Shown: in pieces, positions 1 through 35,037 of the stretch
Position numbering within the stretch: the first letter of the stretch is position 1
How the letters are laid out: each line of letters begins with the position of its first letter
Origin: a virus
DNA: 35,037 nucleotides
IMG/VR virus record: IMGVR_UViG_3300034018_000748
Span: 1-35,037 of that record
Direction: 5' to 3' (one strand)
Position numbers and translations under genes: made by a program
The notes under the pieces: model-generated
Databases searched by the model: none
What the model saw: only the letters and a program-made list of their open reading frames with translations
Told to the model about the DNA's origin: nothing

Positions 1-127
1 GCAGACGTTAATTTATATAAGCAAATGGATTGGTCAATGGATCAACCCTAAACAAATAACGGCACGTGAATATTTTAATTTGTTAAAGGAGTATGGCAAA
101 GCAAATAAAGGCAACTGATATATTTGA
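1..127. repeat. Direct terminal repeat (contig circularisation overlap)
   Basis: Bases 1-127 are identical to 34911-35037. The stretch contains the last codons of the tail assembly gene that ends at 118 (complete copy 34615-35028) and the first codons of the tape measure gene starting at 93. A 127-base exact overlap equals a common maximum assembler k-mer, so I read it as an artefact of a circular or circularly permuted molecule rather than a phage terminal repeat. The gene ending at 118 is not a separate gene. Confidence 0.95.
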
Positions 128-3100
128 GAGCGAGGATATATTTCGCGGTATAAGACAATCAGCAGAACAAGCAATTGATACGCTTGGTAAGTTTAAATTA
201 GAACTTAAACAAACGGCTGACGAGTTAAAAAAGACTATTGGCGGCGCAACTGTTGGCGATACTAAATCCATTAACGAATTAATAACGGCTACACAAAAGG
301 CAAATGACGTAAAGGAAAAGACTATTAAGATTGACCAAGAACAGGAAAAACTACGCAAATTAGCCATTCAATCTGAACGTGAAGAACTAAAACTAAAAAA
401 GGATTTAGAAAACCAAGCCATACGCGAACAAAAAACAAAGGATAAAGAACTCAAACAAGCGCAACAACAAGAAAGTATTTACGCGCAAACATCCAAAAGG
501 CTTAACGATTTACGCAAAGCATACAAAGATTTGGCTATTCAAAACCGTGAAAACACGGCTGAAGGTCAAAAGTTAATCGCAGAAATTACCGAATTAGATA
601 CTAAACTAAAAAAGGTTGATGCAACGGTTGGACAACATCAACGCAACGTAGGGAATTACGAAGGTGCTACAATGTCATTACGCGCTGAATTAAGGATGCT
701 AACGCAAGAACTTGCTAATATGGACACGGCAGATCCTCGCTTTGCATCAATGGCACAAAGAGCAGGTGAATTACGTGATTCAATGCAAGATGCACAGGGT
801 GTAATTAAAGCAACTGCTGGTACTGCTGTTGAGAATTTAGCCGGTTCAATGGTTCGTGTTGGTCAGGTAGGTGTAGCGGCATTTCAGGGTGTTCAATCTG
901 CAATGGTATTGGCTGGTGTAGAGAATGAGCAACTAATGAAAGCGATGGTACAATTACAAGCTGTTGCTGGTTTATCAGATGCACTTCAGACTCTTGGTGG
1001 TTTAGGTGATATGCTTACTGAGATACGTGCTGGATTTACTGCGGCTGCTCAAAAACTTGGAATTTTAGTTGTTGTAAAAGAGGCTGATGTTGTGGCAACA
1101 AATGCACAAACAACGGCAACGGTAGCGCAAGAAGCGGCAACAGAAGGTGCGGCAGTGGCTACGGGTGTACTTGGTAAATCAATGAAAGCATTACCTATCA
1201 TTGCAATTGTAGCGGCTTTAGCATCACTTGTTTATATGGTTTACGATTACATTAGTTCATCATCTAAAGCTGAAGAGGCAACAAAGAAACGTGCTGAAGC
1301 TGAACGTAGAGCCAATGAAGAAACTAAAAAAGCAACTGAATTTGTAGCCAAAGAATCGAGTGAATTTGTAGGATTAATTATGCAATTAAAATCTACCAAT
1401 GAAGGCAGTAAAGAACGAACCAAATTAATGAATCAAATCAATTCACAATATGGTACAACGCTTAAAAATTTAAAAAATGAAACCGCATTTCAAGCGCAAT
1501 TAAATCAAGCGGTTGCCGATTACATTGAATATTCAAAAGCCAAATTTAAATTTCAACAGTATGATGATGCAAGGGAACGAAATTTAGCATTACAACAAAA
1601 AGCAACTATTAATTACAATAAAGAACTTGCAAGTTTAAATAAGGAATTACTTTCACCTGATGCACAAAGAGCATATAACAAAGCATTAAAAGAGGGAGTA
1701 ATTGATGCGCAATTTTTAAATGAACAATATCGAGATCGTAATATTCAAGAATCTTTAGAATATAAACGCTTAGTTCAACTAAAGAAAACGCACGATGATT
1801 ACAATAATACCATTTCAGATGCTAACAAGCGATTAGAAAACTACGGTTTACAACAGTTGAAATTAAAAGATGTTACAGGTAAGTACAATGTAACAGCCAA
1901 AGAATCAAACGACACAAAAAAAGAAACAATAAAAATTAATGAAGACCTTAAAAAATCACTTGAGGATTTACAAAAGCAATTTCAAAGTGATACATTTACA
2001 CAACAAGCCTTATTGGTAATTGAACGTGAACGAACGGCACAAAGGTTAAAAGATGAATTTAAGGTTTCAACCGATTTAAAAAATAGAGATGCGCAATTGA
2101 AAGAAGCATTGCTTTTAAATGAGCAAGAATACCAACGTAAATTAAAAGCATTAAATGAGGCTAATGATATAGTAAAGGCTGAAACAGATGTTAATAAATT
2201 ACGTTTACAAATAGCCAACGCATCAGGTTTACAATTGATTGCCTTGCGTGTACAATTACGCGAGGCTGAATTAAATCTTTTAAAGCAACAAGAAGAAAAC
2301 GAATTGTTAAATGCTGGTAATAATGCAGATTTAAAGCTAAAGATTGAAAGTGATTACGCTATAAAACGTCAACAGATCAATGAGGAATATGCTTTTAAAT
2401 CTATTGAAGAAGAAAATAAAACAGAAGAAAAGCGAATCGAAATTCAAAAATTATCAGCAGAAAAGCGTAATGAATGGGCGAAGTTCGCAACTGATTATTT
2501 TATTAAAATGTCAGATGAACGCATTGCACAACTTGACAAAGAAATAGCGGCGGCAGAAAAGCAACAAGATACACTTAGAGAATTAGCCGCAAACGGCAAT
2601 ATTAACGCGCGTGAGTCACTTGCAGAGAACCAGCGTATAATTGATGAGGCTAACCGCAAAAAGGAGCAACAGGAACGCCGTAAACAAATGATCGAGTTGG
2701 TAAGTGGTGTTTACCAAACGTATAACCAAAAGGTCGCTGCAAACGCCAAGAATCCACTAATGGAAACGATACGCGACACGGTGCTATTGCAACAATTCGC
2801 CAATACATTACTTGGGAATATGCCTACGTTCTTTGATGGTACAGAAAACACGGGTAAACATGGCGAGGGTGTTGATGGTAAAGGAGGGTTTCATGCGATT
2901 TTGCACCCTAACGAACGTGTTGTACCTAAGTCACTAAACGAAAAGATCGGTTCTTTAAGTAATGAACAGTTGGCTAAGGTAGCGCAAGAATACCAAAACG
3001 GTAAATTGATCACAGGCACACAACCAATGAGCGCAATTGACTTATCTTTGTTGGTGAACGAGATGAAAGATTTAAAAGATGTGATCAGAAATAAGCCTGA

Positions 3101-3206
3101 AACCAATATTGAGTTAGGTGAAATAACATCGAGTGTTATGGAGATCGTAAAAACTACCAAACAAGGCAATACATTGAAGACTAACCGATTCAAAATCCGT
3201 AAATAA
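93..3206 (+). CDS. Tail tape measure protein
   Basis: This 1037-aa protein is the longest in the window and lies downstream of the tail tube and tail assembly genes across the circular joint, the usual place for a tape measure. It is rich in Lys, Glu, Gln and Ala heptad-like helix (roughly residues 1-200, 390-500 and 600-860) and has one hydrophobic segment near residues 366-388 (LPIIAIVAALASLVYMVYDY). Near the C-terminus it has the GFHAILHPNERVVPKS stretch seen in many tape measure proteins. Family knowledge says it spans the tail lumen and sets tail length; at about 0.15 nm per residue it suggests a tail near 150 nm. Its ATG overlaps the end of the preceding gene by 26 bases. Confidence 0.9.
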   Translation: MAKQIKATDIFESEDIFRGIRQSAEQAIDTLGKFKLELKQTADELKKTIGGATVGDTKSINELITATQKANDVKEKTIKIDQEQEKLRKLAIQSEREELKLKKDLENQAIREQKTKDKELKQAQQQESIYAQTSKRLNDLRKAYKDLAIQNRENTAEGQKLIAEITELDTKLKKVDATVGQHQRNVGNYEGATMSLRAELRMLTQELANMDTADPRFASMAQRAGELRDSMQDAQGVIKATAGTAVENLAGSMVRVGQVGVAAFQGVQSAMVLAGVENEQLMKAMVQLQAVAGLSDALQTLGGLGDMLTEIRAGFTAAAQKLGILVVVKEADVVATNAQTTATVAQEAATEGAAVATGVLGKSMKALPIIAIVAALASLVYMVYDYISSSSKAEEATKKRAEAERRANEETKKATEFVAKESSEFVGLIMQLKSTNEGSKERTKLMNQINSQYGTTLKNLKNETAFQAQLNQAVADYIEYSKAKFKFQQYDDARERNLALQQKATINYNKELASLNKELLSPDAQRAYNKALKEGVIDAQFLNEQYRDRNIQESLEYKRLVQLKKTHDDYNNTISDANKRLENYGLQQLKLKDVTGKYNVTAKESNDTKKETIKINEDLKKSLEDLQKQFQSDTFTQQALLVIERERTAQRLKDEFKVSTDLKNRDAQLKEALLLNEQEYQRKLKALNEANDIVKAETDVNKLRLQIANASGLQLIALRVQLREAELNLLKQQEENELLNAGNNADLKLKIESDYAIKRQQINEEYAFKSIEEENKTEEKRIEIQKLSAEKRNEWAKFATDYFIKMSDERIAQLDKEIAAAEKQQDTLRELAANGNINARESLAENQRIIDEANRKKEQQERRKQMIELVSGVYQTYNQKVAANAKNPLMETIRDTVLLQQFANTLLGNMPTFFDGTENTGKHGEGVDGKGGFHAILHPNERVVPKSLNEKIGSLSNEQLAKVAQEYQNGKLITGTQPMSAIDLSLLVNEMKDLKDVIRNKPETNIELGEITSSVMEIVKTTKQGNTLKTNRFKIRK

Positions 3207-4927
3207 TGCGCCATTTCTTAAATGACATAGAGATTTCACCTCGTAATCGCGATTCGATTGGTGTTGTATCGGACTTTACAGGCAACCCGGAAGTACTTTC
3301 TTTGAATATTGACACGTTACAATTACCGCGTGAGGCTTATCAGATAGTAAAAGATCACATTGCAACTATTGGAGTGTTTGAAGGTATCCCTTACCGTGTT
3401 GAAATGAGTACAAATATCAGCCTTGATTACTATGTTGACCTTACCGATCCGGCTAATTCGTTTAGACTATACGATTGCGAGGTGAAAATTAAGCGGCGAA
3501 TGGCGTTAGATTCCTTTATGGACAATGCTAACGGCACAACCTTTGAATTAATGCTAAAAAAAGGCGTTGATTTTGATCGTTTTCTTGTTCCTTACATTAT
3601 CGTAAAAGATAACCAAGCGGAATTGGCAATCACTTTAGGTATATCGCTTTATGTAATGACTAAAGAGTTAATACAGGCGGTCAAAGATTTAGCCACAATG
3701 ATTGCGGATGGGGTGCAAGGATCGACACCTAATCCCGGCGTTCCACCTTCATTCCCTTTGGGCGCATTAATTGCATACATTTTAAAGATAGCAGCGCAAG
3801 TTATCTACATTGCCGCGTTGACTGTTGCATTGGTTGACCTTACAACGCAATTATTCGCGTTAATATTCCCTCCGGTTCGTAATTTAAGAGCGGCAAAGAT
3901 TCAGGAATTAATGAAAAAAGGGTGCGAGTATTTGGGCTATACATTCAAATCAACACTATTTAATCAATACCCTAACTACACAATCCTTCCTGTTCCGCTT
4001 ATTCCTAACCGTAAATCGTACTTTGATTTCTTACCTGAAGAACTTACACAACCATTCAACAAGGGTGTTCCATCAGCAAGTGATACTGTTAGTACATTAG
4101 GTTCGTTATTCACTACTTGTGAGCAGATGTTCAACGCAAAAACAATCGTGTATAATGGGCAAGTTAGATTTGAACGAAGGGATTACGGTCAGAATCAAGT
4201 TAACTTACAATTGCAACCAGCGTTAACTATTCAGCCTGATCGAGATGATCAATTTACTTACAACGTAGATGATATTTGGAAGCGTTACTATATACACTAT
4301 TCGTTAGATCAAAGCGACTCGCATACGTTAGATGAGATATACGATTTCGCACAGGCTGAATATTCAACCGAGCCTACTAACGTAGTCAATTATGATCTTG
4401 TTTCAATCAAAGGATTGAACGAAGTTGATATTCCTTTTGCACTTGGTCAGCGTAAAGCGAAGTTAAATTGGCTTGAAAAGTTAGCCAAAACATTCTTTGA
4501 ATTAGCGGATGAGGCAACAGCGTTATTCGGTGGCGGTACTAACTTTGCCGCAAAGATTGATGGTCGAGTTGGGGTGATGGTGATTAGTCAAAACGTGTTC
4601 ACGGTAACAAAATTACTTTATACATCAGCCGGTAGGCAGCAACAGAATTTTATGAATTACGTTAGTGCTGGATCGCTTTGGAATAAATTTCACTACATCG
4701 AACAGATCGCATTAAACGACTATATCATCAAAACAGATGCAAGGGTTAGAATTAAAGCATCGGATTTCGTAACTTTGTTAGATAATAACTACGTTGAAAT
4801 TGATGGAGTTAGTTGTGAGATTCTAAGGTTAGAATGGGTTGACGAAAAAACTCAAGCCGTAATAACCTACAAAGAGCCTAACAACTACGCTGATGGAAGG
4901 GTTTATACGTTAACGATTAACGACTAA
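3206..4927 (+). CDS. Tail tip / baseplate protein with a hydrophobic hairpin
   Basis: This 573-aa protein starts on a TAATG overlap with the tape measure stop. The N-terminal 180 residues are beta-rich (RHFLNDIEISPRNRDSIG). Residues about 185-223 form a long hydrophobic, Pro-bounded stretch that could be two membrane-length helices. The rest is again beta-rich. Its position immediately after the tape measure is that of distal tail or tail-hub proteins in siphophages, and the hydrophobic part may contact or cross a host membrane during DNA ejection. I do not recognise a named family. Virion role is inferred from position; the membrane role is speculative. Confidence 0.65.
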   Translation: MRHFLNDIEISPRNRDSIGVVSDFTGNPEVLSLNIDTLQLPREAYQIVKDHIATIGVFEGIPYRVEMSTNISLDYYVDLTDPANSFRLYDCEVKIKRRMALDSFMDNANGTTFELMLKKGVDFDRFLVPYIIVKDNQAELAITLGISLYVMTKELIQAVKDLATMIADGVQGSTPNPGVPPSFPLGALIAYILKIAAQVIYIAALTVALVDLTTQLFALIFPPVRNLRAAKIQELMKKGCEYLGYTFKSTLFNQYPNYTILPVPLIPNRKSYFDFLPEELTQPFNKGVPSASDTVSTLGSLFTTCEQMFNAKTIVYNGQVRFERRDYGQNQVNLQLQPALTIQPDRDDQFTYNVDDIWKRYYIHYSLDQSDSHTLDEIYDFAQAEYSTEPTNVVNYDLVSIKGLNEVDIPFALGQRKAKLNWLEKLAKTFFELADEATALFGGGTNFAAKIDGRVGVMVISQNVFTVTKLLYTSAGRQQQNFMNYVSAGSLWNKFHYIEQIALNDYIIKTDARVRIKASDFVTLLDNNYVEIDGVSCEILRLEWVDEKTQAVITYKEPNNYADGRVYTLTIND

Positions 4928-5145
4928 TGGAAAACACAAAAGAGATAGTTAAGCAAGTAAAAAAGAACCTTGACAAATTGCTCAAGCAAAATGATCAAAT
5001 TCTAAGCAACTTGCCTGATGAACACAAAGCAAAAGTACTACCTATACAGTTAGATATTCAAGCCGTAATGAGAGCCGCGAAAAGTGGTGACATGAATAAA
5101 ATAACAGAAATTTCAAAGAAATATGCCGATACAAATAACCAATAA
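4927..5145 (+). CDS. Small helical protein of the tail module
   Basis: This 72-aa charged protein (MENTKEIVKQVKKNLDKLLK) is almost entirely predicted helix and lacks membrane segments. It starts on a TAATG overlap with the upstream tail-tip gene and overlaps the downstream large baseplate gene by 23 bases, so it is probably co-translated with them. I do not recognise the family; a small assembly factor or coiled-coil linker is possible. Confidence 0.6.
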   Translation: MENTKEIVKQVKKNLDKLLKQNDQILSNLPDEHKAKVLPIQLDIQAVMRAAKSGDMNKITEISKKYADTNNQ

Positions 5146-7393
5146 AACGTACACTGATATATTCGGTAATTCACTTGGATTTTTTCAGGCAAACGCTGGT
5201 GATCAGGTTACGCTTAAATTGGAGGTTCAATCTTCAATAAGGTTATCCTCGCAGCAATCACCTTTTCAGTTGAATTTATCTGTTTATCCTTACGAGATTA
5301 CTTCGCCATCGGCAAGTTGGGTTGAGGAAGGTTTCAGGATTAATGACAATATTACAATAAGCATTTGGGATCCATATTCATCTATTCCTTTAAATAGTTA
5401 CGCGGCAACAATTGATTACATTGACGATAACGTAATTGGCGTTAACACTTTGTTGGGATGGTACAATGTTACGGATCAGCAATATGCAACTATACACGTA
5501 ACCGGTAGAGATCGCGATACGTTAGATGTGTTACTTAATCAGGTGTTAAACAGCACTGCGGGAACTGAATTTTCTTTAATAGATGGTGAGGTTACACGCT
5601 TTAAGTTTACCGGCATAAATACAACAACCGTAGGCACTACATTAACGGGTGCGCAAACGGGGTTGCAATCAGGACAATTTGAAGCAACGGCAACACTTGA
5701 AAGGTTAGCTAATCCAAACGCTTATGAACGCGCGTATGAGTTAGTAATTGATTTTATACAATCTGGTGTTTATTCGTCTACATGGTTTGAAACGTCTAAT
5801 TGTTTGAAATCATTTATTAAATTAGAATGGGCATCCCTTGCAAATGAGCCGTTTGGTAAAACAATAAAGGTATTCAACGATGCTGCGGATACTGGTTGGT
5901 TCGATCAGGCTTATAACACGCAAGTAATCAACGCAACACTTGTTCAGGGAATTGACTATTTAGATTACCAATTTCCAACGACAGGCGAGTTTGTGATTGA
6001 TTCGGCATCCAATGATTACGCTTTTGGATCGGCTTACATTTCCATTGATACGGCTTACTATAAGAACCGACCATTCAATCAAAGCCAAATCACAATGGCT
6101 ATACCATCAACTGAGTTTACAGTAGGTGTTCCAATTGCATCTGAGTTAAACGAATTTGGTGCTGGTTACACGTTGCAAATAAACAGCGTTGCAACAGTTG
6201 GAACGGTTCGAACGGTTAACTATACATTTACTCCGAATGCGGCTTTTAATACGTTCTTTGATGGCTTAGAATTAGGCAACAGAAACTTTTATGTATGGGC
6301 AAAATGGGGAACGGTAAACCTACTTTTATTCAGTGGTGAACTTGAAACAACACCGCCAATTGGTGGACTATTAACGCCTGTACGTGTAGATTTCTTTGAT
6401 CATTCAGAGCAATTAACTGAAGCGGTTAACAATGACGTTAACAATAGCGGAAATATTGAGGATGATTTTGGATTTAGTGGGATTTTTAGATTAGATGAAG
6501 GTGTTCAATACGAAAGCATGACAGCGCGTATAGAGGCACACAATACAGTTACAGAGGAATCATTTACGTTGAATCAAGTGTTCTTTGATTTTACAAGTGT
6601 TCCCTTTAATGGAACTCAACACTTACTTAACCTAACTATTCCTGTACAAAGCCAATTACCAACGACATCGGTTAAACGTGATGCGTCTTTGTTTCTATTG
6701 CCTTCCGCAGATATAACGGGTGAGTATGGAATTAATTTGTATTTTCCATTCTTATATCGTTGGGAATATTGGTTACCGCAAAATAATGCCGATGCTGATT
6801 TTTACCCTAACGACCAAACAAAGAACTGGTATCCATACGGTAACACAGGCGATTGGACAGTTCGACTATACGTTCAGTTAATCAAAGATGGATTAGCCTA
6901 CATTTACGACAATGCCGTAACTATAAATAACTATGATTCTGATCCTGAAATAGATCAAGAAATCGAACTTTACCGCGTATCAACAGGGCAAAATGTTCAG
7001 GTAGTAATTGATGGTGAACAACATCGAGTTGTGGCAACGCACACGCTTACAGATGGAAGTGGATGGAATCCATTGGAAACATGGGGAATGATAACGGTTG
7101 AGCCTACAGAATCATCACCGCGTTACATAGTGTCTACGGTTGTACCTTACGATTACAATCCAAGCAATCCACTAAGTCCAATTTCAGGGTTATTAGTTAA
7201 CATAACTTACCCGGCGCCAGAGGTTGCTGTAATGGAATGTTATTTTGATCCGACAATTATGGACTTGAGTAACGGTGTAAAATTCACAACAAAGATCAAA
7301 GGATGCGCAAGTGAGGAATTCTTAACACAAAAAATAACCACTGACAACGTAGTAAAAGAAACAACCTACGGTGAAACAAAACAAATATCTTAA
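5123..7393 (+). CDS. Large baseplate/tail structural protein
   Basis: This 756-aa protein is acidic, rich in Thr, Asn, Tyr and aromatic residues, and appears to be almost all beta strand, as in virion baseplate or tail-tip proteins. There is no signal peptide or TM segment. The C-terminal 60 residues contain two cysteines (MECYFDP and KGCASEEF). It sits between the tail-hub candidate and the receptor-binding genes, so a structural platform that carries the fibres is the natural guess. No enzymatic motif is visible and I cannot assign a named family. Confidence 0.6.
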   Translation: MPIQITNKTYTDIFGNSLGFFQANAGDQVTLKLEVQSSIRLSSQQSPFQLNLSVYPYEITSPSASWVEEGFRINDNITISIWDPYSSIPLNSYAATIDYIDDNVIGVNTLLGWYNVTDQQYATIHVTGRDRDTLDVLLNQVLNSTAGTEFSLIDGEVTRFKFTGINTTTVGTTLTGAQTGLQSGQFEATATLERLANPNAYERAYELVIDFIQSGVYSSTWFETSNCLKSFIKLEWASLANEPFGKTIKVFNDAADTGWFDQAYNTQVINATLVQGIDYLDYQFPTTGEFVIDSASNDYAFGSAYISIDTAYYKNRPFNQSQITMAIPSTEFTVGVPIASELNEFGAGYTLQINSVATVGTVRTVNYTFTPNAAFNTFFDGLELGNRNFYVWAKWGTVNLLLFSGELETTPPIGGLLTPVRVDFFDHSEQLTEAVNNDVNNSGNIEDDFGFSGIFRLDEGVQYESMTARIEAHNTVTEESFTLNQVFFDFTSVPFNGTQHLLNLTIPVQSQLPTTSVKRDASLFLLPSADITGEYGINLYFPFLYRWEYWLPQNNADADFYPNDQTKNWYPYGNTGDWTVRLYVQLIKDGLAYIYDNAVTINNYDSDPEIDQEIELYRVSTGQNVQVVIDGEQHRVVATHTLTDGSGWNPLETWGMITVEPTESSPRYIVSTVVPYDYNPSNPLSPISGLLVNITYPAPEVAVMECYFDPTIMDLSNGVKFTTKIKGCASEEFLTQKITTDNVVKETTYGETKQIS

Positions 7394-7395
7394 TT

Positions 7396-8046
7396 ATGGG
7401 AATCAAAATACACAATTATCCAACAGAAAGCACAACGTTTAACAGTGAAGATTATTACGATATAGATGCGTATATTTCGCCGGGTGTTTATGAAAGCAAG
7501 AAACAAAAAGGTAACGTATTCTTAAATCAGTTTTCACGCGGTTTATTTGCGCAAACAGGCAATTCAACACCGGTTACTGCAACAACAACAGCGGCAACAA
7601 TAATCGATGGTGGCGTTGGTACGTTAACTGTACCGGCTGGAGCATTTAAAGTAGGTGATTCTTTTCGCGTTGACATGGGTGGATTGATCACAGCAAAGAA
7701 CAACGATACATTAACTATTACATTGCGAAGTGGTGCGGTTATTTTAGCCACATCACCGGCAATGGTTATGCCTACAATTTCAACGCCACAAGTGTGGCAC
7801 ATGGCTGTAAACTTTACTGTTCGCGCAATTGGTGCGGCGGGTACGGCTGAGCTTGTTACACTTGCACAATTTCACATTTTAAAAGTTGCATCCGGAACGC
7901 AAGAAGGATTCGCTTGGAATCAAGTAAACAACACAACATTCAGTACAACAACATCCAACACGTTAGATATACAGGCGCAATGGAGTTCAAACAGTGCATT
8001 GAATTCTATTTATTCGGATATTTGCGTATTAAATAAGATATACTAA
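7396..8046 (+). CDS. Jelly-roll-like tail tip / receptor-binding protein
   Basis: This 216-aa protein has an N-terminal linker (about 1-50) and a C-terminal beta domain with the pattern GVGTLTVPAGAFKVGDSF, then a Gly-rich strand, LTITLRSG, a cluster around VNFTVRAIG and a final NTLDIQAQWSS. I recognise this arrangement from phage and algal-virus tail/fibre head domains of jelly-roll type that trimerise. Two bases after the stop comes the next gene. It probably forms a surface-exposed knob, and is one of three receptor-binding candidates here. The evidence is pattern recognition, not alignment. Confidence 0.65.
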   Translation: MGIKIHNYPTESTTFNSEDYYDIDAYISPGVYESKKQKGNVFLNQFSRGLFAQTGNSTPVTATTTAATIIDGGVGTLTVPAGAFKVGDSFRVDMGGLITAKNNDTLTITLRSGAVILATSPAMVMPTISTPQVWHMAVNFTVRAIGAAGTAELVTLAQFHILKVASGTQEGFAWNQVNNTTFSTTTSNTLDIQAQWSSNSALNSIYSDICVLNKIY

Positions 8047-8047
8047 T

Positions 8048-9478
8048 ATGTGTGATTGCATAAATATTACGTTCCAATTAGCTGGTTCAGATGTTACACA
8101 AACCATTCAAGCCAACGCAAACGGTACATTTGGAGGTTTCAACACGTATGAATTCACCTTTGATGGAGTTACATATTCCATTTGGAATGATGGCTCTTGG
8201 GAGGTTTCAACAGATGGTGTTGAAGGAACTGAATTAGTTACCTTTTGGGAATCATCTGATGAATGTCCAACCGCATCAATGCCTGATTGGGTTGATCAGG
8301 GTTACTTTGATACGTTTATAACTGCGCCATGTAGTTATTGTACTTGTGTTAGAGTTGAGTGGACAGATGAAGATGGAACGCAGTATTTTAGTGCAAATAT
8401 AGCCGGTATATTGAACGGATTTTACTACTATTCATTTGTCTACCTTACAAATAGTTATTTCATTTCATACAGTGAAGAGGATTCATGTTGGTATCTGACA
8501 CAAGATAGCATTGAAGGTGAGAAATTTGCGCGTTTAATACTTGACAGTCCTTGTCCATTATCGGCGGCTTGGGAATCTATTTTTATAGGCGTTACAATAG
8601 TTACTCGACAATGTGTATGTTCACACCGTGAGGATCGTATTTTTCGGCAGTATGAAGTGGTTAAATTACCTGATACATTTGTTGAACAAAACAGAGGTTT
8701 AAAAGATTGCTGTTGTTCGTACTATGTGCTTGGATCACCCGATCAGGAAACTTGGAAAAAAGACCAAACAAGCGCATGGATTAAACTTTCAGATCTTGGT
8801 GATTCTTACGAATTCGAACTATTAAAAAATGGATTACCAACCACATACATTTGTCCTAACTATTCGTTCATAAATGAGCCAAATGCGTTCTATACAACCG
8901 TTGAATGGTCAGATGTTCTTGCATCTGATGGTGTTGGATGCTATACATTGAGAGTTCGTTTCATTATTTCAGGCGTTGAGGGCGAGTTTATATGGGGTAA
9001 ATATGATCTAAAGCCTTACACTATTCAAAACGCTCTTAAAACGGCTCGTATTAAGGCTATATTTAACGGTTACCATGAGGTCGATCAAATAGATTTCACC
9101 GCATCAAATGTTGAAAGTACACATCGATTCTTTGGTTACATCGGAAATCGACAGCCGAACACTGAAATAGACAATATAATTTACGACAATCGCGAAATGA
9201 AGCGCGTAATACGTGAGAATCTAAACGATTACGAGATTATTACAGAGCCATCTGATGAGTGTATCATTAGACCAATGGTTGAATTGTACCTTTTGAGTGA
9301 AAATCAGTTGTTCATTTCGGATTACAACGCGCATAATCACAGTTACAGATACCTTGACTTGCCAGTGATCGTATCAGAAAGCGCACAAATCGAGTATAAA
9401 GATCTTTCACGCAAGGCAACACTAACGTGTAAGGTAAGCGACAAGTTTAAATCAAACAGAACGTATTACAATGGATAA
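8048..9478 (+). CDS. Tail protein with tandem Cys-bracketed beta repeats
   Basis: This 476-aa protein begins with two similar units of about 85-95 residues: one opens with CDCINITFQL, the other with CTCVRVEW (near residue 98). Both contain a YxFxF or YSFVY strand, a Ser-Trp or Cys-Trp strand, an (V/I)EG(T/E) turn and end in CP. The C-terminal half (about 190-476) has CVC and CCC clusters and a beta-rich body. It ends 8 bases inside the first fibre gene, so it is probably the adaptor or baseplate component carrying the fibres. I do not recognise a named family. The repeat is visible in the sequence; function is inferred. Confidence 0.55.
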   Translation: MCDCINITFQLAGSDVTQTIQANANGTFGGFNTYEFTFDGVTYSIWNDGSWEVSTDGVEGTELVTFWESSDECPTASMPDWVDQGYFDTFITAPCSYCTCVRVEWTDEDGTQYFSANIAGILNGFYYYSFVYLTNSYFISYSEEDSCWYLTQDSIEGEKFARLILDSPCPLSAAWESIFIGVTIVTRQCVCSHREDRIFRQYEVVKLPDTFVEQNRGLKDCCCSYYVLGSPDQETWKKDQTSAWIKLSDLGDSYEFELLKNGLPTTYICPNYSFINEPNAFYTTVEWSDVLASDGVGCYTLRVRFIISGVEGEFIWGKYDLKPYTIQNALKTARIKAIFNGYHEVDQIDFTASNVESTHRFFGYIGNRQPNTEIDNIIYDNREMKRVIRENLNDYEIITEPSDECIIRPMVELYLLSENQLFISDYNAHNHSYRYLDLPVIVSESAQIEYKDLSRKATLTCKVSDKFKSNRTYYNG

Positions 9479-10784
9479 GATTTACCTAAAAGACAACTAC
9501 ATAGTCACTGAACTTGGTGGAATAACTACTGTATTCGGCAAGAATTACACGGTGTATAGCGAAAACACAACTACGTTTTTTCTGAATAGTTCTTTTCCAA
9601 TTAATAACGCGCGATCTGTAACGATTGATTTTAGTAGATCGTCAAGTATTTACAACGAAGCCGGTACAGTTGCATATACAACCGCAACGCTTAGATCTTT
9701 TTTTCTGACAAACACGGGTTTTAAGTCACCCTCGGGAGGTAGCGGGGGTGTTTGGGGAGGTATAACAGGCACGTTATCATCACAAACAGATTTACAAAGC
9801 GCATTAGATGCAAAACAAAACACGCTCACTTTAACAACAACGGGAACAAGTGGAGCAGCTACTTTGGTAGGTGATACTTTGAATATTCCGCAGTATTCAG
9901 GTGGTTCAGTAACTCCTCCTCAAGTAGATTTATTTACATCGAGTGGTGTATGGACTAAACCTACAGGTGCAGTTTATCACGAAATTTATGTAGTCTCAGG
10001 CGCAGGTGGCGGAGGTTCAGGTCGTAGAGGAGCTGCTTCAACTTTCAGAGGTGGAGGTGGTGGTGCTGCATCGGGAACGTTAGCAGCAGTTAAAATAAAT
10101 AGCTTTGCACTTTCTTCTACTGAAAATGTTTGGATTGGTGCAGGTGGCGCAGGTGGTGCTGCGATAACAGTAAATGATACTAATGGAAACAATGGTGTGG
10201 CAGGAAATCCAACTTATTTCGGAGGCATTGGAACAAGTGCTACATCTAAAATATCAACAGCAGGTGGTTCAGCAGGTACAGGTGGTGCAACTGCAAATGG
10301 TGGTACTGCTAATATAACTTCTACTTTATTTGGGGTGGCATTAACTGCAAATACTCTTACGGCAGGAACAGTAGCATCAACCACAGCTCCAACAACATCA
10401 AATTTTTTATTTAGGTGGTTATGTGCTGGTGCAGGTGGCGGAGGAATTGCATCAAATAACACAACATCAGGTGGTGCAGGTATGCGTATAGTAGGTGGCG
10501 ATTTTGCTCAAATTATATATAACCAACCTTCTACTTCGGGAACAGGAAACAATGGCGCAAATGGTACATTTTACACTAACACGGTATTTAGTCCATTTTG
10601 TGCGTTAGGTGGTTCAGGTGGTTCAGCAGGAGATACCGCAGGAACTGTTGCAGCAGGAAGAGGCGGCAATGGTGCTATTGGTGCAGGTGGCGCAGGAGGA
10701 GGTGCTTCTACCAATGGAGCAAACTCAGGCGCAGGTGGTAATGGTGGAAATGGATTTGTAATGATTCTAACTTATTTCCAATGA
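9471..10784 (+). CDS. Tail fibre 1, glycine-rich receptor-binding domain
   Basis: This 437-aa protein has an N-terminal anchor (1-80), a junction with GFKSPSGGSG then WGGITGTLSSQTDLQSALD (about 83-115), and a C-terminal domain from about residue 160. That domain starts FTSSGVWTKPTGA and is packed with GAGGGG, GGAGG and GGNGG runs, as in glycine-rich phage fibre tips of polyglycine-sandwich type. The anchor and junction are shared with the second fibre at 11030-11920. The downstream 56-aa gene overlaps by ATGA and looks like a fibre chaperone. Host recognition is inferred from the family. Confidence 0.8.
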   Translation: MDKIYLKDNYIVTELGGITTVFGKNYTVYSENTTTFFLNSSFPINNARSVTIDFSRSSSIYNEAGTVAYTTATLRSFFLTNTGFKSPSGGSGGVWGGITGTLSSQTDLQSALDAKQNTLTLTTTGTSGAATLVGDTLNIPQYSGGSVTPPQVDLFTSSGVWTKPTGAVYHEIYVVSGAGGGGSGRRGAASTFRGGGGGAASGTLAAVKINSFALSSTENVWIGAGGAGGAAITVNDTNGNNGVAGNPTYFGGIGTSATSKISTAGGSAGTGGATANGGTANITSTLFGVALTANTLTAGTVASTTAPTTSNFLFRWLCAGAGGGGIASNNTTSGGAGMRIVGGDFAQIIYNQPSTSGTGNNGANGTFYTNTVFSPFCALGGSGGSAGDTAGTVAAGRGGNGAIGAGGAGGGASTNGANSGAGGNGGNGFVMILTYFQ

Positions 10785-10951
10785 TAAAAAGATACGCAAT
10801 AATTGAAAATGGTATAGTAGCAAGTATTGTTGTTGCTGAAAATAACCCATCAACTATGACTGACTTGCTCTGCATTGAGGTAGATGAGACAATTCAAATA
10901 GGCTACTTATACGATAGCAATACTTTTATTGAAAATATAGAAACGGAGTGA
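10781..10951 (+). CDS. Small fibre-assembly (Tfa-like) protein
   Basis: This 56-aa reading frame starts on an ATGA overlap with fibre 1. It begins MIKRYAIIENGIVASIVVAE and ends with IQIGYLYDSNTFIEN. The pattern YAIIxxGxV...V...(V)(G/Q)IGYxYD...F is that of small proteins encoded just after phage tail fibres, related to fibre-assembly proteins. It would help fold or trimerise fibre 1. Reading-frame overlap, position and pattern all agree, but the protein is short. Confidence 0.7.
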   Translation: MIKRYAIIENGIVASIVVAENNPSTMTDLLCIEVDETIQIGYLYDSNTFIENIETE

Positions 10952-11007
10952 TGCAAAATAAAAACACAATAACAAAATTGCACCTAAAATATTCATCAAA
11001 ATAGTAG

Positions 11008-11015
11008 TAACTTTA
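11008..11015 (+). promoter_or_regulatory. Possible -7 element upstream of fibre 2
   Basis: The sequence TAACTTTA lies 15 bases before the fibre 2 start, one base off the Bacteroidota -7 consensus TAnnTTTG. The nearest TTG (10978-10980) is 27 bases upstream, further than the usual 19-21, so this is weak. The 78-base gap 10952-11029 is the only intergenic space in the tail-fibre region. Confidence 0.35.
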
Positions 11016-11029
11016 TATAAACAAAAAAA

Positions 11030-11920
11030 ATGGCAAAAATTTACGCTTCAGGAAACTACGTGATAGTAGAAGATGGTGATAATCTTTACGAATACGCAAA
11101 AGGACATACGCTTTACTTATTAGTTGATGACATCTTTTATATAAAAGAAATCACACAAGGTCAATACAAAGTAAGTGTTGCTGACTTAGATGCTGGTGAT
11201 ATAACGGCAGAAGATTCAGGAGATGTTTACACTGTAGCGACTTTCACTACGTTTTTACGCGAAAATACGGGTTTTAAGACAGCGCCGGGAGGTAGCGGCG
11301 CGGAGTGGGGTTCAATCACAGGAACTTTATCTACTCAATCCGACTTACAAAGCGCATTGGATTCAAAACAAGACGATTTAGTTAGTGGTACAAACATCAA
11401 AACAATCAACGGTAATTCTTTACTTGGAGGTGGTGATTTAATAATTGGCGGAAGTACAGCAAATCCAAGTGTAATTGCGGCAAGTTATGCAGACGGAACT
11501 ACTGTAACGGGTACAACTACAAACACAATTTCTCAGTCATTGTTAATTCCAGCCAATACATTTGGAAGCAATGGTATGCTTGAAGTATTATGTAGAGCAA
11601 ATAGAACTTCCGGAAATTTAACATATAGAATTTATAAAAACACAACAAATTCTTTAACCGGTGCAACACAAATTGCAACTCTTAATGTAAGTACATCAGC
11701 TTTTATACAAGCTATAAGAACTTTTAGGGTTAATACAAACGTGCTATCATATCTCAATGTTGGTGCAAATATTACAACTGATTATGGTACAAATCCAAAT
11801 TTACCAAGTACTACCTCTTTTGTGACATCAGTTGACCAATATATAATTTTTGCAATACAACCTGCAACAATAACAGATAGTGCGTTTTTTGATATGGCAA
11901 GAGCAGTAAAATACATTTAA
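11030..11920 (+). CDS. Tail fibre 2, alternative receptor-binding domain
   Basis: This 296-aa protein repeats the fibre 1 architecture: a similar N-terminal anchor (AKIYASGNYVIVEDG), the same junction (GFKTAPGGSG, WGSITGTLSTQSDLQSALD) and then a different tip from about residue 145. The tip is non-glycine-rich and has LLIPANTFGSNGMLEV and YRIYKNTTNSLTGATQIAT, a beta pattern like the knob of the 7396-8046 protein. It has its own short upstream intergenic region and a following small gene. It is likely a second adhesin with different specificity, or a partner in one fibre. Confidence 0.75.
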   Translation: MAKIYASGNYVIVEDGDNLYEYAKGHTLYLLVDDIFYIKEITQGQYKVSVADLDAGDITAEDSGDVYTVATFTTFLRENTGFKTAPGGSGAEWGSITGTLSTQSDLQSALDSKQDDLVSGTNIKTINGNSLLGGGDLIIGGSTANPSVIAASYADGTTVTGTTTNTISQSLLIPANTFGSNGMLEVLCRANRTSGNLTYRIYKNTTNSLTGATQIATLNVSTSAFIQAIRTFRVNTNVLSYLNVGANITTDYGTNPNLPSTTSFVTSVDQYIIFAIQPATITDSAFFDMARAVKYI

Positions 11921-11932
11921 TTTTAGGTTAAA

Positions 11933-12133
11933 ATGAATATAGTCACAATACAAAACGGATTTATTTTCAATGAAACTCAATACACATTTGAGGGGGAAAT
12001 TGAAATAATTAGCGAAAGTCAATGTCATGTATCAACAAATGAAGGTGTCATTTTACTTGACCTTTCATGTTTAATTAATGAAGTAGAATACACTGATATT
12101 AATTTATATGTACAAGCACTTAAAGGAGAGTAA
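11933..12133 (+). CDS. Small hypothetical protein after fibre 2
   Basis: This 66-aa acidic protein (MNIVTIQNGFIFNETQYTFE) is predicted mostly beta and has no signal or TM segment. It takes the same position relative to fibre 2 as the Tfa-like gene takes relative to fibre 1, so a fibre chaperone or small partner is possible, but the sequence pattern is different. I do not recognise the family. Confidence 0.5.
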   Translation: MNIVTIQNGFIFNETQYTFEGEIEIISESQCHVSTNEGVILLDLSCLINEVEYTDINLYVQALKGE

Positions 12134-12136
12134 CCG

Positions 12137-12367
12137 ATGACAGCAATTACCTTTCTTGACCTAATTAAAAAAAACGGAGTTAGCGGATTACTGGCAATAG
12201 GACTTTTCTACACTAACGAAAGGTTGAATAAGGTAGAACAAGAGTTATATAGATGCTACGATAAAATGAGCGCATATAACGAGGTTGGTAAGCGTTATCC
12301 TAAAGGAATTGATTACTACGCTGTAATACCAAAAGAAACGTCTTTAAAAAGCAAAAAACACGCCTAA
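12137..12367 (+). CDS. Small one-TM protein next to the endolysin (holin or spanin candidate)
   Basis: This 76-aa protein has one short hydrophobic segment near residues 13-27 (GVSGLLAIGLFYT) followed by a charged helix (NERLNKVEQELYRCYDKM) and a basic tail. It ends 3 bases before the putative endolysin gene. Small proteins of this form occur next to lysis genes in Bacteroidota phages. The position suggests a membrane protein that helps lysis, either a pinholin-like or a spanin-like factor. The single short TM makes either assignment uncertain. Confidence 0.55.
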   Translation: MTAITFLDLIKKNGVSGLLAIGLFYTNERLNKVEQELYRCYDKMSAYNEVGKRYPKGIDYYAVIPKETSLKSKKHA

Positions 12368-12370
12368 TAT

Positions 12371-12979
12371 ATGTACAGCCGCGAACAGATAGAAAGAGCA
12401 GTAAAAGCCAAAGGATATGTTTGGTTTGAAGATAGATCAAACAAAGGCTATGATGTGAACATTGTAGGTGTTCGTAACAATGCGCCAACGGTTGCCGATA
12501 AAGTAACCAATGTTTTTGACGATCATATTACAATATCATTTAAGATCAACGGCGAATGGCAGTTTTTCTGTTGGAAAGCAACTGTTGATCCCGGTAAAAA
12601 AGGCGTTCAGCAATTCGGAAATAAGAAAGGTGTTGCAAGGCTTGTTCCAAATCAATATAGAGGCGCATACGCAATTGATTTGCATGGTGGTAAATACACT
12701 GCATTATGCCAACGGTTACAACCTGTAACGGTTTACCGTGATGCCGATAAGAACCTTGCGTTTGATGAATCTAAGTTAGACACGGGAATGTTTGGAATCA
12801 ACATCCATAAAGCTGGGCGCGATTCGACATGGGTGGAAAATTGGTCAGAGGGTTGTTCTGTATTCAAGCGATCAATAGACTTTGATGCGTTTATGAAAAT
12901 AGTACAACAAGCGCGTAAGATTTGGGGTAACAAATTTACCTATACACTAATCGAATCAACAGATATAAATGCCAACTAA
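12371..12979 (+). CDS. Putative endolysin with L,D-transpeptidase-like active site
   Basis: This 202-aa protein has no signal peptide. Its C-terminal half contains GINIHKAG (His146), WSEGC (Ser159, Gly161, Cys162) and VF. The spacing His-x12-Ser-x-Gly-Cys resembles the H...(S/T)xGC catalytic core of L,D-transpeptidase (YkuD) proteins, where Cys is the nucleophile. Upstream parts include LHGGKYTAL and PVTVYRD. The gene sits in the lysis position, right after a small TM gene. I infer a role in cleaving or remodelling host peptidoglycan. Other Cys-peptidase assignments remain open. Confidence 0.6.
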   Translation: MYSREQIERAVKAKGYVWFEDRSNKGYDVNIVGVRNNAPTVADKVTNVFDDHITISFKINGEWQFFCWKATVDPGKKGVQQFGNKKGVARLVPNQYRGAYAIDLHGGKYTALCQRLQPVTVYRDADKNLAFDESKLDTGMFGINIHKAGRDSTWVENWSEGCSVFKRSIDFDAFMKIVQQARKIWGNKFTYTLIESTDINAN

Positions 12980-13967
12980 TTCATTAAAAGGTAAGCTGGT
13001 AAGGGAATATTTACTCGCTTATCCAACAACGCCAACACAAACAATCGCAAAGATGTTGGTCAATGATAATCCTAATTTGTACAATTCAGTTGAAGATGCG
13101 CGTAGTACAGTTAGGTATTACCGAAATGAAAAAAATAACGCATCAAAAAAACCAATCAGCATGAGAACAGAAGACGAAAAAAGACAATCACATGGGTGGA
13201 ATAAACTACCTGACTCCGACTATGTAAAAGTTGAAGATTATGTTATCCCAAAGGGAAACAATCGCGTTTTGATCCTAAGCGATATACATTTCCCTTATCA
13301 AGATAATGAGGCTTTAAGCATTGCGCTGAATTACGGGCGCGAGAATAACTGTAATGCAATCATCCTAAACGGTGATGCAATGGATATGTATCAAGCATCA
13401 CGCTTTGTAAAAGATCCGCGTTTACGAGATCTTGCCGGTGAGATCGAAATAGTGCGCGAATTCTTAGAGTTGCTTTATACGGAATTTGATTGTCCTATAT
13501 ACTATAAGATCGGTAACCATGAGGATCGTTGGGAGACCTACCTTAAAACACAAGCACCGGCATTAATAGGTATTGAAGAATTTGAACTCCAACACATCCT
13601 TAGATTTGGGCAATACGGCGTTAACTTAATCAAGTCTAAACAAATGATTCGATTAGGCAAATTAAGGTTGTTACACGGGCATGAATTTGGCATGAGTGTA
13701 TTTTCACCAGTAAACGCCGCGCGAGGATTGTACACACGCGCAAAGGCAAGTAGTGCAATAGGACATCATCACGTAACATCTGAGCATTCAGAAAAAGATC
13801 TCGATGGCGAAGTGGTCACAACATGGTCGATTGGCTGTTTATGCGGCTTACAACCAGATTATCTTCCTTTTAACCGGTGGAATCATGGCTTTGGATTTGC
13901 TGTAATTGATGATAACGGCGGATATGAATTCAGGAACTTGCGAATAATCGATGGCAAAGTGAGGTAA
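12969..13967 (+). CDS. Calcineurin-like metallophosphoesterase with N-terminal HTH-like region
   Basis: This 332-aa protein has the full metallophosphatase motif series: SDIHFPYQD (Asp105, His107), NGDAMD (Asp136), GNHEDR (Asn183, His184), LLHGHE (His236, His238) and GHHH (266-268). Residues 1-60 look like a small helical DNA-binding domain (AYPTTPTQTIAKMLV then SVEDARSTVRYYRNE). The family hydrolyses phosphomono- or diesters using two metal ions. The start overlaps the endolysin stop by 11 bases, and it is the last gene before a terminator. In phages such enzymes may act on DNA ends or nucleotides; substrate cannot be told from sequence. Confidence 0.85.
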   Translation: MPTNSLKGKLVREYLLAYPTTPTQTIAKMLVNDNPNLYNSVEDARSTVRYYRNEKNNASKKPISMRTEDEKRQSHGWNKLPDSDYVKVEDYVIPKGNNRVLILSDIHFPYQDNEALSIALNYGRENNCNAIILNGDAMDMYQASRFVKDPRLRDLAGEIEIVREFLELLYTEFDCPIYYKIGNHEDRWETYLKTQAPALIGIEEFELQHILRFGQYGVNLIKSKQMIRLGKLRLLHGHEFGMSVFSPVNAARGLYTRAKASSAIGHHHVTSEHSEKDLDGEVVTTWSIGCLCGLQPDYLPFNRWNHGFGFAVIDDNGGYEFRNLRIIDGKVR

Positions 13968-13973
13968 TTTGCT

Positions 13974-13981
13974 TAACTTTA
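13974..13981 (+). promoter_or_regulatory. Weak -7-like element after the late operon
   Basis: TAACTTTA, one base from TAnnTTTG, sits just after the phosphoesterase stop. The 13-base string TTTGCTTAACTTT here also occurs at 34122-34134, where it forms a consensus TAACTTTG. Any transcript from here would meet the terminator 30 bases later, so it is either a short RNA or a chance match. Confidence 0.3.
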
Positions 13982-14010
13982 ATAGTCTGATTCGTGTTTT
14001 TCTTCGCAAT

Positions 14011-14045
14011 GCCATCTCTTTTTAGGGGTGGCTTTGTTTTTTTTT
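14011..14045 (+). terminator. Intrinsic terminator of the tail/lysis operon
   Basis: GCCATCTC and GGGGTGGC form an 8-bp stem with two G-U pairs around the loop TTTTTA, followed by TTTG and a run of nine or more T. It separates the tail/lysis genes from the early region. The gap 13968-14178 (211 bases) holds this terminator, a weak -7-like element and the early promoter, and nothing else I can support. Confidence 0.85.
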
Positions 14046-14110
14046 CACATTTTTTTCTCAATGTTTTCGCGGGTTTCAGCGATTTATCAAAAAATAATTC
14101 ACATTTATTG

Positions 14111-14140
14111 TTGGTTATATCGAATTGTTATATATATTTG
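14111..14140 (+). promoter_or_regulatory. Early-region promoter, Bacteroidota type
   Basis: TTG at 14111-14113 and TATATTTG at 14133-14140 are separated by exactly 19 bases, which fits the Bacteroidota housekeeping consensus (TTTG / TAnnTTTG, 19-21 spacer). It lies 38 bases before the first early gene and just after the terminator. It is the best-formed promoter in the window and suggests host sigma factor drives early genes. Confidence 0.8.
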
Positions 14141-14178
14141 TAAGGTCAATAAGGCACAAAACAAGAAAAACATAAACT

Positions 14179-14355
14179 ATGAAAGCAACAATTAAAGAAC
14201 AACTTGACAATGCAAATGAAGGACTTAGTAATGCTTATTACTATTTATCTGAAGCAATCAAAAATAATGATACAATGGAAGAAGATTACTGGTTTAAATC
14301 AGTATGGAGATTTGCAGAATTGATTGACAAATTAGAAAGTAAGAAAAATAAATAA
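14179..14355 (+). CDS. Small early hypothetical protein
   Basis: This 58-aa acidic helical protein (MKATIKEQLDNANEGLSNAY, then EEDYWFKSVWRFAELID) is the first gene after the early promoter. Its leader AAAAACATAAACTATGAA is repeated exactly in front of the next gene (14406), which supports the start. The first position of an early operon often encodes host-takeover or counter-defence factors, but there is no motif to say so here. Confidence 0.6.
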   Translation: MKATIKEQLDNANEGLSNAYYYLSEAIKNNDTMEEDYWFKSVWRFAELIDKLESKKNK

Positions 14356-14368
14356 AAACAAACGAGGG

Positions 14369-14388
14369 GTGCGGCTCGGTTAACGCAC
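14369..14388 (+). other. Small intergenic hairpin
   Basis: GTGCG and CGCAC form a 5-bp GC-rich stem with a 10-base loop (GCTCGGTTAA) between two early genes. There is no T-run, so it is not a terminator; an RNA processing or stability element is possible. Short stem, low confidence. Confidence 0.3.
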
Positions 14389-14405
14389 AATCAAAAACAT
14401 AAACT

Positions 14406-14567
14406 ATGAACACATTTGGATTTTTAATCACATCACTAATTTTCTTTATCGCAAAGCCGATGAATTGTTACAGCTACATTGCTAACTATATAGTTGCGTA
14501 TAGCTTTATGATAATGGCAGTGTTATCATTCTTGAATTACGTTGAATCTAAAATGAACCAAAGATGA
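14406..14567 (+). CDS. Small two-TM membrane protein
   Basis: This 53-aa protein has two hydrophobic helices (about 5-17 and 24-44) separated by KPMNCYSY. It shares an 18-base leader with the gene at 14179 and overlaps the next gene by ATGA, so it is a real translated frame. An early inner-membrane protein might affect host membrane or superinfection, but there is no specific evidence. Confidence 0.6.
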   Translation: MNTFGFLITSLIFFIAKPMNCYSYIANYIVAYSFMIMAVLSFLNYVESKMNQR

Positions 14568-14737
14568 ATATTTACGACATTGAATTGCGCCCATGTGGGC
14601 ATGGAGTTTACCGTGTTAAGGTAACAATGGAAAACGGTTACAAGGTTACGCTTATAGTTACCGATATGACCTTAATTGACGAGTATAAAGATGGCAACAA
14701 AGAGCCTTTAATTAACCACATAAACAACAAGTTATGA
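14564..14737 (+). CDS. Small hypothetical protein
   Basis: This 57-aa protein (MNIYDIELRPCGHGVYRVKV) is predicted beta-rich with a short helical end. It is linked by ATGA overlaps on both sides (14564-14567 and 14734-14737), which marks it as part of a translationally coupled string. No recognised motif. Confidence 0.6.
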   Translation: MNIYDIELRPCGHGVYRVKVTMENGYKVTLIVTDMTLIDEYKDGNKEPLINHINNKL

Positions 14738-15102
14738 AGCTAACTAACAAAACGTACAGGATCGTTTACTTAGACAACGAAGGTGAACTATTCACCGTGC
14801 GCAATAAGAACAACGGCAACGAATTCGATATTTACTTTTCAGCATTGGAATTTGACGCATGGCTTGAAACAGAGGGTTACGAGGAAGATGAAAGCGAACA
14901 AGGTTACATTCAGATCACCAAGTTAGGAATGTATCGAATGGTCGAAAACAAGGAAACGTACGTGGAAAAACCGTACAAAGTAAGCGCGGATAATGACTTC
15001 GTTTTGGAGTTATCGCGATACATTGCCGAAAGTTACAATTGGAATCAACACGCTCAAGCTGAACATGACTATTTAATTAACTTACAAAACGCTAAATGTT
15101 AA
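14734..15102 (+). CDS. Hypothetical early protein
   Basis: This 122-aa acidic protein (MKLTNKTYRIVYLDNEGELF) is beta-rich in residues 1-35 and 55-85 and helical at the end (ELSRYIAESYNWNQHAQAEHD). It overlaps both neighbours by a few bases. No catalytic motif and no known family that I can name. Confidence 0.6.
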   Translation: MKLTNKTYRIVYLDNEGELFTVRNKNNGNEFDIYFSALEFDAWLETEGYEEDESEQGYIQITKLGMYRMVENKETYVEKPYKVSADNDFVLELSRYIAESYNWNQHAQAEHDYLINLQNAKC

Positions 15103-15503
15103 TTGATATGATACTTAAAAGAACATTGACAAGAAAAAGCATTTTAGGCTTTGGATATTCAGAGAATAGGGATTTATCTGTTCAGATGTTGCTGGATTTA
15201 AACAGGCATTACATATTGATTAGTGCATATTTTAACTTAGATAAAATCAATTTTACAGATGATATTTTGGATGAGTTAGGAATAAGTGAGGAATGGCGAA
15301 TTGATAAGCCGGGCAAGAATGTAGAAAAAGGCAAGGAATTTAACCATTACAGAATGGATAAAATGACTGATGAAGATAGGATCAAATACATGGCATTCGC
15401 TAAAAAAGAAAGCCAATGTCGAAAGTCAAGGCTAAGATCATCACAAACGACATACAGAGCGGATAATTTAAGAGCAAGAAATCACGGTAATTTGTACAAA
15501 TAA
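15096..15503 (+). CDS. Conserved Bacteroidota phage hypothetical protein
   Basis: This 135-aa basic protein has the pattern LTRKSILGFGYSENRDLSVQ, then HYILISAYFNLDKINFTDDI and LDELGISEEWRIDKPG. I recall this general layout (K-S-xLGFG ... Y-x-N-xxIxFxDDIL-EL ... I-KPG) from small proteins common in Bacteroidota phages and prophages; function is unknown. The C-terminus is rich in Arg and Ser (CRKSRLRSSQTTYRADNLRA), which could bind nucleic acid. The start overlaps the previous stop by 7 bases; a second ATG is at 15108. Confidence 0.6.
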   Translation: MLIDMILKRTLTRKSILGFGYSENRDLSVQMLLDLNRHYILISAYFNLDKINFTDDILDELGISEEWRIDKPGKNVEKGKEFNHYRMDKMTDEDRIKYMAFAKKESQCRKSRLRSSQTTYRADNLRARNHGNLYK

Positions 15504-15516
15504 AATAAATAAGACA

Positions 15517-15741
15517 ATGGAAAATCAAGAATTTATCAAAGATCTGTTATACATGACACCTGACGAAACCGTTAGAGGCGTTTTAAAGCGATTTAACGCA
15601 CGATCTTTGGCTGGAATAGAGAAATACTCCACAACGTTGGATAGAAACGATCTAACACGCTTAGAATGGCTTCAGCATTTACAGGATGAATTGATGGATG
15701 CGGTACTTTATATTGAAAAACTAAAACGAATAGGATTATGA
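15517..15741 (+). CDS. MazG-like small protein (nucleotide pyrophosphohydrolase-related)
   Basis: This 74-aa all-alpha protein has GIEKYSTTLDRNDLTRLEWL, then QHLQDELMDAVLYIEKL. The pattern GxxKY...L-R-DL...EWLxHxxEExxDxxxY is a phage family related to all-alpha NTP pyrophosphohydrolases, where the Glu and Asp residues bind metal. If active it would hydrolyse nucleotides during infection. It is short for a full MazG domain, so it could be non-catalytic or oligomeric. Confidence 0.6.
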   Translation: MENQEFIKDLLYMTPDETVRGVLKRFNARSLAGIEKYSTTLDRNDLTRLEWLQHLQDELMDAVLYIEKLKRIGL

Positions 15742-15917
15742 TTGAGGATTTAACAAGAAAACATAAGCACGTTACATTACCAATTACTAAGGTCATGGAA
15801 TGGTGGCGAAAAGGGCATACGTCAGAGGGTGCAAAGGGTGGATCATTTAATCTTGATCTTTATTTAAATTATTGTGTAGCGCGTGAAAATTATGAAAATA
15901 GGAAAAAAGTACAATAG
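15738..15917 (+). CDS. Small basic hypothetical protein
   Basis: This 59-aa protein (MIEDLTRKHKHVTLPITKVM then EWWRKGHTSEGAKGGSFNLD) starts on an ATGA overlap with the MazG-like gene. It ends 25 bases inside the DnaA-like gene if that gene starts at 15892. It is basic and has a Trp-Trp pair; no family recognised. The tight overlaps are the main support. Confidence 0.55.
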   Translation: MIEDLTRKHKHVTLPITKVMEWWRKGHTSEGAKGGSFNLDLYLNYCVARENYENRKKVQ

Positions 15918-16311
15918 ACCAAAGCTAATGGACAGCAACGTCAGAAAAGTAAGGAATGCAGTACGTGTAATCGAAATGTACGGGTTAGCCGGTAAAAGTA
16001 GAGTTAGAATAACTGTATATCGCCGTTTCTACATGATGGCTAAACTTCGGCAAATAGGATGCACATTTGAAATGATTGGCGAACTATTCAATAAAGATCA
16101 TTCAGCGGTTGTATATGCGGTTAAAAACCACGATTACTTTGTTAAGGTGAACGACTTGCCTTACAAGTTAGCGGTTGAGCCAGTAAAGACTACGTTTAAG
16201 ATCATGAATCAAGAGGTACAGTTGAATATATACAGCGATGTGTTAAGTTGCTTAGACTTCAACGATTTGCTTTTGATCAAAGAAAAAATACATAACGGAA
16301 TGTACAATTAA
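15892..16311 (+). CDS. DnaA domain IV-like DNA-binding protein
   Basis: This 139-aa protein carries, at about residues 41-80, the pattern of DnaA domain IV: an RRF-MM-KLR helix, then IGELFNKDHSAVVYAVKNHD. The DHS(A/T)V..A signature is the one that contacts DnaA boxes in bacterial initiators. No AAA+ domain is present, so it cannot assemble a DnaA filament alone. It may direct replication to a phage origin, or compete with host DnaA. ATG at 15892 is taken; GTG at 15883 and ATG at 15928 are alternatives. Confidence 0.8.
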   Translation: MKIGKKYNRPKLMDSNVRKVRNAVRVIEMYGLAGKSRVRITVYRRFYMMAKLRQIGCTFEMIGELFNKDHSAVVYAVKNHDYFVKVNDLPYKLAVEPVKTTFKIMNQEVQLNIYSDVLSCLDFNDLLLIKEKIHNGMYN

Positions 16312-16316
16312 ATTAG

Positions 16317-16324
16317 TATATTTG
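16317..16324 (+). promoter_or_regulatory. -7 element of the putative small RNA
   Basis: TATATTTG is a full match to TAnnTTTG and begins 6 bases after the DnaA-like stop. No clear TTG is present 19 bases upstream, so the -33 element is weak. A start about 5-7 bases downstream would put the first hairpin at the RNA 5' end. Confidence 0.65.
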
Positions 16325-16328
16325 TAGA

Positions 16329-16421
16329 CGGTTCCATCTCACACCATAGAACCTAAAGAAGTTATTTAAACTCTATAATGAAACTGAGGTGAGATGCAGT
16401 GGATTTATAGAGTTTTTTTTT
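16329..16421 (+). ncRNA. Putative small RNA: two hairpins with complementary loops and a terminator
   Basis: Hairpin 1 is GGTTC (16330-16334) with GAACC (16349-16353). Its loop begins with CATCTCAC (16335-16342). Hairpin 2 is AAACTCTATAA (16368-16378) with TTATAGAGTTT (16405-16415), topped by ACTG/CAGT (16383-16386, 16397-16400) and a 10-base loop that contains GTGAGATG (16389-16396). That octamer is the exact reverse complement of the hairpin 1 octamer, so an 8-bp loop-loop (kissing) helix can form. The stem runs into nine T (16413-16421). A promoter lies upstream, so a free RNA of about 93 nt is likely; a leader or attenuator of the replication genes is the alternative. It matches no RNA family that I know. 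Confidence 0.7.
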
Positions 16422-16439
16422 AATCTAAAAATCAAAGGT

Positions 16440-16763
16440 ATGAATGAAGGCTTTATTTTTGTTTACAAGGGTGTAACATTTGAAGTTGTTAAAAATGGCA
16501 AAAACGCTATAATGCTAAATGCGAAAAGCGATTTTTATGACTGTGAAAGTATTGAGGTTTGGTACAAGAGAATGACTAATGATCGATATATTAACGGATC
16601 ATTTGTGAAAGGAGGTATAAAAAGACCAAGTAACAACGATTATCCATACACTGCACATCAATTTATGCGAAAGCATTTTAAAACGGATGAGGAATTTAAA
16701 GAAGTTGTTTTTAAACGGTTTAATGAATACGAGCAATTGTTAAGACCTAAATCTATTAAATGA
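16440..16763 (+). CDS. Hypothetical protein of the replication module
   Basis: This 107-aa protein (MNEGFIFVYKGVTFEVVKNG) is beta-rich at the N-terminus and helical at the C-terminus (FKTDEEFKEVVFKRFNEYEQ). The ATG at 16440 is chosen because the in-frame ATG at 16394 region would start inside the terminator hairpin of the small RNA. It overlaps the next gene by ATGA. No family recognised. Confidence 0.6.
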   Translation: MNEGFIFVYKGVTFEVVKNGKNAIMLNAKSDFYDCESIEVWYKRMTNDRYINGSFVKGGIKRPSNNDYPYTAHQFMRKHFKTDEEFKEVVFKRFNEYEQLLRPKSIK

Positions 16764-17338
16764 TGAGAAAGGCATTTAACTTTTACCGTAGTTATTACGA
16801 TGTTGCTTTGTTGCTTCCTGAATTAGAACGCGCTGAATTTATCATGTGCATATGCCATGCTCAATTTACTGGTGAATTAATAGAGCCAAAACTACCTATT
16901 GCAAAACTCGCCTACATTGGTCAATTACATTCAATTAAAAAGCAATTGGAAGGTTATAACTATGGTTTAAAAACACCAAAGAAAACTAAACCCTTAAAGG
17001 AACCCTTAGAGGGTGCCTATGAGAGTCCCTTAAAGGAACCCTTACCACAAGAACAAGTACAAGTACAAGAGAAAGAGAAAGAAGAATATAATATAGATAG
17101 CCGCAAAAAAGATTTTGCTGCATTACTTCAACCTTACATTGAGACGTATGGTCGCGAAATGTTGAACGAATTTTATTTCTACTGGACTGAACCTAACCAA
17201 CGTAAAACCAAAATGAAATACGAAATGGAAAAGACTTGGTCAATTGAACGAAGACTAAACACATGGTCAAAACAAAGTGTTAAATTCGGAACGGCAGTAA
17301 GTAAAGCGGAGAAACCTAAATTTGATCCTTATGGATAA
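16760..17338 (+). CDS. Replisome-organiser-like (DnaD-type N-terminal domain) protein
   Basis: This 192-aa protein begins FNFYRSYYDVALLLPELERA, with EFIMCICHAQFTGE, a pattern shared by N-terminal domains of phage replication-initiation proteins related to the DnaD/replisome-organiser group. The middle (about 75-115) is Lys, Pro and Glu rich and disordered, and the C-terminus (EFYFYWTEPNQRKTKMKYEM) resembles the Trp-rich end of those proteins. It would link the origin to the helicase encoded next, which it overlaps by 8 bases. Confidence 0.6.
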   Translation: MMRKAFNFYRSYYDVALLLPELERAEFIMCICHAQFTGELIEPKLPIAKLAYIGQLHSIKKQLEGYNYGLKTPKKTKPLKEPLEGAYESPLKEPLPQEQVQVQEKEKEEYNIDSRKKDFAALLQPYIETYGREMLNEFYFYWTEPNQRKTKMKYEMEKTWSIERRLNTWSKQSVKFGTAVSKAEKPKFDPYG

Positions 17339-18320
17339 CGGATACGAAATAACCAAAGCAAGTGATGTAATTACAAAACTATCTCACTACCGTAACAACT
17401 ACCATGAAAAAGGAATGTACTTGGGATGGGATAAGTTACACGATCACTATTCGATGCAATTAGGCAATGTTACTGATTGGACTGGTTACCCTATGAGCGG
17501 TAAAACTCAGGTGCTAATGGAGTTACTAATGAACACTTCGATGTGGTATGGATGGAGGCACTTGGTTTACTTTCCGGATGTAGGTAGTAATGTTGAAATT
17601 ATTGCCGACCTTATCCATAAAAAAACGGGCAAGAGTTTTAATCCATCTGTAAGCAATGCGATTAGTGATGATGATATTCGCAAAGAGGTCGATTGGATTA
17701 CACACCATTTTTTGGTTCTTACACGAAAAGATGTAAAAGCGAAAATGACACCAATGGAGTTTTGGGATATGGCAGTTAGGATCAAAAACACGGAAGGATT
17801 ACACACGGCATCAATTGACAGTTGGAAAGACCTTAGTCATCCATACGATAAATTTGGAGGTTATGCGCAATATCTTGAATTCGTTTTACCTTACAGAAAC
17901 CAAATCGCAGAGGATAATGATTTACATTTGCACACAATCATTCACCCAAAGCTAACGGAAAAGGAAAACGGTAAACGAAAGCCTCCGGTACCATATGATT
18001 TGAAAGGAGGCTCTGAATGGTTTAACTCGGGCAAGTGCATGATTACGGTACACCGTGAGGATTTGGATAGCGGTATTGCAGAAATTTACTTCAACAAGAT
18101 TAAACCAAGAGCCATTGGTAAGATCGGTAAGATTGATTTACGCTTTGATATAAACCGATTTCGTTACTTTGACATCGAGGTTGAGGATACAATGTTTTTA
18201 CAGAACCATCACAAGATATTTGCAACACCAAAAAATGCGAAAAAGAATATTGAAAAAATGGTTTACTTTAACGAACCACAAACAACTCTAAACCACATAG
18301 TAAAAGATTGCCCATTTTAA
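17331..18320 (+). CDS. DnaB/Twinkle-like replicative ATPase
   Basis: This 329-aa protein has a Walker A motif GYPMSGKT (residues 52-59), a TASIDSWKDL Walker B-like strand near residue 160, and HTIIHPKLTEK, close to the His-containing motif of RecA-fold hexameric helicases of the Twinkle/DnaB type. The primase domain is absent. I start it at the ATG at 17331, after ATG GAT AAC; a TTG 9 bases upstream is also in frame. It overlaps the replisome-organiser-like gene. It probably unwinds phage DNA with host primase and polymerase. An ATP-dependent loader is an alternative. Confidence 0.75.
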   Translation: MDNGYEITKASDVITKLSHYRNNYHEKGMYLGWDKLHDHYSMQLGNVTDWTGYPMSGKTQVLMELLMNTSMWYGWRHLVYFPDVGSNVEIIADLIHKKTGKSFNPSVSNAISDDDIRKEVDWITHHFLVLTRKDVKAKMTPMEFWDMAVRIKNTEGLHTASIDSWKDLSHPYDKFGGYAQYLEFVLPYRNQIAEDNDLHLHTIIHPKLTEKENGKRKPPVPYDLKGGSEWFNSGKCMITVHREDLDSGIAEIYFNKIKPRAIGKIGKIDLRFDINRFRYFDIEVEDTMFLQNHHKIFATPKNAKKNIEKMVYFNEPQTTLNHIVKDCPF

Positions 18321-18331
18321 AAACGAGAATT

Positions 18332-18562
18332 ATGAACGCAAAAGAAAAAGCAAAAGAATTAGTTGACAAGTATTTAAACGCTTCTTTTAACTGTAAAGAT
18401 TGCGATATGCCTTATTGTGATATAAGATGTACGCAATTAATGAAAAGCGAAGCAAAGATATGCTCTTTAATTGCAGTTGATGAGATACTTGACACAGGCG
18501 CATTAGGTAGTTTATTAGAAGAATACTATTTGAAAGTTAAAAACGAAATACAAGAGTTATGA
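18332..18562 (+). CDS. Small conserved protein (MxxKEKAxEL...ALIAVDEIL type)
   Basis: This 76-aa protein starts MNAKEKAKELVDKYLNASFN and ends in ICSLIAVDEILDTGALGSLL. Its end matches the gene at 21751-21954 (ALIAVDEIINTGALGSLLEEYYxKVKxEI), so the window holds two members of one family. Similar small helical proteins are frequent in Bacteroidota phages; function unknown. This copy has a Cys-rich insert (CKDCDMPYCDIRC) that could bind zinc. The ATG at 18332 is used; the longer frame starts with a TTG. Confidence 0.7.
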   Translation: MNAKEKAKELVDKYLNASFNCKDCDMPYCDIRCTQLMKSEAKICSLIAVDEILDTGALGSLLEEYYLKVKNEIQEL

Positions 18563-18858
18563 TCGAAGAATTAGAACACTTACTCGCGCAGACATCAACC
18601 AGCGCAATTATCGGAAGCCTTAAAAACGAATTAGATAGGCTTAAAACAGTTGATGAAGAAAAAGCAAAGCCATTCATTGATGGAAGTAGTAAACACTTGG
18701 AAAGCATGAAACACGTATTATTACATTTGATGATATGCGAAAAAGAAATACGCAACCTTATCAGCCAAAACTACAACCTACATAAAAGCGTTTTGGAGTT
18801 GACAAATGAGTTAACAAAGGTTAAGACTGAAAATGCTCACTTAATGCAAGGGTTGTAA
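18559..18858 (+). CDS. Coiled-coil hypothetical protein
   Basis: This 99-aa helical protein (MIEELEHLLAQTSTSAIIGS) is likely a coiled coil, with heptad-like Leu and Ile spacing at residues 65-95 (NLHKSVLELTNELTKVKTEN). It overlaps its upstream neighbour by ATGA and its downstream neighbour by TAATG. No enzymatic motif is visible. A scaffold or adaptor for the recombination genes is possible. Confidence 0.6.
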   Translation: MIEELEHLLAQTSTSAIIGSLKNELDRLKTVDEEKAKPFIDGSSKHLESMKHVLLHLMICEKEIRNLISQNYNLHKSVLELTNELTKVKTENAHLMQGL

Positions 18859-19370
18859 TGCGCTGTAAAAACTGCAAAGAGAAATTTGAGCCTATACGCT
18901 TTCTCCAAAAGTATTGCTTTAATCCTGAATGCGTGAAAATATGGGTTGAAAAAGAAAAGGAAAAGCAATGGAAGGCTAAAAAGACGCGGTTAAAAAAGGA
19001 ACTGATGTCTTTACAAGACTATTTGAAGATTGCGCAACAAGTATTTAACAAGTACATCCGCGAACGTGACAAAGGAATGAGCTGTATATCATGCGGAAAT
19101 GAGCCTAAAAAAGCAAACGCTGGACATTATTTTTCACAAGGTGGGCATTCAAACGTTAGGTTTCACGAAGACAACGTACATCTTCAATGTGAACATTGCA
19201 ATAGTTTTTTGAGCGGTAATTTATTGAACTACCAAATAGGAATCGAAAAGCGTATAGGCGGTGAACGGTTACTTGCATTACATGAAATAGCGCATGAAAC
19301 AAAGAAATGGACTATTGACGAACTAACTGATCTGATCGCAACCTACAAAGCCAAGATAAAAAACCTATAA
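18858..19370 (+). CDS. ninG: NinG/Rap-like recombination protein
   Basis: This 170-aa protein has an N-terminal Cys-rich finger (Cys3, Cys6, Cys20, Cys25), a basic coil, then CISCGNEPKKANAGHY, FHEDNVHLQCEHCNSFLSGN and a helical end. This is the layout of phage lambda NinG (Rap), a Holliday-junction resolving or RecA-independent recombination factor with a zinc-type HNH-like core. It sits upstream of an ERF annealing protein and a 5'-3' exonuclease, a coherent recombination module. Confidence 0.85.
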   Translation: MRCKNCKEKFEPIRFLQKYCFNPECVKIWVEKEKEKQWKAKKTRLKKELMSLQDYLKIAQQVFNKYIRERDKGMSCISCGNEPKKANAGHYFSQGGHSNVRFHEDNVHLQCEHCNSFLSGNLLNYQIGIEKRIGGERLLALHEIAHETKKWTIDELTDLIATYKAKIKNL

Positions 19371-19407
19371 TTTTTTTACTAAAATGTATAACGTATTAAA
19401 AAAGCTG

Positions 19408-19415
19408 TATATTTG
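19408..19415 (+). promoter_or_regulatory. -7 element before the recombination genes
   Basis: TATATTTG, a full TAnnTTTG match, lies 25 bases before the start at 19441 and inside the 70-base gap after the NinG stop. No clear TTG is found at the usual distance upstream. It would start transcripts for the 19441-21306 genes. Confidence 0.55.
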
Positions 19416-19440
19416 AAGCATAATTTTAAACATAAACACA

Positions 19441-19947
19441 ATGAGAAAACCAAGAAAAGGAGTAATCGAGAATTACTACAAAGCACTAAATGTGATTCAA
19501 AAGGACTTTAAACGACCAAGTCAGAAAACGGTTTCTGATGTTTTAAGAAGTCACAACTTAAGCACTTGCCATGTAGGCATAATGAAAGATTTCGGTATTA
19601 TTGAAAAAACAACCAAAGGAACACAATGGATTGGGTTAGAGCCATCATTTGAAATGGCAATGGCTATACGCAACCGTTATGTTGAAAAGATAGCTGAAAG
19701 AAAGATCACAAAAACTAAACAACCAACATTTGAATGGGCAAAGCCTGAAACAACGGTTAAGATTGAGCCTAATTACGAATACAAGCCACAACCCGATTCA
19801 AGCCTTGTAAGCGAGTTTATCGATCACCATGAACAATCATTATTACCGCCGCCAGTAAAGCGCGTTAAAACGGCTAAAATCGATGTAAAAACGCGTATGT
19901 TTCAGTTGCGCATCTTTGGACTTAATTTATTTACAGTAAAATACTAA
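19441..19947 (+). CDS. Hypothetical protein, possible winged-helix
   Basis: This 168-aa basic protein (MRKPRKGVIENYYKALNVIQ) has a small helix-turn-helix-like region near residues 20-60 (FKRPSQKTVSDVLRSHNLST, then GIMKDFGIIEKTTKGTQWIG), a disordered Pro-rich middle and a short Leu/Phe C-terminus (RMFQLRIFGLNLFTVKY). The pattern fits a winged-helix DNA-binding domain. It precedes the ERF gene by 4 bases. I do not recognise the family, so this is a structural guess. Confidence 0.5.
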   Translation: MRKPRKGVIENYYKALNVIQKDFKRPSQKTVSDVLRSHNLSTCHVGIMKDFGIIEKTTKGTQWIGLEPSFEMAMAIRNRYVEKIAERKITKTKQPTFEWAKPETTVKIEPNYEYKPQPDSSLVSEFIDHHEQSLLPPPVKRVKTAKIDVKTRMFQLRIFGLNLFTVKY

Positions 19948-19951
19948 TATT

Positions 19952-20521
19952 ATGACACGAAAAAAACAAGAATTAGACACATTCGAACAGGCTTTGGATC
20001 AAGTACAGGCAAAAAATAACATCTATTTTAAGTTATGGAAGGCTAAACAAGAGATCGGTAAGGTAGTTAAAGGTAACGATAACCCGTTTTTCAAATCAAA
20101 ATACGCTGATTTAAACAGCATTTTGGAAGCGGTTGAGCCATCACTACACAAATATGAATTGATTGTATTACAGCCATGTATTGACAACATTGTTGAAACG
20201 CAAATAATAGACTGCGAGACTGGTAATATGGTTACTTCATCTTTGATCCTTCCGGAAATAAGCGATCCACAGAAAAAAATTGCTTCTGTATCTTACTTCC
20301 GTAGAGCAACTTTGCAATCACTTTTGAGCCTTCAGGCGATTGATGACGATGGCAATGAAGCGCGTAAGGGTGCAGTTGAAAACAAGCCAAACATTACTCC
20401 TGAGCGATTTCAAAAGGCACTATCAGCTATTGCAAAAGGTGAGGCATCAATCAATGACCTAAAAAACAATTTCACGCTTACTGCTGAACAACAGCATGAT
20501 CTTAATATGATTGATGTATGA
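19952..20521 (+). CDS. erf: ERF-family single-strand annealing protein
   Basis: This 189-aa protein shows the ERF pattern: NPFFKSKYADLNSILEAVEP (about 44-63), then TQIIDCETGNMVTSSLILPE, DPQKKIASVSYFRRATLQSL (about 106-125) and AIDDDGNEAR. ERF proteins coat and anneal single-stranded DNA in phage recombination and circularisation. It overlaps the exonuclease gene by ATGA, so annealing protein and exonuclease are translated together. Confidence 0.9.
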   Translation: MTRKKQELDTFEQALDQVQAKNNIYFKLWKAKQEIGKVVKGNDNPFFKSKYADLNSILEAVEPSLHKYELIVLQPCIDNIVETQIIDCETGNMVTSSLILPEISDPQKKIASVSYFRRATLQSLLSLQAIDDDGNEARKGAVENKPNITPERFQKALSAIAKGEASINDLKNNFTLTAEQQHDLNMIDV

Positions 20522-21306
20522 ATCCAAAAGTAGTATTGTTTGATGCTGATTCGCTTATCTATCAAGCGATGTATAGAGTGGTAACATTCGGTGAATTACG
20601 CGAAATGATCCGTAAAGGTGATACACGCTTTTCAATTGAGTTGGAAATCCTCCAGCGCGGTTATGATCGCTTTGAAAAGATCGCCTTTGATATACTAAAT
20701 GAGATTGAAGGCGAATACCAAACATCAGTGGTTAAGTACTTTTTTACCAAGTGTAAGCGTAACTTTCGGAAGGATGTTGATCCAACGTACAAAGCCAACC
20801 GTAAATCTAACCGATGGGTAAATGAATTGCGATCTTATCTATTGGATTATTTGGATGGTTCTTTTGCATCTGATGAATACGAGGCTGATGATCTGATTTA
20901 TTTCAACACGCAATTGATGAACCAATACGATTACATTATATGCTCAATCGATAAAGACCTTAAACAGATACCCGGCATCCATTACGATTATTACCAAATA
21001 AAGGTAAAGGATGAAAACGGCGAGTATATGGTGGATCAATTCGGGCAATTCGTAAAGGTTCGTAAAGGATTTAGATATGTAACAGAATCAGAGGCTGAAA
21101 TGATGCAGTTTACAATGATGCTAACGGGAGATGTAAGCGATAATGTAAAAGGCGTACATGGTATAGGTCAAAAGAAAGCAGAAAAGCTGTTACAGGACAA
21201 AAATACGTTTGGTAAAATACGCGCTGTATGTGAGGCTTACAAGAACGAGTCTGACAATTGGAAAGAGCGCATAAGAAACAACAAGAAATTAATGATTTTC
21301 CACTAA
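20518..21306 (+). CDS. FEN/PIN-like 5'-3' exonuclease
   Basis: This 262-aa protein has the acidic residues of the FEN-like family: Asp9 and Asp11 (LFDADSLIY), YEADDLI (Glu122, Asp124, Asp125), SIDKDL (Asp145, Asp147) and GDVSDNV with a helix-hairpin-helix VHGIGQKKAEKLL (about 205-224). RKDVDPTYKANR is the phage T7 gp6/T5-type helical-arch signature. These enzymes degrade the 5' strand of duplex DNA or remove RNA primers. Next to ERF it gives an exonuclease-plus-annealing pair. Confidence 0.9.
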   Translation: MNPKVVLFDADSLIYQAMYRVVTFGELREMIRKGDTRFSIELEILQRGYDRFEKIAFDILNEIEGEYQTSVVKYFFTKCKRNFRKDVDPTYKANRKSNRWVNELRSYLLDYLDGSFASDEYEADDLIYFNTQLMNQYDYIICSIDKDLKQIPGIHYDYYQIKVKDENGEYMVDQFGQFVKVRKGFRYVTESEAEMMQFTMMLTGDVSDNVKGVHGIGQKKAEKLLQDKNTFGKIRAVCEAYKNESDNWKERIRNNKKLMIFH

Positions 21307-21316
21307 AACACGAACT

Positions 21317-21553
21317 ATGGAACAAGTAAAACAGACAGCAGTAGAATTTGCATTTGAAGAATTAAATAAATGGAGAATAGAAAATTTTGGTGAAGGTGCT
21401 TTAATTGGAATACCTCAAGAAGTCTTAGATAAAGCCAAACAAATGGAGAAAGAGCAGATAATGGATGCTTTTAATGATGGCATAAATGACGAATGCATAG
21501 GTGGAAATAAATTACCAGAACAATACTACAACGAAACCTTTAAATCAGAATAG
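21317..21553 (+). CDS. Small helical protein ending YYNETFKSE
   Basis: This 78-aa acidic protein has AKQMEKEQIMDAFNDG and ends EQYYNETFKSE. It has the layout of small proteins common in Flavobacterium-type phages (KQTAVE start, AK-MEK-QI, YYNETF end). It is a relative of 21966-22223. The last 15 bases are part of a repeat shared with three other junctions here. Function unknown. Confidence 0.7.
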   Translation: MEQVKQTAVEFAFEELNKWRIENFGEGALIGIPQEVLDKAKQMEKEQIMDAFNDGINDECIGGNKLPEQYYNETFKSE

Positions 21554-21557
21554 AATG
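21536..21557. repeat. Gene-junction repeat, copy 1
   Basis: The core TTTAAATCAGAATAGAATG, flanked on the left by ACC, covers the end of one gene (FKSE, stop TAG) and the ATG of the next. Copies follow at 21731-21753, 21947-21968 and 22206-22227. With ACAACGAAA on the left it also matches copy 4 over 30 bases. Confidence 0.9.
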
Positions 21558-21749
21558 GGAATGGCAAAAAGATATTTTGACTCCGAAACTTACAATAAGT
21601 TAGGACAACCAAACTTAGGAGCAAAAATGTATTTCATAAGAAACAGTAAAAAAGTATGGGGGGAAGTCGTTTCAGTACATTTTACAGGAGAAAAATCAAA
21701 ACACAAAGGAAAAATAGAATTAGGAATTTCACCTTTTAAATCAGAATAG
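21555..21749 (+). CDS. Small basic hypothetical protein (junction-repeat cassette)
   Basis: This 64-aa basic protein (MGMAKRYFDSETYNKLGQPN) starts at the ATG supplied by junction repeat 1 and ends in FKSE from repeat 2. The body is beta-rich (KVWGEVVSVHFTGEKSKHKG), and unlike its neighbours it is not acidic. The earlier in-frame ATG at 21501 would read through the upstream gene, so 21555 is chosen. No known family. Confidence 0.55.
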   Translation: MGMAKRYFDSETYNKLGQPNLGAKMYFIRNSKKVWGEVVSVHFTGEKSKHKGKIELGISPFKSE

Positions 21750-21753
21750 AATG
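21731..21753. repeat. Gene-junction repeat, copy 2
   Basis: ACCTTTTAAATCAGAATAGA followed by ATG is the same unit as copy 1 with one extra T. It spans the end of the 21555 gene (FKSE, TAG) and the start of the 21751 gene. Confidence 0.9.
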
Positions 21754-21954
21754 ACACCGAAAGAAAAAGCAGAAGATATTTTTAATAAATATTGGCTAGT
21801 TGATTCTGATGAAGATTCAGCACCTTATACAGATAAAAGCATGGCAAAAAAATGCGCTTTAATTGCAGTTGATGAAATAATTAACACAGGCGCATTAGGT
21901 AGTTTATTAGAAGAGTACTATCAAAAAGTAAAACAAGAAATTATTAACCTTTAA
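21751..21954 (+). CDS. Small conserved protein, relative of 18332-18562
   Basis: This 67-aa protein starts MTPKEKAEDIFNKYWLVDSD and ends ALIAVDEIINTGALGSLLEE. It aligns end to end with the 18332 gene except for the Cys insert there. Its start is fused to junction repeat 2 and its stop (TAA) lies inside repeat 3 in another frame. A paralogue in the accessory block suggests duplication. Function unknown. Confidence 0.7.
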   Translation: MTPKEKAEDIFNKYWLVDSDEDSAPYTDKSMAKKCALIAVDEIINTGALGSLLEEYYQKVKQEIINL

Positions 21955-21968
21955 ATCAGAATAGAATG
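21947..21968. repeat. Gene-junction repeat, copy 3
   Basis: ACCTTTAAATCAGAATAGAA followed by TG repeats the core of copies 1, 2 and 4. Here the upstream gene ends in the TTTAA part by a different frame, so the repeat keeps its sequence though not its coding role. This argues that the DNA unit, not the peptide FKSE, is what is being copied. Confidence 0.9.
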
Positions 21969-22223
21969 GAAAAACAGTTAACAGCAATCGATTGGTTACT
22001 TGAAAATTTAATTACAGAACCATTTTCAGAAGCTGATTTTGAACACAATAGTAATTGTTGGGATAAAGCCAAAGAAATGGAGAAGCAGCAGATAATGGAA
22101 ACTTATTATCAAGCATTATGTGATAGGTTTAAACATAACTTAATTCCTATTGAATATACTCGAAAAGAAGAAGTAGAAAGGTTTGGGATACCATATTACA
22201 ACGAAACCTTTAAATCAGAATAG
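21966..22223 (+). CDS. Small helical protein ending YYNETFKSE, relative of 21317
   Basis: This 85-aa protein (MEKQLTAIDWLLENLITEPF) has AKEMEKQQIMETYYQALC and ends IPYYNETFKSE. It is a paralogue of 21317-21553 with the same tail. It starts in junction repeat 3 and ends in repeat 4. Tail identity includes DNA identity of about 30 bases, so the ends were probably exchanged or copied recently. Function unknown. Confidence 0.7.
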   Translation: MEKQLTAIDWLLENLITEPFSEADFEHNSNCWDKAKEMEKQQIMETYYQALCDRFKHNLIPIEYTRKEEVERFGIPYYNETFKSE

Positions 22224-22227
22224 AATG
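22206..22227. repeat. Gene-junction repeat, copy 4 (with orphan ATG)
   Basis: This copy ends the 21966 gene and supplies an ATG at 22225 that is followed at once by TAA. No gene uses it; the next gene starts at 22250. It looks like a junction that has lost its downstream cassette. Confidence 0.9.
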
Positions 22228-22249
22228 TAAAGAAATAACTTAACAAATT

Positions 22250-22471
22250 ATGGCAAAAGTAACAATAGAGTTTGACAGCATTGAAGATAAAGAAGAAATG
22301 GAGATGTGCCTAAACGGAATGAAGTGGTATTTATTAGCTTGGGAATTAGACCAGTATTTACGCAATAGATTAAAACACGAAAACTTATCTGAAGATGCCT
22401 ACAAGGCACTAGATGAGACAAGGGATAAACTGCATGAGTTGAGAAGTGAAAATGGATTAACCTTTGATTAA
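22250..22471 (+). CDS. Small conserved phage hypothetical protein
   Basis: This 73-aa acidic protein (MAKVTIEFDSIEDKEEMEMC) has WELDQYLRNRLKHENLSEDA and RDKLHELRSENGL. The pattern V-(I/F)EFD...E...A-x-x-DxxLR...RDxLxExL is frequent in small phage proteins of many hosts. Function unknown. It starts 23 bases after the orphan ATG of repeat 4. Confidence 0.65.
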   Translation: MAKVTIEFDSIEDKEEMEMCLNGMKWYLLAWELDQYLRNRLKHENLSEDAYKALDETRDKLHELRSENGLTFD

Positions 22472-22473
22472 CT

Positions 22474-22539
22474 AAGTAGGCAGCGAGTGTTGGGGTTCCA
22501 GCAGAGGTAATAAAGAACTACCTTTTGAGTTGCCTACTT
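22474..22539 (+). ncRNA. Putative three-way-junction RNA element
   Basis: AAGTAGGCAGC (22474-22484) pairs with GTTGCCTACTT (22529-22539) over 11 bp with one G-U. Inside, TGTTGG/CCAGCA (22488-22493, 22498-22503) forms a 6-bp hairpin with a GGTT loop, and GAGGTA/TACCTT (22504-22509, 22519-22524) forms a second hairpin. The second loop has GAAC, complementary to GTTC in the first. The gap 22472-22672 has no gene and holds this, a second inverted-repeat region and a promoter. No T-run follows, so it is not a terminator. I know no matching family. Confidence 0.45.
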
Positions 22540-22542
22540 TAT

Positions 22543-22595
22543 ACCCGACAAGGTACTCACGTATAAAAACAAGCATAATTTATACCTTTCAGGGT
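22543..22595 (+). other. Inverted repeats with alternative pairings
   Basis: ACCC + AAGGTA (22543-22546, 22550-22555) face TACCTT + GGGT (22583-22588, 22592-22595) across a 3-by-3 internal loop. GTATAAA/TTTATAC (22561-22567, 22579-22585) is a competing 7-bp hairpin that uses the same 3' bases. This could be a regulatory RNA switch, or simply an AT-rich palindromic region near an origin. There is no independent support. Confidence 0.35.
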
Positions 22596-22619
22596 GTAGG
22601 GTTAAAATAAAGAGTTTAT

Positions 22620-22668
22620 AACCTTAAAAATGAATATTTTTTTGTATATTTATACGGTTAAAACCTTA
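22620..22668 (+). promoter_or_regulatory. Promoter and operator-like sites before the GIY-YIG/HTH gene
   Basis: TATATTTA (22645-22652) is one base from TAnnTTTG. AACCTTA occurs at 22620-22626 and 22662-22668, on both sides of it, and its reverse complement TAAGGTT is at 23161-23167 just after the gene. GGTTAAAACC at 22656-22665 is an inverted repeat at the likely transcription start. This is what an autorepressed HTH gene often shows. Confidence 0.45.
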
Positions 22669-22672
22669 CAAT

Positions 22673-23158
22673 ATGATATACTTAATTTCACATTCAAATC
22701 AATATTTAAAGATTGGTTATACAAAAGACATTAGAAAAAGGCTAAGTCAATTACAAGTATCAAATCCAATTAAGCTAGAAGTTCTACATCTTACAGATGG
22801 TGATATGGAATTAGAAAAAAAACTTCACGATATGTTTAGCGAGTATAATGCCCAAAGTGGTGAATGGTTTTATTATAATGATAAAATAATAAATTATTTT
22901 CAAGACAAAAAATGTTTGTTATGGTCAGAAGGACTTGTCCCATATGATAAAATAAATCTAATTGGTGAGATAAAATCAGAAAGATTAAAAAGAAATATGA
23001 GCCTTCAGCAATTAGGTGAATTATATGGTTGTTCTCCTCAATCAATGTACGAAATAGAAACAAGGGAAGTTCAGGGAACAATTACTCTTAAAATACTTTA
23101 TAAAATGGCTAAAGTCTTCAACAAAAAGTTTGAATATAGATTTGTTGATGCAAAATAA
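22673..23158 (+). CDS. GIY-YIG-like (T5orf172/MUG113) domain fused to HTH
   Basis: This 161-aa protein joins two domains. Residues 1-76 have YLKIGYTKDIRKRLSQLQVS, then LEKKLHDMF and SGEWFYYND, the layout of the T5orf172/MUG113 branch of the GIY-YIG nuclease superfamily (Arg and Glu in place). Residues about 97-156 are a Cro/C1-type HTH (RLKRNMSLQQLGELYGCSPQ, then SMYEIETREVQGTITLKILY), as in mobile mystery protein A-type proteins. All six Arg codons are AGA or AGG, unlike the structural genes. Whether it cuts DNA is not shown; it may be a regulator that uses the first domain for binding. Confidence 0.75.
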   Translation: MIYLISHSNQYLKIGYTKDIRKRLSQLQVSNPIKLEVLHLTDGDMELEKKLHDMFSEYNAQSGEWFYYNDKIINYFQDKKCLLWSEGLVPYDKINLIGEIKSERLKRNMSLQQLGELYGCSPQSMYEIETREVQGTITLKILYKMAKVFNKKFEYRFVDAK

Positions 23159-23212
23159 TTTAAGGTTAAACGCTTAAAAACCGATTTAGTAATCAAATAA
23201 TAACAAAGTAAA

Positions 23213-23617
23213 ATGGAACAATTAAAAGTAAGTGGGCAAGTGTTCAAAGTAAGCGAGAAGATCGTGAAATCAGAGAAATTCACATTTAGAAACCTATGGC
23301 TAACGCATGGCGATAAGTACCCTCAGACAATCGAAATACAATTCGTGAATGACAAATGCGCATTATTGGATAGCGTAACACCTGGAGATAAAGTAACTAT
23401 CGGAATCAACTTAGATGGTCGCATATGGAACGGTCAAGATGGTCAAAAGGTATTCAACACTATCAAAGGGTGGTCGATTGAAATGGCTGGACAAGTAAAG
23501 CAAGAAAACACGCAACCATATCAAGAGCGCATGATGGAAAGCACATCGCAAAAGATCGAGCGATTAAGAAATTTAGAGCAATTAACGAAAGAAGGGGATG
23601 ACCTTTTACCATTCTAA
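23213..23617 (+). CDS. DUF3127-like single-strand-binding protein
   Basis: This 134-aa protein has an OB-like N-terminal domain (VSGQVFKVSEK, then PQTIEIQFVNDKCALLD, GDKVTIGINLDGRIW and VFNTIKGWSIE), a pattern of the Bacteroidota DUF3127 family. The linker is Gln-rich and the protein ends GDDLLPF, an acidic-hydrophobic tip like that of SSB (DDDIPF), which binds partner replication enzymes. I infer a phage SSB. It lies downstream of the recombination genes and upstream of a small HTH regulator. Confidence 0.8.
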   Translation: MEQLKVSGQVFKVSEKIVKSEKFTFRNLWLTHGDKYPQTIEIQFVNDKCALLDSVTPGDKVTIGINLDGRIWNGQDGQKVFNTIKGWSIEMAGQVKQENTQPYQERMMESTSQKIERLRNLEQLTKEGDDLLPF

Positions 23618-23619
23618 GC

Positions 23620-23829
23620 ATGAAAGCAAATGATCTTATTAACATCAACAACAAAGTGCGCCAATTGATAAAAGCGCATTTACAAGCCAATAACATGACG
23701 TTAACGGCTTTTGCTAAGGCTACTAATATACATCAGGCTCAACTATGGGTGTATATGAATGAAAAGCAAAAAGGCTTACATACATCAACACTTGAAAAAA
23801 TAGGTGATTATTTAGCGAAAAAAGTTTAA
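23620..23829 (+). CDS. Small XRE-type HTH protein
   Basis: This 69-aa basic protein has a helix-turn-helix core: MTLTAFAKATNIHQAQLWVY, then KGLHTSTLEKIGDYLAK. It starts 2 bases after the SSB-like gene stop. Size and form fit a Cro-like transcription regulator. With no integrase found in the window, it more likely controls early/late timing than lysogeny. Confidence 0.75.
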   Translation: MKANDLININNKVRQLIKAHLQANNMTLTAFAKATNIHQAQLWVYMNEKQKGLHTSTLEKIGDYLAKKV

Positions 23830-23838
23830 ATTGCAATT

Positions 23839-24120
23839 ATGATCATGCCGCCGAGCAAAATGGAGATTCGTAACTTACTCGCAGATTTCGCGAAAGATGA
23901 TATGTACGTTGTTTTCACGCATGATTATGAGGATTACATTTTAACCGGTTTTAAGATTACAGGGGAAGGTTTACGCCTTCCTATGTTGTTAGATTACCTA
24001 CGAACCAATAACATTCCAATACTATCTGTAAAGGCATCACCAGTGCCACATGAATGGTATGAAGATGAGTGGATTCTATGGTGGGATATTCTAATTATGA
24101 AATACGGTACGGAAAATTGA
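23839..24120 (+). CDS. Hypothetical protein
   Basis: This 93-aa acidic protein (MIMPPSKMEIRNLLADFAKD) has alternating strands and helices and a Trp-rich end (WYEDEWILWWDILIMKYG). A second in-frame ATG is at 23845. It lies 9 bases after the HTH gene and is followed by a 119-base gap. No family recognised. Confidence 0.55.
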   Translation: MIMPPSKMEIRNLLADFAKDDMYVVFTHDYEDYILTGFKITGEGLRLPMLLDYLRTNNIPILSVKASPVPHEWYEDEWILWWDILIMKYGTEN

Positions 24121-24122
24121 AT

Positions 24123-24130
24123 TATATTTG
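24123..24130 (+). promoter_or_regulatory. -7 element of second promoter-terminator unit
   Basis: TATATTTG is a full TAnnTTTG match placed 3 bases after the 23839-24120 gene. As at 16317, it is followed within 100 bases by an intrinsic terminator and no reading frame. Confidence 0.6.
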
Positions 24131-24136
24131 TCAATA

Positions 24137-24219
24137 GTTTATGTTTAACGGTTAGGTTGGGGAGGCATTCGTATTCATTTCTCTATTCTATAAGCACCGC
24201 AGTTAGCCTCCCCTTTTTT
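24137..24219 (+). ncRNA. Putative second small RNA with intrinsic terminator
   Basis: GGGGAGGC (24159-24166) and GCCTCCCC (24206-24213) form a perfect 8-bp GC-rich stem closed by a 39-base loop, followed by six T (24214-24219). TATATTTG lies upstream. CGGT (24149-24152) could pair with ACCG (24196-24199) in the loop to form a pseudoknot, but this is only 4 bp. The whole unit is about 80 nt and has no start codon with a usable frame. It might also be just a terminator for the upstream genes. Confidence 0.5.
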
Positions 24220-24239
24220 AACCAAAAACACGCATAATT

Positions 24240-24470
24240 ATGAAAGAAAAATTGAAAGTTGCATTTGGAATTACATTACTACCGTTATTTGCGGCAATGT
24301 ACTACATGGATAAGATAATACTACTATTCTTGCCTCACTTACCACAAGAAAGCGTTCAAAAGTGGTTTGGATCGCAAAAAGAAATGGTTAGTAGTACGAT
24401 AAGAGTTGTTGCCTTTTGGGGTGCAATTGGTATATACTATGTAATTACATGGATAATTGGAGTTCTTTAG
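24240..24470 (+). CDS. Small two-TM membrane protein
   Basis: This 76-aa protein has hydrophobic helices near residues 9-32 (ITLLPLFAAMYYMDKIILLF) and 55-75 (RVVAFWGAIGIYYVITWIIG). The short basic N-terminus points to an inner-membrane protein. It is far from the endolysin, so a holin role is not favoured, though still possible. Its stop lies inside the next gene start. Confidence 0.6.
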   Translation: MKEKLKVAFGITLLPLFAAMYYMDKIILLFLPHLPQESVQKWFGSQKEMVSSTIRVVAFWGAIGIYYVITWIIGVL

Positions 24471-24681
24471 CACATACGATAAGATTGAGCGCGTTTACTC
24501 AACGAATTACGATAAATGTATCATTGGCTATTGTCAAAACACGCTTATACCTATCTATTCGGCTAATAAACTAATCAAAGTACTAAGGAAAGAAGAACAC
24601 TTGGAGCATTACGATGCAATAGATTTCATCACTAATCACATGAGGCATGATGACGCGATAATCTGCATTGACTATGAATAA
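24457..24681 (+). CDS. Small hypothetical protein with a TTG start
   Basis: This 74-aa protein (MEFFSTYDKIERVYSTNYDK) has the IIGYCQNTLIPIYSANKLIK and DAIDFITNHMRHDDAIICID layout of a small phage family with two short beta hairpins and a helix. There is no ATG near; the TTG at 24457 overlaps the previous gene by 14 bases and so is preferred. It overlaps the next small ORF by 8 bases. Function unknown. Confidence 0.55.
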   Translation: MEFFSTYDKIERVYSTNYDKCIIGYCQNTLIPIYSANKLIKVLRKEEHLEHYDAIDFITNHMRHDDAIICIDYE

Positions 24682-24805
24682 AACAAGAACACGCATAATA
24701 GACCATTTACATAGGCAACAAAGACGTAAACAACGCGCAACGTGCCAATTAAAGAAATGGATGTACGAAAACACGGCATTCGAAAGATTAAACCCAGAGG
24801 AATGA
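24674..24805 (+). CDS. Very small Arg-rich protein before the methyltransferase
   Basis: This 43-aa frame reads MNKTRTRIIDHLHRQQRRKQ and then RATCQLKKWMYENTAFERLN, ending PEE. It starts ATGAATAA over the previous stop (8-base overlap) and ends with TGA in ATGA over the methyltransferase ATG at 24802. Both overlaps are typical of the window and support translation. It is basic and may bind nucleic acid. It could be an artefact, since its DNA partly overlaps the longer GTG-started methyltransferase frame. Confidence 0.5.
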   Translation: MNKTRTRIIDHLHRQQRRKQRATCQLKKWMYENTAFERLNPEE

Positions 24806-26022
24806 AGACAGAAAAAGTAAAGATCAGCGAAATACACGCAAACAAGAACAACCCACGAATTATCAAAGACGATAAATTTCGAAAATTAGTCAAGTCAATA
24901 CAAGACTTCCCAAAGATGCTTGAAATACGACCTATTGTAGTGGATGAAGATAACATCGTATTGGGCGGAAATATGCGTTTAAAAGCGTGTAAAGAAGCCG
25001 GATTAAAAGAGGTGTACATTGTAAAGGCGGACAACCTTACAGAAGAACAGAAACACGAATTTATAGTAAAGGATAACGTTGGATTCGGTGAGTGGGATTG
25101 GGATAGTTTGGCTAATGAATGGGATGTGGAAAAACTTGATGAATGGGGTTTAGATTTGCCAGTTGATTTAAGCGTTCAAGAAGAACTTGAAGCAGAAGAA
25201 GATGACTTTGACGTTCCTGAAGGTGGAATTGAAACAGATATTGTTTTAGGCGACCTTTACGAAATAGGAGAGCACCGTTTGCTTTGTGGAGATAGTACGG
25301 ATAGCGACCAAGTGGCAAAGTTAATGAACGGACAAAAAGCTGATATGGTATTTACTGACCCCCCTTATGGTATGAAATTAAATGCTGATTATAGCGGTGC
25401 TAAAAGTAGTTTATCTTTCTTTGGAGAAAAGGGAGTTAAAGGTGGTAAGAAATATGACAATGTTATAGGAGACCACGATGATTTTACACCTGAATTAATC
25501 AATACAATATTTGCTTGTTTTAATGATTGCAAGGAGATATTTATATGGGGAGCAGATTATTTTGCAGAATTATTACCTAATAAAAATGATGGTAGCTGGA
25601 TAGTATGGGATAAAAGAGCAAATGGTAATGATGATTTAGAAGCTGATAAAAGTTCAGATAAGATGTATGGAAGCACATTTGAATTGTGTTGGTCAAAAAA
25701 TAAACATAAAAGGGATATAGCAAGAGTTAAATGGGCAGGTATATTTGGAACTGAAAAAGAATTTGACCATAAAAGACATCACCCAACACAAAAACCATCT
25801 TTATTACCACAATGGTTTTTTAATAAATGGGGTAAAGAAAATGATTTAATAGCAGATTTATTTTTAGGTAGCGGTTCAACAATGGTTGCATCACATCAAC
25901 TTAAACGCAAGTGCTACGGAATGGAATTAGATCCAAAATATTGCCAAGTTATCATTGATCGAATGAAGAAACTTGATCCTAATTTGGTAATTAAACGCAA
26001 TGGTGAAATAATTAGAGAATAA
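24802..26022 (+). CDS. ParB-like domain fused to adenine-specific DNA methyltransferase
   Basis: This 406-aa protein has an N-terminal ParB/Srx-like domain (residues 5-95; NNPRIIKDDKFRKLVKSI, then VLGGNMRLKACKEAGLKEVY) and a methyltransferase with DPPY (186-189) before FLGSG (354-358), the beta-class order of N6-adenine/N4-cytosine methyltransferases. In phages it probably protects the genome from host restriction enzymes. ATG 24802 is favoured by the ATGA overlap with the small ORF; GTG at 24742 would extend it by 20 residues. The core, about 25360-25880, has a different Arg codon use. Confidence 0.85.
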   Translation: MKTEKVKISEIHANKNNPRIIKDDKFRKLVKSIQDFPKMLEIRPIVVDEDNIVLGGNMRLKACKEAGLKEVYIVKADNLTEEQKHEFIVKDNVGFGEWDWDSLANEWDVEKLDEWGLDLPVDLSVQEELEAEEDDFDVPEGGIETDIVLGDLYEIGEHRLLCGDSTDSDQVAKLMNGQKADMVFTDPPYGMKLNADYSGAKSSLSFFGEKGVKGGKKYDNVIGDHDDFTPELINTIFACFNDCKEIFIWGADYFAELLPNKNDGSWIVWDKRANGNDDLEADKSSDKMYGSTFELCWSKNKHKRDIARVKWAGIFGTEKEFDHKRHHPTQKPSLLPQWFFNKWGKENDLIADLFLGSGSTMVASHQLKRKCYGMELDPKYCQVIIDRMKKLDPNLVIKRNGEIIRE

Positions 26023-26029
26023 TTAGAAA

Positions 26030-26380
26030 ATGGCTAACGAAAAGAATTTAATACCAGCAACCAAAGGGGAGGTTAGAAACCCGAACGGTAGACCAAAGGG
26101 TGCGAAGAACCGTAGCACAATTGCGCGGCATTGGTTAGAAGTTAATCAGAACCTGAAGAATCCAATTACAGGCGAGAATGAAACAATGAGCCAAGAAGAC
26201 TTGATGACGTTGGCATTGATCAAAAAAGCGCGTGAAGGTGATGTACACGCGTATAAAGCATTAATGGATAGTGGATACGGTGCGCCTGTTCAGCAAGTAG
26301 AGCAAAAACAAACGAATATCGACCTTTCCCACCTTTCCACAGACGATATTGTTAACCTACTCAAAGATGATGAGCAATGA
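26030..26380 (+). CDS. Terminase small subunit-like protein
   Basis: This 116-aa protein begins GEVRNPNGRPKGAKNRST, the PNGRPKGxxN motif of many small terminase DNA-binding domains, followed by helical DLMTLALIKKAREGDVHAYK and an acidic C-terminus. It directly precedes the large terminase, which it overlaps by up to 14 bases. It should bind the packaging start site and recruit the large subunit. The family assignment is by motif and position. Confidence 0.75.
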   Translation: MANEKNLIPATKGEVRNPNGRPKGAKNRSTIARHWLEVNQNLKNPITGENETMSQEDLMTLALIKKAREGDVHAYKALMDSGYGAPVQQVEQKQTNIDLSHLSTDDIVNLLKDDEQ

Positions 26381-27731
26381 GCATAAGGAAGCGGCTAAAG
26401 AATTACTTCGGCAAGAACTCGCAAGAAGGAGTTTCTTTCATTTTTGTAGGTACTATGATCGCGATTTTGTACACGCGCGACCTTTTGTTAAAGACATTTG
26501 CGAGGCTTTTCAGGAGGTTGAGGATAAGAAAATAAAGAGTCTATCCGCATCACTACCGCCAAGAGCGGGTAAGTCATACATCACATCACTATTTTGCGCG
26601 TGGACATTAGGCAAGAATCCTGACAAATCAGTCATGCGCAACGCGTGTACGGCTACACTATTCCTCAAATTCAGTTACGATGTAAGGGCAATATTGAAGG
26701 ATGAACGCTTTAAACGCGTGTTCCCGGATGTAAGCCTATCAGATGATAAAGCCAATTTGCAAGGTTGGAATACAAATAAGAGCAAACAAGTCGGTTACTT
26801 TGGTGCTGGTGTTGGCGGTACGATAATCGGGTTCGGTGCAAGTAATGTGGCTATCACGGATGATCTTTATAGAGGCATTGAGGATGCTTTAAGCGACACG
26901 GTAAACGATCGGATCATTCAATGGAAAGAATCAACGCATGACTCACGCTTTGAAACAGGATGCGCACGTATTGATATAGGTACACGTTGGTCGGTCAATG
27001 ATGTAATTGGTCGAGGCATAAACGAAACCATATACGATAAGAGCATAATCGTACCGGCGTTAGATGATCAAGGTAACTCATTCTGCGAGGCTGTAATGAC
27101 AACTGATGAATACAAGCAAGTACAAAAGCGCACTGCTAAGGAAATATGGTTAGCCGAATACCAACAGCAACCAATAGATATTGAAGGTCGACTATTCAGT
27201 GATTACAAGCGTATCAATCAAAAGGAATTTGACGAGTTTATAGTCAATAACCAAGTTGAAGGTACACTGGCATATATCGATGTGAGCGATACGGGAATGG
27301 ATTATACGGCTATGGCTATTGCTGCAATAGTCAAGAATCAAACGTACATCGTTGACTATGTATTCAACCGTGATAATACCGATCTGACTATACCGCAATG
27401 CGCAGCGTTACTAAACAAGTGGAACGTATCATATTGTAGGGTTGAATCCAATAACATGGGTGCTATGTTCGCGCGTAATTTACAGAACCTAACCAAAACA
27501 AAGATTCTCCAAGTAGCCAATACGACAAACAAGATCACACGTATCATAATGCAGTCAGCATTCATCAGCCAACGGATGCAATTTGTAGTAAAAGAGGAAC
27601 AACAATGCCTTACATTTATTGAAAATATGCTCTCATTTAGCAAAGAAGGCAAGAACAAGCATGACGATGCACCCGATTGTTTGGCGGGGTTAAGTTTATT
27701 TTTACAATCTATGTTTAAAAATTTATCGTAA
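26367..27731 (+). CDS. Terminase large subunit
   Basis: This 454-aa protein has a Walker A-like LPPRAGKS (63-70), TDDL as Walker B candidate, and a nuclease half with AYIDVSDTGMDYTAMAIAAI and a C-terminal KHDDAPDCLAGL acidic site. This is the ATPase plus RNase H-like nuclease architecture of phage packaging motors. ATG 26367 is chosen over the TTG at 26349; 26370 is equally possible. It overlaps the small terminase gene by 14 bases. Confidence 0.9.
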   Translation: MMSNEHKEAAKELLRQELARRSFFHFCRYYDRDFVHARPFVKDICEAFQEVEDKKIKSLSASLPPRAGKSYITSLFCAWTLGKNPDKSVMRNACTATLFLKFSYDVRAILKDERFKRVFPDVSLSDDKANLQGWNTNKSKQVGYFGAGVGGTIIGFGASNVAITDDLYRGIEDALSDTVNDRIIQWKESTHDSRFETGCARIDIGTRWSVNDVIGRGINETIYDKSIIVPALDDQGNSFCEAVMTTDEYKQVQKRTAKEIWLAEYQQQPIDIEGRLFSDYKRINQKEFDEFIVNNQVEGTLAYIDVSDTGMDYTAMAIAAIVKNQTYIVDYVFNRDNTDLTIPQCAALLNKWNVSYCRVESNNMGAMFARNLQNLTKTKILQVANTTNKITRIIMQSAFISQRMQFVVKEEQQCLTFIENMLSFSKEGKNKHDDAPDCLAGLSLFLQSMFKNLS

Positions 27732-27736
27732 CTTTG
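27729..27736 (+). promoter_or_regulatory. -7 element before the portal gene
   Basis: TAACTTTG is a full TAnnTTTG match that overlaps the terminase stop, 24 bases before the portal start. Just after it, GATTA and TAATC (27737-27750 region) form a short inverted repeat that might be an operator. No clear TTG is 19 bases upstream. Confidence 0.5.
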
Positions 27737-27760
27737 ATTAAAATCTAATCATATGATCAG

Positions 27761-28963
27761 ATGAATCTGAACTTCTGGGAGACTTTTTTCGGTATAGATC
27801 AAAACCGACAAGATAGGTACATCAACCAATGGAATAGAATATTCCCCGTAATGAATCAAATGTGGGGAGTTAAAAACGCCGTATGGATTGACACCAATAA
27901 CGCGTGGCAACACTATTTAGATATTCCTGAATTACGTGCGGTGATCGACAAACGCGCATCAATGATGGCTGCTAATAAACCAGTGTTGTTAGATGCTGAT
28001 GGTAACGTAGTAGAAAACCATTGGTTCGTTGATCTTGCTAAACAACCAAATCCAATTCAATCATGGTCGGATGTTGTATATTCATTTAGCGTTAATGATG
28101 CGCTCTATTCTAACGCATTTGGCTACTGTCCAAAGCGATCATTTGACATTCGTAACTTACTTGTTCCATTACCATCTAACCGCATACAGTTAGATACAAG
28201 CGGTAAAACGCTTAAACAAATGGATGAAGGCGGAATGATCAACCGTTACAAGTTTAGATATGATGACGATAAGCTGGAAATAATCGAGGTTGATGATATG
28301 ATCTATATAACAACGGCTGATGGGATGAACATCCTTAAACCGATTTCACGTATAGATTCATTAAAATATCCGTTGTCAAACATCAAAGCATCGTATCATA
28401 AGCGTAATGTACTGCTCGAAAACATAGGCGCAATAGGTATCTTATCAGCGCAAAAAAGCGATATGGGAGGTGCTATTCCAATGACACCAGAAGAAAAGAC
28501 AGCCATTCAAAAAGATTGGTACAACCGCTCTAAGGATGAGATAATGATCACTGAAAGTCAGGTTAATTGGACACCAATGTCTTACCCGACTAAGGACTTA
28601 CTACTATTCGAGGAATTGAACGCTGATAAAATGGCAATCATTGACGCGTATGGAATGAACGTTAATTTATTCTCAAATGAGAAAGGATCGACATTCAGCA
28701 ACGTAAAAGACAGCGTTCGGATGGTATATACCGATACAATCATCCCTGAAACTCAACAGATGTACGATACTATCGCGCATCAATTAGGCTTAAAAGATCA
28801 GGGTTATTCGATTAAAGCTGATTTCTCGCACTTGCCGGTATTACAGGATGATGAACAACAAAAAGCACAGGCAATGAACACACGCGCAGATGCTGTTAAC
28901 AAGATCATTCAGGCTGGTGTTGACTTAACAGATGATGAAAAGAGATTATTATTGGAAATATGA
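27761..28963 (+). CDS. Phage portal protein, HK97-type
   Basis: This 400-aa protein has the portal layout: WQHYLDIPELRAVIDKRASM, then VENHWFVDLAKQPNPIQSWS, RNLLVPLPSNRIQLD and a long C-terminal helical region with AYGMNVNLFSNEKGSTFSNV. It is placed after the terminase and before the prohead protease, as in HK97-like packaging clusters. It should form the dodecameric ring for DNA entry. It overlaps the protease gene by ATGA. Confidence 0.9.
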   Translation: MNLNFWETFFGIDQNRQDRYINQWNRIFPVMNQMWGVKNAVWIDTNNAWQHYLDIPELRAVIDKRASMMAANKPVLLDADGNVVENHWFVDLAKQPNPIQSWSDVVYSFSVNDALYSNAFGYCPKRSFDIRNLLVPLPSNRIQLDTSGKTLKQMDEGGMINRYKFRYDDDKLEIIEVDDMIYITTADGMNILKPISRIDSLKYPLSNIKASYHKRNVLLENIGAIGILSAQKSDMGGAIPMTPEEKTAIQKDWYNRSKDEIMITESQVNWTPMSYPTKDLLLFEELNADKMAIIDAYGMNVNLFSNEKGSTFSNVKDSVRMVYTDTIIPETQQMYDTIAHQLGLKDQGYSIKADFSHLPVLQDDEQQKAQAMNTRADAVNKIIQAGVDLTDDEKRLLLEI

Positions 28964-29715
28964 AAGATTATAACATATACAGAACGAAAGCGGCATCTGA
29001 TATAAAGGATGTTGATAGCGCAAATAGACAAGTCGCAGTGTATTTATCTAAGTTCGATAATATAGATTCGGACAATGACATGATTAAACGAGGCGCATTC
29101 GCTAAATCTATTCAAGAGCGCGGTGTTGACTCAACGTCTAACCGTAAAATCGCGTTCCTTAGACACCATGACTGGGAGCAACAGATCGGTAAATGGTTGA
29201 GCCTACAAGAAGATGATAAAGGATTGTTCGCAGTGGGTGAATTAGGTCGCTCATCTAAGGGCGAGGATGCTTGGTTGGACTATCAGGATGGTATTATACG
29301 TGAGCATTCGATCGGATTCCAATACATGGGTGATAAGATCAAATGGATGGATGATTCCTCAATGGAAAAAGGCGGTTATTGGATGGTTTCAGAGGTAAAA
29401 CTGTACGAAGGATCGGCTGTAACGTTTGGTGCTAACGAATTAACTGAAGTTGTTGACGTAATTAAGTCTGAAAATCGTGTTGAATATGCTGATAAGATCG
29501 CAAAAGAGGTTGAGGCATTGATCAAAGGACTAACAAACGGTAAAGGAACAGATGAACGCCTCTACGAAATGGAAATGAAATTAAAGTTTTTGAACGCTAA
29601 GTTGCTTACACTTGCTAAACACGAACCGCTTGACTTAAAGCATTCGGTAGTTAGTGAGCCGGTAAAGGTAATCGAGGCGTTTGATTGGAATACAGTTATA
29701 AACAAGTTAAAGTAA
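28960..29715 (+). CDS. Prohead maturation protease, HK97-type (S78)
   Basis: This 251-aa protein shows the HK97 prohead protease core: MIKRGAFAKSI, FLRHHDW (His69/His70), REHSIGFQY (Ser117) and VKLYEGSAVTFGAN. A His and a Ser of the triad are visible. It would cleave the capsid N-terminal segment during assembly. It starts with an ATGA overlap on the portal gene. Confidence 0.9.
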   Translation: MKDYNIYRTKAASDIKDVDSANRQVAVYLSKFDNIDSDNDMIKRGAFAKSIQERGVDSTSNRKIAFLRHHDWEQQIGKWLSLQEDDKGLFAVGELGRSSKGEDAWLDYQDGIIREHSIGFQYMGDKIKWMDDSSMEKGGYWMVSEVKLYEGSAVTFGANELTEVVDVIKSENRVEYADKIAKEVEALIKGLTNGKGTDERLYEMEMKLKFLNAKLLTLAKHEPLDLKHSVVSEPVKVIEAFDWNTVINKLK

Positions 29716-29726
29716 AATAAAAGCAA

Positions 29727-30920
29727 ATGGAAAATTTAACACCTGAGCAAGTAGTTGAAAAAATTAATGGACTACTTGACGAAAAAATGGGCGCAACCGC
29801 TACAAAAAGCGAGGTTGAAAGCCTAAAAACAGACTTGGAAGGCTTCAAATCTCTTGAAGTAAAGAGCCAAGAAATTGAAAAAGCAATCGCAAGAATGGAA
29901 GGTCGACTTGAGGCAATGGCTGAAAAAGCTGTTGAGCCACGTTTTGTACCTAAATCTGTTGCTGATGCAATCGTAAACGCTTATGTATCTAACATCGACA
30001 AGATCAAAGATACTGCTGAGAAAGGTGGAATGCTTTCTTTAGACGTTAAAAGCACTACAATCAACGCTGATTATGATGGTGTTGTTGCATTGTCTACATT
30101 GGAGCCGGGAGTTGACAACATCGCTCGACCAGTAATCAAAGTTCGTAACGTAGTTAATACGGGTACAACTTCATCTAAGTTCGTTGTTTACATTTCGCAA
30201 ACAGCCAACACATCTGCATCATGGGTAACTGAAGGTGCAACTAAACCAACTTCAAATCCGGGTTATGAAGAGGTATCTGTTGAGGTTAAAAAAGTAGCAT
30301 CAACTGTTAAGGTATCTAAAGAAATGTTGGCTGACCTTGCTTTCGTTCGTTCAGAAATCAACGCTGATTTAATGGCTGGACTTGATCAAGCATTTGAAGA
30401 TGCACTTATCAATGGTGCTGGTGGTACTTCATTAGATGGTTTACTTGGATTCGCTCAACCGTTTGCAGCGGGTACTTTCGCGGGAACTATTCCAGCGGCT
30501 AATGTATCTGATGTTGTTCGTGTTGCTAAAGCACAAGTTCAAAGTGCTAACTTTGAGCCTACTCACGTAGTGTTGCACCCTGAAAATGCGGCTGCAATCG
30601 AATTGACTAAAGCAACTGATGGTGGTTACACTTACCCAGCGTTCTGGGATCGTAACATGATGTTGGCAGGATTGATCGTTGTTACTTCAACTAACATCGC
30701 TCCTGACACGTTCCTTGTTGGTGATATGAGCAAATCAAACGTTCGTATCCGCGAGAACATGAACCTTCAGGTTGGTTATGTTAATGACGATTTTCAGCGT
30801 AACATGGTTACTATCTTGGCTGAAATGAGAGCAGCGCATTATGTTAAGAACAACCAAGTTGAAGCGTTTGTAACGGGTGATTTCACAACTGCAATCGCAG
30901 CGTTAGATTCGGCTGTATAA
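29727..30920 (+). CDS. Major capsid protein, HK97 fold
   Basis: This 397-aa protein has an N-terminal coiled coil (1-75; TPEQVVEKINGLLDEKMGAT and EKAIARMEGRLEAMAEKA) that should act as a scaffolding delta domain and be cut by the adjacent protease. The rest has the HK97 capsid pattern: ARPVIKVRNVVNTGTTSSKF, ASWVTEGATKPTSNPGYEEV, VSKEMLADLAF and LINGAGGTSLDGLLGF. It is followed by a hairpin with a T-rich tail. Confidence 0.95.
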   Translation: MENLTPEQVVEKINGLLDEKMGATATKSEVESLKTDLEGFKSLEVKSQEIEKAIARMEGRLEAMAEKAVEPRFVPKSVADAIVNAYVSNIDKIKDTAEKGGMLSLDVKSTTINADYDGVVALSTLEPGVDNIARPVIKVRNVVNTGTTSSKFVVYISQTANTSASWVTEGATKPTSNPGYEEVSVEVKKVASTVKVSKEMLADLAFVRSEINADLMAGLDQAFEDALINGAGGTSLDGLLGFAQPFAAGTFAGTIPAANVSDVVRVAKAQVQSANFEPTHVVLHPENAAAIELTKATDGGYTYPAFWDRNMMLAGLIVVTSTNIAPDTFLVGDMSKSNVRIRENMNLQVGYVNDDFQRNMVTILAEMRAAHYVKNNQVEAFVTGDFTTAIAALDSAV

Positions 30921-30928
30921 ATTTCTAA

Positions 30929-30960
30929 GGGGGTGAGATAGCCTCATCCCCACTTTTATT
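30929..30960 (+). terminator. Terminator-like hairpin after the capsid gene
   Basis: GGGGGTGAG (30929-30937) pairs with CTCATCCCC (30943-30951) over 9 bp with one G-U, with loop ATAGC, followed by ACTTTTATTTG. The T-rich tail is weak, so I expect partial termination, which would leave much more capsid message than downstream connector message. Confidence 0.7.
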
Positions 30961-30966
30961 TGCACT

Positions 30967-31269
30967 ATGGAAAAAAAGAAAAGACGTAAAAAAATAGACG
31001 TATCGCTCGACACAAAGAACGTTGACGTAACATTCATACGTGAGGAAGATGGGGATATCGAAATAACTTTGGACACGCCGAAAGTAGATGCTAAATTCAT
31101 TAAGAATGAAGAAGGCTTTTCACTTGACATTGACGTAAACGATAAGGATTATTACGAGTTCGAAAGCAACGGTAAAAACAAGCACTTGCCAAAAGGCACT
31201 GTTTGGAAGATAACCGGCGCAATGCTTAAACACTTCCTTAAAAACAAGTTCGGTAAACTCAAAAAATAA
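30967..31269 (+). CDS. Acidic repeat-containing capsid-associated protein
   Basis: This 100-aa protein has three strand-like repeats of about 20 residues (KIDVSLDTKNVDVTFIREED, then DIEITLDTPKVDAKFIKNEE, then FSLDIDVNDKDYYEF) and a basic C-terminus. Its place right after the capsid gene suggests a decoration or capsid-stabilising protein, or a head factor. I do not recognise a family. The repeats are visible; the function is a guess. Confidence 0.55.
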   Translation: MEKKKRRKKIDVSLDTKNVDVTFIREEDGDIEITLDTPKVDAKFIKNEEGFSLDIDVNDKDYYEFESNGKNKHLPKGTVWKITGAMLKHFLKNKFGKLKK

Positions 31270-31276
31270 GTAACAA

Positions 31277-32320
31277 ATGCTTTTAGATTTAGACGATTTC
31301 ACGGGTAAATATGAGTTGCATACAGGAATGTATGACCAAGCCAAATTGTTGGAGTATATTCAGATATATGAAGAGCAATACCTTATAGACCTATTCGGTG
31401 CGACTTTGTACGATGAATTCATCAATGACTTGGACAATAACAATTATCCTGAATCGCCTAACTTCCAAAAGGTATTTGATCCTTTTCATTTGGACAACAC
31501 TTCAAACGGATTCCTTACATCGTACAACACGTATAACAGTGTGATTATCTCTAAGGGAATTTTGGATATGCTCAAAGGTTTCATTTACTTTGAATATGTA
31601 AAAGATACGGCTAACCAAATCACATCGCAAGGGCAAAAGATACCACAAGGGGAAAACAGCCTAACTGCTACTACTTTGTACAACATGATGTACACGCGTT
31701 ATTGGGAGGCATTAAAGACGTATAGAGCCATTCAATGGTACATCTATCGCAATCAGGATTTACCAATTGGTGCAATCCTTACGATGGAAGTAATGAATGA
31801 TGGCGATGGGTACGATGGTTATGATTGGATTACTGATCTAACCGGACAAGGAAGTGGTACTGATGGTATTTTATCATTCACATCATGGCAGATAAACGGG
31901 GTAAAAACAATACAAGGTGCATCTGTTGGATCGGGTTATGTTAATCAAACCGTTTATCCAACTACTGGTGGATTAGGTAATGGTTGTACAATAAGAGTTG
32001 GAGCAACTCAAAGTGGCATTCCAAGTTCTTTTGCAATTGTGAATCCCGGCACTGGTTACGCTTATTTGGATAATCTTATTATTCAAGGTGGTAACAATGA
32101 TCAGGATATTGATGTACTTGTTCCATTAGGTAATGGTGAATTAAAGTCTCTAATTGTTCAGGAGGGTGGTAAAAATTACCAAATTGGGGATATTTTTGTA
32201 TTGAATAGCGATTCACATCCAAATACAGGATCACCAGCAGTTGTTGAAGTTACAAAGGTATCAGTCGGTGATTTTACAAAATGGAATGGTGTTCCTAAAC
32301 AAATGGCTTACTGGTTATGA
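31277..32320 (+). CDS. Head-tail connector with an inserted Gly-Tyr repeat domain
   Basis: This 347-aa protein has an alpha-helical N-terminal part (1-162; LYDEFINDLDNNNYP, then ILDMLKGFIYFEYVKDTANQ) resembling connector proteins of Bacteroidota phages, then about 163-330 of beta repeats (GSGYVNQTVYPTTGG, PGTGYAYLDNLIIQGG, EGGKNYQIGDIFVLN) and a short end KWNGVPKQMAYWL, which in homologues would follow the helical part directly. The beta part thus looks like an insertion. The protein should dock on the portal. Confidence 0.65.
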   Translation: MLLDLDDFTGKYELHTGMYDQAKLLEYIQIYEEQYLIDLFGATLYDEFINDLDNNNYPESPNFQKVFDPFHLDNTSNGFLTSYNTYNSVIISKGILDMLKGFIYFEYVKDTANQITSQGQKIPQGENSLTATTLYNMMYTRYWEALKTYRAIQWYIYRNQDLPIGAILTMEVMNDGDGYDGYDWITDLTGQGSGTDGILSFTSWQINGVKTIQGASVGSGYVNQTVYPTTGGLGNGCTIRVGATQSGIPSSFAIVNPGTGYAYLDNLIIQGGNNDQDIDVLVPLGNGELKSLIVQEGGKNYQIGDIFVLNSDSHPNTGSPAVVEVTKVSVGDFTKWNGVPKQMAYWL

Positions 32321-33000
32321 TAAACGAAATTACAAGTGTTGTTGAGGATTTAGTTGGTGAAATTAGTAACCGATTAACCGGTATTTATGCACCTTTAACA
32401 AAAAGGTTTATCACTTGTGATACAAAATGGGCGCGTTTAGGTAAAAATGTAAAGGACATTCAAGGTCGAGAATACAGGATTACCGAAATAGTGTACAATG
32501 AGTATGTTACTTTATCACCAATAAATCACACGGGATCACCAACCGGAACGATTTTTTTAACTGATCCATTTTGGATTACCGGCACAAAATTAGCGACCAA
32601 TAGCGAATGGAGTAAAGCCGAAAAAAACCTAATGAAGAAAACGCCATTGATTTGGTTGTTGGAGGTTATCAGGTTAAGACGATTCGGTCGTGACAGTGTA
32701 ATTGAATTCGAAAGTGATCTAAGGATGTTCTTTTTAGATGAGACTAATGTTGCGCAGTATTACACGGCAGATCACCGCGAGAATGTAGTTTATCCAATGG
32801 AAAGGTTGTGTGATGAGTTTATCAAAGTAGTGGAGGCTAACCGAAACTATCAGACAATTGAAAATTACGACATTATTACGTTCAGCCGTTTTGGTGTTGA
32901 GCGCGATAACGGGATGTTTCAAAACGTCTTAGATGCAAATTTAAGTGGGGTTGAGTTGAGAATCACCCTTACGAAGTACAAAGAAAATTGTAAATGTTAA
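32317..33000 (+). CDS. Head completion / neck protein candidate
   Basis: This 227-aa protein (MINEITSVVEDLVGEISNRL) has an N-terminal helical and beta part (KDIQGREYRITEIVYNEYV, PFWITGTKLATNSEWSKAEK) and a middle region of strands and helices (RLRRFGRDSVIEFESDLRMF). It overlaps the connector by ATGA and precedes the tail tube gene. Position suggests a head-closure or tail-terminator role; the family is not recognised. Confidence 0.55.
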   Translation: MINEITSVVEDLVGEISNRLTGIYAPLTKRFITCDTKWARLGKNVKDIQGREYRITEIVYNEYVTLSPINHTGSPTGTIFLTDPFWITGTKLATNSEWSKAEKNLMKKTPLIWLLEVIRLRRFGRDSVIEFESDLRMFFLDETNVAQYYTADHRENVVYPMERLCDEFIKVVEANRNYQTIENYDIITFSRFGVERDNGMFQNVLDANLSGVELRITLTKYKENCKC

Positions 33001-33020
33001 ATTCTTAAAAAGTAAAAAAA

Positions 33021-33908
33021 ATGGCTTTAGGATGTAATTGTAATTTAGGATTGAGCAACACTGGTAAACCGGGATGTTTACCAATTCAATCTGTAACAAG
33101 TGGACTTATCATGGTTCCACTTAATGCGGCTGATGGAACTGCTAATTTCATCGATTTAGATGCGGCTTTGCCAACATGGGCAGACCTTATTAACGAGGCT
33201 GATCCTTCAAAAAGATGGTTTCCTTTACAAGGATTCGAGAATGTAGAATTGCCAAAGGCAGATACTATCTTCGAAGAGGCAAACAGTGGACGTATGGTTT
33301 TCATTCGTCAAGGTAAGCGTTCATTTGCTGGTGAATTGTGGGGTGAAACTCCAACTTTCTACGGTAAATTAAGCAACAACCGTTGTGTTGATTTCGGTGT
33401 TTACATTGTAGACGTTAACGGTAACTTGATCGGTTCTAAGGTAGGTGATGGACTTTATCCAATTCCTGTTGATAACCAATCATTCAACCCAACGTATATG
33501 TTTGCAACTGACACCACTACTTCAAAAGTAATGGTTGCATTTGATTTTGATCGTTTGTTTGACGAATCAACTATGTACATGATCACTCCAACTGAGGCTG
33601 GTCAGAACTTCAACGACCTTAATGGATTGTTGGATGTTAACTTTACTGATAACACTGTAACTGCTGGTTCTTTGGTTTCTACTTTAGTATTGGATTACGG
33701 AACAGCATTAAACCCAATCCAATTCACAGGAGCGGCTCCGGCTGATTTTGCGTTAACTGTTAACGGTGTATCAACTCCACTAACTACTGTAACTGAAGGC
33801 CCGGCTGGAACTTACACTTTCACATTCACTGCAACAACTGGTGATGATTGTGTAATCAGCGTTGATAAGGATGGTTACGATGGTGAAATTTCATTCACTG
33901 CGGCGTAA
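33021..33908 (+). CDS. Major tail tube protein with Ig-like C-terminal domain
   Basis: This 295-aa protein has a Cys-rich start (GCNCNLGLSNTGKPGC), a beta-rich body (residues 40-200; MVFIRQGKRSFAGELWGETP and VYIVDVNGNLIGSKVGDGLY) and a C-terminal domain at about 220-295 (FALTVNGVSTPLTTVTEGPA then TYTFTFTATTGDDCVISVD) of the Ig-like type seen on tail tube surfaces. It sits between neck and tail-assembly genes. Tail tube role is by position and composition. Confidence 0.75.
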   Translation: MALGCNCNLGLSNTGKPGCLPIQSVTSGLIMVPLNAADGTANFIDLDAALPTWADLINEADPSKRWFPLQGFENVELPKADTIFEEANSGRMVFIRQGKRSFAGELWGETPTFYGKLSNNRCVDFGVYIVDVNGNLIGSKVGDGLYPIPVDNQSFNPTYMFATDTTTSKVMVAFDFDRLFDESTMYMITPTEAGQNFNDLNGLLDVNFTDNTVTAGSLVSTLVLDYGTALNPIQFTGAAPADFALTVNGVSTPLTTVTEGPAGTYTFTFTATTGDDCVISVDKDGYDGEISFTAA

Positions 33909-34090
33909 TGAGTTACGTTACATTTGGTAAGTATAGCATTCAAGCGGATTTCATTTTAAATAGTACGTTTGATGAGTTATGCGATGCGTTCCAACATATC
34001 CCAAACAACGTACTTGTTGCGGCTTGGGAATCGGTACATGGAAAGCAAAAAAAGCCAAAGAAGAAACCGAAGACCGATAACGAACAATAG
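33908..34090 (+). CDS. Small tail protein
   Basis: This 60-aa protein (MSYVTFGKYSIQADFILNST) starts on a TAATG overlap with the tail tube gene and has a Lys-rich end (KQKKPKKKPKTDNEQ). It precedes a terminator. It could be a tail assembly chaperone. A C-AAAAAAAG run at 34046-34054 looks like a frameshift site but leads only to a stop in the terminator stem. Confidence 0.5.
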   Translation: MSYVTFGKYSIQADFILNSTFDELCDAFQHIPNNVLVAAWESVHGKQKKPKKKPKTDNEQ

Positions 34091-34097
34091 TAAAGAG

Positions 34098-34124
34098 GGG
34101 GTGTGAAATATCACCCCTTTTTTT
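34098..34124 (+). terminator. Intrinsic terminator after the tail tube genes
   Basis: GGGGTG (34098-34103) and CACCCC (34112-34117) form a 6-bp stem with loop TGAAATAT, followed by seven T. It splits the capsid/tail-tube genes from the tail assembly and tape measure genes. Confidence 0.8.
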
Positions 34125-34127
34125 GCT

Positions 34128-34135
34128 TAACTTTG
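34128..34135 (+). promoter_or_regulatory. -7 element for tail assembly and tape measure genes
   Basis: TAACTTTG is a full TAnnTTTG match just after the terminator and 5 bases before the ATG at 34140. Start of transcription would then be at or within the first codons, so a leaderless or shorter mRNA, or start at a later ATG, must be considered. Confidence 0.5.
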
Positions 34136-34139
34136 ATAT

Positions 34140-34610
34140 ATGTTTGATCTGATGAATACTCGCATTGGTGAATTGCTGAACAAAGCAACACGTATAACAT
34201 TTGCAGATGTATGGAAGGAGGTGTTTAGGGATGAGCAATTTAAGACTGAGATACTCGATTGGATTAGATGGGATCAATTATACAATGAAGGGGTTGATGA
34301 ATTTGGGCAAATTATAGGCACTTATTCACGAGCAACTGAGATGTTCAACCCTGAAAAATTAGAAGGAACACCATTCACATTATACGACACGGGAGAATTT
34401 TACAATTCAATGATGATTGAAGTATTTAATGATTACATTGAGATCAACGGTGATGGTTTAAAGGTGGATGAATTTGGACAAACAACAGACCTATTTCAAG
34501 AATATGGGTATGAAATTATTGGACTTACTGACGAAAGCAAAGAGAAATTGGCGCAAGAACTCATTGATCGATTTAACTACGAATATAAGCGACTATTATC
34601 AATCAATTGA
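34140..34610 (+). CDS. Tail assembly / tail completion protein candidate
   Basis: This 156-aa acidic protein (MFDLMNTRIGELLNKATRIT) has FTLYDTGEFYNSMMIEVFND, then EINGDGLKVDEFGQTTDLFQ and ELIDRFNYEYKRL. The pattern LYDTGxFYxS...LFxxYGxxIxGLTDE is one I associate with small tail proteins of Bacteroidota phages. It follows the tail tube and lies two genes before the tape measure. A chaperone or completion role is inferred. Confidence 0.6.
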   Translation: MFDLMNTRIGELLNKATRITFADVWKEVFRDEQFKTEILDWIRWDQLYNEGVDEFGQIIGTYSRATEMFNPEKLEGTPFTLYDTGEFYNSMMIEVFNDYIEINGDGLKVDEFGQTTDLFQEYGYEIIGLTDESKEKLAQELIDRFNYEYKRLLSIN

Positions 34611-34614
34611 TGAT

Positions 34615-35028
34615 ATGCCTTTATACAACTGGATTAAATGCACTGAGGGTAATTTAACGCACGTTAGGAAGACAAAAGAAGGCAACGCGAATAATGACAT
34701 CGAGGCATGGACAAAGGTACATGATTCGTATATTGATGAGTTTGGACTGAGCGAAGTGTATAAAAAAATGCTGGATGCCATGCGCAAAAAGGCATTGATT
34801 GAATTGGATTATGTAATTACTGGTGATCGGTTTAAGTTAACCGAAGCCGAAATTCAAGCCGCGAAATTACAGTCAATGATGGCAAACGGCGGTAATGGAA
34901 TGACAATTGAGCAGACGTTAATTTATATAAGCAAATGGATTGGTCAATGGATCAACCCTAAACAAATAACGGCACGTGAATATTTTAATTTGTTAAAGGA
35001 GTATGGCAAAGCAAATAAAGGCAACTGA
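34615..35028 (+). CDS. Tail assembly protein upstream of the tape measure
   Basis: This 137-aa protein (MPLYNWIKCTEGNLTHVRKT) has WTKVHDSYIDEFGLSEVYKK, then DYVITGDRFKLTEAEIQAAK. Position directly before the tape measure is that of tail assembly chaperones. The start at 34615 is chosen since upstream frame overlaps the previous gene. The stop lies 26 bases inside the tape measure gene; the same end is repeated at 1-118. No programmed frameshift could be shown. Confidence 0.6.
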   Translation: MPLYNWIKCTEGNLTHVRKTKEGNANNDIEAWTKVHDSYIDEFGLSEVYKKMLDAMRKKALIELDYVITGDRFKLTEAEIQAAKLQSMMANGGNGMTIEQTLIYISKWIGQWINPKQITAREYFNLLKEYGKANKGN

Positions 35029-35037
35029 TATATTTGA

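Follow-up and report, generated by a model that had tools for sequence, protein, structure and literature searches.

Between a DnaA-like gene and the replication genes of the viral DNA analysed here (35,037 nucleotides, hereafter the window) lie a promoter-like motif, two hairpins and a run of T. A first reading, made from the sequence alone, proposed that they encode a small RNA whose two loops pair with each other, either within one molecule or between two copies, and offered a regulator of replication, an anti-host sRNA or an attenuator as its role. Two questions follow. Does the loop-loop pairing exist, and what would an RNA of this form do at the head of replication genes?

Architecture and covariation of the RNA

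All the elements named in the sequence-only reading were found where it had placed them, on the plus strand of the window. The promoter element TATATTTG (16317-16324) has the form TAnnTTTG of Bacteroidota -7 elements and is kept in relatives. In Flavobacterium, the sigma-A -7 consensus TAnnTTTG occupies positions -12 to -5 (PMC9723704), a placement that predicts a transcription start at 16329, so that hairpin 1 would begin at nucleotide 2 of the RNA. Judged from promoter spacing and terminator, the leader RNA would span 16329-16421, about 92 nt from predicted start to T-run end. Scans for sigma-70 promoters and terminators were designed around other promoters and gave no information on the locus. 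On the minus strand, a promoter-like motif, TACCTTTG (16434-16441), faces the leader; it was absent from the relatives read and is therefore probably a chance occurrence.

Hairpin 1 (16330-16353) consists of the stem GGTTC (16330-16334)/GAACC (16349-16353) and a 14-nt loop, CATCTCAC followed by ACCATA. The octamer CATCTCAC (16335-16342) is the first kissing strand and the exact reverse complement of 16389-16396. An A-rich, single-stranded linker (16354-16367) leads to hairpin 2 (16368-16415), in which a lower stem of AAACTCTATAA (16368-16378) and TTATAGAGTTT (16405-16415) is separated from an upper stem, ACTG (16383-16386)/CAGT (16397-16400), by a 4x4 internal loop, TGAA (16379-16382) opposite GGAT (16401-16404), whose position is conserved in relatives. 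The second kissing strand, GTGAGATG (16389-16396), lies flush with the 3' side of the 10-nt apical loop. Nine T (16413-16421), the first three also paired in the lower stem, form an intrinsic terminator together with hairpin 2, and a T run is found in all relatives. With both strands of the 35 kb counted, the octamers have two matches, both inside this RNA. Its folding energy is unremarkable (z = -1.7) because the kissing helix lies outside what the folding program can represent; the evidence for the structure is therefore comparative.

Eleven loci were retrieved through the upstream DnaA-like gene, most of which continue into the same RNA with altered loop letters, and two pattern scans yielded more than 100 additional stretches. 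The loop 1 and loop 2 segments have both changed in nearly all true relatives and remain exact reverse complements; the kissing pairs include CATCTCAC/GTGAGATG, GGCTTCAC/GTGAAGCC, GCTCTCAC/GTGAGAGC, GGTCTGAC/GTCAGACC, GCTTCCAC/GTGGAAGC and others. Around these changing loops the plan is invariant: a 5-bp hairpin 1 with a 14-nt loop whose eight kissing bases are flush with the 5' strand; a linker of about 13 nt; a hairpin 2 with a lower stem of 9-12 bp, the 4x4 internal loop UGAA/GGAU, an upper stem of 4-5 bp and a 10-nt loop whose eight kissing bases are flush with the 3' strand; and then the T run. A covariance model (R1) matches the window leader at 16325-16419 with 98 bits.

Among 22 ungapped relatives (the A2 set), all cells of all helices are paired, the kissing helix is intact in 100% and five of its eight pairs are doubly changed; the constancy of GGTTC/GAACC in this set is partly an artefact of the search pattern. 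The covariance model added members with the hairpin 1 stems GGTCT/AGACC, AGTTGG/CCAACT, GTTGC/GCAAC and GTTAC/GTAAC. With such divergent first hairpins included, 43 relatives were aligned structurally, in a fit that took in the nested helices and left out the kissing helix. Double compensatory changes occur in all four helices, at 24 of 28 pairs: four of five in the hairpin 1 stem (100% paired), 11 of 11 in the lower and three of four in the upper stem of hairpin 2, and six of eight in the kissing helix, whose 96.5% pairing is lowered by a few rows that are one position out of register there. Over the whole structure, 98.2% of paired cells are observed to pair against 72.5% after shuffling. 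The covariation score of 0.694 compares with 0.189 for shuffled data and was reached by none of 500 shuffles. The covariation is lost once the partner is slid by 1-3 columns. Compensatory changes, whose absence from relatives would have counted against the first reading, are thus abundant in loops and stems alike. By comparison among relatives, they prove the loop-loop helix, and both hairpins and the terminator-like 3' end are likewise shown.

The helix appears to form within one molecule. Where loop 1 has at least five unpaired nucleotides on its 3' side, as in the window, the linker measures 12-15 nt, and where it has zero or one, 16-22 nt (5-95% ranges). Such narrow lengths for each loop geometry are expected of kissing inside one molecule, and the dimerisation between copies that had also been entertained fits them poorly. 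Since the loop sequence is free and complementarity alone is kept, the partner of each loop is the other loop.

Distribution of the class and its gene context

A descriptor comprising the promoter, hairpin 1, a kissing helix of at least 7 bp and hairpin 2 with its T run recovered 152 distinct RNAs that between them use 56 kissing sequences and in which the spacing from promoter to hairpin varies little (mode 5 nt). Applied to 2331 promoter-like sites, it gave 234 matches against 5 in shuffled segments, but many of these sites had been chosen for such RNAs. The fair part of the comparison is therefore the 35 distinct matches that belong to other subfamilies, and of these a minority are chance matches in AT-rich sequence. 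Most loci were retrieved with patterns that contain the RNA, and the subfamily counts are accordingly a biased census of collections that consist mostly of metagenomic contigs. Type B, the other large subfamily, is marked by hairpin 1 stems GTAG/CTAC and 7-nt kissing loops, with four of seven kissing pairs doubly changed. The same design recurs with unrelated sequence in cultured Flavobacterium phages: 11b (CGGGCAGG/CCTGCCCG), FCL-2 (CATCCAC/GTGGATG) and FCOV-F56, which has two copies (GTAGAGAG/CTCTCTAC and GTAGTGC/GCACTAC). These cultured relatives and the promoter type point to Flavobacterium and its relatives as the hosts.

Internal-loop modules UGAA/GGAU, UGAU/UGAU or AGUA/GAA recur at one position of hairpin 2, and we take them to be tandem G.A or loop-E-like modules. 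One RNA (L263, 14503-14581, minus strand) carries the loop flipped, with GGAT on the 5' side and TGAA on the 3' side, which suggests a three-dimensional module that works in both orientations. About 14 RNAs have an extra small hairpin of varying sequence within the linker, among them L138 (9053-9160), L241, L157, L141, L185, L202, L223, L228 and L230.

No family could be named for the RNA at first reading, and the searches agree. The window has no match in Rfam 15 at gathering thresholds; a permissive threshold on the RNA region gave chance matches only, far below the cut-offs, and seven loci of other subfamilies returned one tRNA and nothing else. A DNA similarity search of the locus against the phage collection found no match, and the control phages 6H, phi13:2, elemoA and B40-8, two of them only partly covered, hold no credible copy. 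One narrow-pattern scan of bacterial genomes gave two stretches, neither scored by the covariance model, so prophages may still carry the RNA. The literature searched contained no description of such an RNA. The kissing-hairpin design shared by many phages of Flavobacterium and relatives is thus probably an unrecognised class of gene-control RNA.

In the window, the leader stands, as first proposed, at the head of replication genes. It had been noted that no reading frame fits; none lies inside the RNA, but an ATG at 16440, 18 nt past the T run, was missed. This ATG opens a 107-aa gene without a family match (16440-16763), followed on the same strand by a phrog_19415 gene (16760-17338), a family found downstream of most family A leaders, and by a phrog_5482 gene (17334-18320) with weaker matches to phage primase/helicases. 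Across the class, 159 of 167 RNAs (95%) have a same-strand ATG reading frame of at least 40 aa 4-52 nt past the terminator, compared with 19% of random positions and 23% of promoter-like sites that lack the RNA. The genes upstream of the RNA differ among relatives. In L006, a 115-aa HNH-like reading frame (520-867) is inserted between the DnaA-like gene and the leader, which remains beside the downstream gene despite it. Comparison of these loci shows that the RNA is tied to the downstream gene, which speaks against the free-standing unit first pictured.

The genes so headed are of several kinds. Family A leaders precede replication genes, type B leaders mostly precede NUMOD4/HNH or GIY-YIG homing-endonuclease genes, and the remaining leaders precede prim-pol, helicase, methylase and RNase H genes. 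A role in regulating replication therefore suits the position of the window RNA but does not extend to most type B copies. RNA hairpins upstream of the free-standing homing-endonuclease genes mobE and segB of T-even phages lower their expression (PMC3014915). Type B leaders likewise precede HNH and GIY-YIG genes; however, the mobE and segB hairpins sequester the ribosome binding site, whereas the leaders described here combine a promoter and kissing loops with a transcription terminator.

Two observations concern the DnaA-like gene itself. Its product in the window (15883-16311) holds only the C-terminal DNA-binding region of DnaA (PF08299). Right after the DnaA-like gene of L008, L009, L010 and L011, the promoter recurs ahead of another RNA, with a GAGAGGG/CCCTCTC terminator whose loop contains CACACACTT, complementary to AAGTGTGTG just past the T run. 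This RNA looks like an alternative attenuator that takes the leader's place.

A candidate kissing-loop attenuator and its alternatives

With a promoter, a terminator and a start codon close behind it, the RNA is most economically read as a transcription attenuator, and of the roles first offered this is the one that gains support. We consider it probable that the RNA acts in cis at the head of its operon, as a leader whose kissing-loop terminator sets how much transcription reads through into the following genes. Host RNA polymerase would initiate at the TATATTTG promoter, and hairpin 1 would form at the extreme 5' end with its loop left open. As hairpin 2 emerged, its loop would zip onto that of hairpin 1 in a helix of 7-8 bp (about -10 kcal/mol); soon afterwards the lower stem would close and transcription would end at the T run. 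The majority of transcripts would halt there as a compact RNA of about 92 nt, and a read-through fraction would express the genes that begin about 20 nt further on. The kissing helix and the non-canonical internal loop may fix this fraction or make it adjustable. Termination and read-through are deduced from the layout, in which the kissing segment of loop 2 would leave the polymerase shortly before the termination decision and thus appears placed to influence it. Kissing may either promote or oppose termination. Two points weigh against this reading: a helix of 7-8 bp is perhaps too stable for a switch and might do no more than stabilise the RNA, and since kissing and the full terminator are, in a simple picture, compatible, termination need not depend on kissing.

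The closest known mechanism is that of the guanidine-IV (mepA) riboswitch, of which the window RNA is not a member. There too, two linked hairpins kiss, the second overlaps the intrinsic terminator of the downstream operon, and kissing alters termination; there the ligand is proposed to bring about kissing, which then obstructs the terminator stem (PMC11611296). By analogy, this precedent backs the idea that a kissing loop may act on a terminator (PMC11611296). Unlike the riboswitch, the phage RNAs have a longer kissing helix, of 7-8 bp, whose sequence changes freely, show no evident conserved ligand pocket and are apparently not ligand-gated; they match no Rfam model and hence have no guanidine-binding sequence match. 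The riboswitch sits upstream of guanidine exporter genes, whereas the phage RNAs precede replication, endonuclease, helicase and methylase genes.

Among the alternatives, an antitermination site survives best, although it is unlikely. A host factor (NusA, NusG or a NusG paralogue) or RNA polymerase would bind the kissed RNA and its internal loop, and polymerase would pass the terminator at the phage's need, as at LoaP or put sites. Three internal-loop modules at one position, once flipped, are what is expected of a three-dimensional recognition module, and LoaP/UpxY-type leaders also combine a structured hairpin with an intrinsic terminator in an operon 5' leader (PMC12691694). However, in LoaP/UpxY-type systems the hairpin that is recognised and the terminator are distinct elements, and there is a gene for a dedicated NusG paralogue, whereas no bound factor is known for the phage RNAs and no gene family is common to all 27 contigs tested (the best occurs in 15). 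A phage-encoded partner is therefore unlikely, and a protein partner, if any, is probably of host origin. The put RNA of phage HK022 is likewise a phage leader in which two hairpins lie side by side close to the promoter; its sequence elements are fixed, it works on terminators further downstream, and it lacks a terminal terminator of its own. Both put and LoaP elements lie upstream of their terminators, whereas in the phage RNAs described here the structure itself is the terminator.

It is improbable that the RNA is a plain terminator or insulator in which kissing merely stabilises the hairpin or shields the 5' end and read-through is unregulated. Every copy does end in a terminator, and the kissing helix is strong (median -10.2 kcal/mol among the descriptor RNAs). 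Yet a terminator serving the upstream genes leaves the promoter immediately before it unexplained, as it does the 8-bp complementarity preserved across many rewrites.

Still less probable is an independent small RNA of about 92 nt that would use its loops to regulate other RNAs, of phage or host, the anti-host role included. Its own promoter and terminator and its compact, stable fold would suit such a function, but the loops vary among relatives, in at least 56 versions, and match only each other; neither octamer has a second copy in the window, and the position is fixed relative to the next gene. The terminated product of the proposed attenuator could additionally act in trans.

Very improbable, finally, is a dimer or ring former in which loop 1 kisses loop 2 of a second molecule, as in the phi29 pRNA, another small phage RNA with complementary loops, whose loops pair between molecules into a packaging ring: the loops are complementary and non-palindromic, so chains could form, and in the 27 contigs that carry at least two RNAs no kissing sequence is shared in 46 pairs (2.7 expected), which would avoid mixing but is a weak test and suggestive only, while the linker is narrow for each loop geometry and points to one-molecule pairing, the copies head several unrelated operons, and the window leader is not adjacent to a terminase gene.

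Implications for phages of Flavobacterium and relatives

For the attenuator reading, a tentative extension is possible: Bacteroidota phages may use kissing-loop terminators of the same shape, each with a private loop code, to head several operons per genome, with RNA folding alone deciding termination in cis and no cross-talk between copies. To our knowledge, this would be the first phage-wide system in which ligand-free loop-loop kissing gates transcription termination. Because members occur in the cultured phages 11b, FCL-2 and FCOV-F56, the mechanism is directly testable. The free loop code makes these RNAs a natural library for the effect of loop-loop kissing on intrinsic termination, and it is a possible part kit for orthogonal terminators. 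For the phages themselves, the finding adds a heavily covarying RNA class, absent from Rfam, to the viruses of an abundant host group whose gene control is poorly known.
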